Assembly: GCF_014334135.1 (NCBI RefSeq)
Contig: NZ_CP060497.1
Span: forward strand, 3,596,001-3,660,000
Length of the DNA: 64,000 nucleotides
DNA from: Olivibacter sp. SDN3
GTDB lineage: Bacteria; Bacteroidota; Bacteroidia; Sphingobacteriales; Sphingobacteriaceae
Reading direction: 5' to 3'
Shown: one piece after another, positions 1 to 64,000 of the stretch
Numbering within the stretch: position 1 is the first letter of the stretch
Layout of the letters: the number at the start of each line of letters is the position of its first letter
Translations under genes and position numbers: made by a program
Notes under the pieces: generated by a model
Told to the model about the DNA's origin: nothing
Databases searched by the model: none
Seen by the model: the letters and a program-made list of their open reading frames with translations, nothing else

Positions 1-1
1 G

Positions 2-310
2 CGGGTCATACATCCCGAAGAGCTTATCGGCCAACTGAAGCAGGTTGTCAATGTGACAGAAGTGATTATCAAAGATAAACAAATAGAAGTGTCTGCGACC
101 GCTAATGTGACACCGGAACTAGTTCAATTACTAGTGGGCGGAGGTGTAGGTATCGAGGAAGTTCACAAACGTACCTACGGTTTGGATGAGATTTATCAAA
201 AGTATTTTGACGGAGGGGACGTCAGATCGTCCGCAGACTATCCCAAAGAAAAACGAATATTCGGTGGGACGTTTTTAAATATAAAGAAATATGCAAAAAT
301 CAGTAAGTAA
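2..310 (+). CDS. ABC transporter ATP-binding protein, C-terminal end (partial)
   Basis: The reading frame is open from the first bases of the window, so the gene starts upstream and only about 102 C-terminal residues are seen. No Walker motifs remain. The tail has the form VQLLVGGGVGIEEVH, then TYGLDEIYQKYF, which is typical of the regulatory C-terminal part of ABC-2 export ATPases. The stop overlaps the next gene, a permease, by 20 nt, which indicates translational coupling and one exporter. The substrate cannot be told. The family call rests mainly on this context and the tail. Confidence 0.75.
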   Translation, partial: RVIHPEELIGQLKQVVNVTEVIIKDKQIEVSATANVTPELVQLLVGGGVGIEEVHKRTYGLDEIYQKYFDGGDVRSSADYPKEKRIFGGTFLNIKKYAKISK

Positions 311-1265
311 TCGTGAAGTGAGTCCGGTACAGATCTTGATTGGAAAGGAAATCGGTGCACATATCCGTAGCTGGCGATTTCTCATTTTAGTGGTTTTGAT
401 TGGACTAACATTTGTTGCGTCAATGTACGTATCGTTTTCAAATCTGCGAAGTGCCGTAGCCAATATGCAGGATCCAGATCAAAAATTTGTGTATTTAAAG
501 CTATTGACGACGACAGATAATTCCATTCCGCCATTTCATGTGTTTTTAAACTTTTTAGCTCCCCTGTTAGGGATAAGTTTAGGGTTCGACGCAATAAATA
601 CAGAACAGAATAACGGAACATTGACCCGTCTCTTGGCGCAACCAATCTACAGAGACAACTTGTTGTTGAGTAAGTTTATTAGTTCCTTGCTATTGATTAG
701 CACGCTGTTTTTATCGTTGGTTTTATTGATGATAGGAGGAGGGATGCTCGCCACTGGAGTGCGGATAGAAGTTCAAGAATTAGTAAGGATTTTTGGGTTT
801 TTAGTAATCAGTACATTATATGTCTCGCTTTGGTTGAGCATTTCGATACTGCTTTCAGTTCGCTTCAGGCAAGCGGCAACTTCGGCTCTTGTAGCGATAG
901 GGATTTGGCTGTTCTTTACCGTTTTTTATCCAATCGTGGTCAATCTCGTTATTCGTTCCTTCTTGCCGTCGCCCAGAATGTTAAGTGAAGCGGATATTGT
1001 GTATTACAATGAACTGATTAATAGTGTAATGCGGCTGTCGCCTGGCCAACTGTATGCTGATGCCGTAACCACATTGTTGATGCCATCTGTTAGGAGTTTA
1101 GGTCCATTGACGATGGAACAGACGTTGGGGGCGATTCCTGCACCACTTCCGTTTAAGGAAAGCCTAATGATTGTTTGGCCTCAAATCAGCGGGCTGATCG
1201 CGGCCACTTGCTTGTGTTTTGCGTGGACATATTCGCTGTTTATGCGCAGAGAAATTCGTAGTTAA
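291..1265 (+). CDS. ABC-2 type transporter permease
   Basis: A 324-residue inner-membrane protein with about six hydrophobic segments: near residues 30-50, 85-105, 130-155, 165-195, 200-225 and at the C-terminus around 295-315. The pattern fits ABC-2 permeases of the NatB/GldF kind, including a loop with NTEQNNGTLTRLLAQP after the second segment, which is typical of these proteins. It overlaps the end of the ATPase gene by 20 nt, so the two probably form one exporter. Nothing in the sequence names the cargo. Confidence 0.85.
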   Translation: MQKSVSNREVSPVQILIGKEIGAHIRSWRFLILVVLIGLTFVASMYVSFSNLRSAVANMQDPDQKFVYLKLLTTTDNSIPPFHVFLNFLAPLLGISLGFDAINTEQNNGTLTRLLAQPIYRDNLLLSKFISSLLLISTLFLSLVLLMIGGGMLATGVRIEVQELVRIFGFLVISTLYVSLWLSISILLSVRFRQAATSALVAIGIWLFFTVFYPIVVNLVIRSFLPSPRMLSEADIVYYNELINSVMRLSPGQLYADAVTTLLMPSVRSLGPLTMEQTLGAIPAPLPFKESLMIVWPQISGLIAATCLCFAWTYSLFMRREIRS

Positions 1266-1644
1266 CCTAGTAGTGATTTGATCACCGACGTGTGTACCTG
1301 CTGCGCATAGAATAACCTTAAGGCGTAGCAGCTAACATACCAACGCTTACTTTTTCGTGAAGTAACAAACCCACATTGACTTAATCACATTAGGCGCCAT
1401 TTTATCGGGGTTTATCGGGGATTGATCGGGCGGTATCCAAGGATTTATCGGGGGAAAGCAGATCCCTGCTTAGACAGCGCCAGGTAAAATTGTCATGTTA
1501 GGGCGATTTGCTTAGGTGTTGGTTAGGATACGATGCGCTACTCAGGGAGTAGAGGATAATCTATATTCAGTCAAGAGAGAATCTTTCTTTATCATCATGA
1601 AACTTTAACTATATTAGTACATCATAAATCATAAAATTCAATTT
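1266..1644. other. Intergenic stretch with a short tandem repeat
   Basis: No gene is seen. The decamer TTTATCGGGG occurs at 1401-1410, 1411-1420 and 1444-1453, with a degenerate copy (ATTGATCGGG) at 1421-1430. The rest is AT-rich and probably holds the promoter of the nitrilase-type gene that begins at 1645. Confidence 0.5.
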
Positions 1645-2436
1645 ATGAGAATAGCCTTAGCTTCGCCCTCTTTTCCAAAGTCCATTCATGAGGGCCTTTG
1701 TTCATTAGATCATTTGTCGGGAGCTGCTGCAGGCCAGAAAGCTGAAGTTATTTGTTTCCCCGAATCTTTCATCCCGGGTTATCCCGGCATGGGCTATCCA
1801 AAAGCAGACCGTACAGATGACGCGTTGAAACTGGCTTTGAAAGAAGCCTGTCGCATCGCTAAAAAATATGGTATCGCTATTATTCTTCCTACGGATTGGT
1901 ATCTTGGAGACGAGGTATTTAACCTGGCTCATGTGATATCAGGTGAAGGGGATGTTCTCGGTTATCAAACGAAGAATCAGCTTGACCCTACAGAAGATCA
2001 TCTATGGACCGCTGGCAACAAACGACAAATCTTTGAGTTGAACAAGGTGAAATTTGGGATTACCATATGTCATGAAGGTTTTCGCTATCCCGAATCAGTG
2101 AGATGGGCCGCCCAACGTGGTGCGCAGATAGTTTTTCATCCACATTTTGTTGGTAGTAATGAAGAGGGGGTAGTACCTACGGAGTTTGGTGACAAGGAAA
2201 ATCCATATTACGAAAAAGCGATGATGATGCGCGCGTTGGAGAATACCATCTACTTTGCCAGCGTTAACTATGCGTCTAAATATCCGGGAGCTGCAACCGC
2301 TGTCATAGCACCCGATGGTTCGTGCGTAGCCAACCAGAAATATGGGGAAAGTGGAGTGCTAATAGTAGATATAGATGTAAGTAAAGCTACCGGTCTGTTG
2401 GCAAAGCGGTTTAAGCCAGATTTATTTTATGGTTGA
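1645..2436 (+). CDS. Carbon-nitrogen hydrolase (nitrilase superfamily)
   Basis: The product has 263 residues, the usual length for a single-domain nitrilase-superfamily amidase. The catalytic triad can be read directly: Glu40 in CFPESF, Lys110 in YQTKNQL and Cys142 in GITICHEGF. Family members hydrolyse amide or nitrile C-N bonds in the cytoplasm. The sequence does not single out a branch or substrate. There is no signal peptide. The gene stands alone, and the next gene converges on it. Confidence 0.9.
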   Translation: MRIALASPSFPKSIHEGLCSLDHLSGAAAGQKAEVICFPESFIPGYPGMGYPKADRTDDALKLALKEACRIAKKYGIAIILPTDWYLGDEVFNLAHVISGEGDVLGYQTKNQLDPTEDHLWTAGNKRQIFELNKVKFGITICHEGFRYPESVRWAAQRGAQIVFHPHFVGSNEEGVVPTEFGDKENPYYEKAMMMRALENTIYFASVNYASKYPGAATAVIAPDGSCVANQKYGESGVLIVDIDVSKATGLLAKRFKPDLFYG

Positions 2437-2525
2437 GGCAATTTCACTCACCGAATGCTTAGTTACAGCCAGTTTTTCTTTCGCTTTTTCGATGAAGATA
2501 ACATGCCTCGAACATGCACCATAAC

Positions 2526-3272
2526 CTATTGCGCAAGAGCTGCTACTTCATCATCATTCAACCATCGGTCATATACCCGTAAATCGTCCATTTTCCCTTG
2601 ATAATAAAAGCCATATCCATTACGCTCGCCATATGCAATATCTGTTCGTTCTTCCCGATCGTTAGGGGTCGCGGTAGCATAGGCCTCTGAACCTACAATG
2701 ATCCCATCCACAAAAATTTCTACTATTTTTTTACTATCTGACCATCGAAATAAGATATGATGCCATTTTTTTGGTTCGAACACCTTTTCTGTTATTATAG
2801 CTTTTTCATCATTGTTCGGATCATCCCGATAGAAAAAAAAGGCTCCGTCAATAGTTGCAAAAATATAGTAACTGGCGGGTAGCTCATTGTATTGGTCGCC
2901 CTTAAAGAAGAGTGGATGATCGCTGTCATTAAAGGAGTTAAAGTTCACCCAAACAGAAGTTGCGCCTTCCTCTTTCCCTAATCCTATATCAACCCCACTT
3001 AACCCTTTGCTAGGGCCACATTTACATCCCAAACTTAAGGCCTTATTTGCTTCTCCAAAACGATCAGCAGAATAAGAGTCGTTAATAATTTCATAATGCT
3101 CATTGTTAATCAAATTAGTACTGTTTCCATCGAAAGGAAAATGGTAAACCAAACCTTGTTCTAATTTGATTGAGGGCGTCAATTCGCTTAACTGCCTATC
3201 ACATCCAGTCAAAGCTGCTGCTGACATCAATAGCGTCGATAAGATAATACGATAAGTAAAAATTTTTTTCAT
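2526..3272 (-). CDS. LamG/concanavalin A-like domain lipoprotein
   Basis: A 248-residue protein with a lipoprotein signal: a basic start, a hydrophobic stretch and the lipobox LTGC at about residues 21-24, so it is probably anchored in a membrane and surface exposed. The rest has the pattern of a LamG-type jelly-roll: LVYHFPFDGN, a WVNF strand, KKWHHILFRWSD, VDGIIVG and, near the end, GKMDDLRVYDRWLNDDEV. These domains bind carbohydrates or proteins. No catalytic part is fused. Its partner is unknown. Confidence 0.85.
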   Translation of the reverse strand: MKKIFTYRIILSTLLMSAAALTGCDRQLSELTPSIKLEQGLVYHFPFDGNSTNLINNEHYEIINDSYSADRFGEANKALSLGCKCGPSKGLSGVDIGLGKEEGATSVWVNFNSFNDSDHPLFFKGDQYNELPASYYIFATIDGAFFFYRDDPNNDEKAIITEKVFEPKKWHHILFRWSDSKKIVEIFVDGIIVGSEAYATATPNDREERTDIAYGERNGYGFYYQGKMDDLRVYDRWLNDDEVAALAQ

Positions 3273-3576
3273 GAATCTCGCTGAATTAATGGATTATATT
3301 TTTTATGGAAGAACTCTTTTCAAACAAAGATAAACTCAAGAGGGGCTATTTTCTTTTGGAAGGTTTTTTTGTGACAATAAATGCTTAAATTTCACGTAAA
3401 GGAAGATCAATATGTGTAATATAAGTAAAAAACTACCAGACTATTTACCCAAGTGTAAAAGTGAATAAGTAGGCAATTTTTTAACAGTAATTTTTTTCAC
3501 TTCTATAAGTTATTTTTGATGGTGAATATTTCTGTGCTACGGGAAAGGGAAAAAGCTATTAATTAAAACAACAAAA
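3273..3576. other. AT-rich intergenic region
   Basis: This divergent intergenic region lies between the LamG lipoprotein gene (minus) and the Crp-type gene (plus). It is strongly AT-rich and should contain both promoters. I see no gene, strong hairpin or clear repeat. Confidence 0.4.
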
Positions 3577-4206
3577 ATGAAAAAAAAGCCAATTGCCAGC
3601 GAGCCATATGCGGAGATGTCTTCCCCAGGGTTTGAACAGATGAAAAGCGCTTTCGATCGCATCATCTCACTTGACGAGCAGGAATGGTCAGTCGTCAAAT
3701 CAGCATTCAAAATGTTGCAAGTCTCTCCAAAGCAGTTGTTGACGAGCATTGGGGAGGTAGAGAAAAAAATTTATTTCGTAGCACAGGGGCTCATGCGGCT
3801 TTACTGCATGAACGTAAGGGACGAAGAAACAACGATATTTCTATTCAGGGAAAACCATTTTGCCAGTTGCTATCAAAGCTTCCTCACGCAGTTCCCCAGT
3901 GATCAGGCTTTGGAAACTTTAGAAAATTGTACCCTGTTTTATATTACGAAAGAACGTTATGACTGGTTGCACAAGGAAGTTCCAAAAATGAATATCGTCA
4001 CACGAGTCATTGCCGAGCAGCGATTTATTAATGCTCAGCGCATATTCTCTTCCCATATCATGCATTCACCCGAGCAGCGCTATCTGGAGTTCGAGCGGCA
4101 GCACGGTGACCTGTTGCTTAGCGTTCCCCACCATATCATTGCATCATTTCTAGGAGTAACCCCAGTTTCGCTCAGCAGGATCAGAAATCGGGTGAGCAGG
4201 AAATAA
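3577..4206 (+). CDS. Crp/Fnr family transcriptional regulator
   Basis: A 209-residue protein with an N-terminal cyclic-nucleotide-binding-like beta barrel (about residues 35-130; RLYCMNVRDEETTIFLF is the characteristic strand region). A helix-turn-helix end follows (LGVTPVSLSRIRNRV, about residues 190-206). The short form without a long C-terminal tail is common in Bacteroidota. The ligand cannot be inferred, and the canonical cAMP-binding arginine motif is not evident. It may control the outer-membrane protein gene downstream at 4375. Confidence 0.88.
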   Translation: MKKKPIASEPYAEMSSPGFEQMKSAFDRIISLDEQEWSVVKSAFKMLQVSPKQLLTSIGEVEKKIYFVAQGLMRLYCMNVRDEETTIFLFRENHFASCYQSFLTQFPSDQALETLENCTLFYITKERYDWLHKEVPKMNIVTRVIAEQRFINAQRIFSSHIMHSPEQRYLEFERQHGDLLLSVPHHIIASFLGVTPVSLSRIRNRVSRK

Positions 4207-4248
4207 TTTTTTTATCTTTTGTTAACGTTACGTATCCCGATAGGGGGG

Positions 4249-4256
4249 TACCTTTG
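4249..4256 (+). promoter_or_regulatory. Candidate -7 promoter box (TAnnTTTG)
   Basis: TACCTTTG matches the Bacteroidota primary-sigma -7 consensus TAnnTTTG. It lies 118 nt before the start codon of the outer-membrane protein gene at 4375. No well-spaced -33 TTTG is evident. Confidence 0.35.
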
Positions 4257-4374
4257 CTGCCGTCTAATCAAGATTAGTTTTTATGAAACCATCATGATTT
4301 TTCAGACCACATAGTGAAATGAATAATGAAAAATCTGATAGCTTCAGCTCCTTTTAAGAACAAATTATATACAG

Positions 4375-4956
4375 ATGAAAAACAACATATCTTTTTTGTA
4401 CGGTTGTATCTCCCTCTATATCATGATGCTCATGATGATACCTTTTTACGGATCAGCACAAGAGCGCGTACGGCCGCGCTTTGAGATCGAGACGGATCCA
4501 TTGGCTTTTCTGTTACAAGGCTATTCTGCGCACGCAGCGGTCACCTATTCGGGATTCAGGAGCAGTATAGGCGTTTATGGTATCAAGTCGCCTGATTTCC
4601 TGAAAAGCAATGATGCTTTCTACGTGTACACCTCTGGTTTCGACTTCAAGACAGATTACCTGTTCGGCAGCGTCAAGGGGTTCTATGCCGGTGTGCAGTT
4701 CACGTATAGCAAGGACCGAATCGGGCTCAGGGATGCAGCGTATCGGGAAGACCTTTGGGGATTAAACATTGGCCTGAGGGGAGGGTACCGCTTCATGTTC
4801 GGAAAACCTGAAAACCAGTACAGAGGGTTTTACATTACACCTTGGGTGGCACTCCTATACAATCCATCGGCGAACACCGTCTGGCATGGTAGCGAAGAAT
4901 ACGAACAAGCCTCCTGGGTACCTTTTCCAACATTGCATTTGGGTTGGCGATTTTAA
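4375..4956 (+). CDS. Predicted outer-membrane beta-barrel protein
   Basis: A 193-residue exported protein. A signal peptide covers about residues 1-28, with the cleavage region FYGSAQE. The mature part alternates aromatic and polar residues in strands such as FRSSIGVYGI, GFYAGVQFTYS and LNIGLRGGYRFMF. It ends in a terminal phenylalanine (LHLGWRF), a classic outer-membrane insertion signal. I cannot name the family. It follows the Crp-type regulator and converges on a flavin-binding protein gene 5 nt away. Confidence 0.65.
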   Translation: MKNNISFLYGCISLYIMMLMMIPFYGSAQERVRPRFEIETDPLAFLLQGYSAHAAVTYSGFRSSIGVYGIKSPDFLKSNDAFYVYTSGFDFKTDYLFGSVKGFYAGVQFTYSKDRIGLRDAAYREDLWGLNIGLRGGYRFMFGKPENQYRGFYITPWVALLYNPSANTVWHGSEEYEQASWVPFPTLHLGWRF

Positions 4957-4961
4957 CATCG

Positions 4962-5435
4962 TCAATCTTCTTTAACCATTTGACTTACCCCATACGTTTT
5001 CAGCGCGCTCTCGATCTGGTCATTTTCGGTGGTTGTGTCTGGGAAAAACACATAGCTGGGTGCCTGGATCGGTTCAACACCTGTAACGCTTATTTCAACG
5101 ACTGCGCTTATGGGAAACCTATCGGTAAACCGTTCCTTGAGTAGCTGAGATTTTTCAAGGAAGGAAGGATCTTTCTTCTTTAGGATTTTAGCGGTACCTT
5201 TTATTTTATAACCTTTTTGAATAAAAACATCGACAAAGCTTACGCAAACTTTGGGATTCTCTTTTAGGTTTGCTAAAGTTCCGGGCGAAGCAATATGCGC
5301 AATCAGCAAAGTGGTATCTCCGCTATAAGCAAATATTTCCTTTGGCGATACATTTGGCTGTCCGTCCTTATCTACCGTAGCTAGCCAGCAAAGAACGCTT
5401 TTTTCTATGTAGGTTTTTATATCGTTAGTTAGCAT
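4962..5435 (-). CDS. Pyridoxamine 5'-phosphate oxidase-like flavin-binding protein
   Basis: A 157-residue protein of the split-barrel FMN-binding family. The opening VLCWLATVDKDGQPNVSPK is the standard first strand and FMN-contact region. LLIAHIASPGTLANLKENP and VCVSFVD follow in the expected order. Most members bind flavin or F420-like cofactors and act as oxidoreductases, but many have no known reaction. A second, more distant family member lies at 17394. Confidence 0.85.
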   Translation of the reverse strand: MLTNDIKTYIEKSVLCWLATVDKDGQPNVSPKEIFAYSGDTTLLIAHIASPGTLANLKENPKVCVSFVDVFIQKGYKIKGTAKILKKKDPSFLEKSQLLKERFTDRFPISAVVEISVTGVEPIQAPSYVFFPDTTTENDQIESALKTYGVSQMVKED

Positions 5436-5583
5436 TTTTATCGTGTTGTTTTTTAGCTGCCAGACTCCAAATACTTATCCTCCCAGATACGCCACCCCCC
5501 CAAGTAATAGGGCATCTATCCTGCTTCAGATCATATTACCTTATGTTAAATGCCAATATAAGAAAATTATCAGTCAACGCTAA

Positions 5584-5766
5584 TTACTCCGGTAACTCTC
5601 TCAGAATTTTGAGATAATCTTGATTGCCAGTAAAATTATTATGTCTCTCACCTCTTAAGGTGATAAATTTACCCTTCGGTTTAAGGAACTTGGGTAATTT
5701 TCCCCAAGAACCGTAATAAACAATATCGTCTGCAGCGCCAAACATTTTAGCCAGCCAATAGTGCAC
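5584..5766 (-). pseudogene. C-terminal remnant of an alpha/beta hydrolase-like gene
   Basis: Sixty codons remain, ending in KFITLRGERHNNFTGN and LKILRELPE. The GERHNNF segment looks like the catalytic-histidine region at the end of alpha/beta hydrolases. The only start is a GTG directly after an in-frame stop, and the neighbouring reductase-like gene ends 15 nt upstream. The nucleophile elbow is absent. I read it as a 5'-truncated relic; the family call is tentative. Confidence 0.45.
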
Positions 5767-5781
5767 TTATTTACTGAAACC

Positions 5782-6285
5782 CTATCTGGTTAAAAAGAGT
5801 TGAATAAATCCATCGTTAACAATATGGTCAGCCAGCCTGAACTTTGTGTTTAGATCAATGTTATTGGCTAATACACCACCGTCTCCGGTGATTATCGGAC
5901 TGATGTTAAAGTAAATGTCAGTCACTAAATTCTTTTCAATAAAGGAGTTATAGGTTTTGGTGCCGCCACCTACTGCAATCTCTTTGAAACCTTTTTCATA
6001 CAGGTACTTAATAGCTTCCTCAGGCTTGCTCACAACTTTATGCTTATCCGTTGTCTGTGGTTCTGTTGATAATAACACAATTTCTATCCCGGAAAAAACT
6101 TCTTTATTATCATCGGGAATTTGCTGAAATAGTTGATAAGTTTTTTTTCCTATTACAAGGTTGCCAGTTTGTTTTGCAAATTTTAAATAGAATGCCATAG
6201 CTTCTTGCGGTGTGTCATGATTGGGATTATCAGACAATAGTACTTTCCCGTTAACTGAAATGTTTGCAATTACTGTTACTTTCAT
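5782..6285 (-). CDS. Dihydrofolate reductase-like (RibD C-terminal domain) protein
   Basis: A 167-residue protein of the RibD C-terminal/DHFR-like fold: MKVTVIANISVNGKV at the start, GNLVIGKKTYQLF in the middle, EIAVGGGTKTY for nucleotide binding and ISPIITGDGG near the end. I chose the ATG at 6285 because an upstream in-frame TTG would lie at the -7 box. These small reductases are usually NADPH-dependent; the substrate is unknown. The gene is transcribed divergently from an HxlR regulator, which probably controls it. Confidence 0.85.
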   Translation of the reverse strand: MKVTVIANISVNGKVLLSDNPNHDTPQEAMAFYLKFAKQTGNLVIGKKTYQLFQQIPDDNKEVFSGIEIVLLSTEPQTTDKHKVVSKPEEAIKYLYEKGFKEIAVGGGTKTYNSFIEKNLVTDIYFNISPIITGDGGVLANNIDLNTKFRLADHIVNDGFIQLFLTR

Positions 6286-6309
6286 GATTTTATATTTTTG
6301 TTTGAGAGA

Positions 6310-6339
6310 CAAACCTATTTTATATTTACTTTATATTTG
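6310..6339. promoter_or_regulatory. Divergent promoter pair between reductase and HxlR genes
   Basis: TAGGTTTG on the minus strand (6310-6317) and TATATTTG on the plus strand (6332-6339) both fit TAnnTTTG. They point outward toward the genes starting at 6285 and 6380. The 14-nt gap between them would let one bound HxlR protein block both promoters. Confidence 0.45.
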
Positions 6340-6379
6340 CTATTCATTACCTTTAAGAAAGTAACTATATATTTATAGT

Positions 6380-6727
6380 ATGAGAGATTGCAAAGAGAAA
6401 GACAACATAAAAGAACGAACGCTGGCACTGAGAGATACGATTGATTTATTGGGTGGTAAATGGAAGATTTGTATCCTAAGGAATCTATCTTTTGGTACGA
6501 TGAGGTTTAAGGATCTACAGGAAACAGTTGTGGGAATTACACCTAAAGTCCTGTCGAAAGAATTACAAGATTTAGAACAAAATTTGCTGATAACAAGAAC
6601 GGTGAACAATACCAAGCCTGTTACGGTTTCGTATGCCATAACTGAACACGCTAAACATACGGAACCTGTTATCGAAGCCTTGCTTGATTTCGGGTTGATA
6701 CATCGGGAAAAAATTAAGCAGAAATAA
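6380..6727 (+). CDS. HxlR family winged-helix regulator
   Basis: A 115-residue protein with the complete HxlR pattern: LLGGKWKICILRNL (helix 1), MRFKDLQETVVGITPKVLSKEL (recognition helix region), then the wing with TRTVNNTKPVTVSYAITEHA. These regulators often sense electrophiles or oxidants and control a divergent reductase or dehydrogenase gene. That is the arrangement here with the DHFR-like gene. Few cysteines are present; one is near residue 4 and one in KICIL. Confidence 0.92.
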   Translation: MRDCKEKDNIKERTLALRDTIDLLGGKWKICILRNLSFGTMRFKDLQETVVGITPKVLSKELQDLEQNLLITRTVNNTKPVTVSYAITEHAKHTEPVIEALLDFGLIHREKIKQK

Positions 6728-7277
6728 AAGGTACGATAAACTTTTTACTTCGCTCAATTCCAAAGTGTAATTTTATGACACTCCGCTCGCCCTGCACCCA
6801 AAGCAAAATGAAAGGGCTGGCGCAAATGCTATTGCCAGACCCGTGATATTCAGAAGTGAGAAAGCACGATCCTTTACCAGGAAACGCCAAGCTGGTTTGA
6901 GATATTTGTTTGTCATGGAGTCGATTTGGTCTATTGGCTTTACACATTCAAATTCAAATATTCTTAAAAAAGAAGAGACATCGTCTAATGGGAAACTATT
7001 TGCAATGAAGTTGCCAAAGACAAAAGACGTTCATATTCAATATGTTAAAAAAATTTATCTTAATTAAGTGTACGTATTTGAACACTTATTGTCCGTATTC
7101 AGACAAAGTGGAAACTAAATATTCTATTCTACTCATAAAAGCAACTTATAAGTAGCCCCAAACGTAAACCAAAATAAATAGAAATCGAAGGCCGAGGATT
7201 ACGTTAAAAACCAATTTCTGCGATAGCCTTGATATTTGCTCCACTTTGCGTCAAAGGTAAAGTTGAATAAAAAAATC
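6728..7277. other. Intergenic region with degraded coding scraps
   Basis: I support no intact gene. On the minus strand about 7207-7250 reads as the end of an outer-membrane protein (AIAEIGF then stop). About 7140-7195 reads as a second barrel-like end (FDFYLFWFTFGATYKL), in a different frame. Both look like remnants. Open frames on both strands around 6714-7067 have no recognisable motif. Confidence 0.35.
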
Positions 7278-9506
7278 TTAAAGGTGGTTGTCAATTAATT
7301 TTATTGTTTCGTCACTGTTTATCTGAATAGTAGTAAAACCTCGTTCATTTCTGATGCGTTCTTTGCCCGGCTCGTCGGCCATTTTAAAGGTTTCTGTAGG
7401 TAATTTCAAGCGTATTACTCCGCCTTTTTCAGCCCGGATACGTATTTCTTTGTAACGGCCCTTTTTCTTTTCAGCACTTATTAAAAAACCTCCTTCAGCC
7501 CGTAAGTTTCGGAATGATACATCTTGCCAAGCTTGCGGTACGGCCGGAAAAATTTCAACATAACCATCCTTACTTTGTAATAACAGTTCATGAATCCCCT
7601 GCGCAAAGGCGAAATTTCCTTCCAAGGTAAACGGCCTGTAAGTAAATGCTGAATATTGCCCTCCCTTTTGATCGCCATTTAGGTGAAAGGAGTTAATAGA
7701 ACAAAAGTTATTTGCAAATTTTTGAAGGTTCAGTACTGCGCTATCTGCCTCTTTTGCCCGTGCATACATACAGGCTATCCAACTAAAGGAATAGCCTACC
7801 CAGGCTCTTGTTCCCAGCTTTTCCAGATGCCTCAGCGAATTTTTGATAAGTTTTTCTTCTTCCGGGTGCCGCACATCCAGCAATGTCAATGGATAGATGG
7901 CCATATACGGTGAAAAGTGCCTGTGCGAATGTTCCATAGGTTCTTTCAAAGAAACCAATAAGCCAGTAGTATCCGCGCTATAAGCGGGCAGCTCCTTTTC
8001 TACACGCTCCCAATCCAAGGCTTCATTCTTTCTTCCCGATGCTAAGCTAAGCTCAGCTGCCGCCTTGAAAATAAATTTTGCTAAGGCCAAGTCATAATTC
8101 GTCCAATCTTTAAACCAAGCCTCTATCGCATTATCATGATACTCAGGACTAGAGCTTAATGGTAGATAGCGTTGCCCATTTTTTATTTCAGTTATGTTCC
8201 GTAGATAAGTGGCTACTTGCGTAATATAAGGGTAAGCCTTTTTTTTCAGAAACTTTTGATCCATGCTGTACTTCCACTGCCAATAGAAATGCTGGGCAGT
8301 CCAGGCACCCACCGTAGGCGATAGGGAATACTGAATCCACCCTCCCATGGGCGCTCCCTGCAGGGTAACCACGCCCGGCACATTCAATCCCTCTACCTGG
8401 AAATATTGTTTCGTGTAGCGCAGATTTTCCTTCCGAATTTTCCAGAGCCAATCAGTAAAAGTTTCTGCCTCCGACAACCTATTCCCTGTATAAGCCGGCC
8501 AGTAGCTCAACTGTGTGTTCAGGTCGTTGTGAAAGTCGCCTTTCCAGGGCGGCAATCCACCATTATCTGCGGTCCATATAGCTTGCAAAGTGATGGCAGG
8601 CGCACCTTTTCTAGCCGTAGCCCCCAGTTTGTACATCTCTAAATAATACTGTTTCTCCAATGTTTTGTCGGGTAGAGAAACGTGTGATTTACTCCAAAAA
8701 TCTTCCCACCAAGCTAAGTGTTTAGCCAGTGATTTAGCGGAAGACGCCGATGATACATCGGGCAATTTTGCTGGTTTATTATTGCTCACAGTCCATAATC
8801 CGATCCATCTTCCAACCGCTATCTTTTGCCATTTAATCAACACTTCATAATACCGGCCCTCATAGGTAACCTGACGGTATAATAGACTATTCCCTTCGCG
8901 TTTTACGCCCCCCTGTTGATAGCCCAAGCGGGATAGGCTCTGTCCATCTACACTATTTTTGGCAACACCATCATCCGGGAGATTTACATATGCATGAGGT
9001 GCTATCTCGGGTAATATTTCTGTCAGCTCCCCGCCTTGAATCTCAAAAGAACCAAAAGGCTCCGTTGCATGTACATAAGTAATCAACTGCACGCCACTAT
9101 CAAATACAATCGTGTTGATAGCCTGCGCTATATCTAAGGTATTACTGAGCACCTGGCCCCATTTTTCTACGTTAAGCTCCAGCGCAGCTGCCGGCAATTT
9201 AGTCGGATAAGGAGAAGCCTCATAAGGCATATCACCCCATTCCTGAACAGACTTATAATCCTGACTATCAACACGATTTTTTACCCATTTAAAGTTATGA
9301 TGCTCGAGGTTAAAGGCTTTGCGTTCATCCCACAGATCCGCTCTATCTAGCGAAAACCTTAGCTTTCCTTCCTTCTCCCAAATCAAGGTGCCAAGCATTC
9401 CGTTGCCCAAAGGCATCGCTTCATCCCAGCGATTAGCGAGCTGATCGAAGTGTATAGAATAGTTTAATGATTCCTGGGCGCAAAGTAGCCGAATACTAAG
9501 CAGCAA
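7278..9506 (-). CDS. Glycoside hydrolase family 95-like protein, exported
   Basis: A 742-residue protein resembling GH95 alpha-L-fucosidases. It has an N-terminal domain with RWDEAMPLGNGMLG, a helical (alpha/alpha)6 region with HNDLNTQLSYWPAY (the Asn pair region of the family) and SSSPEYHDN (candidate acid Glu), and a C-terminal beta domain. The loop usually written DGNFG reads LEGNF here. The open frame begins at a TTG inside a hydrophobic stretch. An ATG at 9535 is out of frame by one base, so the start is probably frameshifted. It should act on fucose- or galactose-containing glycans in the periplasm or at the surface. Confidence 0.75.
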   Translation of the reverse strand: MLLSIRLLCAQESLNYSIHFDQLANRWDEAMPLGNGMLGTLIWEKEGKLRFSLDRADLWDERKAFNLEHHNFKWVKNRVDSQDYKSVQEWGDMPYEASPYPTKLPAAALELNVEKWGQVLSNTLDIAQAINTIVFDSGVQLITYVHATEPFGSFEIQGGELTEILPEIAPHAYVNLPDDGVAKNSVDGQSLSRLGYQQGGVKREGNSLLYRQVTYEGRYYEVLIKWQKIAVGRWIGLWTVSNNKPAKLPDVSSASSAKSLAKHLAWWEDFWSKSHVSLPDKTLEKQYYLEMYKLGATARKGAPAITLQAIWTADNGGLPPWKGDFHNDLNTQLSYWPAYTGNRLSEAETFTDWLWKIRKENLRYTKQYFQVEGLNVPGVVTLQGAPMGGWIQYSLSPTVGAWTAQHFYWQWKYSMDQKFLKKKAYPYITQVATYLRNITEIKNGQRYLPLSSSPEYHDNAIEAWFKDWTNYDLALAKFIFKAAAELSLASGRKNEALDWERVEKELPAYSADTTGLLVSLKEPMEHSHRHFSPYMAIYPLTLLDVRHPEEEKLIKNSLRHLEKLGTRAWVGYSFSWIACMYARAKEADSAVLNLQKFANNFCSINSFHLNGDQKGGQYSAFTYRPFTLEGNFAFAQGIHELLLQSKDGYVEIFPAVPQAWQDVSFRNLRAEGGFLISAEKKKGRYKEIRIRAEKGGVIRLKLPTETFKMADEPGKERIRNERGFTTIQINSDETIKLIDNHL

Positions 9507-9807
9507 ATAAATACAGCAATATTTCTTAAAAGCATAAAATTAGATTTATACCTCAAAATATAGATAACCACTATGAATAAATGAAATGATATTACCTCAT
9601 TTATAAGCAATCTTACCCTAACATCCAATAATTAATCGTCTGTCCATAGATCGGGCAAATACCTTCATAGATTGGGACAAGTGTACATGGGAATAATGAA
9701 CCAACTTTGTATCATCATTTAAGGAAATGATATGACAGCATGCACTGTATCAAATAAGTTCTCTGAGAAATCAAGGTAAAAATTCAATAACAAACAAATA
9801 AAATCGT
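9507..9807. other. Divergent intergenic region (GH95-like / SDR)
   Basis: This contains the probable true start of the GH95-like gene (ATG at 9535-9533, minus strand). It also holds a 7-bp inverted repeat ATCATTT-N4-AAATGAT at 9714-9731, 77 nt before the SDR start, a possible regulator site. Otherwise it is AT-rich without genes. Confidence 0.4.
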
Positions 9808-10554
9808 ATGAATTTAAAAGACAAAGTTGCACTTATCAGCGGTGCATCAAGTGGAATCGGTGAAGGTGTAGCCAAAGCATTGGCAGCGAAAGGTGTAAAA
9901 GTCGGCATAGCGGCAAGAAGACTCGATAAGCTAAAGACGCTCGAGGAAGAGATTACAGCAAAAGGAGGCGAAGCCTTCGCCGTCGAAATGGATGTGACTA
10001 ATCCTGATAGTGTTGAAAAAGGGGTGAAAGCCTTAAAAGAGCATTTCGGAAAGATTGACATTTTGGTCAATAATGCAGGTATTATGCCGGCTGCGGATAT
10101 TGACACCTTCAAAACAGAAGAATGGACTGCGATGGTGGACGTAAACATTAAAGGTATATTAAATACTACCGCAAGTGTGCTACCGGAATTGATAACACAG
10201 CATAGTGGTCACATCATCAATCTATCGTCTATCGCCGGGCGTAAACTTTTCAAGGGTTTGGCCGTTTATTGTGCGAGCAAACATTTTGTCGCAGCTTTCT
10301 CTGATATTATGCGCATGGAAATCGGAAAGAAACATAACATCCGGGTAACCAGCATTCAACCGGGGGCGGTAGCGACAAATCTCTACGAGCAGATAACAGA
10401 TAAAAATTACAAAGAAGGAATGGAAGGTCTTCGTGAACAGATGACTTTCCTAAGTCCGGAGGATATCGCACACAGTATGATCTATGCATTGGAGGCTCCG
10501 GATCATGTAGATGTGTCCGAATTGTTTATCCTACCTATAGATCAGGAGTGGTAA
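9808..10554 (+). CDS. Short-chain dehydrogenase/reductase
   Basis: A 248-residue classical SDR. The dinucleotide motif is SGASSGIGEG (about residues 11-20), followed by the NNAG motif. The catalytic serine lies in INLSSIAG and the YxxxK pair in VYCASK. AARRLDK after strand 2 suggests NADP preference through its arginines. The reaction is NAD(P)-dependent oxidation or reduction of an unknown alcohol or ketone. It is followed by a terminator and an AraC regulator, an arrangement repeated at 32579-34776. Confidence 0.93.
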   Translation: MNLKDKVALISGASSGIGEGVAKALAAKGVKVGIAARRLDKLKTLEEEITAKGGEAFAVEMDVTNPDSVEKGVKALKEHFGKIDILVNNAGIMPAADIDTFKTEEWTAMVDVNIKGILNTTASVLPELITQHSGHIINLSSIAGRKLFKGLAVYCASKHFVAAFSDIMRMEIGKKHNIRVTSIQPGAVATNLYEQITDKNYKEGMEGLREQMTFLSPEDIAHSMIYALEAPDHVDVSELFILPIDQEW

Positions 10555-10570
10555 GCAAAGAGCGACAATC

Positions 10571-10627
10571 AACTTTGGATAGTGGTAAGGCTTAAGGCTT
10601 CCGCTGTCCAAAGTTTTACTATTTTTA
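10571..10627 (+). terminator. Rho-independent terminator after the SDR gene
   Basis: A 15-bp stem pairs 10571-10585 with 10601-10615 (core CTTTGGATAGTGG / CCGCTGTCCAAAG with two wobbles). The loop has 15 nt and a T-rich tail follows. It probably separates the SDR from the AraC gene. Confidence 0.7.
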
Positions 10628-10651
10628 TGCATATAAAGTAAAATCATCATT

Positions 10652-11566
10652 ATGCGCATTGATTTACGGTTTGATTCGATACAAGCGTTTCACGATTTCA
10701 GCAACCTACCTAAGACCGAACACCCATTGATCAGTCTGATTGATTACAGTGTAGTGAAGTATCCACCCGAGTATACGGATATGCGCTGGGTTCAGAATTA
10801 TTACTCGATCGGCTTAAAACGCAATGTAAGCAAGAAATTCAATTACGGACAGCTACCCTATGACTTTGATGAAGGCGTACTGACACTAGTTGCGCCACAG
10901 CAGGTGATCCACATCGAAATCGATCCCGATGCAGAAAGCGATCCTTCGGGCTGGCTATTGCTGATCCATCCGGATTTCTTCTGGAATACATCCCTCGCGA
11001 AAAAGATTAAACGGTACGAATTCTTCGGTTATGCAGTAAATGAAGCGTTATTCCTTTCCGATAAGGAAGAACAATTACTGATAGCTATTTTTCGGCAGAT
11101 CCGAAAAGAATACCAGTCGCATATCGATAAATTTACACATGACATCATCATCGGACATCTTGAACTGCTCCTGCGCTATACAGAAAGGTTTTACCAGCGG
11201 CAATTTTTAACCCGTCGCAAGAGTAATCACCAGATACTGGAACAGATGGAATCTGTATTGGACAGCTATTTTGAAGATGATAGTCTTGCGCTTAAGGGAA
11301 TTCCTCCAGTCACACAAATTGCGGAATCGCTCCATCTGACACCCAATTACCTCAGTACGCTGTTAAAAATGCTTACCGGATTAAGCACGCAACAGCATCT
11401 GCAAAGCCGGCTCATCGCAAAGGCCAAAGAAAAACTATCAACCACAAACCTATCTGTAAGTGAGATTGCCTATACCTTGGGATTTGGTCATCCCGCATCG
11501 TTCAACAAATTCTTCAAGAGCAAAACCCAGATGTCACCGGGAGAATTTCGTTCGACTTTCAATTAG
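10652..11566 (+). CDS. AraC family transcriptional regulator
   Basis: A 304-residue regulator. The N-terminal half is a cupin-like sensing domain with YGQLPYDFDEGVLTLVAP. The last 100 residues carry two helix-turn-helix motifs, with the signature LSVSEIAYTLGFGHPASFNKFFKSKTQMSPGEFR split over the second motif. It is clearly paralogous to the AraC protein at 33868, sharing the DFxEGVL and HPDFFW segments and the EALFLSD region. It likely controls the SDR just upstream. Confidence 0.93.
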   Translation: MRIDLRFDSIQAFHDFSNLPKTEHPLISLIDYSVVKYPPEYTDMRWVQNYYSIGLKRNVSKKFNYGQLPYDFDEGVLTLVAPQQVIHIEIDPDAESDPSGWLLLIHPDFFWNTSLAKKIKRYEFFGYAVNEALFLSDKEEQLLIAIFRQIRKEYQSHIDKFTHDIIIGHLELLLRYTERFYQRQFLTRRKSNHQILEQMESVLDSYFEDDSLALKGIPPVTQIAESLHLTPNYLSTLLKMLTGLSTQQHLQSRLIAKAKEKLSTTNLSVSEIAYTLGFGHPASFNKFFKSKTQMSPGEFRSTFN

Positions 11567-11930
11567 AAAACAACGGAAAAATTCTTCATAAACATCCTTG
11601 CTGTTAGATTTTCGGTGCATACCGGCAGACCAATCTGAAGTAAAGCATTTGCTGTCGAAATAATACGATCTCATATATCTATAACCTTACAGTTTTGGTG
11701 AAAATATTTCGTTCCGGGAATGCATAACAACGTATTAAGTAGATTTTATCCAGTAAAAACGTTAATTTTGGTTTCAGATCGGCGGCTTTTCTTGCCCTGG
11801 CATATAAAAAAGTGGAGATTCTTCTTCATAGTATGCGAATGATCGTTGATATTGGAGAAGTAATCTGCCAAAATATTTTATATAGTCGCTTTCATTTAAC
11901 ACAACGTACTGCTTAATAATAAGATTCGAT
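11567..11930. other. Intergenic region with an unexplained open minus-strand stretch
   Basis: No gene is supported. On the minus strand 11774-11900 is open and reads like protein (YIKYFGRLLLQYQRSF, then SPLFYMPGQEKPPI and a stop). It has no convincing start and runs into the start of the M20 gene. It may be a relic of an unknown gene. Confidence 0.3.
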
Positions 11931-13370
11931 ATGAGAAAACTAACCTTGACAATTTCCCTGTGCTCCTGCATTTTCTTCTCAAGTTATGGACAAACAGAAG
12001 ACCAAAACCAGATACTGGCCTATATTGAACAGAATGGGCAGGATTATGGTGAGATATCCCGACAAATTTGGGAATTTGCCGAAGTAGGCTATCAAGAAGA
12101 AAAGAGTGCAGAGCTTTTAAGAAATCAGTTAGCAGAAGCTGGTTTTGAAATTACGGAAGGAGTTGCCGGTATGCCTACGGCATTTATAGCATCATACGGA
12201 AAAGGACAGCCCATCATCGGAATTTTAGGGGAATACGACGCCCTGCCCGGACTGTCACAGACGGATGAGCCAACACCGCAGGCCAGGGTAGCGGGTGGAG
12301 CGGGCCACGGCTGCGGGCATAATTTATTCGGTTCCGGTTCGGCCTTGGCTGCGGTGGCAATTAAAGATTATTTGGCTAACTCGGGTAAGTCTGGAACTAT
12401 CCGTTTCTATGGTACTCCTGCGGAAGAGGGCGGTGCAGGAAAAGTGTATATGGTGCGCGAAGGCTTGTTTAATGACGTGGACGCCGTATTACATTGGCAT
12501 CCCGGTAATACGAATTCAGCCTCGGCAAGTTCTTCCCTTGCTAATAAATCAGCCAAATTCCGTTTTTATGGAAAGCCTGCGCATGCATCCAGTGCTCCAG
12601 ATCAAGGAAGGTCTGCGCTGGACGGTGTAGAAGCGATGGACTATATGACCAATATGATGCGGGAACATATTTCATCTGATACTCGAATTCATTATGTCAT
12701 TACCAAAGGGGGCGAAGCCCCTAACGTTGTTCCAGCTTTTGCCGAAGTATACTATTATGTTAGACATCCGGAAGTAGATGAAGTGAAAGAAACATTCGAC
12801 CGTATAGTGAAAGCTTCAGAAGGAGCAGCCATGGGCACAGATACCCGGGTTGAGCACGAAGTGATCCACGGTATATACAATTTATTGCCTAACAAGACAC
12901 TCTCGCAAGTGATGGACAAAAACCTACGGATCGTTGGTGGTATATCTTACACGCCCGAAGAGCGTATTTTGGCTGAAAAATTGCAGGCTACTTTTGACAA
13001 AAAGCCCCCCTTGGACGATGCCTCAAAGATAGCACCTTTTGAAGTTAGAGAACGTGGCAGCGGTGGTTCTACCGACGTAGCAGATATAAGTTGGAATGCC
13101 CCTACCGTAGGGCTGAGTACGGCTACTTTTATACCGGGGAGCCCAGGGCATAGTTGGCAGGCTGTAGTGGCTGCTGGAAGCAGTATTGGAAGAAAGGCGA
13201 TGGTCAATGCATCCAAAACAATGGCTCTTACAGCTTACGAACTTTTTAATAGTCCGGAAGTGTTAGCAGCAGCCAAGGAGGAGCTGGACGAACGTCGAGG
13301 AAAAGACTTTCAATATCAATCCTTGGTTGGCGACCGGAAACCTCCACTAGACTATCGTAATAATAACTAA
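11931..13370 (+). CDS. M20 family amidohydrolase (AbgB-like), exported
   Basis: A 479-residue zinc peptidase-family protein with a signal peptide (about residues 1-20, ending FSSYGQ). Metal ligands of the M20 family are readable: GEYDALPG (about residue 105), GHGCGHNLFG, EEGGAGK and LHWHPGN. The dimerisation domain follows with AKFRFYGKPAHASSAP. The order and length match aminobenzoyl-glutamate utilisation protein B-like enzymes, which cleave amide bonds of N-acyl amino acids. The physiological substrate is not shown. A strong terminator follows. Confidence 0.9.
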   Translation: MRKLTLTISLCSCIFFSSYGQTEDQNQILAYIEQNGQDYGEISRQIWEFAEVGYQEEKSAELLRNQLAEAGFEITEGVAGMPTAFIASYGKGQPIIGILGEYDALPGLSQTDEPTPQARVAGGAGHGCGHNLFGSGSALAAVAIKDYLANSGKSGTIRFYGTPAEEGGAGKVYMVREGLFNDVDAVLHWHPGNTNSASASSSLANKSAKFRFYGKPAHASSAPDQGRSALDGVEAMDYMTNMMREHISSDTRIHYVITKGGEAPNVVPAFAEVYYYVRHPEVDEVKETFDRIVKASEGAAMGTDTRVEHEVIHGIYNLLPNKTLSQVMDKNLRIVGGISYTPEERILAEKLQATFDKKPPLDDASKIAPFEVRERGSGGSTDVADISWNAPTVGLSTATFIPGSPGHSWQAVVAAGSSIGRKAMVNASKTMALTAYELFNSPEVLAAAKEELDERRGKDFQYQSLVGDRKPPLDYRNNN

Positions 13371-13377
13371 TCGTTCA

Positions 13378-13412
13378 GGCTGCCTATTTCAGGGTAGGCA
13401 GCCTCGATTTTC
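13378..13412 (+). terminator. Rho-independent terminator after the M20 gene
   Basis: A perfect 9-bp stem GGCTGCCTA / TAGGCAGCC (13378-13386 with 13395-13403) has an 8-nt loop and a short T-rich tail, 8 nt after the stop codon. Confidence 0.8.
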
Positions 13413-13464
13413 TCTCATCATGTTGTGCGAAAAAACGAAGATGTTTAGAATAATATAGAAGAAG

Positions 13465-13499
13465 CCGTCTCATAAGTTAACCATGAGGCGGTTTTTCTA
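13465..13499 (+). terminator. Second hairpin with T-tract, possible terminator
   Basis: CCGTCTCAT (13465-13473) pairs with ATGAGGCGG (13483-13491, one wobble), followed by TTTTT. It lies in the 343-nt gap between the M20 and acyltransferase genes. That gap otherwise shows no gene and should hold the acyltransferase promoter. Confidence 0.5.
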
Positions 13500-13713
13500 T
13501 TTTAAGGGATTTACTTTGTAGCGCGTGGTTGTGGGACGCAGGCAATACCTGCGGGATCAAGCCTTGGTTAAGTGTAAAAATGAGACTATCTGTTTGGGTT
13601 TTGATACTATTTGGTCGAGTTCAGATAAGTTATTTATTTAATTTTACAAATCCATTAAATAGCAATTTTTAACCATCTTATTATTAAACCCTAAATTCCA
13701 TATCCAAAGATCA

Positions 13714-14856
13714 ATGAATAATAATAGCCTTTCCGCAAAGCCACACTACCTTATATTAGACGGCCTTCGCGGTGTCGCAGCTATAATTGTTGTAACATTT
13801 CACCTGACCGAGCCATTATCGACCGGTAATTTAGATAACCTCGTCAATCACGGTTACCTTGCTGTTGACTTTTTCTTTTTATTATCAGGTTTCGTGATCG
13901 GCTATGCTTACGACGATCGCTGGAATAAAATGACCGCTGGCAATTTTTTAAAACGCCGTATCGAACGTCTTCAACCAATGGTGGTTTTGGGGATGACCCT
14001 AGGCGCTATAGGCTTCTATTTTACGGATTCTACGATATGGCCGCTCATTCATACTGTTCCTGTCTGGAAGATGCTACTGGTGATGCTGATCGGCTATACT
14101 ATCCTGCCCGTACCATTATCGCTTGATATACGCGGCTGGGAAGAGATGCACCCCCTGAATAGCGTGGGATGGTCATTGTTCTTTGAATATATTGCCAATA
14201 TTCTTTATGCTATCTGGATCAGGAAATTTTCCAAAACGGTATTAATTACCTTGGTGGGCATCGCTGCTATCGCACTCGCACATCTGGCAATCACAAACGG
14301 CGACGTCAGTGGTGGCTGGACGCTGAATGTGGAACAGGTACGCATTGGGCTGACCCGTACCATGTACCCTTTTTTTGCCGGTCTGTTGCTTTCACGTATA
14401 GCAAAGCCTACACGAATTAAAAATGCCTTTTTATGGTGCAGTCTTTTAGTAGCTATCTTACTTTATATGCCGCGCATTGGCGGCGCTGAGCATATTTGGA
14501 TGAACGGGATCTATGAATCTGTTTGCATTATTATCGTTTTCCCGCTTATAGTGTACCTTGGCGCCAGTGGTGTGGTGCAAACTACAAGGGAGAGAAGGAT
14601 ATGCAAATTCTTAGGTGATATATCCTATCCGCTTTACCTGGTACATTACCCGCTGGTCTATTTTTACGTTGCCTGGATCAGCGATCATCAAGGCATAACG
14701 ATCGTACAGGCGTTGCCCTATGCGTTACTTATTTTAATAGGTAGCATAGTTTTGGCCTACGCCGCATTGAAATGGTATGATGAGCCGGTTCGCAAATGGC
14801 TGCGGAAAAAGTTTGCGCCGGATCGGAATACGGTCAATGTGGTAGCCAAGAAGTAA
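13714..14856 (+). CDS. Acyltransferase family 3 membrane protein
   Basis: A 380-residue polytopic protein with about ten hydrophobic segments. The N-terminal signature LDGLRGVAAIIVVTFHLTEP contains the catalytic histidine region of acyltransferase-3 proteins. DFFFLLSGFVIGYAYDDRW and the late segment ISYPLYLVHYPLVYFYV are also typical. Such enzymes transfer acetyl or similar groups to sugars, lipids or peptides on the outer face of the inner membrane. The acceptor is unknown, and no polysaccharide genes are adjacent. Confidence 0.9.
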   Translation: MNNNSLSAKPHYLILDGLRGVAAIIVVTFHLTEPLSTGNLDNLVNHGYLAVDFFFLLSGFVIGYAYDDRWNKMTAGNFLKRRIERLQPMVVLGMTLGAIGFYFTDSTIWPLIHTVPVWKMLLVMLIGYTILPVPLSLDIRGWEEMHPLNSVGWSLFFEYIANILYAIWIRKFSKTVLITLVGIAAIALAHLAITNGDVSGGWTLNVEQVRIGLTRTMYPFFAGLLLSRIAKPTRIKNAFLWCSLLVAILLYMPRIGGAEHIWMNGIYESVCIIIVFPLIVYLGASGVVQTTRERRICKFLGDISYPLYLVHYPLVYFYVAWISDHQGITIVQALPYALLILIGSIVLAYAALKWYDEPVRKWLRKKFAPDRNTVNVVAKK

Positions 14857-14933
14857 CTGATACCTATTAATAAGCTTTTAAGCTTAGCGAATTGTGTAAC
14901 AAAACTTCAAACTGCGCTAGGAGTGGTGATGTT

Positions 14934-15359
14934 TTATTCCTCGGCTAGTTCCTTTATTGTCTGTAAGGCCTTTTTGGTTGCTGCATCCATTTCTTTAAAA
15001 TATTCCTCGGGCATATCCGAGATTAGCGATAAGGTGGTAACATCATCCTGCTCTTCTAACGTATATTTTTCACGCAGATTTCCGAGGCTCTGGCCTTCAT
15101 TTCCCGCTTGCAACTCATGGAGGTGATGAAAAGTTATCTCGCGGTTTTCCGTCAATGATGCAACTTCACTTTCCATCCCGTTGTTATCGGGATCTAGGAA
15201 TTTGACGCGGCCACCCTGCTTTAGATCGCCGGTATAGCTTGACCCAGGCATATATGCGGCTGCCCATTTTTTATAAGTATCTTTACCCCACAACACCTGC
15301 CAAACTTTTTCGGCTGGTGCATTGATATTGATCTGTTGGTCAATTGTCTGTGCTTTCAT
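14934..15359 (-). CDS. SRPBCC family protein (START/AHSA1-like)
   Basis: A 141-residue protein with the helix-grip opening INAPAEKVWQVLWGKDTYKKW and strands such as GGRVKFLDPDNNGMESEVAS and EITFHHLH. The C-terminal helix is EYFKEMDAATKKALQTIKELAEE. The fold binds hydrophobic ligands or acts as a chaperone-like module; no catalytic residues can be named. It converges on the acyltransferase gene and stands alone. Confidence 0.85.
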   Translation of the reverse strand: MKAQTIDQQININAPAEKVWQVLWGKDTYKKWAAAYMPGSSYTGDLKQGGRVKFLDPDNNGMESEVASLTENREITFHHLHELQAGNEGQSLGNLREKYTLEEQDDVTTLSLISDMPEEYFKEMDAATKKALQTIKELAEE

Positions 15360-15449
15360 AATTGTCGATTTATAAGTGTTGACTAAATTTCAATAGCCAC
15401 CATTATTTAAACGTCCAACACAACCAAAAGTTTTTGGTAAAAATCTATC

Positions 15450-15713
15450 TCACATATTACACCAATTTTTAAAAAGGTCTAGCCAGAATAACTCTTTAGA
15501 AGCTTTGACAGAAAAATTGAACCAGCTGATGCCTCCAAACAAGAGACCCGCAATTTTGCTGGTTAAGCATAGCCTAAGTATAAGCCAACGACGATTTACA
15601 AAAATGGTTAAAATCATGTAGTTAAATACAACGTAACTACTTATTTGTCTGGTGGCGTCAACCCATTCGCCAACTAAATAATCCAGCTCGACATCCAACC
15701 TTACCGATTTCAT
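15450..15713 (-). CDS. Hypothetical protein, doubtful
   Basis: An 87-codon open frame with a hydrophobic middle (YVVFNYMILTIFV, then IAGLLFGGISWFNF). It matches no family I know. Its composition could be a small membrane protein, but codon evidence is weak and it may be chance. Confidence 0.2.
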   Translation of the reverse strand: MKSVRLDVELDYLVGEWVDATRQISSYVVFNYMILTIFVNRRWLILRLCLTSKIAGLLFGGISWFNFSVKASKELFWLDLFKNWCNM

Positions 15714-15810
15714 TGTAGGTATTGTCGGGCGAATTCACTATTGGGAAACACTTGCTGATGCGAATTAATTATCTTTGTCGGAGCCATTACCAGTAATTGC
15801 ATTATGTCGA

Positions 15811-16089
15811 ATGAATAAAGTCAAAGATAACTTGGAGGTAGCAGTTTTTACGACGAAATATGTGTTGGAGGGTAAATCGCCCATACTATATGTTTATCAT
15901 TACGATGACGGAAGCTGGCAGTTTAATGGAAAAGAGCGGAACATAAATGATGAGGATTATCGGATAATCTCTTTAAGTGAAATCGTTGAGCTGGATACGA
16001 CAATCCAAGGTATTTTAGACCTACCTTTAGGCTTTGAAGCGTTCCGAGAGACGAGAGATAAATCTTGGCAAATTATTTCGGCGAATTGA
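15811..16089 (+). CDS. Small conserved-type protein, possibly DUF2185-like
   Basis: A 92-residue cytoplasmic protein. The segments VFTTKYVLEGKSPILYVYHYDDGSWQF, read across about residues 10-36, then IISLSEIVELDTTIQGILDLPLGFEAFR resemble small DUF2185/immunity-like proteins with a conserved W-x-F and a late LPxGxxAxR motif. I chose the ATG at 15811 over an upstream in-frame TTG at 15775. The family assignment is from memory of the pattern and is tentative; the function is unknown. Confidence 0.5.
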   Translation: MNKVKDNLEVAVFTTKYVLEGKSPILYVYHYDDGSWQFNGKERNINDEDYRIISLSEIVELDTTIQGILDLPLGFEAFRETRDKSWQIISAN

Positions 16090-16151
16090 TATGGTCACAT
16101 ATAATTTATTCTAAAACGATAATCTTCTTGTTTTGGCAATTGTAATCATTT

Positions 16152-16547
16152 TCAGTGTAAGTGAACAAAATCTTTAACACGCAGATCGGATATTACGATC
16201 CTATAGCCATCTGGGTCGGCAATCATAATACCATTATGTTCCCAATAAGGGTTTTTGGGTGTTAAAGTGGCAATGTTATGTTGCTCGATATTTCCCATAA
16301 TACGTTTATATTCTTCTGTAGTTTTTGGATAAAAAACTAGTAAATCATCCTCTCCAAAATTAAAATCTATTTTTTCAGATGAGCTCGTGAATTCCAAGTG
16401 CCAATCTAAGTCAGTCTTACCGAGGAATACACCATCGTATCCGTCATGATTTTCGAAAGAGCCGAGTATGTTTAAATCAAATATTCTCATATAGAAAGCT
16501 ATGAGGAGCCCTAAATCGTTGGTATGCCGTGCAATTCGAAGTTCCAT
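16152..16547 (-). CDS. VOC family protein (glyoxalase/bleomycin-resistance fold)
   Basis: A 131-residue protein with the paired beta-alpha-beta-beta-beta modules of the vicinal oxygen chelate family. It opens MELRIARHTNDLGLLIAFY; GYDGVFLGKTDLDWHLEF and the late YWEHNGIMIADPDGYRIVI are the standard strands. His17-, His- and Glu-type metal ligands are plausible but not certain. It sits 9 nt downstream of a GNAT gene on the same strand. A decayed copy of its first 45 codons lies at 29523-29650. Confidence 0.88.
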   Translation of the reverse strand: MELRIARHTNDLGLLIAFYMRIFDLNILGSFENHDGYDGVFLGKTDLDWHLEFTSSSEKIDFNFGEDDLLVFYPKTTEEYKRIMGNIEQHNIATLTPKNPYWEHNGIMIADPDGYRIVISDLRVKDFVHLH

Positions 16548-16556
16548 GATAATAAA

Positions 16557-16973
16557 TTAATGAGATGACTTTTCCATCAAGCTGTCAGGTTCGGCTAGTG
16601 CCTTAAATCCGTATTTTTTATAGAGCCCATGGGCATCTCTAGTTGCCAGGCGCCACCGTGGTACATTTTTTAGCTCTTCATGTTGCGTGATTGCTGTCAT
16701 AAGCATTTTTCCCACTCCCTTATTTCTATAGGCATCCAGCACAAACACATCGAGTAACCAAGCGAATACCGCATAGTCAGTTATCACTCTGGCAAAGGCA
16801 ATTTGTTGATTTTCCGTGTTAAAGACAGCAAAGCAAAACGAGTTTTCTATAGATTTGGCGATAACATCTTTGCTTCTACCTTCTGCCCAGTAAGATTCCA
16901 TACTAAGAAAGTTGTAAACCATTTCGATGTCTATTAGCGATTTGTCAGTCGATATATAAAAGTTTCGCTCCAT
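16557..16973 (-). CDS. GNAT family N-acetyltransferase
   Basis: A 138-residue acetyltransferase with the acetyl-CoA motif A (FVLDAYRNKGVGKMLM, containing the Q/RxxGxG/A-type loop) and the C-terminal LATRDAHGLYKKYGFKAL, typical of GNAT enzymes. The substrate is not evident. It is upstream of the VOC gene with a 9-nt spacing and is probably co-transcribed. Confidence 0.9.
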   Translation of the reverse strand: MERNFYISTDKSLIDIEMVYNFLSMESYWAEGRSKDVIAKSIENSFCFAVFNTENQQIAFARVITDYAVFAWLLDVFVLDAYRNKGVGKMLMTAITQHEELKNVPRWRLATRDAHGLYKKYGFKALAEPDSLMEKSSH

Positions 16974-17031
16974 GGATGTTGCCGTTAAAATTTCCTAAAA
17001 TTATCATTTTTCCTGTACATCCCGTTTTTGA

Positions 17032-17316
17032 AGTTTAAATATCAATACTTTCTGTCATCTCATCGTTATTCCTCTTCTTCTCTTTGTTTACGATAACCGG
17101 ATTCATCTAATAAGCCATTCGAACGGTGCAACCGGGGTGTTTACCTACCTGCTGTTAGCGCCTAGTCTGTATGCTGGTTTCTATGGGTTGAACACCCGCT
17201 CCAGAGAGAACTTGGAGGCACACGCCACCATCAGTGAAGACCTCTTGCGTGATCCTCATATCACTGCCCTGAGCTATTCGCTCTACTTGCCCACCACCGT
17301 AATATCTATCCCCTAA
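17032..17316 (+). pseudogene. 3' remnant of a membrane protein gene
   Basis: The frame is open from 17032 to a TAA at 17314-17316 without any ATG, GTG or TTG at a sensible place. It reads hydrophobic (HLIVIPLLLFVYDN), then TGVFTYLLLAPSLYAGFYG, then a polar tail rich in codon-like structure (RSRENLEAHATISEDLLRD). This looks like the end of an integral membrane protein whose 5' part is gone. I do not recognise the family. Confidence 0.4.
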
Positions 17317-17393
17317 CTAAAAGGAATATTTACATTGGCGAATATGCTCTAAAATATATTATGTATTTTTAGTGAAAATAATGGTTTACACCC

Positions 17394-17834
17394 ATGCTGG
17401 GAGAATTAAATAAAAGAGAAATAATAGATGTTTTAGAAAGCCAGTTCATTGGCCGTCTGGGATGTCATTTAAATGGTGAAACCTACATTGTACCTGTCAA
17501 CTACGTATACCAAAACAATGCGATATATGCACATTCGGGCGAGGGGAAAAAAATAGAAATGCTTCGCGCAAATCCGCGCGTTTGTTTTCAAGTGGATGAA
17601 ATTGATAACATGTTCAAGTGGAAGAGCGTGATTTTGTGGGGAACCTTTGAGGAATTGAAAGGTGTAGAACGCCAACAGGTCATGCAGGGCTTAATTTTGC
17701 GTATTATGCCAAACACGAATGATCCCGCGCGGAACCCTTCTCATGGGATAAATCCAGCGCTTCATGACGCGCTGATCGTTTACCGCATCAACATCGAAGA
17801 AGCAACGGGACGTTTCGAATCGCACGGTGGATAG
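17394..17834 (+). CDS. Pyridoxamine 5'-phosphate oxidase-like protein
   Basis: A 146-residue flavin-binding split-barrel protein: LESQFIGRLGCHLNGETYIVPVNYVYQNNAIYAHS at the start and GKKIEMLRANPRVCFQVDEID in the middle. This is the NimA-like subgroup pattern. Members bind FMN, and some reduce nitro compounds; the activity here is unknown. It stands alone and is followed by a hairpin terminator. Confidence 0.88.
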   Translation: MLGELNKREIIDVLESQFIGRLGCHLNGETYIVPVNYVYQNNAIYAHSGEGKKIEMLRANPRVCFQVDEIDNMFKWKSVILWGTFEELKGVERQQVMQGLILRIMPNTNDPARNPSHGINPALHDALIVYRINIEEATGRFESHGG

Positions 17835-17872
17835 TTAAGCACCATATCCAAAGATAAAAACAGGTTCAAGCA

Positions 17873-17900
17873 CTTTGCTATTTAGCAAAGCGGTTCTCTT
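17873..17900 (+). terminator. Hairpin terminator between convergent genes
   Basis: CTTTGCT / AGCAAAG forms a tight stem (17873-17879 with 17884-17890) followed by CGGTTCTCTTTTT. It ends the flavoprotein gene and may serve the convergent NIPSNAP gene too. Confidence 0.55.
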
Positions 17901-17906
17901 TTTACG

Positions 17907-18689
17907 CTATATTTGTGAATAGGATGTTGGAACCAAAAAGGTGTTGCTAATTTTAGAAATCGTATTGGCGTACTGCGGATCCGTTACTAATTTCTTCCAT
18001 TCGGGGTCGGCCACGAAAGCAGCCCATCCTTTGTCGCGTTCTTCCATACTATTGCACGTAATCATATAAGTCAGACGTGGCAGCTTGTCGCCGGCAATCA
18101 CTTCGCCACAGAATACAGGATTCAATTTCGCTCGATTAAAAATGGGAAATTCACCATCGTTAAACATTTTAATTTTTCTTCTTACCGCGTCTTCACTATA
18201 GCCCTCATACGTTCTTAATTCGAATATCCGGGATGCATCCGATGGGACGATCATTGACGGAAAGCCATCAAAGGCAATCATCAAAGAAGAGGTAAAACGG
18301 TTGTATACGGCTTTATCAGCCGGTATGCTGTTGTAAGCTGCGCTATTTTTAATATAATCCGCATCCGCTTTTAGTTTTATATTTATGGCTAGATAGTTGT
18401 CGAGAGACGAATAAGGCGTCAGTAAATAAACTTTGGCCGGTTCTGATGGTCTCCATTCTTTGAAGACACCAACTTTTTTTACTCCATATTTATTCAACGC
18501 AGGAATAAGCGCTATTTTAAAATAATTTTCCAGTTGATTCAGATCAGAACCGAAACGTGCTTCATATTCACGCCATTCATATACTTCCTTTTGGGTTGAT
18601 GGCTTATCAGCCGCTAATAATGGGTTAGCTGAAACAGATGCACCTGCAGCAGCTACAATCGAAGATTGGAGGAATTTCCTACGTTTCAT
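17907..18689 (-). CDS. NIPSNAP family protein with Tat signal
   Basis: A 260-residue protein. The start MKRRKFLQSSIVAAAGASVSA is a twin-arginine (Tat) signal, so the folded protein is exported. Two NIPSNAP-like ferredoxin-fold repeats follow: one near residues 36-130 (EVYEWREYEARFG) and one near 160-255 (RIFELRTYEGYSEDAVRRK). The molecular function of such proteins is unclear. It is the last of five minus-strand genes from blaI downward. A 66-bp near-copy of its middle lies at 24011-24076. Confidence 0.87.
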   Translation of the reverse strand: MKRRKFLQSSIVAAAGASVSANPLLAADKPSTQKEVYEWREYEARFGSDLNQLENYFKIALIPALNKYGVKKVGVFKEWRPSEPAKVYLLTPYSSLDNYLAINIKLKADADYIKNSAAYNSIPADKAVYNRFTSSLMIAFDGFPSMIVPSDASRIFELRTYEGYSEDAVRRKIKMFNDGEFPIFNRAKLNPVFCGEVIAGDKLPRLTYMITCNSMEERDKGWAAFVADPEWKKLVTDPQYANTISKISNTFLVPTSYSQI

Positions 18690-18872
18690 ATTTATTCGGG
18701 TTTACTATGTAAATGGTTCTAAGTGTCTAAAGATAAAGATATTCATATAATGAATCAATATCTTTACATACCTCTTTTTCTGAGCTTAGTGACAGTCCCT
18801 GTGGTAAATCTATACTGAACTGTAACTATTTTATATACGGCCCCTAGCCGCATAATATACCAAGCTCATCTG

Positions 18873-20507
18873 CTATTGAGTTTCTTTTTCTGCCATGTTT
18901 ATGGCCTGTTCCATTACTATGTCTTTTCCTGATAGGATATCACTAAGTGTTTGTTTGAACGTGTAGTCAGGAGAAATACCTTCTGCTCTTTGAAAACCAT
19001 TAACAGCCGTTTCGTAAACATATTTAGGGCAGAATAAGGTGAGCCCGGTATTGGATAATGTGTATGGAATGCCGTTCGTATTGCAAGAATAGGAAGAGGC
19101 GCTTTTTTCTCCTACAAAAGTACCGATCTTATGATATCTCAAAAGCGATAGGAGATGTCCGGTGGAGGAAAAACATCCACCATCGATTAATACATATACC
19201 TTGCCATTGAAGTGGTTCTCAGCAGAAGCAATCGGCCTTTTTAGGCCGTCTAAATCGGGTAGCGGAGCGACATTGGAGTAGGTAAACTCGTGCGGAATCA
19301 AATATTTTAAAAGATAAGCAGTATGGTGGGGGCTGCCGCCACCGTTGCCACGCAGATCCAGGATGAGCCTGTCAACTCCTTCGCTCCGCAGTTTTGTAAA
19401 GGTCTCTTCTAAAAATCGATTTCTGATGCTTGTATCTGGAAAATCTAAAGTTGGATAACTCAATACTGCTGCTTTTTTATTTTCTAATACATGTAGTTGA
19501 TGACGTTTGGCTAAGGGAGGAGGCATATTCGCTTTAAAGGTGGGTTCGTCTATCGCCTTTAAGTTTAAGTTACGATGTTGCCCAGCTGTATCTATCACGT
19601 CAAGATTATAATCTTCCAGACCATACCAATAAGGCATTTCTCCCAGAAACCAACTCATTGGCTGGTTTATCAGGTAATATTGTACATCAGGGTGTATACC
19701 ATCGGCAATGGTGCGTGCCAGCAAATTCTGAATGCGCTCCATGATGGGAGTGCTGTTAATCGATTTTACTTCGCTGCCGATTGGCAAATCTTTAACAGCA
19801 CTGTATCTTACAAAAGCGCGCTCCCCTTCGTAATAAAGAACAAAGGGGGAGAATTTACTAGGCTTTGATCTTTGAAATTGGCTTGAAGGGTCAATCCTAG
19901 TATGCCCACAATGTATCTTGGCTACCAAGGGCATGAGCAAATAACGAAACGCTATTTCATTCATTGGTTGGTTTATCGAAGCCAGCAGGCTGTCATAGCT
20001 ATGTTCGAATACTTCTTTTGCTGTAAATTCAAAAGGCCGTGGATGATTCTCGCTTAATATGTTTTTCAAAGAACTAAGGTCGGCCTTAAGCTGTTCAGCC
20101 GAATACATTTTATCTGGACTGAAATGGCCTGAAGCTTCAAGACGCTGCGCTTCAATCTTTTCGCCATGTTGGTTGAGTATCACTTTTACAATCGATCCGT
20201 TATCATTTAGTACAAAAATCATTTGTACATTTTTGTCCTTCTTATCTGCAAAAGTATGATCATTGATCTGAATGATAGGGATTGGCTGCTGGCCGGGGGG
20301 TACAACTGTCAATTCGCCATTGACAACTTGGAATGTTAATACGAAATTGGGCGAAATAGCATACTTGCCTACGTAAACAGCTAGTGCTTCGTGATTGCCC
20401 AACGTCGTATCAAGCTTGCTTTGTCCTCTTGCATCAAGATTCAATGAAAGCGATATCGAAATGAAAAGAATACAAGTATAGAATATCCGAGTACTATGGG
20501 TTAACAT
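18873..20507 (-). CDS. S41 family peptidase, exported, with N-terminal DUF3471-like domain
   Basis: A 544-residue protein with a signal peptide (to about residue 29). Residues about 40-130 form a small beta domain of the DUF3471 kind (YVGKYAISPNFVLTF). The peptidase part includes VDRLILDLRGNGGGSP and the nucleophile region GGCFSSTGHLLSLL, the expected S41 serine motif, then VGEKSASS. S41 enzymes are tail-specific proteases of the periplasm. It is downstream of another S41 gene (83-nt gap) in the blaI-blaR1 series. Confidence 0.88.
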   Translation of the reverse strand: MLTHSTRIFYTCILFISISLSLNLDARGQSKLDTTLGNHEALAVYVGKYAISPNFVLTFQVVNGELTVVPPGQQPIPIIQINDHTFADKKDKNVQMIFVLNDNGSIVKVILNQHGEKIEAQRLEASGHFSPDKMYSAEQLKADLSSLKNILSENHPRPFEFTAKEVFEHSYDSLLASINQPMNEIAFRYLLMPLVAKIHCGHTRIDPSSQFQRSKPSKFSPFVLYYEGERAFVRYSAVKDLPIGSEVKSINSTPIMERIQNLLARTIADGIHPDVQYYLINQPMSWFLGEMPYWYGLEDYNLDVIDTAGQHRNLNLKAIDEPTFKANMPPPLAKRHQLHVLENKKAAVLSYPTLDFPDTSIRNRFLEETFTKLRSEGVDRLILDLRGNGGGSPHHTAYLLKYLIPHEFTYSNVAPLPDLDGLKRPIASAENHFNGKVYVLIDGGCFSSTGHLLSLLRYHKIGTFVGEKSASSYSCNTNGIPYTLSNTGLTLFCPKYVYETAVNGFQRAEGISPDYTFKQTLSDILSGKDIVMEQAINMAEKETQ

Positions 20508-20590
20508 GATCTGAAAAGGTTAGTATCTGAGTTGATTTTTTATTTACGATCTATTACTTGCTTTAAACCATGTGTAGTTAATAAATCATA

Positions 20591-21910
20591 TCAGTCAATC
20601 AATGGTTTTTCAACAATACGGCCATTCTGAAAAAGTAAAAAAATGCGAGATGGTTTCCCCGTTTCATCTACATCAAATTGAACCTGTGCATTTTTATCTA
20701 GTACAAAAAGATGATCTTTAATGAATGTCAATTGGAAAAGGTTGCCGCCCAATTCATCATTTTTACACCACAATTTACCTCCTTCTTTGTAAAAGCTTAA
20801 TCCGCCTGTATAGGTGCTTGGGAAGAGTTTATCCAAACTATCGGGCACAGGTGGTTTTTCTTCTGCAATTAGCTTGTTCAAAGCCCAGTTTAGATGCCTT
20901 TTTTCCCCTTCATCTTCTGTTTCCTTTGCCAGCCCCTCTAATATGGCTTTCTGAGCAACGGGCAAAGCTTGATCGGCAGTTACAGGTACATCAGGTTTTA
21001 CACCGGTTGCTTCCCAATTGGTTTTGGTATGAGGATTCCATGATCGGGCATATGGAATGCTCATGCGAACACCTTGGCCAATCAAAAATATTTTTTTGGG
21101 ATGGGCACCTCCACCTGTCGTTTCACCAACAACGATCGCCCGGTTCACATTTTGCATGCCGTAGCTGAAGTCTTCCGCACCGGAGAAAGTGAGTGTACTT
21201 GTTAATATATAGACAGGCATGTCTAAAGCTAAACCATTCGTTTTGGCAGGATCCGCATAATAATAGGTAGTATCATTGCCAGATTGGTCAATAATCGTAT
21301 TTATAAGTTTTTTCTCTTTAAAGAAGAAACCCTCCAGGTAACTGACCATTTCAGGATCACCTCCACCATTCCATCGTAGATCAATAATAATCGCACGGGT
21401 ATTGGCGAGGAACTGAAGTGCAGACAAAACGATCGACTTAGCACCCTCAACATCACCCGTAAAGCCATTTAAAAGCAAATAGCCAATGTTGCCCGTCAGT
21501 ATCTCCACTTTTTTAAACTGATAATTTTGACCTTTTTCATACAGCTCGTACTGAGCTATTTCGTCTTTGGTAGGTTTTAACTCACCCTGTTTCAGGCTTG
21601 CAAAGTGTGGATCATAATCCATTCCCATATGCCCATCGATATGCACCTGACGTATATCATTGTTTAGTGCTGTAAGAAGCATCTTCGGGTCTGCAATACC
21701 CTCGTAAGCCTTGGTTCTGAATCTTTTTTTTAAATGTTGTTCGATCGTAGCTGCTTTTTCGGGAAAAACATAATGGTTTTTCAGGGTTAGGCTTATCGAA
21801 TCAATTAGTCTAGCGACATCAATTTGTGTAACTTGTTCCTGTGCCACGGTTCTGCTTCCTGCAATCATAAATAAGCTATTCAGAATAACTATTAAATAAT
21901 GTTTTTTCAT
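20591..21910 (-). CDS. S41 family peptidase, exported, with C-terminal DUF3471-like domain
   Basis: A 439-residue protein with a signal peptide (about residues 1-23). The peptidase domain shows AIIIDLRWNGGGDPEMV and LTSTLTFSGAEDFSYG, where the serine of FSGAED is the expected nucleophile, then VGETTGGGAHP. The last 80 residues (YTGGLSFYKEGGKLWCK) look like a DUF3471 domain. The domain order is reversed compared with the next S41 gene. It starts 121 nt after blaR1 and may be its regulatory target. Confidence 0.9.
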   Translation of the reverse strand: MKKHYLIVILNSLFMIAGSRTVAQEQVTQIDVARLIDSISLTLKNHYVFPEKAATIEQHLKKRFRTKAYEGIADPKMLLTALNNDIRQVHIDGHMGMDYDPHFASLKQGELKPTKDEIAQYELYEKGQNYQFKKVEILTGNIGYLLLNGFTGDVEGAKSIVLSALQFLANTRAIIIDLRWNGGGDPEMVSYLEGFFFKEKKLINTIIDQSGNDTTYYYADPAKTNGLALDMPVYILTSTLTFSGAEDFSYGMQNVNRAIVVGETTGGGAHPKKIFLIGQGVRMSIPYARSWNPHTKTNWEATGVKPDVPVTADQALPVAQKAILEGLAKETEDEGEKRHLNWALNKLIAEEKPPVPDSLDKLFPSTYTGGLSFYKEGGKLWCKNDELGGNLFQLTFIKDHLFVLDKNAQVQFDVDETGKPSRIFLLFQNGRIVEKPLID

Positions 21911-22031
21911 ATATTTATTTTTTTGACGGCTGGTGAGAACGCTATATAAATAATGGTTGCTTATTTATCCGTATTATTTGCCTGTCGGTTTATCAATTAA
22001 TTTACAGCGAAGCTGGTACACTTGTTCTTTC

Positions 22032-23537
22032 TTAATGATTATCTTTGTCTCCTGCACTTGTCGATAATGGATTGGTTTTAACTTTATGCCATATGTCTTT
22101 ATCAAATGCAATTGCCTTGATTACGGTCCCATGTTCGTTGCGAATAAATTCTAAAGGAAAATTTCCACGTTTGGAAAAAAAGAGCGTGCTTGATTCCGGA
22201 AATAAAGTGATATCATTCCCCGTCCAAAATTCGTGCAGTACAATCTTGTTCGGAGCGGCTGTAATTTTAAGCTGTCTATCTCCTCCCTGATATTGATAAT
22301 ATCCTTCTAATTGTTCAAGGCTTTCCGGCGGAAGCATTACCTCCTGTTTGGCAACGGATTTATAATCCTCTATCTTATTCCATACATCCTCCTCGAAAGC
22401 CAATACCTTCGCGATCTTACCATCGGCTGATTCTATAAACTTAAGGGGAAATTGTTCCGCTGCATTATAAAAATTAAGATCCTGCTGCTGTTCAAAAGAA
22501 ATGGTTCGATTATCCCATGATTGTTCCAATGCTAGTTTACCGTCTTGGTTCATGATGTGGATAAGTACATGTTTCGCCCCGATATATTGATAATAACCTG
22601 TCAGTTTATCGTAGAGCTTATTGAGGGCATCATTGTCAGCATAGCGATGCGGTCCGTCAACCAGCTGTATTGTAATATACAGGCAAAGAAGGAACGGGAC
22701 GGCAAGCAAGTGTTTGATCAGGTGGATTTTATCAGATGGTCCCATATTCATCATCAGGATGCGTTGCTTTAGCTTGGAAGATTGAAGCGAGTTCATCACG
22801 GGTAAGGGTGTAACTTTTGATATATTTGCCAATAGCTGATATTGATATTTTTTTGGATGGATTCCGGATGCTAAAACAGCCTCATCGGCTAAATGCTCCA
22901 GATTTAATTTCAATGATTTTTTCAGGCCGAACATAAGCGGGTTAATCCATAAAGCGATATGTAAACACTCGATAAGCAAGATATCTATACTGTGCCATTG
23001 TCTGCAATGTGCCTCCTCATGTTTCAAGACATGCCTATATTCATCCAGAGAGAGCAGTTTTTTATTAACGATAATGTAATTGAAAAAAGAACATGGTGCC
23101 AGTTCTTTCGTGATATCGCAATAAACGAGATCGTCCGCTCGATATTTACTGCTTTTTTTAATAATTTTTCGGACTTGTAAAAGCTGTCGGATCAATCGGA
23201 TGGCCAATCCAAGCATCACTACCAGATATACATGAAAAAGGATGGAAGATAGCGGCAAGCCGCCGGAAGCTAGGGGAGAGACGAGTGACTTTGAAAATTC
23301 GTTTGTTTCCAGCACCTGTCCATTTAGCATTCCGGTAGAATTTATAATGGTGCTGTGTAAGTCAAATAAAATCGGAATTCTGTCGGATATTCTGATGTCT
23401 TTGGTAAATGAGATTAATGGGAGTACGATGCACGACACAATGGTGCCGAGTAAAAAAATACGGTTGTAAATAAGGAGCTTACGCGAGCGGCACAACGCAT
23501 AGTAGAAAAAATACAATCCAGAAAGGATAATATTCAC
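22032..23537 (-). CDS. BlaR1/MecR1-type M56 metallopeptidase sensor
   Basis: A 501-residue membrane protein. Hydrophobic segments lie near residues 4-18, 25-45, 98-118 and 268-285. The M56 zinc site is KHEEAHCRQWHS (HExxH at about 173-177) with the third ligand region LEHLADEAVLASG. The usual C-terminal penicillin-binding sensor is replaced by two tandem DUF3471-like repeats: LTGYYQY at about 313-395 and LEGYYQY at about 407-488, each ending near VWNK or IWHK. It would cleave BlaI on a signal. It starts 26 nt after blaI. Confidence 0.9.
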   Translation of the reverse strand: MNIILSGLYFFYYALCRSRKLLIYNRIFLLGTIVSCIVLPLISFTKDIRISDRIPILFDLHSTIINSTGMLNGQVLETNEFSKSLVSPLASGGLPLSSILFHVYLVVMLGLAIRLIRQLLQVRKIIKKSSKYRADDLVYCDITKELAPCSFFNYIIVNKKLLSLDEYRHVLKHEEAHCRQWHSIDILLIECLHIALWINPLMFGLKKSLKLNLEHLADEAVLASGIHPKKYQYQLLANISKVTPLPVMNSLQSSKLKQRILMMNMGPSDKIHLIKHLLAVPFLLCLYITIQLVDGPHRYADNDALNKLYDKLTGYYQYIGAKHVLIHIMNQDGKLALEQSWDNRTISFEQQQDLNFYNAAEQFPLKFIESADGKIAKVLAFEEDVWNKIEDYKSVAKQEVMLPPESLEQLEGYYQYQGGDRQLKITAAPNKIVLHEFWTGNDITLFPESSTLFFSKRGNFPLEFIRNEHGTVIKAIAFDKDIWHKVKTNPLSTSAGDKDNH

Positions 23538-23563
23538 TTTTAAAAACTCGCTAGCGTTTCCAT

Positions 23564-23929
23564 TTATCCTCGCTTTTTTTTCTCTATTATATCAACGATT
23601 TCCTTTAGTTCTTCCAAAGATATTTCCTCCTCTTCCGCGAAGAAACTAACCGCATTTTTAATCGAACTACCAAAGAAACTGGCCAACAGAGGTCTTAAAA
23701 ATTTATTAGTGTACGCTCTTTTGCTAATTGCAGGTACGTATCGATAGGTTGACCCAAAATCTTCAATTTTTAAATATCCCTTGTCTGCTAATCTTTTCAT
23801 GGTAGTGGCAACGGTATTAATATGCGGTTTAGGAGGAGGTAATTCTTCTCGTACTTCTTTAGCAAAAGCTTTTTTTAGCCGCCATATAATGTGCATCAAA
23901 GCCTCTTCTTTTTCACTGAGTCGTTTCAT
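23564..23929 (-). CDS. blaI: BlaI/MecI/CopY family repressor
   Basis: A 121-residue winged-helix repressor: LSEKEEALMHIIWRL, then PHINTVATTMKRLADKGYL (recognition helix) and the dimerisation helix end. This is the canonical partner of BlaR1, which cleaves it to derepress its operon. It is the first gene of the minus-strand series, and a perfect 20-bp palindrome lies 31 bp upstream, so autoregulation is likely. No beta-lactamase gene is nearby; S41 peptidases take its place. Confidence 0.93.
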   Translation of the reverse strand: MKRLSEKEEALMHIIWRLKKAFAKEVREELPPPKPHINTVATTMKRLADKGYLKIEDFGSTYRYVPAISKRAYTNKFLRPLLASFFGSSIKNAVSFFAEEEEISLEELKEIVDIIEKKKRG

Positions 23930-23933
23930 TATA

Positions 23934-23941
23934 CAAACATA
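23934..23941 (-). promoter_or_regulatory. Candidate -7 promoter box of blaI
   Basis: On the minus strand this reads TATGTTTG (TAnnTTTG consensus), only 4 nt before the blaI ATG. If used, transcription would begin at or near the start codon, giving a leaderless message. Confidence 0.4.
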
Positions 23942-23960
23942 AAACTATTTTTGTAATTTT

Positions 23961-23980
23961 AAAACTACAATTGTAGTTTT
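23961..23980. promoter_or_regulatory. BlaI operator-like palindrome
   Basis: AAAACTACAATTGTAGTTTT is a perfect 20-bp palindrome with the TACA/TGTA halves typical of BlaI/MecI operators (ACTACA-N2-TGTAGT in several Gram-positive systems). It sits just upstream of the -7 box of blaI. Confidence 0.8.
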
Positions 23981-24010
23981 TTTGTATCTGTTTTACAGTT
24001 AGTTTTTTCA

Positions 24011-24076
24011 TCTTACTGCATCTTCACTATAACCTTCATACGCTCTTAATTCAAATATCCGGGATGCACACGATGA
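24011..24076 (-). pseudogene. Fragment of a duplicated NIPSNAP gene
   Basis: This 66-bp piece is about 85 percent identical by eye to 18180-18245, inside the NIPSNAP gene (the RIFELRTYEGYSEDAV region). It lies upstream of blaI, in the gap before the FtsX-type gene. The rest of that gap (23981-24230) holds no gene. Confidence 0.7.
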
Positions 24077-24230
24077 GGTTTATGAGCATAGTATTTCAAT
24101 TGTTCAAAATCGTACATTAAGTGTCCACATCCGAACACTATATAATACACAATAACCCGCATAAGTGCTGTAAACGCTGATGAACACTTTGGCAGTAATA
24201 TTGGGTTGTAAATCAATTATATAGATCATT

Positions 24231-26573
24231 ATGATAAAAAGCTATTTCGTAACCGCTTTCAGAAACCTTCTGCGAAACAAATTTTATAGTGCAATCAATA
24301 TTGTAGGCCTTACGTTGGGGCTAGCAATAGGCATACTTATTCTGCTGTGGGTTCATGATGAGTTAAGTTACGATCGCTTTAATAATAATGCAGATCACAT
24401 ATTCAAAGTGAGTTCATCGGTGGGTAGTGGCAGCACGAAACAGGTATGGGATGGTGCTCAAGCTCCGCTTGCCGAACATGCGCTAAAGGAAGTCCCTGGC
24501 ATCAAGAATGCGGTAAGAGTAGCGCCCAGAGGAGATAACGAATTTTTTAAATATGACGGAAAGATTTTTGAAGCGGGGGAGATGCTTTATACAGATGCGT
24601 CTATTTTTGAGGTGTTTGATTTCAAATGGATAGCCGGAAACATTCATAACCCATTTCCCGATAAGCAATCAGTCGTTTTGACCAAAAGTACAGCCAGTGC
24701 TTTTTTCGGAAAGAAAGACCCTATTGGAAAGGTTTTGGTTGCAGATAATAACCAAACCTATACCATTACCGGTATTACAGAAGATTGTCCGCAGAATTCG
24801 AGTATTCAGTTTGATATGCTATTTCCCATTACCTCCATAAGCGTGTGGGATGCCTTTTTATCCCAAGATTGGTCGCGTTATATTTTTAAAACCTATTTAG
24901 AACTGGAACCGGATATCTCGTTAAATACCATTAAAGAAAATCTGAAACGGGTTCATTTAAAGCATCAACCCCTTGCCGAAAAAGAAGGCAGTTATCTTTT
25001 GCAACCGCTAACCAAAATACATCTTTTTGATGCGGAAGGAGCATCTTTAGGAATGCGTACCGTACAAACCTTTTTTGTCGTTGCGCTCTTGATCTTATTG
25101 ATAGCCTCCATTAACTATGTAAACCTCTCCACTGCCAGAATTTTATTCAGATTTAAAGAAATCGGTGTCAGGAAAATTGTGGGGGCCGGGCGAAGCCAGT
25201 TGTTTTTTCAATCTATCGTTGAAACATTAATGCTCTTTCTGGTAGTAGTTGCCTTAGTATTACTATTTATTTACGCAATCATTCCACATTTCAATACGAT
25301 TACAGGAAAAACTATCACGTTTAGTCTACTCAACATAGATGTATGGAAAATAATTGGTGCAACGCTACTTTTCACAATGCTGGTTTCCTGTATCTATCCT
25401 GCCATTTCATTGGCTAAACTAAAACCCATCAGGAGTTTACAGGGAAATACAGGCAACGGTATGAACAATAATCTATTTAGAAAAGTACTGGTTGTTGTAC
25501 AATTCATGTTTTCTATCGGTTTAATTACCAGTATGCTAATAATCGAACAACAACTGAGTTTTATTCGGGAGAAGAAACTAGGTTACGATAAATCCTATGT
25601 AATTTCATTGCCCATGCATGAAATTCAAGATCATTTTTCAACCATTAAGAACCAGTTAATTTCTCAATCCGGTATATTAGCCGTAAGCAGCGCTACTTCC
25701 AGTATGGTCAATCATGAGCTGGCTACTACCGATACGCATTGGGAAGGTAAAGATCCAAACAGTACGTTCCTTCTCCATACAATGGAAATCGACAGGGATT
25801 TTATGGAGATGTTCAAATTGTCTGTTAAAGGGAATAGTTTTACCGGCACAAAAGCTGATTCAGCTCATTTCATCCTAAATGAAACTGCTATCAGGGAGGC
25901 GGGTTTAATTAACCCTATAGGTAAGAAATTTTATTTGAATCATGTTGAAGGTACGATTATAGGTGTCGCAAAAGATTTTCATTTTGCATCATTGAAAGAA
26001 AAAATTAATCCGTTGGTATTCACTTATAAACCTGCAGGACAGCAGCTGTTTGTTAAAACTACCGGTAAAAATACAGCGGCGGCCATAAGTAATCTCGAAA
26101 AAATATGGAAAAAATATAATGGAGAGCATTTATTCCGTTACAGTTTTTTAGATGAAGATTACGATCAATTGTATAAATCAGAACAGCGTACGGGGTGGTT
26201 GTTTAAGATCTTTTCAGGCATTGCCGTTTTTATTTCATGTATAGGCTTATTTGGGCTGTCCATTTATAGTTCACAGGCACGGGTGAAGGAAATAGGCATT
26301 CGCAAGGTTTTAGGAGCTACCGTTTCAAATATTACCGCTATGCTTTCTTTTGGCTTTTTAAAACTTATAATGATATCCATGGTGGTAGCTTTTCCAATAT
26401 CTTGGTTTCTAATGCAACGGTGGCTTCAAGATTACGCCTATCGAATTTCCATTCCCTGGTGGATCTTTGCCATAGCCGCAGTACTCAGCATATTTATTGC
26501 CAGTTTGACCATTGGCTTTCAATCGATAAAAGCTGCTCTGACAAATCCCGTTAAAAGTTTACGAAATGAATAA
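24231..26573 (+). CDS. FtsX/MacB-type ABC transporter permease
   Basis: A 780-residue inner-membrane protein with the Bacteroidota DUF-type layout. An N-terminal segment MIKSYFVTAFRNLLRNKFYSAINIVGLTLG spans the first helix, and a MacB-like periplasmic domain follows (about 45-270). Three transmembrane segments with ARILFRFKEIGVRKIVGA come next, then a second periplasmic domain and a second set with VKEIGIRKVLGATVSNI. No ATPase gene is adjacent. Such proteins often export peptides or lipoproteins with a partner ATPase elsewhere. Confidence 0.9.
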   Translation: MIKSYFVTAFRNLLRNKFYSAINIVGLTLGLAIGILILLWVHDELSYDRFNNNADHIFKVSSSVGSGSTKQVWDGAQAPLAEHALKEVPGIKNAVRVAPRGDNEFFKYDGKIFEAGEMLYTDASIFEVFDFKWIAGNIHNPFPDKQSVVLTKSTASAFFGKKDPIGKVLVADNNQTYTITGITEDCPQNSSIQFDMLFPITSISVWDAFLSQDWSRYIFKTYLELEPDISLNTIKENLKRVHLKHQPLAEKEGSYLLQPLTKIHLFDAEGASLGMRTVQTFFVVALLILLIASINYVNLSTARILFRFKEIGVRKIVGAGRSQLFFQSIVETLMLFLVVVALVLLFIYAIIPHFNTITGKTITFSLLNIDVWKIIGATLLFTMLVSCIYPAISLAKLKPIRSLQGNTGNGMNNNLFRKVLVVVQFMFSIGLITSMLIIEQQLSFIREKKLGYDKSYVISLPMHEIQDHFSTIKNQLISQSGILAVSSATSSMVNHELATTDTHWEGKDPNSTFLLHTMEIDRDFMEMFKLSVKGNSFTGTKADSAHFILNETAIREAGLINPIGKKFYLNHVEGTIIGVAKDFHFASLKEKINPLVFTYKPAGQQLFVKTTGKNTAAAISNLEKIWKKYNGEHLFRYSFLDEDYDQLYKSEQRTGWLFKIFSGIAVFISCIGLFGLSIYSSQARVKEIGIRKVLGATVSNITAMLSFGFLKLIMISMVVAFPISWFLMQRWLQDYAYRISIPWWIFAIAAVLSIFIASLTIGFQSIKAALTNPVKSLRNE

Positions 26574-26639
26574 TCTCAATGCTTTTGTAAACGTGCATTA
26601 AATCCCTTGATTCTATCCTTATTGCCTGTGATAAAAATG

Positions 26640-27021
26640 GAGTTCCAATTCTTTAAAGTGTATTATCGAATGCACCTTATTGTTTCAAAAATAATTCAGG
26701 TAAAGATAGCATATGAATTTTGTATAAAGGAGAGATGCAATCCCTGTTCACTTTGTTCATTCCCTGAACAAAATCGTTCGTCCTGATTCGGAACATTACT
26801 TTAGCACTATACCGAAAACCCAACTACGTATGGCCAAAAAAGACGATCTGTTATGGAAGGGCATTCTAGAAGAAGTTTTTGACGATTTCCTACGTTTTAT
26901 GCACGGAAATGCCGATGAGGTTTATGACCTGGATAAAGGGATCGTCTTTCTGGACAAGGAACTTGAACAGCTCTTTCCACCCGAAGGCGATGAGTTCAGC
27001 CCGAAAGTGAAGGGGAGTTAG
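26640..27021 (+). pseudogene. Truncated copy of the Rpn-type nuclease element
   Basis: 26830-27021 encodes 63 residues nearly identical to the first 60 of the protein at 29908, then ends KGS and a stop. The homology also covers upstream DNA back to 26640 (GTTCCAATTCTTTAAAG) and matches 29642-29907. About 75 bp present at 29675-29750 are missing here. The nuclease core residues are lost, so this is a dead copy produced by duplication and truncation. Confidence 0.85.
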
Positions 27022-27190
27022 GTTATTGCCTGTGTGCTGGCCGATAACGGCCTCATGGGATGAGCGTCAAAATGATTCAGGCCAGAGATGGGCAATAAAT
27101 CCTGTGAAAAGCGAAGAGTAAGGCCTGTGTTGTGAAGCGGCTCCACAGGATTTCGCTGAGGCCCTGAATCATTAGCGAAGTCCATATAGC
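27022..27190 (+). repeat. Tail segment of an Rpn-type element
   Basis: Right after the truncated copy comes GGCCTCATGGGATGAGCG and then ATGATTCAGGCC, which match the downstream tails at 32225-32330 and 35340-35390. An imperfect inverted repeat is also seen: GGCCTGAATC-type halves at about 27079-27086 and 27163-27173. It marks the 3' side of a second, different family copy. Confidence 0.55.
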
Positions 27191-27280
27191 CTAGATTTTT
27201 TGTTACTTTTGTTATTCACCTCCGTTTGTTTCTCTGTTCTTGAATTTGGAAAGGTGGCTTCTTTACTTTCATTCAAATCC

Positions 27281-29167
27281 CTACTCCACCGGATATTCGC
27301 GCACGATGGAGCTGATATTCTTTTTAGCACCCATGTTCCGGCCATTCTTCAGTATCGCTTCGTTGATCCATTTCACCTTTTCGAAATCCATCTTCTCCAC
27401 TTTACGGTCGTAGGTCACCAAACCGTTGATCTCATGCTCCACATCAGTCGTTTGCGTGTAAATAGCGGCACTCAATCCTCGGTAGAGCATGCGTTGCTCC
27501 ACTTCGTTCAGCAAATAAATGTAGGTATCGGTCAAGATCTCGGAATTGATCATCACTTCGTAAGCGTTATTGGGCACTGGCCATAGATGGCCGCGCACAA
27601 ATAATCCCTTCCCGCCAAATTCACCCAATGAAGCCGCGCGCTGCTCATCCGGTTCGGGAAAATATTTATCCTTCATTTCACCGTAGTGATGTAGGTCGAC
27701 AAAGTCGCCATTCCCGGGATCGCCGGGAGCCGGGCGATAGCCGGGTGCATAGTTGTAGCCGGACAAGCCGTTGACCAGGCGTGTCGGATCGTATTTTTTT
27801 GTCCAGTCGGTAATGTCGGCCACTTCAAACGCGCCCCAGTTTTCATTAAACGGTACCCACATAATAATGGAAGGAACACTGATCAGCTGATCCATTATAG
27901 CTTTCCATTCACTTCTGAACTGCGCACGAACAGCTACCGAGTCGACTTCATCCGGATACCATAAGTTGGGCATATCCTGCCATACCAACACCCCAATTTT
28001 ATCGCAGTGATGGTACCAGCGTTGTGGTTCTACTTTGATATGTTTGCGCACGACATTAAATCCCGTCTTTTTCGCCAGCTCAATATCATACCGCAAAGCC
28101 TCGTCCGTCGGTGCCGTAAAGACGCCATCCGGCCAATAACCCTGATCCAATAGGCCTAGCTGAAACTCAAACTTGCCGTTTAATATGGTTCTGTTAACAC
28201 CATTGACCTTTTCGATACGAACGGAGCGCATGCCAAAATAGGAATCCACCTGATCCACCGTTTTGCCTTTAGCATCTACCAGTTGCAGGTTTAAGTCATA
28301 TAAAAAGGGATCATCGGGAGTCCAAAGGCGGGGATTTTCAACAGATAGATAGAATGTTTCGCCAGGTTGACCATCCGCGCTGGCCTTCGCTTTGGCGCCT
28401 TCTTTTGCGTTGGCGACTACCTTGAGTCCTTTCTTGGGTGAAAATACCGTGATAGCCAGTCGGTCGTTCTCCAGATCCGGTATCAGTTTGAGGTGGGTGA
28501 TGTGCTGCTGTTCAACCGGCTCCATCCATACGGTTTGCCAAATTCCCGAGCTGAAGGTGTAATCGCCTTTATCACCATTTTTTCCGCAGGGCACTTTGCC
28601 ATCGTTCGGATCATAAGCACCGACTACCACCGTGTTTTCACGCGTAGTCAAATAATCGGTGATATCGAAATGGAAAGCCTCGTATCCACCGCCATGCGTA
28701 CCCACTTTTTTGCCGTTGACAAACACCACCGCGAAATGATCTACGGCACCAAAATGCAGCAGCACGCGCTTATCATTCCAGGGGCGTGGGATGTTTATAT
28801 TTCGTTTATACCATAAAAAAGTTTCCCCCTTTCGCACAATGCCGGACAGCTCGGACTCTGGTGCAAAAGGCACGCGAATCTTCTCGCCGGATGCCGGGAA
28901 TTCCGGAGCAGTTTCGGCCATACGTGGATCAGCAAGCTTGGCACCGCCCATATAATCCCACAGCCCATTCAGGTTTTGCCAGTCGAAACGAACCATTTGC
29001 GGGCGCGGATATTCGGGTAAGGGTGTTTTTGCGGAGAGCGCTTCCTCTGTCCAGTTCGTCGGCAGGGTAAAGTCTGCTACGGTCTGAGCCTGAACCGACC
29101 ATGACAATAACCAAGCCATCAGCGTGCAGGCGCAGGTGAGCGGGTGATAATAAGCTTTCTTGTTCAT
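27281..29167 (-). CDS. Glycoside hydrolase family 2 protein, exported
   Basis: A 628-residue protein with a signal peptide (to about residue 28, SWSVQAQ). The order is a GH2 sugar-binding domain ([13 protein letters not shown], then [19 protein letters not shown]-type strands), an immunoglobulin-like domain, and a TIM barrel. The barrel has [14 protein letters not shown]-like text and the catalytic acid in PFNENWGAF (Asn-Glu pair). The candidate nucleophile is Glu in [12 protein letters not shown]2 enzymes are beta-galactosidases, mannosidases or glucuronidases; specificity is not readable. It lacks the large C-terminal domains of LacZ. Confidence 0.88.
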
Positions 29168-29350
29168 TAATTACTGCTATTCGTAGTATAGCGACCAATA
29201 TAGCAAGAATAAGCCACTAATCGAAGCCTGGTACGATGATCAATCAACAATCCTGAGTTTTGCATCCGCCTCTTATTGTAGCGAAATTACCAATCGGCAG
29301 GTGTTCCGTTAAGCAAAACATATTAATAAGCAGCGGCTATGCATTCCTCG

Positions 29351-29455
29351 TGTGGTTTTTTTGTTTATTAGTTACCACTAAAATTTAGACGATGCTTTTG
29401 TACGATGGGAAACACCGGCCTTATGGGACAAAGTGTACTATAAAATCAAATGGGG
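29351..29455 (+). repeat. 105-bp repeat, first copy (Rpn element tail)
   Basis: It is nearly identical to 30903-31008, which follows the intact Rpn-type gene. It begins TGTGGTTTTTTTG, the descending arm of a terminator, and ends AAATCAAATGGGG. The pair brackets the VOC scrap and the nuclease gene as direct repeats about 1.55 kb apart. The region 29168-29350 holds no gene. Confidence 0.8.
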
Positions 29456-29522
29456 TATTATATTTTCCTTCTCAACTGCCCAATATTCCGGCGGAACGTA
29501 ATTTATCTTCTAAGTTGGCTAA

Positions 29523-29650
29523 CTGAGGAATACACCATCGTAATTATCGTGGTTCTGAAAAGAGCCGAGTATTTCCAAACCAAATATTGCTGAATAGAAT
29601 CTAATCAGTGGTTGTAGATTATTGGTATGCCTTGCTACACGAAGTTCCAA
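29523..29650 (-). pseudogene. N-terminal remnant of a VOC family gene
   Basis: Read on the minus strand from 29650 it gives LELRVARHTNNLQPLIRFY, then FGLEILGSFQNHDNYDGVFL, and stops. This is closely similar to the first 45 residues of the VOC protein at 16152-16547. The rest of the gene is missing. Its start region (29642-29650) is also the left edge of the duplicated segment found at 26640. Confidence 0.8.
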
Positions 29651-29907
29651 TTTTTTAAGGTTTATTATCGAATGAATATTGATTTGTTATCGCTACCTCA
29701 ACCATGTGATTTTAGATGCTACTACACTAAGTTATAAAAACTAATATCATGCACCTTGTTGTTTCAAAAATAATTCAGGTAAAGATAGCATAAGAATTTT
29801 TGATAAAATGGAGACACAACCTCTGTTCACTTTGTTCATTCACTGAACAAAATCGCTATTCCTGATTCAGCATATTACTTTAGCGCCATACCGAAAATCA
29901 ATCACGT

Positions 29908-30858
29908 ATGGCCAAAAAAGACGATCTGTTGTGGAAGGGCATTCTGGAAGAAGTTTTTGACGATTTCCTGCGCTTTATGCATGAAAATGCCGATGAGGTT
30001 TATGACCTGAATAGAGGGGTCACCTTTCTGGACAAGGAACTCGAGCAGCTCTTCCCGCCGGAAGGCGAAGAGTTCAGCCCGAAAGTAGTGGACAAGCTGG
30101 TACAGGTATATAGCAGGAGCGGAGAGGAGGAATGGATCCTGGTGCATGTGGAAGTTCAGGGCAGATATCATAAAAACTTTTCGGAACGGATGTTCACCTA
30201 TTATTACCGGATACTGGACAAGTACAACAGACCGATTACCGCTTATGCGATATTCACTGACGCCGGTAAAGTAAAGCGACCAAGCAGTTATGAGACGGAA
30301 CATCAGGGCACTAGTATTCGATATCGTTTCAACACCTATCATATCGCTTTGCAGGATGACGAAGATCTTCAGGCCAATGATAATCCCTTCGCGATGGTTG
30401 CCCTAACGGCCAAAATGGCATTTGCCGGAAAAGGGATAAGAGGTGCGCAGGCGCGTGACATAGCGCTATTGGATCTGAAGTTACAGGTATTGCGCAGGTT
30501 GGTGGAAAAGAAGCTAGAAAACAAAAAGATCAGAGCGCTGATGAACTTTTTAAAGTATTACGTGCGTTTTGAAAACGAGGAAAATCTAATTATATTTGAG
30601 AAGCAAATCGAAGAAATCACAGGAAGGAGCGAAATTATGGGTATAGAAGAACTACTGCTGGATAGGGCAACCAAACAAGGAATCCAAAAGGGAGAACGAA
30701 AGGGCGAACGAAGGGGTGAACAAAAGAAAAGTAGAGAGTTTGTAGAAAACCTTTTGCTGGAATTTGACTTTACAGACGAGAAAGCTGCGCAAGCTGCACA
30801 GGTTTCTATTGAATTCGTCCAAAAGATTCGTGCGCAGCTGAACAAGAAGAAAAAGTAG
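29908..30858 (+). CDS. Rpn/PDDEXK family nuclease (transposase-like)
   Basis: A 316-residue protein of the recombination-promoting nuclease/PD-(D/E)XK transposase-like type. Core residues are visible in the N-terminal half: Asp in TFLDKEL-like text and EEWILVHVEVQGRYHK with the ExQ form of the motif at about residues 73-90, then FSERMFTYYYRILDKY. The C-terminal third is helical with a Lys/Gly/Glu/Arg run (about 252-270), common in this family. Members nick DNA and promote recA-independent recombination or act as defence factors. A truncated copy lies at 26830. Confidence 0.85.
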   Translation: MAKKDDLLWKGILEEVFDDFLRFMHENADEVYDLNRGVTFLDKELEQLFPPEGEEFSPKVVDKLVQVYSRSGEEEWILVHVEVQGRYHKNFSERMFTYYYRILDKYNRPITAYAIFTDAGKVKRPSSYETEHQGTSIRYRFNTYHIALQDDEDLQANDNPFAMVALTAKMAFAGKGIRGAQARDIALLDLKLQVLRRLVEKKLENKKIRALMNFLKYYVRFENEENLIIFEKQIEEITGRSEIMGIEELLLDRATKQGIQKGERKGERRGEQKKSREFVENLLLEFDFTDEKAAQAAQVSIEFVQKIRAQLNKKKK

Positions 30859-30884
30859 ATTAATATTTGTTTATTATACATAAT

Positions 30885-31008
30885 CGAGCCACGCATTTTT
30901 TTGTGTGGTTTTTTTGTTTATTAGTTACCACTAAAATTTAGACGATGCTTTTGTACGATGGGGAACACCGGCCTTATGGGACGAAGTGTGCTATAAAATC
31001 AAATGGGG
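30885..31008 (+). repeat. Terminator and 106-bp repeat, second copy
   Basis: GAGCCACGCA and TGTGTGGTT form a wobble-containing hairpin with a T-tract right after the nuclease gene. It is followed by the 30903-31008 repeat shared with 29351-29455. The two differ at only a few positions by eye. Confidence 0.75.
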
Positions 31009-31022
31009 TGAGGTTTATGACG

Positions 31023-31379
31023 TTACTTTTTCAGTATTGACTTTCTGTATTCAATTCCCCATTCAGCCATTGCATAGATGATTTTATTCAGGCTTTTGCC
31101 TTGTACGGTAAGTTCATATTCGACAGTAATAGGCATGGTATCCAAAACCGTTCGTTTGACAAGCTGATTCATTTCCAGATCTTTTAACTCTTTTGACAAT
31201 ACCTTTGATGCAATGCCTTCTATATGCCGGCCTAAATCCATAAATCTGAATTTCCCATTTACGTAAAGTGCAGCTACAATGGCTGTTTTCCACTTGCCAC
31301 TCAACAAATCCTGTGTGTCTTTAACACCTTGAATTTGCAGCTTACAAGCATCTGAAAGTTTTGAATTTTGCTTTTTCAT
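31023..31379 (-). CDS. HxlR family winged-helix regulator
   Basis: A 118-residue regulator: DLLSGKWKTAIVAALYVNGKFRF, read over residues about 24-46, then LGRHIEGIASKVLSKELKDLEMN and the wing with KRTVLDTMPITVEYELT. Cys12 in SDACKLQ is a possible redox sensor, as in this family's YodB-type members. It is divergent from an NAD(P)-binding protein gene, a usual target arrangement. A scrap of a related gene lies at 34808-34848. Confidence 0.93.
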   Translation of the reverse strand: MKKQNSKLSDACKLQIQGVKDTQDLLSGKWKTAIVAALYVNGKFRFMDLGRHIEGIASKVLSKELKDLEMNQLVKRTVLDTMPITVEYELTVQGKSLNKIIYAMAEWGIEYRKSILKK

Positions 31380-31384
31380 ATATG

Positions 31385-31489
31385 CAAAAGTATAAAAAAC
31401 AATTACCTATTGAACTACTACTTACCAAATGTAAACCACTTACCAATAGGTAACAGTTGTAAATAATGTAACTATGCTTTGTAATTTTG
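31385..31489. promoter_or_regulatory. Divergent HxlR-type promoter/operator region
   Basis: The minus strand has TACTTTTG at 31385-31392 and the plus strand TAATTTTG at 31482-31489, both TAnnTTTG boxes. Between them lie a perfect 10-bp inverted repeat, TTACCTATTG (31403-31412) with CAATAGGTAA (31444-31453), and two direct copies of ACTTACCAA (31420-31428, 31438-31446). These are good candidates for the HxlR binding sites. Confidence 0.6.
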
Positions 31490-31514
31490 TAGCATAAAAT
31501 TTAATACAGAAAAA

Positions 31515-32159
31515 ATGAAAATAGCAGTAATTGGGACAACAGGTTTTGTGGGTAAAAGCATCACAAACGAATTGGTAAATCGAAACCACAGCGTTACCGG
31601 AATTTCAAGAAATGTAAACGCATCGGATAAGCCAAATCTGACAGTTGTTTCAGCCGACGTTTTGAACGTAAAGGAACTTGCGGAAATTTTAAAAGACAAT
31701 GAAGCCGTTGTGAGTGCTTACAATGCAGGTTGGGAAAATCCAAACCTTTACAATGATTTTATTGCAGGTTCAGAAGCCATTCAGGAAGCTGTAAAACTTG
31801 CGGGTGTTAAACGCTATATTGTTATTGGAGGTGCAGGAAGTTTGTATATTTCGGAAGGCGTTCAAGTTGTTGACATGCCCGATTTTCCAAAGGGATTTTA
31901 TATAGGTGCTTCGGCAGCAAGAGATTACCATAACATACTAAAGGAAGAAAATGAATTGGATTGGGTGTTTTTTAGTCCGCCTTTTGAAATGAACCACATA
32001 GAAACAGGCAGAACAGGCAAGTATCGTTTGGGAACGGATTTTCCGGTTTTCGACGATGACAAAAGGAGTGTATTGTCGGTTGAAGATTTAGCAGTTGTTA
32101 TTGCTGATGAGGTTGAACATCCGAAACACCATCAGACAAGATTTACAGCGGCTTACTGA
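31515..32159 (+). CDS. NAD(P)H-binding atypical SDR (NmrA/YwnB-like)
   Basis: A 214-residue protein with the N-terminal nucleotide-binding motif GTTGFVGKSI (about residues 7-16), AVVSAYNAG after strand 4 and YIVIGGAGSLYI, which are typical of atypical short-chain dehydrogenases without the YxxxK pair. The C-terminal region SVEDLAVVIADEVEHPKHHQ is also usual. Such proteins are quinone or redox-responsive reductases or regulators. It is divergent from HxlR, which probably represses it. Confidence 0.9.
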   Translation: MKIAVIGTTGFVGKSITNELVNRNHSVTGISRNVNASDKPNLTVVSADVLNVKELAEILKDNEAVVSAYNAGWENPNLYNDFIAGSEAIQEAVKLAGVKRYIVIGGAGSLYISEGVQVVDMPDFPKGFYIGASAARDYHNILKEENELDWVFFSPPFEMNHIETGRTGKYRLGTDFPVFDDDKRSVLSVEDLAVVIADEVEHPKHHQTRFTAAY

Positions 32160-32199
32160 TCGAAAGGCGCTAGCTGATCTGGAGGTATCCATTCACAGC

Positions 32200-32305
32200 A
32201 GCCATGCATTCAAAATGCATGGCTTTTTTATTTAGCATATGGCTTTGCAATGTAAATGATATTTTCGTGCGTGGGGGAATAAGGGCTTATGAAATGCGCA
32301 TAAAA
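32200..32305 (+). terminator. Terminator hairpin with Rpn-type tail
   Basis: AGCCATGCAT / ATGCATGGCT form a perfect 10-bp stem (32200-32209 with 32215-32224, loop TCAAA), followed by TTTTTTATTT. The same hairpin recurs at 35279-35303, and the DNA downstream (TTCGTGCGTGGGGGAA, GGGCTTATGAAATG) matches that copy's tail. The remaining gap to 32578 contains no gene. Confidence 0.75.
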
Positions 32306-32578
32306 TGTTTCAGTATGGTAGGCAAAGAATCCTGTGAGTGGTCCTTTCACCTTTAGTAGGAAACCGTTGACGAAAAGTCTTATACGGACATTAGAGAGGG
32401 AGGCTTTGTAGGCTCGAGGGATGTAGGAAATGCTGTAGCGAATTTTGCCTATAATTTTTTGATATATAGTCGTCTAAACGCTGTTTTTTTTACTTTTTGG
32501 CTACATCAAAAGTCGTTTTGGATACTTCCGATTCCCGATGCATACAGACCTTTGTATCATCATATAAAAAAAGGAAAG

Positions 32579-33361
32579 ATGGATTTAAAAAACAGCACGA
32601 TACTCATTACAGGCGGTTCCAGCGGGATTGGTCTGGAAATGGTCAAGCAGCTCACTCAAGAGGGGGCCACGCTTATAATAACAGGTAGAAACGTCGATAC
32701 GCTAAATAGTGCCAAAGCGCAGTACCCGAATGTGCACACGTTTCAGAGCGATGTGAGTAAGCCCAGTGACATCGAACAATTGTACAACGATGTCATCAAG
32801 CTATTCCCGAAACTGAACATCATCGTCAATAACGCGGGTGCGATGCGATTGATCGACCTCCGGGATTCTTCCCGAGATATAGCGGATCTTGCCAGTGAAA
32901 TCGACATTAACCTTACGGGAACCGTGCAAATGGTACACCGGTTTCTGCCCCACCTGTTAGAACAACCAACTGCAGCAATCGTCAATGTGTCCTCCGGGAT
33001 TGCCTATATGCCCTACTCAGCGGCGCCAATATACAGTGCTACCAAAGCCGGAGTGCGTGCCTATACACGCGCCCTGCGACTGCAATTGCAGGACACCGGT
33101 GTAGAAGTTTTCGAGATGATCCCTCCGGGAGTAAACACCAACCTACAGCGCGATTGGGTAATACAGCCCAAACCAAGCCAGATGATGGATGCGGATAAAA
33201 TGGTGAACATCGTCGTGAAATCCCTTAAGAACGACACGTTGGAAATCAAGCCGCTTTTAATAAAAGTCATCGGTACGTTGAGCCGCATTGCCCCCGGTAT
33301 GCTGATCAGATTTGGGCATAAAGAGTTTAAGCGGTTCAGGGAAAGATCAAAAGCAGTATAG
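32579..33361 (+). CDS. Short-chain dehydrogenase/reductase
   Basis: A 260-residue SDR with TGGSSGIG (about residues 12-19), NNAGAMRL, VSSGIAYMPYSAAPIYSATKAG (catalytic Ser, Tyr and Lys) and PPGVNTNL. The start is the ATG at 32579, preceded by AAAGGAAAG. An ORF extending to 32459 exists, but its N-terminal part does not look like SDR. The tail is long and basic, in the DltE-like style. It is followed by a membrane protein gene and an AraC gene in the same orientation. Confidence 0.92.
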   Translation: MDLKNSTILITGGSSGIGLEMVKQLTQEGATLIITGRNVDTLNSAKAQYPNVHTFQSDVSKPSDIEQLYNDVIKLFPKLNIIVNNAGAMRLIDLRDSSRDIADLASEIDINLTGTVQMVHRFLPHLLEQPTAAIVNVSSGIAYMPYSAAPIYSATKAGVRAYTRALRLQLQDTGVEVFEMIPPGVNTNLQRDWVIQPKPSQMMDADKMVNIVVKSLKNDTLEIKPLLIKVIGTLSRIAPGMLIRFGHKEFKRFRERSKAV

Positions 33362-33505
33362 CAGTAATAGAGAGATATCTTGTCACACGTATAGCTTTGA
33401 TTTTCGTACTGCTCTTGCGTAAAGTTGGAATACCGATAGCTTTTTTTGTACCTTAACATCGAAATCGGTATCCGTAGAAGTCGAATAAATTTATTTTAAA
33501 ATGAT

Positions 33506-33865
33506 ATGTTAAAGGATATTATATCACTGATTTTGCTGCTGGTTTCCGTTTTTCTGGCGTTCAAACATGGTTGGGACACGTTTAATTATAAAAATAATCC
33601 CGAATCCATGAAGATGATGCAGGAACTGGGCATCCGGGAGGGGGTAATCCCGATTTTTGGCTTGATGACGCTTTTAATAGGTGTTTTGCTGCTTTTTCCC
33701 GGAACGTTTTTCCTTGGAAATATGCTGAATGCGGTATCGATTGTTATAATCATGGCGTTGGCAGTGCATGTTGGTGATTTTAAAATGGTACTGATCGAAA
33801 TTCCTTTTCTGGTCATGCCGCTGCTTATGATATGGTTAAAGTATCCATTTAAAGATAGGTTTTAG
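33506..33865 (+). CDS. Small four-helix membrane protein, DoxX-like
   Basis: A 119-residue protein with four hydrophobic stretches: about residues 5-20, 47-65, 70-88 and 93-112. It has the short loop GWDTFNYKNNPESMKMMQELGIREGVIPIFG read over residues about 22-52. The layout resembles DoxX-like small membrane proteins, but the family call is tentative. It ends 2 nt before the AraC gene, so the two are likely one transcript. Confidence 0.6.
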   Translation: MLKDIISLILLLVSVFLAFKHGWDTFNYKNNPESMKMMQELGIREGVIPIFGLMTLLIGVLLLFPGTFFLGNMLNAVSIVIIMALAVHVGDFKMVLIEIPFLVMPLLMIWLKYPFKDRF

Positions 33866-33867
33866 AC

Positions 33868-34776
33868 ATGGCGAAATCAACACCGTACAGGATAAAAAGT
33901 ATCACCGAGATACATCGCCTGATGGGAATGCCCAAGCCACTGCATCCCCTCATCGGGTGGGTGGATCTCAGCAAAATGCCGAAAGATTCGGGCATCGATG
34001 CCGTGATATTTGAACTGTATGTGATCACGATGAAAAGAGGATGCGATAAACTGCTTTACGGGCAGCAGAAATACGACTTCAATGAAGGTGTTTTGGCTTT
34101 CCTTTCTCCGGGACAGATCTTGAGTGGGGAAGCCGGTGGTGTGCCCGTTAACCTAGAGGGCTGGATGCTGTTCATACATCCTGATTTTTTTTGGGGGACT
34201 ACGCTTGCCGCGAAAATCCGTAAATATGAATACTTTGATTATGCAGTCAGTGAAGCGCTGTTCCTTTCTGACAGGGAAGAAGCTATCATTAATGATATTG
34301 TGAAGAACATTCAGCATGAGTATCAATCCAACATTGATAAGTTCAGTCAGGATATTATACTATCGCATGTAGAAACGTTACTAAATTATGCCGAGCGGTT
34401 CTATCAACGGCAGTTCATCACAAGGAGTATTACCAACCACCATGTACTGGATCGTCTGGAAACATTGCTGACAGATTATTTCGATAATGACAATCTGATA
34501 ACAAGGGGACTTCCAACGGTGCAGTACATCTCAAACAACCTGAATATCTCGCCGACGTATTTACGCGGTCTGCTAAAAAGTCTAACAGGGTTGAATACAC
34601 AGCAGCACATACACGAAAAGCTGATTGAAAAGGCTAAGCACAAATTATCGACTACGGAACTGTCTGTTAGTGAGATAGCTTACGAACTTGGATTTGAACA
34701 TCCGCAAAGTTTCAATAAGCTTTTTAAAAGCAAAGCTAAAGTAAGTCCGCTGGAATTTCGGGCAAGGTTTAATTAA
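33868..34776 (+). CDS. AraC family transcriptional regulator
   Basis: A 302-residue paralogue of the AraC protein at 10652. The sensing half has LLYGQQKYDFNEGVLAFLSPGQ, and the DNA-binding half ends LSVSEIAYELGFEHPQSFNKLFKSKAKVSPLEFR. Residues about 110-220 are highly alike in both (IHPDFFW, FLSDREE, QSNIDKFSQDIIL). It starts 2 nt after the membrane protein gene and likely governs the SDR/membrane module. Confidence 0.93.
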   Translation: MAKSTPYRIKSITEIHRLMGMPKPLHPLIGWVDLSKMPKDSGIDAVIFELYVITMKRGCDKLLYGQQKYDFNEGVLAFLSPGQILSGEAGGVPVNLEGWMLFIHPDFFWGTTLAAKIRKYEYFDYAVSEALFLSDREEAIINDIVKNIQHEYQSNIDKFSQDIILSHVETLLNYAERFYQRQFITRSITNHHVLDRLETLLTDYFDNDNLITRGLPTVQYISNNLNISPTYLRGLLKSLTGLNTQQHIHEKLIEKAKHKLSTTELSVSEIAYELGFEHPQSFNKLFKSKAKVSPLEFRARFN

Positions 34777-34807
34777 GCCCTTAATTTTGCTCCTTCCGTT
34801 ATTGCTT

Positions 34808-34848
34808 CCATTTATATAGCGTGCGGCTACGATTGCTGTTTTCCACTT
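34808..34848 (-). pseudogene. Scrap of an HxlR family gene
   Basis: On the minus strand this reads KWKTAIVAARYINGS, which matches the KWKTAIVAALYVNGK core of the HxlR protein at 31023. The surrounding DNA has no continuation. It is a 41-bp relic left by rearrangement. Confidence 0.65.
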
Positions 34849-34914
34849 TATTTCAGAACGGGTTACTGATCGGAGTGCGTTATCTGTCTTTTTTTTGTAA
34901 AAACGGAAGGTGCG

Positions 34915-35253
34915 TTGGACAGCGAGCGGGATAAATGGTTCTATCCGCTCAAGCATATCAGCAATATGGACAAGATCCCAAAGTTTTTGGATAAGCTTAA
35001 CAGGATGGAACGTATGTCATACGAAGCAAGTTTAAAAACCAAATGGGATACCCAGAATGCCTTTGATTATGCGATAAAAGAAGCAGCAAAAAGGGCTGCA
35101 AAGGAAGCGACAAAGAAAACGCAGGAAGAAGAACGTACCAAAGCAGAACAGGAGCGGCTTGAGTCGGCAAAATCCTTAAAGCAGTCTGGTGTTGCTATTC
35201 ATCTGATTGCTGAAAGCTTTAAATTACCTTTGGAAGTTGTAGAGAAGTTATAA
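34915..35253 (+). pseudogene. C-terminal remnant of a PD-(D/E)XK transposase-type gene
   Basis: About 112 codons remain: DSERDKWFYPLKHISNMDKIPKFLDK, read from residue 2, then a coiled-coil-like Lys/Glu/Ala/Arg run (about 55-85) and the ending LIAESFKLPLEVVEKL. This is the C-terminal part of the Rpn/PD-(D/E)XK nuclease family transposases. The catalytic N-terminal half is absent and the frame begins at an internal TTG. It is followed by the family's terminator and tail. Confidence 0.75.
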
Positions 35254-35278
35254 ATCAATGGAAGTATTAATTAACAGA

Positions 35279-35395
35279 AGCCATGCATTCAAAATGCGTG
35301 GCTTTTCTATTTGGTAGGTACCGCTAAAAAATCAGATGTGGCTTTCGTGCGTTGGAGAAACCTGCCTTATGAAATGAGCGTAAAGATGATTCAGG
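35279..35395 (+). repeat. Terminator hairpin and tail of an Rpn-type element
   Basis: AGCCATGCAT and ATGCGTGGCT (35279-35288 with 35294-35303, loop TCAAA) repeat the hairpin at 32200 with one wobble, followed by CTTTCGTGCGTTGGAGAAAC, CTTATGAAATGAGCG and ATGATTCAGGCC. The rest of 35396-35623 holds no gene; it is AT-rich and probably contains the promoter of the next small gene. Confidence 0.75.
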
Positions 35396-35623
35396 CCTGT
35401 AGTGACCAAAAAATTCTATGAATAATAATAAACAATTTTTCTCAACCTATTGCGAAATACTGTTTACTTTATTAAATTAGCTCCCGTCAATCAACTAAAA
35501 CAAACCGTATTAAATAAAAATAAATAACCGACCGAACAATTACCTGAACCAACAAGCCGAACCTCAACCATCTCCGCGCCATATCCCGTAATTGCCACAG
35601 TCAGCCAAGAACCAAACACACAC

Positions 35624-35923
35624 ATGTCAATACCACACCGAAAGAAAGGCCTTTTGTCTTTTCAGCAGTGCGTGCTACAGCTGAAAATGTACCTGTTGCT
35701 GAGCATCATGGTCTTTACGGCTTTAACGCCCAATGCCAGCTTAGCTACAACAAATCCGAACAACAAGCTTGAGGTCGGCAAGGAAACCGTTGTATACGTC
35801 ACCCGAACGGGAGAGAAATACCATAGAGGTAGCTGCCGCTACCTGAGCAAGAGCAAAATCGAGACCAGCCTGAAAGACGCGCAAAAGAACGGCTATGCGG
35901 CCTGTAAGGTCTGTAAGCCATAA
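35624..35923 (+). CDS. Small exported cysteine-motif protein
   Basis: A 99-residue protein. After a basic start and a hydrophobic segment (about residues 21-45, LLLSIMVFTALTPNASLA), the mature part has VYVTRTGEKYHRGSCRYL and AACKVCKP. This small Cys-x(n)-Cys-x2-Cys module is found at the ends of many Bacteroidota exported nucleases and as stand-alone proteins. It probably binds a metal. The function is unknown. Confidence 0.65.
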   Translation: MSIPHRKKGLLSFQQCVLQLKMYLLLSIMVFTALTPNASLATTNPNNKLEVGKETVVYVTRTGEKYHRGSCRYLSKSKIETSLKDAQKNGYAACKVCKP

Positions 35924-36095
35924 TCATAAAAATTAAGCGAGAAAATCGTCGATTATGGGAAACCGTAAAAACACAGGCTAAACGGTGTGTAATTTTGTAT
36001 AACGATTAAGAACTGGCTACGCAGCAAACAGGCTACGCTAGCCGAGCAGAAAATAAAACAAAAAGCATCAAATCAACAATCTAAACTCAAACACG

Positions 36096-37160
36096 ATGGA
36101 CTTTAAAGATGAAATCCAGCAATTCGCCAAGCGGGTAGACCGCCTGCTTCCGCAGATCAAAACCGAGGAAGCCACCAAAACATCCCTGATTATGCCTTTC
36201 CTGCGCATATTGGGCTATGATGTGTTCGATCCCTTTGAGGTACACCCCGAGTTTGTGGCCGATATCGGCATTAAGAAAGGGGAGAAGGTAGATTACGCTA
36301 TACTGAAGGACGATAAACCCGTTATCCTCATCGAGTGCAAGCATTATGCCGATGGCCTGGATCCGCACAATTCGCAGCTCTTCCGTTATTTCCATACGAC
36401 AGAAGCCAAGTTCAGCCTGTTGACCAACGGGCTCGAATACCGCTTTTATACCGATCTGGTAACACCCAATAAGATGGACGAAAAGCCCTTCTTTGAATTC
36501 AAGATCACCGAGATGCGGGATAATGAGATCGCCGAGCTCCGTAAATTCCATAAGGCCGTTTTCGATCTGGAGAGCATCTCCAATACGGCCAGCGATCTGA
36601 AATTCTTCAATGAGATCAAGATCCTGATCAATGCCGAGATCCATAATCCCAATGAGGAGTTTGTACGCTATTTCGCCCGGCAGGTATATCCCGGGCTGGT
36701 AACCGCTAAAGTGCTCGATCAGTTTACCACGCTTACCAAGAAAGTATTCACCCAGATCGTGAACGATCAGATCAGCGAAAGGCTGAAGAGTGCCTTGAAG
36801 AAAGAAACCGAAACCACTGCAGAGCTTGCTCCAGCGCCTGCCGAACCGGAATCACTGATTATCACCACACAGGAAGAGATCGATGGATTCCTGATCGTGA
36901 AGTCTATCCTCCGTAAGGAAGTGGAGGTGGGGCGTATCTATATGCGCGATACGCAGTCGTATTGCGGTGTACTGTTGGACGATAATAACCGAAGACCCAT
37001 CTGCCGCTTTTATTTCACGGCAAACCGCTTAAGGATCGGTTTATTCGATAAGGATAAAAAGGAAACCAAACACGATATCCAAAGCCTGGATGATATCTAT
37101 AATTTTTCTGAGGAGATTGTGCAGAGTATAGGGTATTATGATAAAGAGAGGGCGGCTTAG
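36096..37160 (+). CDS. Type I restriction enzyme R N-terminal-domain nuclease protein
   Basis: A 354-residue protein with the HsdR N-terminal nuclease fold. YDVFDPFEVHPEFVADIG is followed by KVDYAILKDDKPVILIECKHY, where Asp66, Glu80 and Lys82 form the PD-(D/E)XK core. LFRYFHTTEAKFSLLTNGLEYRFYTDL follows as usual. The helicase domain of HsdR is absent. The C-terminal 90 residues form another small domain. No HsdM or HsdS is near. It borders the defence-like region and may be an orphan nuclease. Confidence 0.85.
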   Translation: MDFKDEIQQFAKRVDRLLPQIKTEEATKTSLIMPFLRILGYDVFDPFEVHPEFVADIGIKKGEKVDYAILKDDKPVILIECKHYADGLDPHNSQLFRYFHTTEAKFSLLTNGLEYRFYTDLVTPNKMDEKPFFEFKITEMRDNEIAELRKFHKAVFDLESISNTASDLKFFNEIKILINAEIHNPNEEFVRYFARQVYPGLVTAKVLDQFTTLTKKVFTQIVNDQISERLKSALKKETETTAELAPAPAEPESLIITTQEEIDGFLIVKSILRKEVEVGRIYMRDTQSYCGVLLDDNNRRPICRFYFTANRLRIGLFDKDKKETKHDIQSLDDIYNFSEEIVQSIGYYDKERAA

Positions 37161-37219
37161 GTTACTAAACTTGGATGCTCTGTTATAAGCATGCGATTAT
37201 TTAACGATAAAATACATAT

Positions 37220-38242
37220 ATGTACAAAAAAATCACTTTTCAGGAAGCTTTAGAAATAAGTTCAGTTTGTAACAAAAGGCACCTTCTTATAGGCAACGGT
37301 TTTAGTATAGCTTGTCGAAAAGACATCTTCCGTTACGATTCATTATATCAACAAGCCGATTTCCAAAAGATAAATCCTGAAATAAAGGAAGTTTTTGACC
37401 ATTTAGGAACAAAGGATTTTGAGCTAGTAATTAAACATTTGAATTATGCAATACATGTTTTAACTATTTATGATCCCAAGAACCTGTATCTTATTACAAG
37501 TTTGAAAAATGATGTGGACGAACTTAAAAGTATTTTGGTTAATACTATAGCTAATAGCCATCCAGAGAACCCTTCTGAAATTTTAGAAGAGGAATATCAG
37601 AATTGTAGAAACTTTTTGTCCAACTTTAACAATTGCTATACCCTTAATTATGATCTTTTATTATACTGGACTTTTATGCATTTCCAAGAAACAAAAGAGC
37701 TCCGTTCCGATGATGGATTTAGGACGCCTGATAATGGACAAGCTAATTTTGTGACTTGGGATATTGAAAAGACGGACGGACAAAATCTATTCTACTTACA
37801 CGGGGCTCTACATTTATTTGATTCTGGTGCAGAACTTCAAAAATATACATGGATAAATACAGGCATACGATTGGTTGAACAAATTCGTAATGCACTGAAT
37901 ACAGATTTATATCCATTATTTGTTTCCGAAGGAACCAGTCGAGAGAAAACAGATAGAATTATGCATAGCAATTACCTGTCTAGAGGTCTAAGGAGCTTTA
38001 GCCATATTGGTGGTTGTCTTTTTATTTATGGACATTCGTTAGCAGACAATGATGATCATATCTTAAAGTTGATACCCAACTGCAGCATCAAATCATTGTT
38101 CATTAGTCTATATGGAGATATTACTTCAGAATCAAATAAAGAGATAATCACAAAAGCTGAGAGACTATTAGCAAAGCGAAAGAAAAAGGGCTATATAGAA
38201 TTGCATTTTTTTGATGCAGAGTCTGCAAGGGTTTGGGGTTGA
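37220..38242 (+). CDS. DUF4917 family protein, SIR2-like layout
   Basis: A 340-residue protein matching the DUF4917 pattern: RHLLIGNGFSIACRKDIF (about residues 20-37), NCYTLNYDLLLYW, YLHGALHLFDSG and CLFIYGHSLADNDDHIL. These four motifs lie in the order of the SIR2-like NAD-binding domains of antiphage proteins (GNG/GxS, TxNYD, LHG with a possible catalytic His, GhSlxDxD). I infer an NAD-related role without proof. It starts 59 nt after the HsdR-N gene. Confidence 0.75.
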   Translation: MYKKITFQEALEISSVCNKRHLLIGNGFSIACRKDIFRYDSLYQQADFQKINPEIKEVFDHLGTKDFELVIKHLNYAIHVLTIYDPKNLYLITSLKNDVDELKSILVNTIANSHPENPSEILEEEYQNCRNFLSNFNNCYTLNYDLLLYWTFMHFQETKELRSDDGFRTPDNGQANFVTWDIEKTDGQNLFYLHGALHLFDSGAELQKYTWINTGIRLVEQIRNALNTDLYPLFVSEGTSREKTDRIMHSNYLSRGLRSFSHIGGCLFIYGHSLADNDDHILKLIPNCSIKSLFISLYGDITSESNKEIITKAERLLAKRKKKGYIELHFFDAESARVWG

Positions 38243-38337
38243 TAAAGCATTACGAATTTAGTATGAATAAATATGATAAATTCTTTATTGGTAAAGAAAA
38301 GTTTTCTGTTAAGAGACCAATTTCATTGTACAAATAA

Positions 38338-38463
38338 GTATTAACTAGGAAGTATGTGCCACAAATGGTCAATGAGTTGGGACGTACGGGAATTAGCGAA
38401 TCTTCTATTTTTCCCGATTTAGAAGGATTATCAAGAGAAATTAAAACAAAATATTTACAGTAA
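38338..38463 (+). pseudogene. C-terminal remnant of an FRG-domain gene
   Basis: In one frame 38263-38337 gives a 24-codon piece ending at TAA. Then 38338-38463 continues in the same frame: YVPQMVNELGRTGISESSIFPDLEGLSREIKTKY, read from about residue 6. The GIxxxxxFPDLxGLxxxL pattern is the end of FRG-domain proteins, frequent in defence islands. There is no start; the gene is mostly deleted. Confidence 0.55.
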
Positions 38464-38473
38464 ATTATTTACT

Positions 38474-39253
38474 ATGGATGACCAATTACTTTTACAGCTT
38501 TTTATTTTAACAGTTATTATTTTCATCGTTCTGATGATAGCATGCCCACCTTTCAGATCATTATTCTATAAAGAACATCCCAATGAACTTAATCCAATAA
38601 GTGCAGAGGAATTTGTTGTAAGATTCGAACAAAAGATGCCTAATGGAGTGTTGGAAAAAGAACTGAGGTGGAAAGAATTACTGGAAAAGGCATGGAAGGT
38701 GCGAGATTTTGAAATAGAGTTATATTGGAAAAGGACCAACTATTTTTGGTTGTTTCAGGTTCCAGCATTTGCAGCGTACTTTCTCGTTTGGAAAAATGAT
38801 GTTAGTAACGATAAACCTGACGAGCTTTTTGTGATCTGTTGTCTCGGTATTGTATTTTCTACTGGTTGGCTTCTCATAAATAAAGGAAGTAAGTCATGGC
38901 AAAGGCATTGGGAATGTTATATTGACTTGTTGGAAGATCGATATTACGGTCCGTTATATAAAACCGTTGGTCTGAAGTCTAGTTATTCAGTATCGAAGAT
39001 CAATGAAATAGTCAGCTGTGCGTTTATTTTCGTTTGGAGCTTATTCGCTGTTAAATTTATGTCGGAAAATAATATAACTATTTGTCTTTGTTCAAATTCT
39101 GAAAAATTTAAGCCATTTATAGCATTTACCTTGTTTTTTACAAGTATTACGTTGCTAAGTATGTTCAAAGGATATGGTAGAGGGTATTTTAAAGGTAGAA
39201 ATATTACTTTTTATAAAAGAAAGGTTACATATAAAAAAGGTGATTCAGAATAA
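38474..39253 (+). CDS. RipA-like multi-pass membrane protein
   Basis: A 259-residue membrane protein. Segments lie near residues 4-24, 82-100, 112-130, 175-195 and 208-226. The pattern KRTNYFWLFQVPAFAAYFLVW, then GSKSWQRHWECYIDLLEDRYYGPLYK and YSVSKINEIVSCAFIFVW resembles RipA family octameric membrane proteins. These are small membrane proteins often next to accessory or defence genes. The function in this locus is unknown. It lies between the FRG remnant and the QatB-like gene in the same orientation. Confidence 0.55.
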   Translation: MDDQLLLQLFILTVIIFIVLMIACPPFRSLFYKEHPNELNPISAEEFVVRFEQKMPNGVLEKELRWKELLEKAWKVRDFEIELYWKRTNYFWLFQVPAFAAYFLVWKNDVSNDKPDELFVICCLGIVFSTGWLLINKGSKSWQRHWECYIDLLEDRYYGPLYKTVGLKSSYSVSKINEIVSCAFIFVWSLFAVKFMSENNITICLCSNSEKFKPFIAFTLFFTSITLLSMFKGYGRGYFKGRNITFYKRKVTYKKGDSE

Positions 39254-39331
39254 ACTATTAGAATCAGTTAATCAAATTAGAACGAAGCACTTATTTGAAA
39301 TTTTAGTATATTCACTGTAAAATCTAAATTT

Positions 39332-40120
39332 ATGGGTCACGAACGTATTGGAACTTTACCTAAAAGTGAGCGGTGGCGAAATATTGTGAGAAGTGTTGGT
39401 AATTATACTGATAGTGAGGATAATATTGCAGAAATAGCTTCTCAAGCTACAAGAAATGTCAGGAGTAGATTCCAAGACATAACTTCTGATTCTAGTGTTT
39501 TTGCTGCTTTCAAATTCATATTAACACTTGCGCATTTAGCAAAGTCAGACGACGCACTTGAGAAGTTACAGGGACAAGGGATAGTCCTTCCGAAAAACTT
39601 CAACCTCTATGACTTGGCATTTTGCATACAAAATTACGTTTTAGAAGATATTGACTCTCAGGAATACTCATCTTTTGCAGTTCAGTCGATTATCGAAACG
39701 ATTAGTGAATGGGCTAGAGTCAACGAGACCGGGCAGCAAAATCTTTTTGAGTCTAATGATGGGAGCCTTGAATTGTGGAGGAAAGCTTCAAATGGAGCTG
39801 GGTTTTGTGAATTGTCTAGATTGTTTTTTTCGAAATTTACAGAACGATATTTAAAATATTTTTTAGAGAGGGAGGCAGCAGCGGAGATTAACAACCTTTA
39901 TGATAGAACACAGTTTAATAAAAATTTAGAAACTCATATTGATAGGATTGCAAAACATGCATTTGAGACTTCAAAAATAACGCAGTCATTCGCAGCGGCA
40001 TGGTTTAATAAATATGCAAGAGAAAAATTACCAACTGATAAGAGGATAAGAGGTTTCCTTTCATTTGCTTTTCAGAAAATAAACAGCGAGCTAGTAAGGG
40101 AGGAAATAGCTAATGATTAA
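39332..40120 (+). CDS. QatB-like partner protein
   Basis: A 262-residue, mainly helical, soluble protein. It begins MGHERIGTLPKSERWRNIVR, so removal of Met would expose an N-terminal glycine. FSKFTERYLKYFLEREAA (about residues 168-185) resembles the segment seen in QatB proteins of Qat antiphage systems. The last 8 nt overlap the start of the QueC-like gene, which shows translational coupling. In Qat loci QatB sits directly before QatC, as here. The QatB call rests on length, N-terminus, this segment and context; sequence similarity may be weak. Confidence 0.6.
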   Translation: MGHERIGTLPKSERWRNIVRSVGNYTDSEDNIAEIASQATRNVRSRFQDITSDSSVFAAFKFILTLAHLAKSDDALEKLQGQGIVLPKNFNLYDLAFCIQNYVLEDIDSQEYSSFAVQSIIETISEWARVNETGQQNLFESNDGSLELWRKASNGAGFCELSRLFFSKFTERYLKYFLEREAAAEINNLYDRTQFNKNLETHIDRIAKHAFETSKITQSFAAAWFNKYAREKLPTDKRIRGFLSFAFQKINSELVREEIAND

Positions 40121-42002
40121 ATCTAACCACCATATCGTGTTGTGTGGTGGAGCTCGTACTTCCCCTCGAAAATTGAAACAATATGTTCCAAGCCATATTC
40201 ATGAGTTGTGTATCGATACCTCTACTAAAGGGCAGAATATAAATCTTGATTTGCCACACTTCATTAAATCTGTTAACTGCCATTTTCCCGATCGTATTAA
40301 AGATTTGTTAGAAATAGCAGGGTACGTGTATGCGGCTGACAGAATGATCGGCCGTGGCGCTAATGATAGCCTCGAATATCACAGCTGGTCTCGACAATTG
40401 GATTTTTTTATCAAAGTAAGAGACGTTTCGTTTTGGTCTCGTCCTGAAGTCTCGAAGTCATTATCTGAAGCCTTGGTTTTCGTTTCTGGTGATTTAGAAT
40501 ATACTTTTAAATTTCAAGAAGGAGGGACGGACTTTGGCCAAGTAAGTCTTTATGACAATGAAGCGATTCAGTTGGAAAAAAAAGAAAATTCCATTATCTG
40601 TCTTTTTTCTGGCGGTCTAGACTCGCTAGCTGGCGCTCTTGAAATTCTTACGAAAACGGATAAAAATTTAATTTTAGTAAGCCACAGGTCTAATACAACT
40701 GGAGTTTCAAAAATTCAGAAAGGCATATATGGTCTGCTTCAGAACGATTTTCCTAATAGAATTCAGTATTTTCCTTTCTATTGTAATCTTCATCTTCATG
40801 GTGAACGAGCAGTTGAGGAAACCCAGCGAACACGAATATTTTTATATACGACAATTGCTTATGCGCTGTCTACGCTTGCTTCAGAAAAGGATATTTACGT
40901 ATTTGAAAATGGCATAACGTCTTTAAACTTTTCAAAGCGGGCTGATTTGATAAATGCTCGAGCTAGTAGAACGACACATCCTAAAACTTTGCAGTTGTTT
41001 GAAAATTTCTATTCTGTTGTTGGAGGAGAGCACCGCCCCATTATTCACCCTTTTCTGTATAATACTAAAACCGATATTTTTAAGAAAATCGAGTCGGCGG
41101 GCAAGATCAATTATATCAATTCCACAATCTCATGTACAAAAACGTTTCTTAGGTTTGAAAATAATTCTCAAGCAACTCATTGCGGGGGATGTTCCCAATG
41201 CGTTGATAGGAGATTGGCAGCGTTTGCTTCGGGTCTCGAGGACTTCGACGCAATTTATGATGTTGATATCGCGAGAGATCCTGTTGTTAGTTTAGAATCA
41301 CGAACACATTTAAATGACTATATCAGAGCAATTGTAAAATACAACGGTTTTACAGAACTGAACTTCCAATATGAAATGTTAGCGCCATTAACTGATATAT
41401 TACCTTATTTAAAAGGACAGCTACCGTCAGAAAAGGCATTGAGAATTTATGATCTGCTAAAAGTGCATACTACGCAGGTATTAAGTGCTCTCCAGAGGAT
41501 AAGGCTTCTTCAAGATCCACTTAAGCCTAAAGTTGCAAATACTCTATGTGCTTATATTGATGACAGAGTATATCTAAAGCCTCCGGTAGAGTGTTTAATT
41601 GATGTGATTAAAGCGAAGCTCATTGTAGCAATACCTCAAGCATTTGAACATGAAAAACCCAAGCATGAAAATGCATTAAATGACCTTATACATGCTCTTA
41701 TTCAAAGCGAAAGCGCTGATTATGGGAGGGAATATCCGACAATAAAATTTTCAGTTGCTCGTGTTATACCAGATCATTCTTTTTTAGATGCTTACAATTT
41801 ATTAATAGAGGCGAAATATTTGCGTGGGAGAACTTCTAAAGCAGCGATTACGGATCAAATTGGAGCTGACATTACAAAATATCCAAAAGAAAAGCACAAA
41901 TTGTTTATTGTTTACGATCCTGAAAGAAAAATCGCGAATGACAGTGATTTTTCGAAAGATATTGAAATTCAGCCAAATTGCTCAGTGTTTATTGTTCGTT
42001 AA
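40113..42002 (+). CDS. QueC-like PP-loop protein (QatC-like) with C-terminal PD-(D/E)XK-like domain
   Basis: A 629-residue protein. Residues about 1-155 are an N-terminal domain of unknown fold. Residues about 160-395 are QueC-like: the PP-loop SGGLDS (166-171), EETQRTRIFLYTTIAYAL, and zinc cysteines Cys341, Cys357, Cys360 and Cys363 in HCGGCSQCVDRR. Residues about 400-530 are helical. The end (535-629) has SFLDAYNLLIEAKYLRG, with Asp559, Glu566 and Lys568, and TDQIGADITKYP, the layout of a PD-(D/E)XK nuclease. QueC converts carboxy-deazaguanine to preQ0; QatC and type IV CBASS relatives serve defence. Confidence 0.75.
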   Translation: MIKSNHHIVLCGGARTSPRKLKQYVPSHIHELCIDTSTKGQNINLDLPHFIKSVNCHFPDRIKDLLEIAGYVYAADRMIGRGANDSLEYHSWSRQLDFFIKVRDVSFWSRPEVSKSLSEALVFVSGDLEYTFKFQEGGTDFGQVSLYDNEAIQLEKKENSIICLFSGGLDSLAGALEILTKTDKNLILVSHRSNTTGVSKIQKGIYGLLQNDFPNRIQYFPFYCNLHLHGERAVEETQRTRIFLYTTIAYALSTLASEKDIYVFENGITSLNFSKRADLINARASRTTHPKTLQLFENFYSVVGGEHRPIIHPFLYNTKTDIFKKIESAGKINYINSTISCTKTFLRFENNSQATHCGGCSQCVDRRLAAFASGLEDFDAIYDVDIARDPVVSLESRTHLNDYIRAIVKYNGFTELNFQYEMLAPLTDILPYLKGQLPSEKALRIYDLLKVHTTQVLSALQRIRLLQDPLKPKVANTLCAYIDDRVYLKPPVECLIDVIKAKLIVAIPQAFEHEKPKHENALNDLIHALIQSESADYGREYPTIKFSVARVIPDHSFLDAYNLLIEAKYLRGRTSKAAITDQIGADITKYPKEKHKLFIVYDPERKIANDSDFSKDIEIQPNCSVFIVR

Positions 42003-42027
42003 ATCGTGTGTTTTCAAAGCTGATAAG

Positions 42028-43626
42028 TTATTTCTTATTCACCAAATGCTTATTAATAGCCTGACCAATAATCTGTCTACGTTTTCGTAGTTGTCGTGAA
42101 AAAGAATTTGATTCAAATTCTTTTTTACACCTCCTGATATAAGACATGTAGTTCGATTGATTCTTACTCTCCAAGTCAAAATGCTTGAAGACAAAATCAC
42201 CACGTTCGTTCACTATTAATGAGTATCTTCTTCTAAATACTTGTTTAGCTTCGGTTTTGTTAGCGTGTTTCAACGGGGTATTATATAGCTTCTTAATTTG
42301 ATTAATGTATACGGCTCTTGGAACTGTTGGGTTATGCTGCGACAATTTTATCGCTCTTCTTGATCGCCTCTTTATTATTTCGATAATTCGCCTGTAGTAT
42401 TTTGCGATATTGGTGGATTTTATCAAAGTGTTGTAACCTCGAAATTCAAAGCCCAAATAAGTTAATGGAGAATCTATAATAGAAACCGACTGGGTTACCC
42501 TAATCGAGGTGATTCTTTTATCTTTATTTTTGTTGTAAACTAATCTTCTGAAAAGAAATCGCTCTGTTTTTTCTTGACTGATTTCGACTTCATACTTCAC
42601 GATTAACTCGTTAACATATTTATCAATCGTATCAACCTGTTCTGGGGAACACAGAATCAATATATCATCCGAATACCTTCTATAAAATACCCCTAGCTTT
42701 TTAGTTAGTTCGTTGATAATTGTAGTGTCAAACTCAAGCAGATATAGATTTGCTAATACTGCGCTTATAGGAAGCCCCTGTGGAATTCCGATCTTCTCTT
42801 TCTTTCCTTCTGGGGTTATTCTTCTGAAAGGATTTTTGTAGATACTTAATCTTCCTTCTCTTATCTCTTTTCGGAACTCTTCGTTCGATTGGAAAAAGCA
42901 TTTAAAGCCCTTACTTTTTCTTATTTTAGAGAGACGTGATTCATCGAAACCGGTTTTATTCTTTTTTAAATCATTATAAAGAACATAACTGAAGTTAGTA
43001 CAGGCCTTAAAGACATTATAGTGATCAGCCGGTAGAGCTTCCTCTTCTAATAAATTAGACCAAATCTTATATAGATGTTTATGTGATATAGAGGAAAAGA
43101 AACTTTTTAGATCAATTGCAAGAGCGGAGATTTTACCATACTTTTCAACACAACTTTTAATCTCATCAAGCACTTCACGAGCAAAGTGAATATTACTTTT
43201 TCCTTTTTCGGTGGTTTCATTTACGGGGATTGTCCTGTAGGCGAGTACAGCTTTATTCAATTCTGGGTCTTCTTTCAATTTTTTTTCGTAGAGTTTCCCT
43301 AATTCATGAGCGTAGTAGGAATAAATCAGTGAATCGAAATGGCTGGCATAATGCAATGGTCTCTTTTTTACACTTCGCTCCACGGTGTTCTTGCCGATTA
43401 TCTTGTGACTATGTGCTCTTTTGTTTCCTATATGCTTTTTTTGATTTGGTTTTTTATACTTACGATCTGAGAGTATCCGATGTATTAGGGGGTAAAATGC
43501 ATATTTAGCAATATAACTTGGAGATTTTATTTTATGCATATAAATTTTCCAATTACTCTCAACATTTAGAGAAGGAGTAATGTGCATATATCCTTTGCTT
43601 TGAAGCCAGTCAGGTTTAGGGATCAT
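42028..43626 (-). CDS. Stand-alone reverse transcriptase, probable defence type
   Basis: A 532-residue reverse transcriptase. Motifs in order are IPKPDWLQSKGYMHITPSL at the N-terminus, SALAIDLKSFFSSISHKHLY (motif 3), GIPQGLPISAVLANLYL (motif 4), FYRRYSDDILILC (catalytic YSDD) and PLTYLGFEFRG (motif 7). There is no maturase or HNH domain and no retron VTG region, so it is neither a group II intron nor an obvious retron. It best fits the unknown-group/DRT or Abi-type enzymes. I chose ATG 43626; an in-frame TTG lies at 43650. It converges on the QueC-like gene with a 25-nt gap. Confidence 0.85.
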   Translation of the reverse strand: MIPKPDWLQSKGYMHITPSLNVESNWKIYMHKIKSPSYIAKYAFYPLIHRILSDRKYKKPNQKKHIGNKRAHSHKIIGKNTVERSVKKRPLHYASHFDSLIYSYYAHELGKLYEKKLKEDPELNKAVLAYRTIPVNETTEKGKSNIHFAREVLDEIKSCVEKYGKISALAIDLKSFFSSISHKHLYKIWSNLLEEEALPADHYNVFKACTNFSYVLYNDLKKNKTGFDESRLSKIRKSKGFKCFFQSNEEFRKEIREGRLSIYKNPFRRITPEGKKEKIGIPQGLPISAVLANLYLLEFDTTIINELTKKLGVFYRRYSDDILILCSPEQVDTIDKYVNELIVKYEVEISQEKTERFLFRRLVYNKNKDKRITSIRVTQSVSIIDSPLTYLGFEFRGYNTLIKSTNIAKYYRRIIEIIKRRSRRAIKLSQHNPTVPRAVYINQIKKLYNTPLKHANKTEAKQVFRRRYSLIVNERGDFVFKHFDLESKNQSNYMSYIRRCKKEFESNSFSRQLRKRRQIIGQAINKHLVNKK

Positions 43627-43758
43627 AGGTATAAAGTAAAGCTCATGCAAGGGCTATCAATAATGCATTATTGTTTACATAACCATTTTTACATGCGGAC
43701 CAGGACCCAATTACTGAGTCATTGTAATTTCGATAAACATAATAAAGTAATCTACTAC
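43627..43758. promoter_or_regulatory. Upstream segment of the reverse transcriptase with palindromes
   Basis: Between the RT start and a small plus-strand gene are CAATAATGCATTATTG (perfect 16-bp palindrome, 43658-43673) and the 6-bp stem AATTAC / GTAATT (43709-43714 with 43724-43729). These could be an operator or part of a non-coding RNA, since several defence RTs copy an adjacent RNA. No conserved RNA family is recognised. Confidence 0.4.
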
Positions 43759-43920
43759 ATGAACAAACTATTTAGAATAATTGCTATATTAGTAGCTATA
43801 ACTGTCTTGGTACATTTAGATACCTTGTCAGCATTTAACTTCATCATTGAAGTATTTATAACCAAAGTGCTAGAAGCATTCAAGCCTTGGTTCAATAAAC
43901 ACCTAACCTATTATTTCTAA
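43759..43920 (+). CDS. Small single-span membrane peptide
   Basis: Fifty-three codons begin MNKLFRIIAILVAITVLVHL, a short basic start and one hydrophobic helix, then a moderately charged tail (FITKVLEAFKPWFNKHLTYYF). It is divergent from the reverse transcriptase. It could be a toxic or accessory membrane peptide of the RT locus; it could also be chance. Confidence 0.35.
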   Translation: MNKLFRIIAILVAITVLVHLDTLSAFNFIIEVFITKVLEAFKPWFNKHLTYYF

Positions 43921-44029
43921 TAGTAAAGCCATAAAAGCTCTTTGATCCTACCTAATTGTAAACTGCTATTTATCCCATTGCATAAGCTTCCCAAATTTAT
44001 TAAATTGCAAGCATAAATAATAACCTAAA

Positions 44030-45277
44030 ATGGAAAAATCTGAACCTACAAATCCGTACATCGATACGCAAGATTATAAAGAAAAAGATGAGAAAATTCC
44101 GATCGGATCCATAGTGTCCAATTTAGCTCATCCTTATACTCAAGACAACAGAAATGTGTTGATAACAACCTATGCGCATTTCACACCGCCATTAATGATT
44201 GTTGTTGAAAAAAACTACGGGGCAAAATATAATGCAGTTAGTGGTGTGTATGAAGATAATGATTCTTACAAATGCTTATACTATTCGACGATTAACGGTT
44301 CTTTTGAGTATAATTGGTTTAAGAGAAGAGAAATTCGATTTATTAAAGAAGGCGATAATAAGCTTTTGATAGAGTATAAGGACAAGGGTGCCGAGGAAGT
44401 GAAAAAGAACTTATTAGGTAAGATGGCTATTTTAACTAACGTTGATTTAGAACTCGAAAAGAAAAAACTATGGTCGGATTCTGACGGGAAACTAAAGAAG
44501 CCGAAGATAAATAATTTACTAGATTTTTTGCCGCCCCTTGGTACGATAATAGATATTAAAAACAATGAAGATTATCAGAAGTATAATGAAAAAAGTGGCA
44601 AAATAAGTTATAGGAAGTCCAAATTGTCTGTAAAGTTAAGATGGTTTAACAATGCAACATCTAAATACAGTGAGGAGTACATACCGATGATAGCAATTAA
44701 AACTCTATCAACGGAACTTAAGAGCTATAGCCCTACTTTACATTATTTGTATAATTCGCCCAGCCAATTGGAAGAAAATGCGTCCAAGAAAGTTAAAGCT
44801 ACACCATTCAAAATAGAGGATATTATTTGGCAACATTACTACTACGTTTACCGATTTAAAAATTTGTTCACAAACCAGTTAGTCACCCTAAAAACAGAAG
44901 AGCAGTTAGCAAAAATATCGGATTTCAATACACTCAGCGCAGATGATATAGAAACATTGTTACATAATAGCAAATTCGAATTCAAAAAAATCACTGATTT
45001 TTTTAATGTAGATAATAAAGAAAATCTCGAAAATAAATGGTTTGAGATTCAATATTCTGACAGAAACGAAAGGTATACAAGAAGGATTATTTATGTTAAT
45101 GAGTTGATTGAAGAAGAACCCGAAACCGCCAATAGCAAAACCAGATTAATTTTAAAAGCTAATTGCTTATTGAGAGAAGGTAAAACTCGCCATTTTAACG
45201 TGAGTAGAATAAAAGGTTATAGATTGATGCCAGAGACTTTTGCTAGTAATTTTGTTGAAACGAAGTTAGTAAAATAA
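44030..45277 (+). CDS. Uncharacterised protein with WYL-like C-terminal domain
   Basis: A 415-residue soluble protein rich in Lys, Glu and Asn. I recognise no domain in residues 1-320. The end, WFEIQYSDRNERYTRRIIYVNEL, then LILKANCLLREGKTRHFNVSRIKGY, has the spacing of a WYL domain (I-x-Y, LxAxCxLR, R-x-F, RI). WYL domains sense ligands, including nucleotides, in regulators of defence systems. It may regulate or act with the reverse transcriptase locus. A strong terminator follows. Confidence 0.45.
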   Translation: MEKSEPTNPYIDTQDYKEKDEKIPIGSIVSNLAHPYTQDNRNVLITTYAHFTPPLMIVVEKNYGAKYNAVSGVYEDNDSYKCLYYSTINGSFEYNWFKRREIRFIKEGDNKLLIEYKDKGAEEVKKNLLGKMAILTNVDLELEKKKLWSDSDGKLKKPKINNLLDFLPPLGTIIDIKNNEDYQKYNEKSGKISYRKSKLSVKLRWFNNATSKYSEEYIPMIAIKTLSTELKSYSPTLHYLYNSPSQLEENASKKVKATPFKIEDIIWQHYYYVYRFKNLFTNQLVTLKTEEQLAKISDFNTLSADDIETLLHNSKFEFKKITDFFNVDNKENLENKWFEIQYSDRNERYTRRIIYVNELIEEEPETANSKTRLILKANCLLREGKTRHFNVSRIKGYRLMPETFASNFVETKLVK

Positions 45278-45301
45278 GTGAGGCAGCGTCTCACTTATTT
45301 T
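45271..45301 (+). terminator. Strong hairpin terminator
   Basis: AAAATAAGTGAG / CTCACTTATTTT make a perfect 12-bp stem (45271-45282 with 45290-45301, loop GCAGCGT). It overlaps the stop codon of the WYL-like gene. It is symmetric and so could work in both directions. Confidence 0.8.
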
Positions 45302-45303
45302 AG

Positions 45304-45438
45304 CAAATACCGAACCTGAATCTGGCGCGATATGCGTTAGTAAATTTATGTCCCGAAAGAATAGAATCGGCAGTCAAGAACGGTAGATTTGCTGAACGAT
45401 TGAAGAATACTTCTTGGCGCTCCGCGGCAAATTTCTAA
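45304..45438 (+). pseudogene. C-terminal remnant of an unknown gene
   Basis: Forty-four codons from a stop at 45301 to the TAA at 45436-45438 read like protein: LNLARYALVNLCPERIESAV and then KNGRFAERLKNTSWRSAANF. There is no start codon. It lies 100 nt before the ISL3 element and may be the end of a gene lost in rearrangement. I do not recognise it. Confidence 0.3.
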
Positions 45439-45535
45439 TAGGTGTCAAGTACCTTTGAGGGTTTTGATTGATTTTCGTATATGGTGAGGCATTTATCCAG
45501 TGTTTTTTAATCGTTTGTATTACGGGTCAGCATCG

Positions 45536-45558
45536 GGTTCTTCCCCACTTTTGGTGGT
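45536..45558. repeat. ISL3 left inverted repeat
   Basis: GGTTCTTCCCCACTTTTGGT continues as GGT. It is the perfect reverse complement of 47182-47204. The transposase stop codon begins on its last base. Confidence 0.93.
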
Positions 45559-47141
45559 TACGAAGGAGCTAGTATCAGCCTTTTCTCCAGTAAGCGAAGT
45601 GAGCAACGTCCATACATCTGTCTTTTCAGGGTCTTTAACTTATTCACGTTTCCTTCAACCGGGCCGTTGCTCCATGGTAGATCGAATGCATTTTTGATTG
45701 CCGCGAAATCTTGTCGGAGCCCTTTTGCAAAACCACATAATTCCGGAATCGAGGAATCACTTACGCTCTGTATCCAATCCTGTAAGCCCGAGCTAGATTG
45801 ATCTTTAAACATCATTTGACGGAATTGTCTTATAAAAAATAGCGATTTCCTCAATACAATTGAGGCCGTACAGAGCTGATTCAATATATTCGGTTCATCC
45901 CCAGAAAGTTTTTTGGGATCATTGAAAAAGAGCATAGCACTTCTCGATGGTCTCCAGAGACTGAGATCCGAGGGCAACACAGTTTTTATTCCCTTTTTCT
46001 TACCCATTGCCAGACTATGCCTGGCCAGCCCGTCGGATAAGGTAGAGTATGCACCCTGATATCCGCGGCCTTTAAGTTCAGTATGTAACTGTCTTAGCTG
46101 GATTGCCGGATTTTCTGCTTTCCTTTTCTTTATATAACCAAGGTGTTCCTCCAGCCCTGTCGGTGAGATGTACGTTTTTCGCGGAAGTTCCTCGCAGTGT
46201 TTATATTTTCTGACTGTTATACGGCTCATCTTAAACCTTCTGGCTATTTCCCTGATCGGAATGTCCTGTTGTAACAATCGCTTCACCTCCCGGAACTTTT
46301 CCTGCTGACGTGGCGAAGCCATACTTTTCAATATGCGTGGAGATGCATGACTTATTTCACTTTGGACATCCCTTACTCTTTTCATGGCTGCGTGTTCCCT
46401 GTCCAGGATTTTCCGGACCGCCTCTCCAAGGTTTTTCAACAGGTGCCAGCGATCCGTTACCTGGATGGCCTGCGGTGCACCTTTCGTTGAACCACGTTGA
46501 TAATTGCCATACCTGTCCCTTGAAATGACCTGTATCTTATGCCGCTCTTTCAGCCAACCGGAAAGGGTCTTCTCTTCCCTGTCGCCGAGCAGGCCAATCG
46601 GTCTGTTTGCTGCTAAATCTACGAGTATACTGCCGTAACGCTCCCGTTTTCGGATAGCCCAGTCATCTACGCCTAAAGCTACCACTTCATTGCTTTTGGG
46701 AAGTTGTGCTCGGTCTATTATACGTAATAAGGTTGTATCACTTACCGGTATAGAAAATTCACCACATATTCTTTCGCCGGATTTTCCACCGGCTTCAATT
46801 GCTATGTTCAGTAGTCTGTCCTGTAATCTCTCCGTTTTCCGCTGATATGACCGGAAATGGTTATCGAACCTTTCGGTAAATACCTTTAATGGACATTCAT
46901 CGGTGAGGCAATAAAACTTACGGGCCCTGAGTAATATTCTCGAGGATTTTCCGAACGAAGGTAGATCATTAAACTTTCTGGTGTAATAGCTGTGTATCCT
47001 TGAAGATACTAAACAGCAATTTGGACAGGCACTTCCTTTTTGGGTGCTCTGCACATAAATATTAAGTTTATCGATCTGGTTATCTACAGAAATGACCCGG
47101 AAACTGTCACCGGAATTGAAGATTATTTTGGTGGCATTCAT
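45558..47141 (-). CDS. ISL3 family transposase
   Basis: A 527-residue transposase. An N-terminal zinc-finger-like region has CPNCC (about residue 38) and CLTDEC. A helix-turn-helix lies in the middle (REIARRFKMSRITVRKYK). The DDE catalytic core includes VVALGVDDWAIRKRERYGSILVDL (first Asp), TDRWHLLKNLGEAVR (second Asp) and SNGPVEGNVNKLKTLKRQMYG (Glu). The order and length fit ISL3 transposases. It appears intact. The promoter would be near the right inverted repeat. Confidence 0.95.
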   Translation of the reverse strand: MNATKIIFNSGDSFRVISVDNQIDKLNIYVQSTQKGSACPNCCLVSSRIHSYYTRKFNDLPSFGKSSRILLRARKFYCLTDECPLKVFTERFDNHFRSYQRKTERLQDRLLNIAIEAGGKSGERICGEFSIPVSDTTLLRIIDRAQLPKSNEVVALGVDDWAIRKRERYGSILVDLAANRPIGLLGDREEKTLSGWLKERHKIQVISRDRYGNYQRGSTKGAPQAIQVTDRWHLLKNLGEAVRKILDREHAAMKRVRDVQSEISHASPRILKSMASPRQQEKFREVKRLLQQDIPIREIARRFKMSRITVRKYKHCEELPRKTYISPTGLEEHLGYIKKRKAENPAIQLRQLHTELKGRGYQGAYSTLSDGLARHSLAMGKKKGIKTVLPSDLSLWRPSRSAMLFFNDPKKLSGDEPNILNQLCTASIVLRKSLFFIRQFRQMMFKDQSSSGLQDWIQSVSDSSIPELCGFAKGLRQDFAAIKNAFDLPWSNGPVEGNVNKLKTLKRQMYGRCSLRLLEKRLILAPS

Positions 47142-47181
47142 TGGTAATATAACGAAGCCAAAGGCTTGATCTCATAGATTT

Positions 47182-47204
47182 ACCACCAAAAGTGGGGAAG
47201 AACC
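47182..47204. repeat. ISL3 right inverted repeat
   Basis: This is the reverse complement of 45536-45558, with ends intact. It sits 41 nt before the transposase start codon on the minus strand. Confidence 0.93.
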
Positions 47205-47702
47205 AACATCAACGGAATATTCAGATGATTGCATAATAGAGGAGAACGTAGATAAATTTGATTCTAATATCGCTCGCTTCTCTCTAGTTACTTGCTCATC
47301 CGATATAAGGAACTATTTTGAGATGTTGACATATCAGATTCCACGCGTATAAAACAACGTTTAAATTACTGAAAAATAAATTATGGTATTTAGATTTGGT
47401 GAACATTACTACTTAGAAGGGGCGTCTTTTTTTGTCTTGTCCTGAAATAGCTTTACACTAGGTCTTGTACAGGAAAAACTATACAGTTTTTTTGATGAGT
47501 TGTATCAGCAAAAATGTATAGCTATATCGGTATAAGACCTCTTCAGACCATCTCAATAATGAAAAGGAAATTAGTCAACAAGTCGTTGACTAATTTCATG
47601 AGACTTTCTGACAAACAAACCTACCTCTATCTTTCCCTTTTTCCAAGCAAGCTTTTGATTTGATTTTCGTTCAAAGTAACTACGCTAACACCTTAAATAG
47701 AT
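47205..47702. other. Gap with a perfect hairpin
   Basis: No gene is supported. GAAATTAGTCAAC (47567-47579) and GTTGACTAATTTC (47585-47597) form a perfect 13-bp stem with a 5-nt loop, about 105 nt downstream of the nuclease-like gene's stop on the minus strand. It lacks a strong T-tract. A short frame at 47383-47445 (MVFRFGEHYYLEG) may be a gene scrap. Confidence 0.5.
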
Positions 47703-48146
47703 TTACACTATTTCCTCGTAATGAAACTGTTTCCGTTTAATCATTAGCTTTTTATCACGGTAAATCTTTTCCTGAATATTTTTGAACTTTTGGTCCGCGG
47801 CTTTTGGTACAGCACTTGAAACAACGATTCCGCTATAGTCCGATGCTGGTGCCTTAATTTTTTTGTTTACGTTATCATAGGTCGATAATATCTGGGCTAC
47901 CGCATCATCTATAGATTTTCCTTTGAGCTCTACCAAATAGAATTTGGAACCACTAACCTGAAACAGATAATCACACTTTTTTATTGTTTTATCGGTAATA
48001 AGACAATCGTCTACACGTACACGGCAGACGGTTTTGTTGCTCGGGTTCCGTAAGATAAACTTTTTGCCGTTTTCAATTGCACTACAGGCATTGCTAAAAC
48101 ATTGGTCTTCGCCTTTTAGTATGGTTTTTAGGTTGTCGCACGTCAT
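47703..48146 (-). CDS. Small PD-(D/E)XK-like protein, partner of the ATPase
   Basis: A 147-residue protein. CDYLFQVSGSKFYLVELKGK contains Asp59, Glu73 and Lys75, the spacing of a PD-(D/E)XK nuclease core, and Gln85 in AVAQIL fits the following helix. It overlaps the ATPase gene by 1 nt, which shows coupling and a shared complex. By analogy with ATPase-nuclease defence pairs such as Septu or Gabija it would be the DNA-cutting part. I know no named family for it; its activity is inferred. Confidence 0.55.
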   Translation of the reverse strand: MTCDNLKTILKGEDQCFSNACSAIENGKKFILRNPSNKTVCRVRVDDCLITDKTIKKCDYLFQVSGSKFYLVELKGKSIDDAVAQILSTYDNVNKKIKAPASDYSGIVVSSAVPKAADQKFKNIQEKIYRDKKLMIKRKQFHYEEIV

Positions 48147-49177
48147 TATTCTGCGTATTTCAAGGTCAGTAATTTCTCAAATGTTTCACTTATTGTTCCT
48201 GATACATCATCGATGTTGGATGGACCGATAGATTGCAGCTCCTCATCCAATGTTGATTTTGCAGTACCTTCATCAAAGAAATAGCATGCCACCTTCTCAA
48301 AATTAACCCATTGGGGAAAAGGAACCAATTTTTCAACAGCCTCCTTCACCTCAGACCTGTGTTCCGCAACATTATTTGCCTGAATCAGATTGTCAATGGA
48401 GGTTAACAGATAGGGGCTATGCGTTGTAATAATCAGTTGATCTTCCGAGGCATTTATTTTCTCTATAATGAACTCAATGAGATCCTTCTGGGAAGATGGA
48501 TATAGATTAAGTTCCGGTTCCTCTATTACAAACAGGTCATCCCCACCATTTTTTGTATTCTTGGTGTTATATTCCACGACTAGTAACAGCGGCAAGATGG
48601 ATTGGATGCCACTGGATGCCTGTGCGAGTTTTATAGCTGTTTGGTTTGGGAGGACAATATAATCTGTACCATCGCGCAGCTCGTATTTTGCATTTAGAAA
48701 ATCTATGGGAAAGGTCTTGATTGCACTTCTGGCTTTTTCAAATTTTGCCCCGAAATCGATTAGCCATTTAGGCAGTGCTATGTCGCTGTTTATCAAGCTG
48801 AAAATGGATTGTGATAGGGTAGAAAAGAACACACGTTCGGCCGGAATATAGATTGCGTTTAAACGGGGTTGATCAAAGTGGCTCGTATTGATAATAAAAC
48901 TGTTATTCTTGATCTCGTAAGTATAGCTGTCGTGTTCGAAACCTATATAAGTATCACTACCGATATTATATTCAATGTTATAGTTGCTCAACAGCTTTTT
49001 GAACTCACCAAATGGATTGTTTGAGACAGCAAATTGCCCACTTTTAAAGATCGTTGCAAGTTTGGCTACTGTACTTTTACCACTTGATGTAGTTCCTATA
49101 AATATATTAATGCGCTTCAGTTCTATCTGAGCATTTATGATTGGGCCAAAATTCTTTATAATAAGATTTTCCATCAA
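48146..49177 (-). CDS. AAA/OLD-type ATPase
   Basis: A 343-residue ABC-like ATPase of the RecF/OLD group: FIGTTSSGKSTVAKLA (Walker A, about residues 26-41), LAQASSGIQSILPLL (signature-like), LFVIEEPELNLYPSSQKDL (Walker B) and LIITTHSPYLL (H-loop). There is no long coiled coil or TOPRIM domain, so it is shorter than GajA or OLD nucleases. It is coupled to the downstream small nuclease-like gene and preceded by two XRE regulators, the layout of a defence operon. Confidence 0.85.
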   Translation of the reverse strand: MMENLIIKNFGPIINAQIELKRINIFIGTTSSGKSTVAKLATIFKSGQFAVSNNPFGEFKKLLSNYNIEYNIGSDTYIGFEHDSYTYEIKNNSFIINTSHFDQPRLNAIYIPAERVFFSTLSQSIFSLINSDIALPKWLIDFGAKFEKARSAIKTFPIDFLNAKYELRDGTDYIVLPNQTAIKLAQASSGIQSILPLLLVVEYNTKNTKNGGDDLFVIEEPELNLYPSSQKDLIEFIIEKINASEDQLIITTHSPYLLTSIDNLIQANNVAEHRSEVKEAVEKLVPFPQWVNFEKVACYFFDEGTAKSTLDEELQSIGPSNIDDVSGTISETFEKLLTLKYAE

Positions 49178-49352
49178 TTATTCATTTTAAAGTCGTTGCA
49201 TCATCTAAAAATTTAGTAAATTCATTCAAGGTTTTGATGATGCGCCATTCCCCTTTACAGCATTTTCCTTAAGCTTTTGTTCTTTTAGTTTGAAGGAACT
49301 GAATTTTGCTTTTATTGCTTTTTCTGATTCCCTTAATTATATTGTTTATTAT

Positions 49353-49634
49353 TTATTTCTCTGAATCTTTTTCTTCGCTCTCATAATAGTTGACAGAATA
49401 TATGGTTCTACTGTAAGTTCCGATATTATAATTAGTACTATCTGATACACCCAAGATATGTTTAGGATCAATTCCATAATAGGCTCCAAGTTTACCTGCT
49501 TGATCGAACGTTGGTTTAACGACTCCACTCTCAATGAGCGCGTATTCGGAAATAGATACATCTATTACAGCCGCCAATTGATCCTTCTCATATTTGTTTT
49601 CGATTCTCAGATTTTCCAGTAAAGTTTTGGTCAT
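49353..49634 (-). CDS. XRE family helix-turn-helix regulator, short
   Basis: A 93-residue protein with an HTH of the form LAAVIDVSISEYALIESGVVKPTFDQAGKLGAYYG over residues about 20-54. Its tail NYNIGTYSRTIYSVNYYESEE matches the tail of the next protein upstream (NFNTGSHSRTIISTQEYNESE), so the two are paralogues. It lacks the coiled coil of the larger one. It lies 175 nt before the ATPase gene and may be a second regulator of it. Confidence 0.8.
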   Translation of the reverse strand: MTKTLLENLRIENKYEKDQLAAVIDVSISEYALIESGVVKPTFDQAGKLGAYYGIDPKHILGVSDSTNYNIGTYSRTIYSVNYYESEEKDSEK

Positions 49635-49690
49635 GATATTTTATGTTTTCGGGTGTTAAAGTTATAAAACTCTTTCAATAATGAGATCTA

Positions 49691-50101
49691 TTAGGTTGTT
49701 TTATCGTCGATGAGATGAGATAATAACCTTTCGTTTTCCTTGGACAGTTTCTCATTTTGCTTTTTCAAAGCTTCAATTTGCTCGTCTTTTTCTTTTATAA
49801 ATCGCTCGTATAGTTTAATGACAGTTTTGTGCTCAGATTCATTGTATTCCTGCGTGCTAATAATTGTTCGGCTGTGTGATCCTGTATTGAAATTAACTAC
49901 TGGCAAATCTTCTGAAAGAAAAACATTCGCAGGCACATTATATAGTTGTGCGAGTTTCTTCATTCGGTCAATTGTCAAACGGATTTGACCATTTTCGATT
50001 TTCGAGTAGGTATTCTGACTTATCTTTAAATAGGATGCTGTGTATTCCTGACTATACCCATTTGCCTCCCTGAGAATTTTCATGATTTTTAATTCGGTCA
50101 T
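49691..50101 (-). CDS. XRE family helix-turn-helix regulator with coiled coil
   Basis: A 136-residue protein. The HTH covers about residues 7-60 (GYSQEYTASYLKISQNTYSKIENG). The shared SRTI motif follows near residue 78, and a C-terminal coiled coil with heptads covers about 100-130 (ERFIKEKDEQIEALKKQNEK). It is the first gene of the minus-strand ATPase set, and a promoter with a dyad lies about 100 nt upstream. It probably represses its own operon. Confidence 0.88.
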   Translation of the reverse strand: MTELKIMKILREANGYSQEYTASYLKISQNTYSKIENGQIRLTIDRMKKLAQLYNVPANVFLSEDLPVVNFNTGSHSRTIISTQEYNESEHKTVIKLYERFIKEKDEQIEALKKQNEKLSKENERLLSHLIDDKTT

Positions 50102-50191
50102 ACTTTAGAGGTTTAAGTGATAAGCTAGTATTCTAAGTGATTATTTAGTAGCACGAAAAATAACGCTTTGTCAAATTGAACATTAACTTTG

Positions 50192-50212
50192 TTGCTATAC
50201 CAAAGATAGCAA
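50192..50212 (-). promoter_or_regulatory. XRE operon promoter inside a dyad
   Basis: TTGCTAT-N7-ATAGCAA is a perfect 7-bp dyad (50192-50198 with 50206-50212). On the minus strand it contains TATCTTTG (50201-50208), a TAnnTTTG promoter box. Binding of a repressor to the dyad would cover the promoter; the XRE protein is the natural candidate. Confidence 0.6.
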
Positions 50213-50281
50213 AAATATGTGTAGAAACGATATATACAGCATTTAAAATACATAAAAATAGGTATTAACTAAAGAGTCTTG

Positions 50282-50441
50282 CGGCACCTTTTCTGACGCC
50301 GTTGACGCGAGACAGCAGATAATATCCACAGCTACGACAGATGTGTTATATTTGCACGTCGAAGTAGATGTGGGGCTGCTGTAATTCCGTGTCAACGTCA
50401 GGCGTCAGAAACCAAATGGTGCCACGGTTTGCAGTCCCACA
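50282..50441 (+). promoter_or_regulatory. Structured leader and inverted arms upstream of susC
   Basis: Left arm 50283-50315 and right arm 50380-50422 are imperfect inverted repeats (GGCACC, then TTTCTGACGCC, GTTGAC and ACAGCAG, with small insertions on one side). The promoter box at 50347 lies between them. Downstream of the box the RNA can form an 11-bp stem, TGTGGGGCTGC (50369-50379) with GCAGTCCCACA (50431-50441). An inner 5-bp stem CCGTG / CACGG is also possible. It does not match a riboswitch family known to me. The rest of 50102-50634 has no gene. Confidence 0.55.
50347..50354 (+). promoter_or_regulatory. Candidate -7 promoter box for the susC operon
   Basis: TATATTTG matches TAnnTTTG. 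Transcription would start near 50361, giving a leader of about 270 nt before the first ATG at 50635. No clear -33 element is seen. Confidence 0.45.
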
Positions 50442-50634
50442 TTACTGTTTCTGCACCCAGTACGACTCGTATTAACTATACGAGCAAATGACAACAAAAC
50501 CTAAACACACAAACGAATTAATTATCACTGCGCCAGAGTAGTTTTAGATTACCCTTTTCCAATCTTCGGCAGAGGCGCCCTGTTGTAGATTTTTCAATCA
50601 ACTATTTGCATGAACAATCTAAATCATTACAACA

Positions 50635-53600
50635 ATGAAGCTTTTTACAAGCTACATCAGGGAGCTTTTTGCCCGAAAATTCAAACGATCAGTAGTTATA
50701 AATACAACATCGGAACGGTTTTATCGGTTGCTAGATAATTACTATGTTAGTCAAAGGCCAAACCCTTCAAGCTCCACGTCGAAACTTCTTCAGCGGGCTT
50801 CGAATAGTATTCGACATACCTTCGAGACAAGTTCGACCCTGCTTCGGGAATCCTTCGACACCTGTTCGGGTCGGCTTCGACTCCGCTTCGACTGTTCTTC
50901 GGCTGCCACCCGAAGCCGACCCGAGCGCTACTCGAAGAACAGTCGAACAAATCACAACCATAAGTGGCAGTTAACCCGCTGCATTACCTCACTTCAGTCA
51001 AACGAAGTGCTTGGAACAGCAAAGTGTTTTTTGCACAAAATCCAGTACTTCCTATACAGATATACACGGTACCGGCAACCAACCTTGTTCGTACCCGCTT
51101 CGTCTGGAAAAGGATCAACTAAGTATCAACCTGCTATCAGTGAGCGTTTATACGATGTTTGTACCAATATATCCGCTCGGAGATACCTCATTGATACCTC
51201 GCTGAAGCATCAAGGCACAAAGGAGCTCAATAGAGGAAAGGCACTTCGTGTAGGAGCTTTTAAAAATTTTGCCCTAATCGGGCTCACAAGCTTGTTCTGT
51301 GTTTGTTTGGCCCACGCCCGGCAGCAGGAGCCACCGTACCGTTTGCACGGCACGGTAAGCTCCGCTGCCACCGGCGTGGCTTTGGAAGGGGCAACGGTGA
51401 AGATCTTGAACCGAAACGGTGTGATTACGGATGAACGGGGGGAATTCACCCTGAGCACACGTGACTCATCGGGTCATTTCTTTGTATCCTATCTGGGCTA
51501 TAAGGCGGCAAAGATTACATTTGATATAAACACGCTTGGACCTTTCCAAATACAACTTGAACCTGCCGATGATTTCCTGGAGGAAGTCGTCGTATCATCG
51601 GGTTATCAGGAAATCAATAAGGAACGGGCAACGGGCAGTTTTGAACAGGTGAACGAAGAGCTGCTCAACCGTAGGGTGAGCACCAATATCCTGGACAGAC
51701 TGGATGGCGTTACCAGTGGCACGCTCTTCAATACGCATGGTGCCCGCCAGCCCGGGCAGAGCGATCTGCAGATTCGGGGCCGAAGTACCCTGTTCGGTAA
51801 TGCCGATCCGCTGATCATTCTGGATAATTTCCCCTATGATGGGGATCTGGGCAGTATCAACCCCAATGACATCGAAAATATTTCCATTCTCAAGGATGCT
51901 TCTGCAGCCTCCATTTGGGGCGTGCGTGCAGGTAATGGCGTAATTGTACTGACCACGAAGAAAGGGAGTCTGAACGCCAAACCACAGATCAGTTTTAATG
52001 GCAACGTCACCATTGGCGAGAAGCCGGATATCTACCGTACGCCGCAGCTCTCTTCAGCGGAGTTCATTGAAGTGGAGCGTGATCTTTTCGACCGTGGCCA
52101 TTACAACGCCACGATTAACAATGGTTATGCGGCCATATCTCCGGTTGTACAGCTGTTGCTGGATGAAAGGGAGGGAGTGTTATCTATTGAGGAGCTAAAT
52201 AGCCGTTTGGATGCACTTGGAAGCATGGATGCGCGCGATGATATTCGTCGATACTTCCAAAGGACTTCCGTCAACCAGCAGTACCAATTGAATATCCGGG
52301 GAGGTGGCCCCCAACAAAAATACTATTTATCAGCGGGCTACGATAGCAACCGGCCGGATGATGTAACGGAATCTTATAACCGTTTTACGCTTAATGCTAC
52401 GCATAGCTATGGTTTTTTGAATAACAGACTGGAATTTACCACCGGCTTGTTCTTTACAAAAAGTGCGGATAAGCAACAGGGCGTGCCCTACAATAATGCC
52501 ACTTATCCCTATCAATTGTTGGCTGATGAACGGGGGAATCCCCTGGCTGTTCCGAATACACTTCGCCTGAACTATGTGGATACGGTGGGGCAGGGGCGCC
52601 TGCTCAACTGGGATTATAGGCCACTGGAAGAGCTAAGGAGCGGTGCAACGCAGGTCTTTAATAATTTTACCAACCTGCGTATACAGGGTGCAATGCGTTA
52701 TGAAATGCTTCCGGGCCTGAATGCGCACCTACAGTATGTGCATGAACGCGGGATGCGGGAACTCGAAACGCATCAGGCACAGCATTCTTATTATACTCGA
52801 AACCTTATCAATACCTACACCCAGATCGACGCGGCTACGGGTGCTGTTTTCCATGCCGTACCCATGGGGGATGTCCTCAACACGCGTACCACTACCTCAA
52901 CGCTACATAACGGGCGCTTACAGCTGAACTTTGACCGACAGCTGGGCAACGACCACCACATCAATGCCGTAGCGGGTTATGAGATCAAGGACTATTCGGT
53001 AGCTATCAGCTCTATAGGGCTGTACGGCTACGATCCGGAAACGGCTACCAATAACAATGCTGCGGTGAATTACACCGCGCAATATCCCATTTACTACAGC
53101 AACGGTACGGGCCGTATACCCACCAATACCGGGCGCAGCGGAACGGTGGATCGTTATACTTCTTATTTTACCAATGTGATCTACACGCTGAAAGACCGCT
53201 ATATTATTTCGGGAAGTGCAAGGAAGGATGCTTCCAACCTTTTCGGCGTGAAATCCAATCAACGGGGTGTGCCGTTGTGGTCTGCGGGTGCGGCATGGGT
53301 GTTGAGTGCGGAAGACTTTTATAAGTTTGATCTCCTGTCGCTATTGAAACTGCGCGCCACCTATGGCTATAATGGTAACGTGAACAAGTCAGTTTCGGCC
53401 TATTTGACTGCGCAAACAGGCCGTTGGGCACATAACTGGAATGTTCCATATTATGAAATCACCAACCCGCCGAACGAAGCCCTCCGTTGGGAGAAAATAC
53501 GTAATGTAAACCTAGGTTTGGATTTTGTGCTGAAGGGAGATGTCATTAGGGCTAGTGTGGAAATTTGGTCGAAAAAAGGTGAGGATCTGATAGGTAGTAG

Positions 53601-54459
53601 CCCCATAGCACCACAGACGGGAGTCACGATGTTTACGGGTAATACGGCTTCGACATCCAGCAAAGGTTGGGAGGTTAACCTGACATCTGCAAACTTGGAT
53701 CGTAATTTTAGATGGTCAACAACCTATATTTTCAATATGGCTAAAGATGAGGTAATTAAATACCTTGTGGCAAATGGTTCGAATTATAATGTCGTAAACG
53801 GTAATTATGACAACCCCTTAGAAGGCTATCCGCAGTTCTCCATATTTAGTTTTCGCTGGGATGGTTTGGATGCTTTGGGTAATCCATGGGGTTCTGTTTC
53901 CGGAGAACGGACGGATAATTATTCGGCAATTACAAATTCGCTGAATAGAGACGACTTGGTTTTTAACGGTTCTGCCGTACCCACAGTTTTTGGTAGTCTT
54001 CGTAATGATTTCAGCTATCGCCGACTTAGCCTTTCTATTAATCTAGTATACAAGATGGGACATTTTTTTCGGAGACCGAGTTTAAATAATGTAAGTCTGT
54101 ATGCGGGTGATTTTCAACAGGCTGATTACGGAAGCCGTTGGCAGAAACCGGGAGATGAGATGACCACTAACGTTCCTGCACTCGCTTATCCCGCAAATAT
54201 GCTGCGGGAGAACTTCTATACATATGCGGACGTACTGGTAGAAAGAGGCGATCTGATCCGTTTGCAAGATGTGCAGTTAAATTTAAATTTAGGTCGAACT
54301 GCTTTGCATAATGTTGGCTTCCGTAATCTAAATATCTATGCTTATGTGAATAATGTGGGGGTTTTCTGGGCAGGGAACAAGAAGGGCATTGATCCGGATT
54401 TTCCCTTTGGTATACCTGCACCTAGAACTTATGCTTTTGGTATAAAAGCCGATTTTTAA
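50635..54459 (+). CDS. SusC/RagA family TonB-linked outer-membrane protein
   Basis: A 1274-residue open frame. The recognised SusC part starts at a signal peptide near residue 208 (FALIGLTSLFCVCLAHARQQ). A carboxypeptidase-regulatory-like beta-sandwich (about 232-305; GVALEGATV, VITDERGEFTL), a plug (EEVVVSSGY; ATGSFEQVNEE) and a 22-strand barrel ending TYAFGIKADF follow. The first 205 residues are Ser/Arg-rich and atypical. No in-frame ATG, GTG or TTG lies just before the signal peptide, so the true start is unclear. It pairs with the SusD gene 12 nt downstream to import an oligomer. Confidence 0.9.
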   Translation: MKLFTSYIRELFARKFKRSVVINTTSERFYRLLDNYYVSQRPNPSSSTSKLLQRASNSIRHTFETSSTLLRESFDTCSGRLRLRFDCSSAATRSRPERYSKNSRTNHNHKWQLTRCITSLQSNEVLGTAKCFLHKIQYFLYRYTRYRQPTLFVPASSGKGSTKYQPAISERLYDVCTNISARRYLIDTSLKHQGTKELNRGKALRVGAFKNFALIGLTSLFCVCLAHARQQEPPYRLHGTVSSAATGVALEGATVKILNRNGVITDERGEFTLSTRDSSGHFFVSYLGYKAAKITFDINTLGPFQIQLEPADDFLEEVVVSSGYQEINKERATGSFEQVNEELLNRRVSTNILDRLDGVTSGTLFNTHGARQPGQSDLQIRGRSTLFGNADPLIILDNFPYDGDLGSINPNDIENISILKDASAASIWGVRAGNGVIVLTTKKGSLNAKPQISFNGNVTIGEKPDIYRTPQLSSAEFIEVERDLFDRGHYNATINNGYAAISPVVQLLLDEREGVLSIEELNSRLDALGSMDARDDIRRYFQRTSVNQQYQLNIRGGGPQQKYYLSAGYDSNRPDDVTESYNRFTLNATHSYGFLNNRLEFTTGLFFTKSADKQQGVPYNNATYPYQLLADERGNPLAVPNTLRLNYVDTVGQGRLLNWDYRPLEELRSGATQVFNNFTNLRIQGAMRYEMLPGLNAHLQYVHERGMRELETHQAQHSYYTRNLINTYTQIDAATGAVFHAVPMGDVLNTRTTTSTLHNGRLQLNFDRQLGNDHHINAVAGYEIKDYSVAISSIGLYGYDPETATNNNAAVNYTAQYPIYYSNGTGRIPTNTGRSGTVDRYTSYFTNVIYTLKDRYIISGSARKDASNLFGVKSNQRGVPLWSAGAAWVLSAEDFYKFDLLSLLKLRATYGYNGNVNKSVSAYLTAQTGRWAHNWNVPYYEITNPPNEALRWEKIRNVNLGLDFVLKGDVIRASVEIWSKKGEDLIGSSPIAPQTGVTMFTGNTASTSSKGWEVNLTSANLDRNFRWSTTYIFNMAKDEVIKYLVANGSNYNVVNGNYDNPLEGYPQFSIFSFRWDGLDALGNPWGSVSGERTDNYSAITNSLNRDDLVFNGSAVPTVFGSLRNDFSYRRLSLSINLVYKMGHFFRRPSLNNVSLYAGDFQQADYGSRWQKPGDEMTTNVPALAYPANMLRENFYTYADVLVERGDLIRLQDVQLNLNLGRTALHNVGFRNLNIYAYVNNVGVFWAGNKKGIDPDFPFGIPAPRTYAFGIKADF
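50864..50947 (+). repeat. Interleaved inverted repeats in the susC 5' region
   Basis: Arm A GTTCGGGTCGGCTTCG (50864-50879) pairs with A' (50911-50926) over 16 bp with one wobble. Arm B TTCGACTGTTCTTCG (50887-50901) pairs perfectly over 15 bp with B' (50933-50947). The order A-B-A'-B' allows a pseudoknot or two mutually exclusive hairpins, each with a 31-nt loop. The surrounding 50760-50950 is dense in TTCGA-type pentamers. Confidence 0.8.
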
Positions 54460-54471
54460 AACAATACAAAT

Positions 54472-55881
54472 ATGAAAATCACTATAGAAAAAAGAAAGAC
54501 GAGTTTTGTGTTCATCTGCCTGTGTGTCACTTTATGTTTTAATAGCTGCCAAAGTGAATTTTTGGACGCTAAACCCAGTACGGATATTGTTCAACCTTCT
54601 TCTTTACAGGACCTGTACCGCTTGTTGGATAATGAGCGAATAATTAATATGACACCGGCACTTCCACAAGCGTCTGCGGACGAATATTTTATTCATAATG
54701 AAGCGGTTCTCAACGCTTTGTTTTCGGCTACACAACGCAATGCATATACGTGGGAAATAGATCTCTTTGGGGGGGAAGTGGATATTGCAGATTGGAATCA
54801 GCCTTATCAGGCAATCTTTTATGCGAACAGCGTTTTAGATGCACTCGAGTTAATGCATGAACGGGAGTCTACGGATGGACAACGTATTCGAGGATGGGCC
54901 CTTTTTATCCGGGCTTATGCGATGTATTCACTGGTTTCAAATTTTGCACCACTGTATGATGAATCTACTTCATCGGAAGATTTGGGTATACCCATACAGC
55001 TGAAAAGTAGTATCGATGAGTTGGTACAGCGAGCAACCGTAGCGGATACTTATCAACAGATTTTTTCTGATCTGAACGAAGCGGAGCCCTTAATTTGGAC
55101 TGATATTCCAACGATGAACCGTAACCGTCCTTCGCAAGTGGCTGTTCACGCATTACGCGCTCGAATCTACCTCAGTATGCGTCAATACGAATCTGCTGAA
55201 TATTACGCCGATAAATGTTGGTCAATGTATAGCGACCTGATTGACTACAATACAATTGATACGGTAACAGTTACGCCATTTACCTATAATAGTGCGGAGA
55301 TAATTTATCACACGCGGCAAGTAAATGTCTATTCAACAACTACGGGTTACGGCGATATAATGGCAGGTTACATAGGGGTAGATACTTCGTTGATAGATCT
55401 TTATAGTACAGATGATCTTCGATTACCCATATTTTTCGAAACGGGCAACAACGGTTACCAAACTGTTAAGCGAGGATATGTGGGTGGGGGAAGTTACCCT
55501 TTTACAGGTCTGAGCACCGGTGAGGTTCTTCTAGTAAAAGCAGAGTGTGCAGCTAGGAGAGGTGACGTTGATGTAGCACAGGAATGTTTAAATGAGCTGC
55601 TTGTTAATCGTTATGTTTCGGGTTCATTTGCACCATTCGTGTTACCTAATCAACAGGATGCACTGAAAATGGTATTGTACGAACGGCGTAAAGAATTGGT
55701 ATGGAGGGGGCTAAGATGGTCTGATATTAAAAGACTAAATAAAGAAGGCGCAGCAATTACTATAGAACGAAGGCTGGAAGGCCAAACATTTTCTTTGCCA
55801 CCAAATAGTCCGAAATATATTTTTCCTATTCCCGACGATGAAATTGCGTTGAGCGGAATTGCCCAGAATGACAGATTTTAA
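54472..55881 (+). CDS. RagB/SusD family lipoprotein
   Basis: A 469-residue surface lipoprotein. Its signal ends with FNSC (lipobox, about residues 23-26), then EFLDAKPSTD, the usual SusD opening. Tetratricopeptide-like helices follow (RIRGWALFIRAYAMYSLVSNFAPLYD). The C-terminal half has LLVKAECAARRGDVDVAQECLNELL and LYERRKELVWRGLRWSDIKRLNK, then FPIPDDEI, all standard. It forms the lid of the SusC channel. It follows susC by 12 nt. Confidence 0.95.
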   Translation: MKITIEKRKTSFVFICLCVTLCFNSCQSEFLDAKPSTDIVQPSSLQDLYRLLDNERIINMTPALPQASADEYFIHNEAVLNALFSATQRNAYTWEIDLFGGEVDIADWNQPYQAIFYANSVLDALELMHERESTDGQRIRGWALFIRAYAMYSLVSNFAPLYDESTSSEDLGIPIQLKSSIDELVQRATVADTYQQIFSDLNEAEPLIWTDIPTMNRNRPSQVAVHALRARIYLSMRQYESAEYYADKCWSMYSDLIDYNTIDTVTVTPFTYNSAEIIYHTRQVNVYSTTTGYGDIMAGYIGVDTSLIDLYSTDDLRLPIFFETGNNGYQTVKRGYVGGGSYPFTGLSTGEVLLVKAECAARRGDVDVAQECLNELLVNRYVSGSFAPFVLPNQQDALKMVLYERRKELVWRGLRWSDIKRLNKEGAAITIERRLEGQTFSLPPNSPKYIFPIPDDEIALSGIAQNDRF

Positions 55882-55883
55882 CT

Positions 55884-57386
55884 ATGCTTATGAAATGGAA
55901 TAACTCGATAAAAATCCTGCTTTTAATTTTGATCCCTATACATACGATTGCTGGTAAAAGTACCGACGGGGGAGCGGAGGTAAAGATTTCTTTTGAACTG
56001 GATGAAAATACCACATATGGAAGAGATGGTTCCATGACGGTAACCGTCTTTAAAAAATATTTTCATGGAGCTCCGGAGCTTAACCATCAAATCCATACGG
56101 AATCATTTAGAGATGGTAAAGCGGTCTTTTTAATTGAATTGCCAGAACCTTCAGCCTATATGAAGTTTGAATGTTTAATTGGAAATTCACTTTTTTCTTT
56201 CAATAATATAAACGCTGTCTTTCTTGCCGAACCTGGAGATGAAATTCACATCATACTCACCGAAAAAGGTCCGAAAATTTCCGGACGTGGTAGTGAAAAA
56301 TATATAAGCCGCTTGCGGCTTATCCAGACATTGTACGAAAGTGATGATGATAAATTCAGTGAATTGGTCAATAAACGAAAATATGCTGAGCTGCTGCGAA
56401 GTCTAGACGATTATTTTTCAACTCGTGAAATCCAGCTGCTTAATTGCCTTGATAAATATCAGAGGTATATGCATTCATCTGTTTATGAAACAATGACTTA
56501 TGATTGTATAGGCTTTCTGCGTGGAAGAAAGATGGAGTGGATTGCTCAGTTGCTCAATAATGCAGACATAACCGCTCAGGAAAGAGATCTACTATCTGAC
56601 TATGTTTTTAAAATGCAGATGACAGAAATGGATACGCTTACATCGTATCAGCAACGGGCGTATTTTTATCTCAACTATTTGGTAGGATTAGCGTTTGTTG
56701 GCGAAGAGCTTGTTCAATTGGCTAATCAAAGAAGTTTTAAGAGTGAGTTAGCATTTAACGCTGTTTTTGAAAGAATAGTAAACACTTTCGATGGTGAATT
56801 ACGTGATAATATGATAATGGAACTGTTTGCCCAATTCGGTGCAAAACAGGACAGCTCTAATGACGTACTGGAAAAGGCACTTGCTATTGTGATCGATACA
56901 GAATGTTTGCGTGGCTTGAGTGCTTACAAGAAAAAAATGCAAAAGGGGGCTCCAATCTATCCATTTGTATTGTTGGATACAGCTGGCAATAGCTATAAGC
57001 CTAATGATTTTAAAGGCAAACGGGTGTTAATGGATTTTTGGTACAATGGATGCTTGGGTTGCATTGGTATGGCACAATCCTTACAATCGGTTAAGGATCA
57101 ATTCGTCGGTGACACCACGCTGGTTTTTGTAACCGTAAACGTAGATTTAAAAAGGGAAAGGTGGATTCAGGGTATCAGGTCCGGAAAATATACATCCCGT
57201 GGAGGAATTGATTTGCGGGTAAACGGATTTGGTTCAAAGAATCCTATGTTAAAATATTACGGATATAATTCATATCCTAGGTTGCTGATAATGAACGAAA
57301 AAGGTGAGATACTATCATCTAATCCTCCAAATCCAAGGAACAAGGCAGGTCGGGAAAGGCTTATCAGGCTACTCAAAGAGAATTAA
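55884..57386 (+). CDS. TlpA-like thioredoxin-fold protein
   Basis: A 500-residue exported protein with a signal peptide (to about residue 23). The first 350 residues are a Bacteroidota-type helical/beta region (DUF4369-like opening). The C-terminal thioredoxin domain begins PIYPFVLLDTAGNSYKPNDFKGK and has the redox site FWYNGCLGCIGMA (Cys-Leu-Gly-Cys), then a YPRLLIM strand with cis-proline. It starts 2 nt after the susD stop. Such proteins accompany SusCD systems and MauE-like partners in the envelope. Confidence 0.88.
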   Translation: MLMKWNNSIKILLLILIPIHTIAGKSTDGGAEVKISFELDENTTYGRDGSMTVTVFKKYFHGAPELNHQIHTESFRDGKAVFLIELPEPSAYMKFECLIGNSLFSFNNINAVFLAEPGDEIHIILTEKGPKISGRGSEKYISRLRLIQTLYESDDDKFSELVNKRKYAELLRSLDDYFSTREIQLLNCLDKYQRYMHSSVYETMTYDCIGFLRGRKMEWIAQLLNNADITAQERDLLSDYVFKMQMTEMDTLTSYQQRAYFYLNYLVGLAFVGEELVQLANQRSFKSELAFNAVFERIVNTFDGELRDNMIMELFAQFGAKQDSSNDVLEKALAIVIDTECLRGLSAYKKKMQKGAPIYPFVLLDTAGNSYKPNDFKGKRVLMDFWYNGCLGCIGMAQSLQSVKDQFVGDTTLVFVTVNVDLKRERWIQGIRSGKYTSRGGIDLRVNGFGSKNPMLKYYGYNSYPRLLIMNEKGEILSSNPPNPRNKAGRERLIRLLKEN

Positions 57387-57418
57387 TTCACGAGGAGCAA
57401 TTATCTGCTCCTCGTGAA
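57387..57418. terminator. Bidirectional hairpin terminator
   Basis: TTCACGAGGAGCA (57387-57399) and TGCTCCTCGTGAA (57406-57418) are a perfect 13-bp stem with a 6-nt loop, located at the stop of the TlpA-like gene and before the convergent DUF6520 gene. It can end both transcripts. Confidence 0.85.
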
Positions 57419-57446
57419 CAATAGTTGTATCTGTTGTATTTACAGA

Positions 57447-57761
57447 TTAATTAGGCGCGAACGTTCCCTCTTGCTCGATAGGCTCAATCCAATTATTTTG
57501 TAGGTAAGAATTGACTTGAGCGTCCGTATGGGTAGGTTGTATGGGAACATTCTCTGGTGAGGTGACCTCATACGCACATTCTTTTGTACTTGTCGCCAAG
57601 CAGTCACCATCAAGATCCATACGATCTGAATAATTAGGGCCATTATTGGTAAGAAATCTCCCTTGCTGGATTTCTTGATTTGTAAAAGCGCTTGCCGCAG
57701 CGCCAATTCCCACAACCGCCAAACCTAGGGCGATTTGGGATACTGTTTGTTTAATCTTCAT
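57447..57761 (-). CDS. DUF6520 family small exported protein
   Basis: A 104-residue protein with a signal peptide (MKIKQTVSQIALGLAVVGIG, ending near AASAF). A short mature chain follows with FTNQEIQ and two cysteines (DGDC and KECAY). Small DUF6520-type peptides are typical companions of MauE and SusCD/TlpA loci in Bacteroidota. The function is unknown. It starts 17 nt after the MauE gene on the same strand, and the two are probably co-transcribed. Confidence 0.7.
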   Translation of the reverse strand: MKIKQTVSQIALGLAVVGIGAAASAFTNQEIQQGRFLTNNGPNYSDRMDLDGDCLATSTKECAYEVTSPENVPIQPTHTDAQVNSYLQNNWIEPIEQEGTFAPN

Positions 57762-57778
57762 GATATTGTTGTTTTTTT

Positions 57779-58234
57779 TTAATGATTATTTTGATTGAGA
57801 TAGCTTGCATAACTACCTAATCCAATTAAAATTATATTGAATAGGAGATGTTCACCCCATCCCATGGATTCAATGACACCACCGCAATGGCACATGCGCT
57901 TTTCGGCGAAAGTCAGCATCAGGCTTAGATACAGCGTGAAGATGATCATCAATCCCGTCGCCATCCTTAATCCCCATCTACCGGTTCTTGGGATAATGAG
58001 CAACACGCTGATCAGGAGTTCAGTGAGTGGTACTCCCCAAGCTATCCAATCCGCAATTCCATTTACGTAGGGAATCCGCTCAATGCCTCTGCTGAATCGG
58101 CCTAAATGCTGAAGCTTATCAAAAGCAGTATAGCAGAAAATGAAAACAAATAATAATTTGATAAACAAAATAATATGTTGCTTTACTTTTACTGATAGTC
58201 TAATTGATTTTCTGTGTTTGATAAGCGTTTCCAT
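57779..58234 (-). CDS. MauE/DoxX family redox-associated membrane protein
   Basis: A 151-residue inner-membrane protein with four helices (about residues 20-38, 65-83, 90-110, 125-143). It has the cysteine motif CHCGG (about residues 114-118) followed by VIESMGWGEHLLFN, a hallmark of Bacteroidota MauE-like proteins. These are thought to pass electrons or thiols across the membrane. It precedes the DUF6520 peptide and faces the TlpA-like gene, which fits a shared thiol-redox role. Confidence 0.85.
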   Translation of the reverse strand: METLIKHRKSIRLSVKVKQHIILFIKLLFVFIFCYTAFDKLQHLGRFSRGIERIPYVNGIADWIAWGVPLTELLISVLLIIPRTGRWGLRMATGLMIIFTLYLSLMLTFAEKRMCHCGGVIESMGWGEHLLFNIILIGLGSYASYLNQNNH

Positions 58235-58943
58235 ATGCCCTTAATAAACGTGATGTCCAGTGAATTTTTTCTGATTTTGCCTTGGCGCCTGGCTGGCAGT
58301 ACCAATGGTTAGGTTTCTTAAACCCCACCATCTTTAGGGCGATGATACTAAATCAACACGGCCTACCCGTGAAAAGGGCAAACTTACGGCGGTATAACCA
58401 TCGGTGAGTAAAACGCAAAAAGGGGAGATGAAACAAAAGAGCAGAGCCTCTGTGAACAAACATAATGTAGACAAACATAGAGAGGTACTGCCTGAAAAAG
58501 GCAAGGAGAAAGGGACCGAATGTTTGGATCATCCAATTCCTGCTAATAGTTTCCTGTCTTTGTATCCACATGTTCATCAGCTTGTTCATGATACCTGCTT
58601 TTTGATTTTACCTACATAGCACTACACCTAGATAGGGCTACCCTTGTTTAATTATTCCTGGCGCTTATCGCTGCGCCTGGCGTCCCTTGCTACCGATCCG
58701 CTGCAATCGTTGCCAGCACCTGCGGTTTGTGCATGCAGCAGGAGTTACACTTATGGGGCTCCATACTGTTAGCTTCGGTAGCTTCTTCCCGCAGGGGAAC
58801 CACGGTATGCTCTAAGGTGCTCCCCGGGTCATATCTTTTACAAAAACTAAGGTATAGCGCTTTAGACTTGGAGAAAGTTAGGAAGAGAACAGTTTTGGGT
58901 TGTTTGGCAAACAAGTTGCTGTTAGCTATGCAACAGTGATAGC
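58235..58943. other. Long gap without a firm gene
   Basis: Open frames exist on the minus strand at 58690-58914 (ends HKCNSCCMHKPQVLATIAADR, which could be a small Cys-rich peptide) and 58353-58589. Neither has a clear family, and I do not support them as genes. The region probably also carries promoter DNA for the MauE gene. Confidence 0.35.
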
Positions 58944-59639
58944 CTAGCTTGTGCCAGTTTTCACTTTTTTATAAAGTTGATTATAGGTTGCCCGGTTGAT
59001 GTTGAGGTAATCGGCCAGTAACTCTTGTTTAACAGTATAGTCTATACCCGGATATTCATCCAGCAAATGGCTAATACGTGCAGCAGCAGAATAACTTTGG
59101 ACGATACGGCCTTTTGCAAGTCGGTGCCGGTATAGGCCATAAAGGCGGAGTAATAGCGGTTGGAACTCGGGATAATCGGCAAGTAAACCCTTCAGACGGT
59201 GATAGGGTAGGCTTAATAATACGCTGTCATCCCAAAGACAAATACTTTCTTGAAGATCTTTCTCCTCATAAAAGCTTGCAGGTTGGAAGAAGATATCGCC
59301 TTTTTTCCATAACAATAGCGGTCTTTCTTTGTCTTGAAGTTCGTCGTATGTGGCACTACATGCTACCCCACGCACGAGATACCATAAATGACCGTCATAG
59401 TAATTATCATTTTCCTGCTCAAGGAAGCTGCTTTTGGGTTGCTTCACTAACCTGACCTCCTTATGCAGTCTTTCGATAAGTGCATCGGGTACGGCTACTA
59501 GCTGATGAAGCTGTTTCGTTGCTACTTGTATGTATTTTAACTTCTCCTGCATAAGCGGATATGTTGTTTTTATTATGCCTTCGATAGCGGGACAGCGACT
59601 AGCGAATTCCCGCCAACATATGTAGTCAATTTTGGCCAT
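58944..59639 (-). CDS. Crp/Fnr family transcriptional regulator
   Basis: A 231-residue regulator of the Bacteroidota Crp type. The sensory barrel (about 50-150) has HLWYLVRGVACSATYDEL and WKKGDIFFQPASFYEEKDLQ. The C-terminal DNA-binding end is VKQELLADYLNINRATYNQLYKKV (about 205-228). Cyclic nucleotide-binding residues are not conserved. Nothing adjacent suggests the target. Confidence 0.85.
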   Translation of the reverse strand: MAKIDYICWREFASRCPAIEGIIKTTYPLMQEKLKYIQVATKQLHQLVAVPDALIERLHKEVRLVKQPKSSFLEQENDNYYDGHLWYLVRGVACSATYDELQDKERPLLLWKKGDIFFQPASFYEEKDLQESICLWDDSVLLSLPYHRLKGLLADYPEFQPLLLRLYGLYRHRLAKGRIVQSYSAAARISHLLDEYPGIDYTVKQELLADYLNINRATYNQLYKKVKTGTS

Positions 59640-59870
59640 TTGACTTCGAATATGTAGAATCGCCCACTATCCACCAAAAAAAAGAACCAACGACACGCAT
59701 TCGACTATGAACGACCATTTTTTTAACATTATAACGATCTATCCGTAAAAATACCCGTTTCCACGTGAGCTCTTCATATCGAGCTATGAGACAAAATTAA
59801 AATTAAGGTCTACCCCGCATGGTGAGGTAATCATAATCGCCGCGGCGGGTAATCATTATTTTGTTTTGCC

Positions 59871-60770
59871 TCAGACAAATGATGGCGCATAACTATGATA
59901 CTTCTTAAACTGTACTGAAAAACTATGCTGATCTACATAGCCAACCGCGTGCAGAACATCTGCTAAAGCTACGCCGTCGCGAAGGAGCTGGGCGGCTTTA
60001 TCCATCCGCTGCTTTGTAATATAACTTTTAAGTGTATACCCGTAGGCACGCTGAAATTTACGTTGCAATGTGCGTGCGCTGGCATGAAAATGTTCGCTTA
60101 AGAGTTGCAGCTGCAGCTGTGGATTGGAAAGATTCTGATCGATATACACCTTCACAAGCTCAGCAAGCGTTAGTGAAGGATGCTGTTGAGCGGCGCATAC
60201 GCCATGATGATACTGTTGGACGATATCGAGAACCAGCGATTGCGCCACGACGTTGCTGGCCTTTTTATTTGGATCCAAAGCCACCAATTCCTCCAATTGC
60301 CTTGCCATGCGGGCGGGAAACTTCAATACAGGTAACGACGAAACGCCCTTATTGTGGTTAAGCAGTGCTTCTATAACGGGCAGTATGGAGGGAAAGCGTA
60401 ATTCATTTTTGGCGGTCTCCTTATGGATAAAGGTAGGGTTATAGATTAAGGTCACCACATGTTGGGGGCCGGGCTCAATTGCCAATCGATACTTACCTGC
60501 ATCATGGTAGGTGCAGAAAAATTCGCCCTGGCTTATCCATCGGTTATCTTCATCATTGGTTTGGATGCTGATGCGTCCCTCCAATACGAACAGCATAAAG
60601 AAATGGGGTGATTTAATGCCGTATTTTCCATTTAAATGTCTTGGAGCATCCAATTTGTGGCTGTAATAATGCAATTGGTCAAAACGATAGACTTTGCTTC
60701 GTAACCCATCTTTAATAGGTTTTTCTTTAGGCTCTTGTGAAGATTCGTTACTAGGTAAATTTTTGTTCAT
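59871..60770 (-). CDS. AraC family transcriptional regulator
   Basis: A 299-residue regulator. The N-terminal cupin-like sensing region (about 30-140; FMLFVLEGRISIQTND) is followed by a C-terminal AraC domain with LQLQLLSEHFHASARTLQRKFQRAYG and LADVLHAVGYVDQHSFSVQFKKYHSYAP. It lies divergent from the lipoprotein/GH43-like pair (61002), a 231-nt gap away, and may control it. Confidence 0.93.
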   Translation of the reverse strand: MNKNLPSNESSQEPKEKPIKDGLRSKVYRFDQLHYYSHKLDAPRHLNGKYGIKSPHFFMLFVLEGRISIQTNDEDNRWISQGEFFCTYHDAGKYRLAIEPGPQHVVTLIYNPTFIHKETAKNELRFPSILPVIEALLNHNKGVSSLPVLKFPARMARQLEELVALDPNKKASNVVAQSLVLDIVQQYHHGVCAAQQHPSLTLAELVKVYIDQNLSNPQLQLQLLSEHFHASARTLQRKFQRAYGYTLKSYITKQRMDKAAQLLRDGVALADVLHAVGYVDQHSFSVQFKKYHSYAPSFV

Positions 60771-61001
60771 GGGCTTTTAAATTTAAGTAAATGCAATAAT
60801 TTTTTAAAATTGGGGCATTATGATTGAACGTAAAAGCAAAAAATGGACAATTTTATAGACTTAAACAATGCCGTTTGTTTTTATTTAAATAAGCACTTAG
60901 CTGTAGCGTTTAGATATTCTGAGCCGTTTTTTATTAGACTTTAAACCAGTTTTTTTGGTACATTTAAACGTTTATTAAAACTTTAAACTTAAACTCTTAT
61001 T

Positions 61002-61433
61002 ATGAAAACTTTAAACCTATTGATTATCGCCTTGGTTACCTTATTTGTTAGTTGCGGAAAAGATGATAATAATCTGCTGGAGGTAGACCTGGAGTCCATC
61101 CAGGGAAGATGGGAACTCCGAGACCGTTTCGGCGGACAGGCTGTTGTTAGCTCACCTGATTATGAGATTCCGGATAGTCAGGTTATCGAATTTGACGGAC
61201 AACGGTTCCGGCGGATTTCTGACGGAGTAACCTATGCCGAAGGAACTTATGAGATTGTGGAAGTGGAAGTTAGAGAAATTGATGGTAACGAATTTAGCCG
61301 TAAAATTATTTTCAACGACGAAACCGAGAATGGAACTAGTGACCAATTTGTCAGATTATCAGGGAATAGACTCATCCTCAGTATGGGGTCGATTGCGTCT
61401 GATGGCGTTACAGATACTTATGAGAAAATCTAG
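61002..61433 (+). CDS. Small lipocalin-like lipoprotein
   Basis: A 143-residue lipoprotein. The signal ends LFVSCGK (lipobox Cys at about residue 18). The mature part has beta strands SIQGRWELRDRFGG, VIEFDGQRFRRISDG and IIFNDETENG, compatible with a lipocalin-like barrel. The function is unknown. The stop codon overlaps the GTG before the next gene by one base, so the two are coupled. Confidence 0.7.
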   Translation: MKTLNLLIIALVTLFVSCGKDDNNLLEVDLESIQGRWELRDRFGGQAVVSSPDYEIPDSQVIEFDGQRFRRISDGVTYAEGTYEIVEVEVREIDGNEFSRKIIFNDETENGTSDQFVRLSGNRLILSMGSIASDGVTDTYEKI

Positions 61434-61438
61434 TGTGC

Positions 61439-62500
61439 ATGAAAAAGGTGCTATTGCTATTCGTGATACTAGTCTCATCGGCTCCGCTATTAAACGCGCA
61501 AGCTAAAGCTGATAAACCGGTTATTAGGCAACAGGATAGCGTATGGATGCTGACCTACTTCCGTCAGCGTTATCCAACCCGTATCGAGATCAATGCTAAA
61601 GGAGAAACCATAGAGGTGCCCCTGCCAAATCCCATGCTGGAGGCTAAGCTTCATATTGCTTTGTCAAATGATGGCCGTCACTGGACGGCCATCAACGACA
61701 ATAAACCGATCTGGGACCAGTTTATGCGTGATCAATACATTCATCGCGGTGCTGATGGTTTATGGCGATTAATTGCCACCGGGGGTGGAGGTGGTGCCGA
61801 AAACCGAAAGCAATTCGGGCCGAGCGTTACCTATGCGACATCTAAAGATTTAATTACCTGGAAGCTGGAAAAATACATACACCTGATGAAGGATGTGAAA
61901 GATGAGTCGGGCCAGTTAGTGCGCAATATTTGGGCACCGGAGTTTTACTATGATGAAACCACAAAGGAATACACTATTTTCTGGTCGTCGTCTTTTAAAG
62001 ATGCCGGATGGAAAGAAAGCAGACTTTGGTATTGCGCAACGAAAGACTGGGAAAACTTTAGCCCAGCGAAGGTGATGTTTGCCCCACCATATTCGGTGAT
62101 TGACGGCACCTTGACCAAGCACGACGGGACCTACTATCTTTTCCATAAAGAAGAAGAATTTGGTGTAAAAACCGGCGAACGAAGGGGCATCCGTGTGGCC
62201 ATATCCAAAAACATAGAAGGGCCTTATGAAGTTTTCGAAGGGCCATTAAACGAGGGGCAGATTGTACCCACCATTACCGAAGGGCCCAGCGTAATGAAAG
62301 ACCCTATAAACAAGGGTTGGTTATTGTTATACGATTACCCCATGGTAGATCAGTATGGCATATCATCTTCTTCAGATCTGCTTCATTGGAAAATAGAAAA
62401 GAACGTTTCCATGCCTGACGATGCAAGACACGGCAGCGTTTCAAAACTGTCCGCCGCAGAGGCGAAGGCCTTACAGGCAGCTTTCCCGAATACGAAGTGA
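61439..62500 (+). CDS. Glycoside hydrolase family 43-like protein, exported
   Basis: A 353-residue protein. I chose the ATG at 61439 (MKKVLLLFVILVSSAPLLNA signal) over the in-frame GTG at 61433. It has five-bladed-propeller motifs of GH43/GH32-like enzymes: DGLWRLIATGG, LVRNIWAPEFYYD (WAPE), YSVIDGTLTKHDGTYYLFHK (IDGT) and PTITEGPSVM (EGP, candidate Glu). The substrate would be a plant or algal polysaccharide side chain. It pairs with the lipoprotein upstream. Confidence 0.85.
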   Translation: MKKVLLLFVILVSSAPLLNAQAKADKPVIRQQDSVWMLTYFRQRYPTRIEINAKGETIEVPLPNPMLEAKLHIALSNDGRHWTAINDNKPIWDQFMRDQYIHRGADGLWRLIATGGGGGAENRKQFGPSVTYATSKDLITWKLEKYIHLMKDVKDESGQLVRNIWAPEFYYDETTKEYTIFWSSSFKDAGWKESRLWYCATKDWENFSPAKVMFAPPYSVIDGTLTKHDGTYYLFHKEEEFGVKTGERRGIRVAISKNIEGPYEVFEGPLNEGQIVPTITEGPSVMKDPINKGWLLLYDYPMVDQYGISSSSDLLHWKIEKNVSMPDDARHGSVSKLSAAEAKALQAAFPNTK

Positions 62501-62520
62501 ACGAAGCCATAGATTTGATT

Positions 62521-63348
62521 TTAATCAGCCATTTCACTGGCTAATGCAAGATCTTTCTGCGCGTCCAATGCTTCTAGTCTGGCTACTAAGGAAGCGCGTA
62601 CATCGCGGTAGGCATCGCCTCCTAAGGCGAGCCGAAGCGGAGCCGGTTTTTGATCAACGCATTCAATCATCGCCTGTACACTACGTTCAACGTCGCCCTT
62701 TATCGGAAAGGTTCCTTGGGCAATTGCCCTGCGAACATCTCCTGCGGGTGTAGCATCATAAGCGTCCATGACGGGAGCGGTCACCATACCTGTACCAAAG
62801 GAGGTTCCGTGTGCACCGGGTTCTACAAGGGTAACGCCAATATTCAGGGGTGCCACTTCTTGAGCGAGGGTATCGCAAAAGCCCTCCATGGCCCATTTGG
62901 TCGTGTGATAATAGCTGAAATTCGGATAGGTAGTCTGGCCTCCTGCTGATGAAAGCTGCAAGATGCGTCCTCCGCCCTGTGCACGTAAATGAGGGAGGGC
63001 TGCACGGATTACCTGTATAGAGCCTATGATATTAGTGTCTATCTGATGACGGATCTGCTCGTCACTTGCTTCTTCCACTGCACAGAATAAAGCATAGCCT
63101 GCATTGTTGACCACTACATCGATTTTACCAAGTTCGGTAAAGGCTTGATTTACCACTTGCTTAATGGCCGGCGTGTCGGTAACGTCCAGGGTGCCCACCC
63201 ATAGTTGATCACCATATTGCTTCTTTAACTGATCAAGCGCTTCTGGCTTTCTTACCGTGGCGGCAACGCGATCGCCCTGTGCCAATAATTTCGCTGTAAG
63301 CCTGTGTCCGAGTCCGGAAGATGTTCCGGTTATTAACCATGTTTTCAT
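62521..63348 (-). CDS. Short-chain dehydrogenase/reductase
   Basis: A 275-residue SDR with ITGTSSGLGHR (nucleotide motif), NNAGYALF, LQLSSAGG (catalytic Ser region), YYHTTKWAMEGF (Tyr and Lys) and VEPGAHGTSFG. The subclass is the oxidoreductase group with an extended C-terminus. It converges on the GH43-like gene and faces away from the truncated AraC gene on the same strand, which may regulate it. Confidence 0.92.
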   Translation of the reverse strand: MKTWLITGTSSGLGHRLTAKLLAQGDRVAATVRKPEALDQLKKQYGDQLWVGTLDVTDTPAIKQVVNQAFTELGKIDVVVNNAGYALFCAVEEASDEQIRHQIDTNIIGSIQVIRAALPHLRAQGGGRILQLSSAGGQTTYPNFSYYHTTKWAMEGFCDTLAQEVAPLNIGVTLVEPGAHGTSFGTGMVTAPVMDAYDATPAGDVRRAIAQGTFPIKGDVERSVQAMIECVDQKPAPLRLALGGDAYRDVRASLVARLEALDAQKDLALASEMAD

Positions 63349-63518
63349 CTAATTATTTCTTTATGGCTGATGAGAGCTCGATGTAAATAATGATTGCCCT
63401 ATATGCCAATCTTATTTACATTTCGGTTTCATATTGCCTGTTTCTTTGATTGAACAGATCAAAATTACGGGAATGGGCAGACATCGCTCGATAGGAATCA
63501 AACCAAAACGGGTTTGAA

Positions 63519-64000
63519 TCAAACCTTCTTACGGAGCTCGGATGGTGATACACCTGCATATTTGCGGAAGGCCTTAGTAAAATTGGTGGCTTCCTCAAAA
63601 CCTAAACAGTGACTGATCTGATTGATTGTCCAATTGGAATGTATGAGCAAGGCACGTGCTTCCTGATGAATGCGTTCCGAAATCAAATTGGTGGTGGTTT
63701 TGCCGGTGTTTTCTTTGAGCGCACGGTTAAGATAATTGATGTGTACGGCCAAGTGATCGGCAAAATGCTGTGGTGTACGTAATGTTAATGGCTGGAAGGG
63801 GTTAATAACAGGAAACTGATCGTTAAGCAAGGATTTAAAAGTTTGTGTTAACCGATTTTTTGCGGATAGCCGGTTCGTTTTGGCAATGGATTCCATTTTC
63901 ATGGCCCGGTAAATGATTTCCAGTACGTATACGAATAGGAGTTCATATTTATGCTTGTAGGTTATGTCCTGTTCGTCCATCATTTTTTTGAAGATATCGG
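63519..64000 (-). CDS. AraC family regulator, C-terminal part (partial)
   Basis: The frame continues to the window edge (DIFKKMMDEQ is read from the last bases), so the start lies outside. The visible 160 residues end with an AraC DNA-binding domain: FADHLAVHINYLNRALKENTGKT and LLIHSNWTINQISHCLGFEEATNFTKAFRKYAGVSPSE. The upstream sensing domain is missing. It precedes the SDR on the same strand and likely regulates it. Confidence 0.9.
   Translation of the reverse strand, partial: DIFKKMMDEQDITYKHKYELLFVYVLEIIYRAMKMESIAKTNRLSAKNRLTQTFKSLLNDQFPVINPFQPLTLRTPQHFADHLAVHINYLNRALKENTGKTTTNLISERIHQEARALLIHSNWTINQISHCLGFEEATNFTKAFRKYAGVSPSELRKKV

Follow-up and report, generated by a model that had tools for sequence, protein, structure and literature searches.

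Among described anti-phage systems, the closest relatives of the locus reported here are those that pair a QueC-like enzyme with a partner protein. In the qatABCD system (Gao et al. 2020; PMC13279940), QatB and QatC alone protect against lambda and the N-terminal glycine motif of QatB is required for this protection (PMC13279940). A QatB-QatC complex has been shown for the P. aeruginosa QatBC (PMC13279940). For QatBC, modification of the N-terminal glycine was proposed and the glycine motif was found to be essential (PMC13279940). The residues that bind deazaguanine in Cap9 and QueC are replaced in QatC, whose reaction was not identified by the published authors. The QueC-like Cap9 of type IV CBASS links a deazaguanine to glycine 2 of its partner (PMC11996544); Cap9 lacks the extensions of QatC and, unlike QatC, keeps the canonical substrate residues of QueC (PMC13279940, PMC13329287). 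Here, we describe a two-gene locus of Olivibacter sp. SDN3 that is probably a compact QatBC-like anti-phage module, in which glycine 2 of the partner would be modified by a QueC-like enzyme and this modification would gate a nuclease built into the same enzyme and directed against DNA. Searches for fusions of QatC with a nuclease, and of QueC with DpnII or with a winged helix, retrieved nothing relevant in the literature searched.

The window, that is the whole stretch of 64 kb that was analysed, spans bases 3596001-3660000 of the genome (G000), which is a single contig of 6.12 Mb. It contains, as the sequence-only reading had claimed, two overlapping open reading frames on the forward strand, both starting with ATG and sharing 8 nt: positions 39332-40120 (+) encode a partner of 262 aa and positions 40113-42002 (+) a QatC-like protein of 629 aa with a C-terminal nuclease domain, referred to below as the ligase. 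The same pair was found in five genomes with ligases 56-79% identical to that of the window, the 8-nt overlap being repeated in four of the five and the partner measuring 261-262 aa in all of them. Values of dN for the pair were 0.12-0.46, dS having reached or passed saturation, and for the larger protein against its relatives 0.15-0.34 over the whole gene and 0.12-0.27 over the nuclease domain, with dS again saturated or beyond. Since the pair is kept in five genomes and is under strong purifying selection, it does not represent a chance arrangement of reading frames.

The larger protein has the N-terminally extended QatC-like architecture, the PP-loop and the zinc site of the enzyme of qatABCD. 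Its residues 51-407 match the NCBIfam QatC model NF041925 with 190.5 bits (E 4e-56), below the equivalog cut-off of 280 bits, and other members of its clade score 177-213 bits. Matches to the PADLOC QatC model (E 1.9e-46) and to the PDB QatC chain 9zee_B (E 4e-28), together with an alignment of the clade profile to the canonical QatC profile over residues 4-464 (HHalign 100%, E 8e-53), bear out the QatC-like core that had been read from the letters. The N-terminal QatC-type extension, residues 1-160 (40113-40592, +), was delimited by alignment to canonical QatC and carries the invariant columns D76-x4-R81 and W92-x-R94, judged against the QatC motif list of PMC13329287. The QueC-type PP-loop ATPase core, residues 161-386 (40593-41270, +), was placed by profile matches and alignments. 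Both the PP-loop (SGGLDS, residues 166-171) and the zinc cysteines (C341, C357, C360 and C363) that had been predicted are present, and none of these residues varies in an alignment of ten rows with relatives that share 33-64% identity with the window protein. In the adenosine-contact region R239, R241 and F243 are retained with respect to the published QatC residue list (PMC13279940). SGGxDS, the zinc cysteines and the RxRxxxF/Y, HP and TK motifs accompany the extension and the QueC core as broad QatC-like features. The invariant T278 of canonical QatC corresponds to S285 and its T280 to T287; the resulting S285-R-T287-T-H-P is invariant in the clade. The exchange of T278 for Ser is conservative and affects a position that has been described as unvarying in QatC. 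Residues 387-517 (41271-41663, +) form the C-terminal QatC extension, aligned with QatC up to residue 464, and a linker; in QatC this extension contributes to QatB binding (PMC13279940).

Related pairs were collected from genome contigs (five close ones), from searches of genomes and plasmids (five pairs at greater distance, plus one on a plasmid) and from scans of viral contigs (about 30). In a tree of the core (339 columns, 61 rows), the 35 ligases of such pairs were split from 26 canonical QatC by a branch of 0.94 with SH-aLRT 99, and the window pair thus apparently belongs to a wider, previously undescribed clade separate from canonical QatC. The locus had been read as a minimal Qat-derived system; the separate clade stands, while the tree, lacking a fixed root, does not establish derivation from Qat, and the pair may represent a sister lineage instead of a shortened qatABCD. 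The other two Qat components are indeed missing, as had been noted for the surroundings of the pair: a query that detected QatA, the KAP-type ATPase, in 15 of 20 canonical loci matched nothing in the window or in any of 44 clade loci, and an HMM built from 20 canonical QatD, the TatD-type nuclease, likewise gave no match in the window or the clade loci.

The proposed fusion of a nuclease domain to the QatC-like protein was confirmed at the sequence level. Residues 518-629 (41664-41999, +) are assigned to a DpnII/MboI-type PD-(D/E)XK domain, matching Pfam PF18742 (DpnII-MboI) with 45.1 bits against a gathering score of 27 (E 1e-11); the same family was detected in two relatives, L006 (2e-9) and L023 (1e-9), the latter a plasmid protein of Leptospira noguchii that scores above the family cut-off although it is only about 40% identical overall to the window protein. 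Alignment with a full-length PF18742 protein (L021) identified D554, E566 and K568 as the catalytic set, along with D586-x3-Y590 and YDPE at 601-604. D554, within I-P-D-H, E566, K568 and YDPE are invariant among nuclease-bearing relatives. From the D-(x)6-ExK layout that had been suggested, E566-x-K568 is therefore retained; D559, which is absent in L005 and L023, was rejected as the catalytic aspartate in favour of D554, which is invariant and aligned with PF18742. The domain is as conserved as the core (dN 0.122 versus 0.143 between the window and L004). It shares with the DpnII/MboI restriction endonucleases the PD-(D/E)XK core with D554, E566 and K568, the DxxxY motif and YDPE, and differs from them in that no adjoining cognate methyltransferase was seen in the window. 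It is also of the same class as the argonaute-associated Helical-REase (PADLOC Aga_Helical-REase, 1.9e-4), and is distinguished from both by its fusion to a QatC-like protein rather than to helical or argonaute-associated proteins. An AlphaFold2 model of residues 440-629 from six sequences was poor (pLDDT 67, below 50 in the catalytic stretch), and the Foldseek matches obtained with it were discarded as meaningless. Nothing significant was returned when the nuclease alignment was searched against PDB sequences.

The C-terminal domain is swappable within the clade. When the tails of the clade ligases were grouped by BLAST clusters, the nuclease was found in the window protein, L002-L006 and L023, while a second group carried an OmpR-type winged helix (PF00486 in L048, L058 and L060). 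Winged-helix-like tails were also seen in L071, L075 and L079, where PF00486 was reached only in L071 and only with E 0.06, and a group of ten members reads as winged-helix-like with no Pfam match. By eye, L025-L028 end in short HTH-like tails and the ligase at L029:1408-3375 (G513) in a different tail with a PD-(D/E)XK-like VELKNK motif and no Pfam match. The usual tail thus looks DNA-binding, with a nuclease in its place in the window group, and the nuclease is not essential to the core mechanism, since no nuclease is recognised in the larger part of the wider clade. These observations introduce the main rival to our reading, namely that the pair acts in the manner of QatBC with the nuclease domain serving as a module for DNA binding or sensing that perhaps has weak catalytic activity or none, and with the modified partner itself responsible for killing or blocking. 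In its favour, canonical QatB and QatC are enough against some phages even when the QatD nuclease is missing (PMC13279940), and in most relatives the position of the nuclease is taken by wHTH or HTH-like domains; the invariance of D554, E566, K568 and YDPE under strong purifying selection is, however, what is expected of an active nuclease, and we regard a non-effector domain as rather unlikely.

The partner had been described as QatB-like, which holds for its fold and not for its sequence. No significant match was found in the Pfam, PADLOC or NCBIfam profiles, and hmmsearch with a QatB profile was negative. An AlphaFold2 model built with twelve relatives is all-helical with a disordered start (pLDDT 84.9, pTM 0.85), and in a Foldseek search of 350,542 PDB chains the QatB structures 9y02_A and 9y01_A ranked first and second with probability 0.99, followed by a third-ranked match at 0.18; nothing above 0.2 was found in a viral library. 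The TM-scores were 0.45-0.53 (0.53 by target length), and since the accompanying E-value of 0.1 is weak, the QatB fold is considered likely rather than proven. HHalign placed the partner family colinear with QatB over residues 11-257, weakly, at a probability of 12%, and the gene order and Met-Gly start agree with a QatB identity. The pair therefore resembles QatB-QatC in comprising adjacent genes, the upstream one encoding an all-helical partner, conserved in all related pairs, of probable QatB fold with a disordered Met-Gly start, and differs in the absence of QatA and QatD and in a partner unrecognisable by sequence.

The start of the partner, residues 1-15 (39332-39376, +), reads M-G-H-E-R-I-G-T-L-P-K-S-E-R-W and follows the clade consensus M-G-H-x-R-x-G-x-L-P; glycine 2 is the proposed modification site. 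Residues 1-14 have no secondary structure in the model and residues 1-8 have pLDDT below 50. Among 42 readable partners, glycine 2 was present in 40, H3 in 41, R5 in 38, G7 in 37, P10 in 38 and W15 in 40. This count omits L087, whose partner has an in-frame stop at W15, and includes only once G019, apparently the genome of L004 (identical partner); the ligase of L081 appears missing because the contig stops inside the gene. Canonical QatB from Qat loci start with MGT[ST] in 24 of 24 cases, and the window partner, lacking the MGTS motif, has MGH instead and retains glycine 2; its tail of about 14 aa (MGHxRxGxLP) compares with MGTS plus 30-90 aa in canonical QatB. At L037:542-3057 (G525) lies a further Qat variant, in which a 188-aa partner starting MGTSVSQRSP and a QatC-like protein of 452 aa are followed by an unknown gene of 211 aa.

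All 40 partners with glycine 2 are accompanied by a ligase, and both partners without it lack an intact one (Fisher p 0.0012, uncorrected for relatedness, in a set of related sequences with two exceptions only). The first exception, L045, starts with MRH, and its ligase is a remnant of 110 aa that has lost the catalytic core; the second, L085, starts with MDH, and no ligase was found downstream of it. The former, at L045:6001-7106 (IMGVR_UViG_3300028883_000054), lies in a phage-like replication region between a DnaQ-type exonuclease upstream and a DnaC-like loader downstream. Its partner homologue, with glycine 2 replaced by arginine, precedes a QatC remnant that has kept the C-terminal extension; partner and remnant are possibly a phage decoy or inhibitor. 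The latter, at L085:5001-5765, is an orphan partner gene with no QatC-like gene following it.

QueC makes preQ0, and some systems put preQ0 into DNA. The fusion of a restriction endonuclease to a QueC-like protein could accordingly be read as restriction-modification, the enzyme producing a deazaguanine base for DNA and the nuclease cutting DNA devoid of it. Such a reading gives no part to the strictly kept glycine 2 of the partner, the genes examined beside the pair include no transglycosylase (DpdA/TGT-like), a restriction endonuclease is recognised in only a minority of relatives, and QatC failed to substitute for QueC in E. coli (PMC13329287), all of which make base modification very improbable. 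From the deazaguanine-type chemistry earlier assigned to the locus we keep the QueC-like enzyme and give up modification of a base or of DNA, N-terminal modification of the partner being the most likely outcome. The window genome holds a QueE homologue (below NCBIfam cut-offs) and a FolE-like/PTPS gene pair, from which 7-carboxy-7-deazaguanine may be available, and no canonical QueC above cut-off. A QueE homologue without canonical QueC above cut-off was seen in this genome (entries G000:C1:4153902 and G000:C1:1504900) and in 18 others of the set, including those of L002-L006. QatC-type active sites may also use something other than 7-carboxy-7-deazaguanine.

The position of the pair among defence-type genes, inferred earlier from context, is evident in the window and in its relatives. 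The neighbours are an HSDR_N protein, PDC-S21, an 8xMP membrane protein, a Drt2-like reverse transcriptase, an RT-associated WYL/YodC and an ISL3 transposase. PDC-S21 (DUF4917, 2e-125), a candidate defence gene, and then the 8xMP-type protein occupy 37220-39253. At 42028-45277 the reverse transcriptase, matched by PADLOC at 5e-124 yet below the NCBIfam Drt2 cut-off, is convergent with the pair, with the RT-associated WYL/YodC on the opposite strand. Type I or III restriction-modification genes adjoin the pair in L003, L006, L052 and L053. In L048, L049 and L050 the pair lies shortly downstream of a large serine recombinase, which suggests carriage on an integrating element. A protein-modifying system with some other cellular role might have come to sit in variable islands by chance, and by eye no defence gene was recognised near L029. 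This explanation is improbable given that the window and at least four relatives adjoin known defence genes, that several relatives reside on integrase- or recombinase-bearing elements, and that the distribution is patchy, clade members having been found in 6 of the 395 genomes of the phylum that were sampled, among which the window genome alone carries the nuclease form.

The favoured reading, modification of glycine 2 gating the fused nuclease, can be laid out as a series of putative steps. By homology, the partner and the QueC-like protein would form a complex. Removal of Met1 would bare glycine 2 on a flexible tail, which would enter the QueC-like active site, where the enzyme would spend ATP on activating a carboxylate, that of 7-carboxy-7-deazaguanine or a related small molecule, and join it to the glycine. 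We infer the joining step because it has been shown for Cap9 and because of the glycine 2 pattern in the clade. The modification would then gate the complex, and upon infection the DpnII/MboI-type nuclease would cut phage DNA or all DNA of the cell, thereby presumably conferring protection. The nuclease would represent an in-cis DNA-acting part, replaced elsewhere in the clade by a winged-helix or HTH DNA-binding domain. With type IV CBASS the pair would share a QueC-family enzyme and a partner exposing an N-terminal glycine, in the absence of a CD-NTase and of Cap10.

A more far-reaching interpretation, which we hold only tentatively, is that these pairs make up a separate two-gene immune class in which a QueC-like ligase modifies glycine 2 of its partner and thereby gates its own swappable DNA-acting C-terminus, and to which phages may oppose ligase-less, glycine-less decoys such as L045. 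The clade bears on questions raised by the literature of 2026, namely the way in which QatBC halts phages, the contribution of QatA and QatD, and whether QatC modifies QatB. In this clade a two-gene QatBC occurs naturally with its DNA-acting part inside the ligase, so that the effector would be directly mutable, and the clade offers compact proteins for biochemical and structural work. The retention of glycine 2 wherever the ligase is kept provides a genetic argument for N-terminal modification that is independent of the published mutants.
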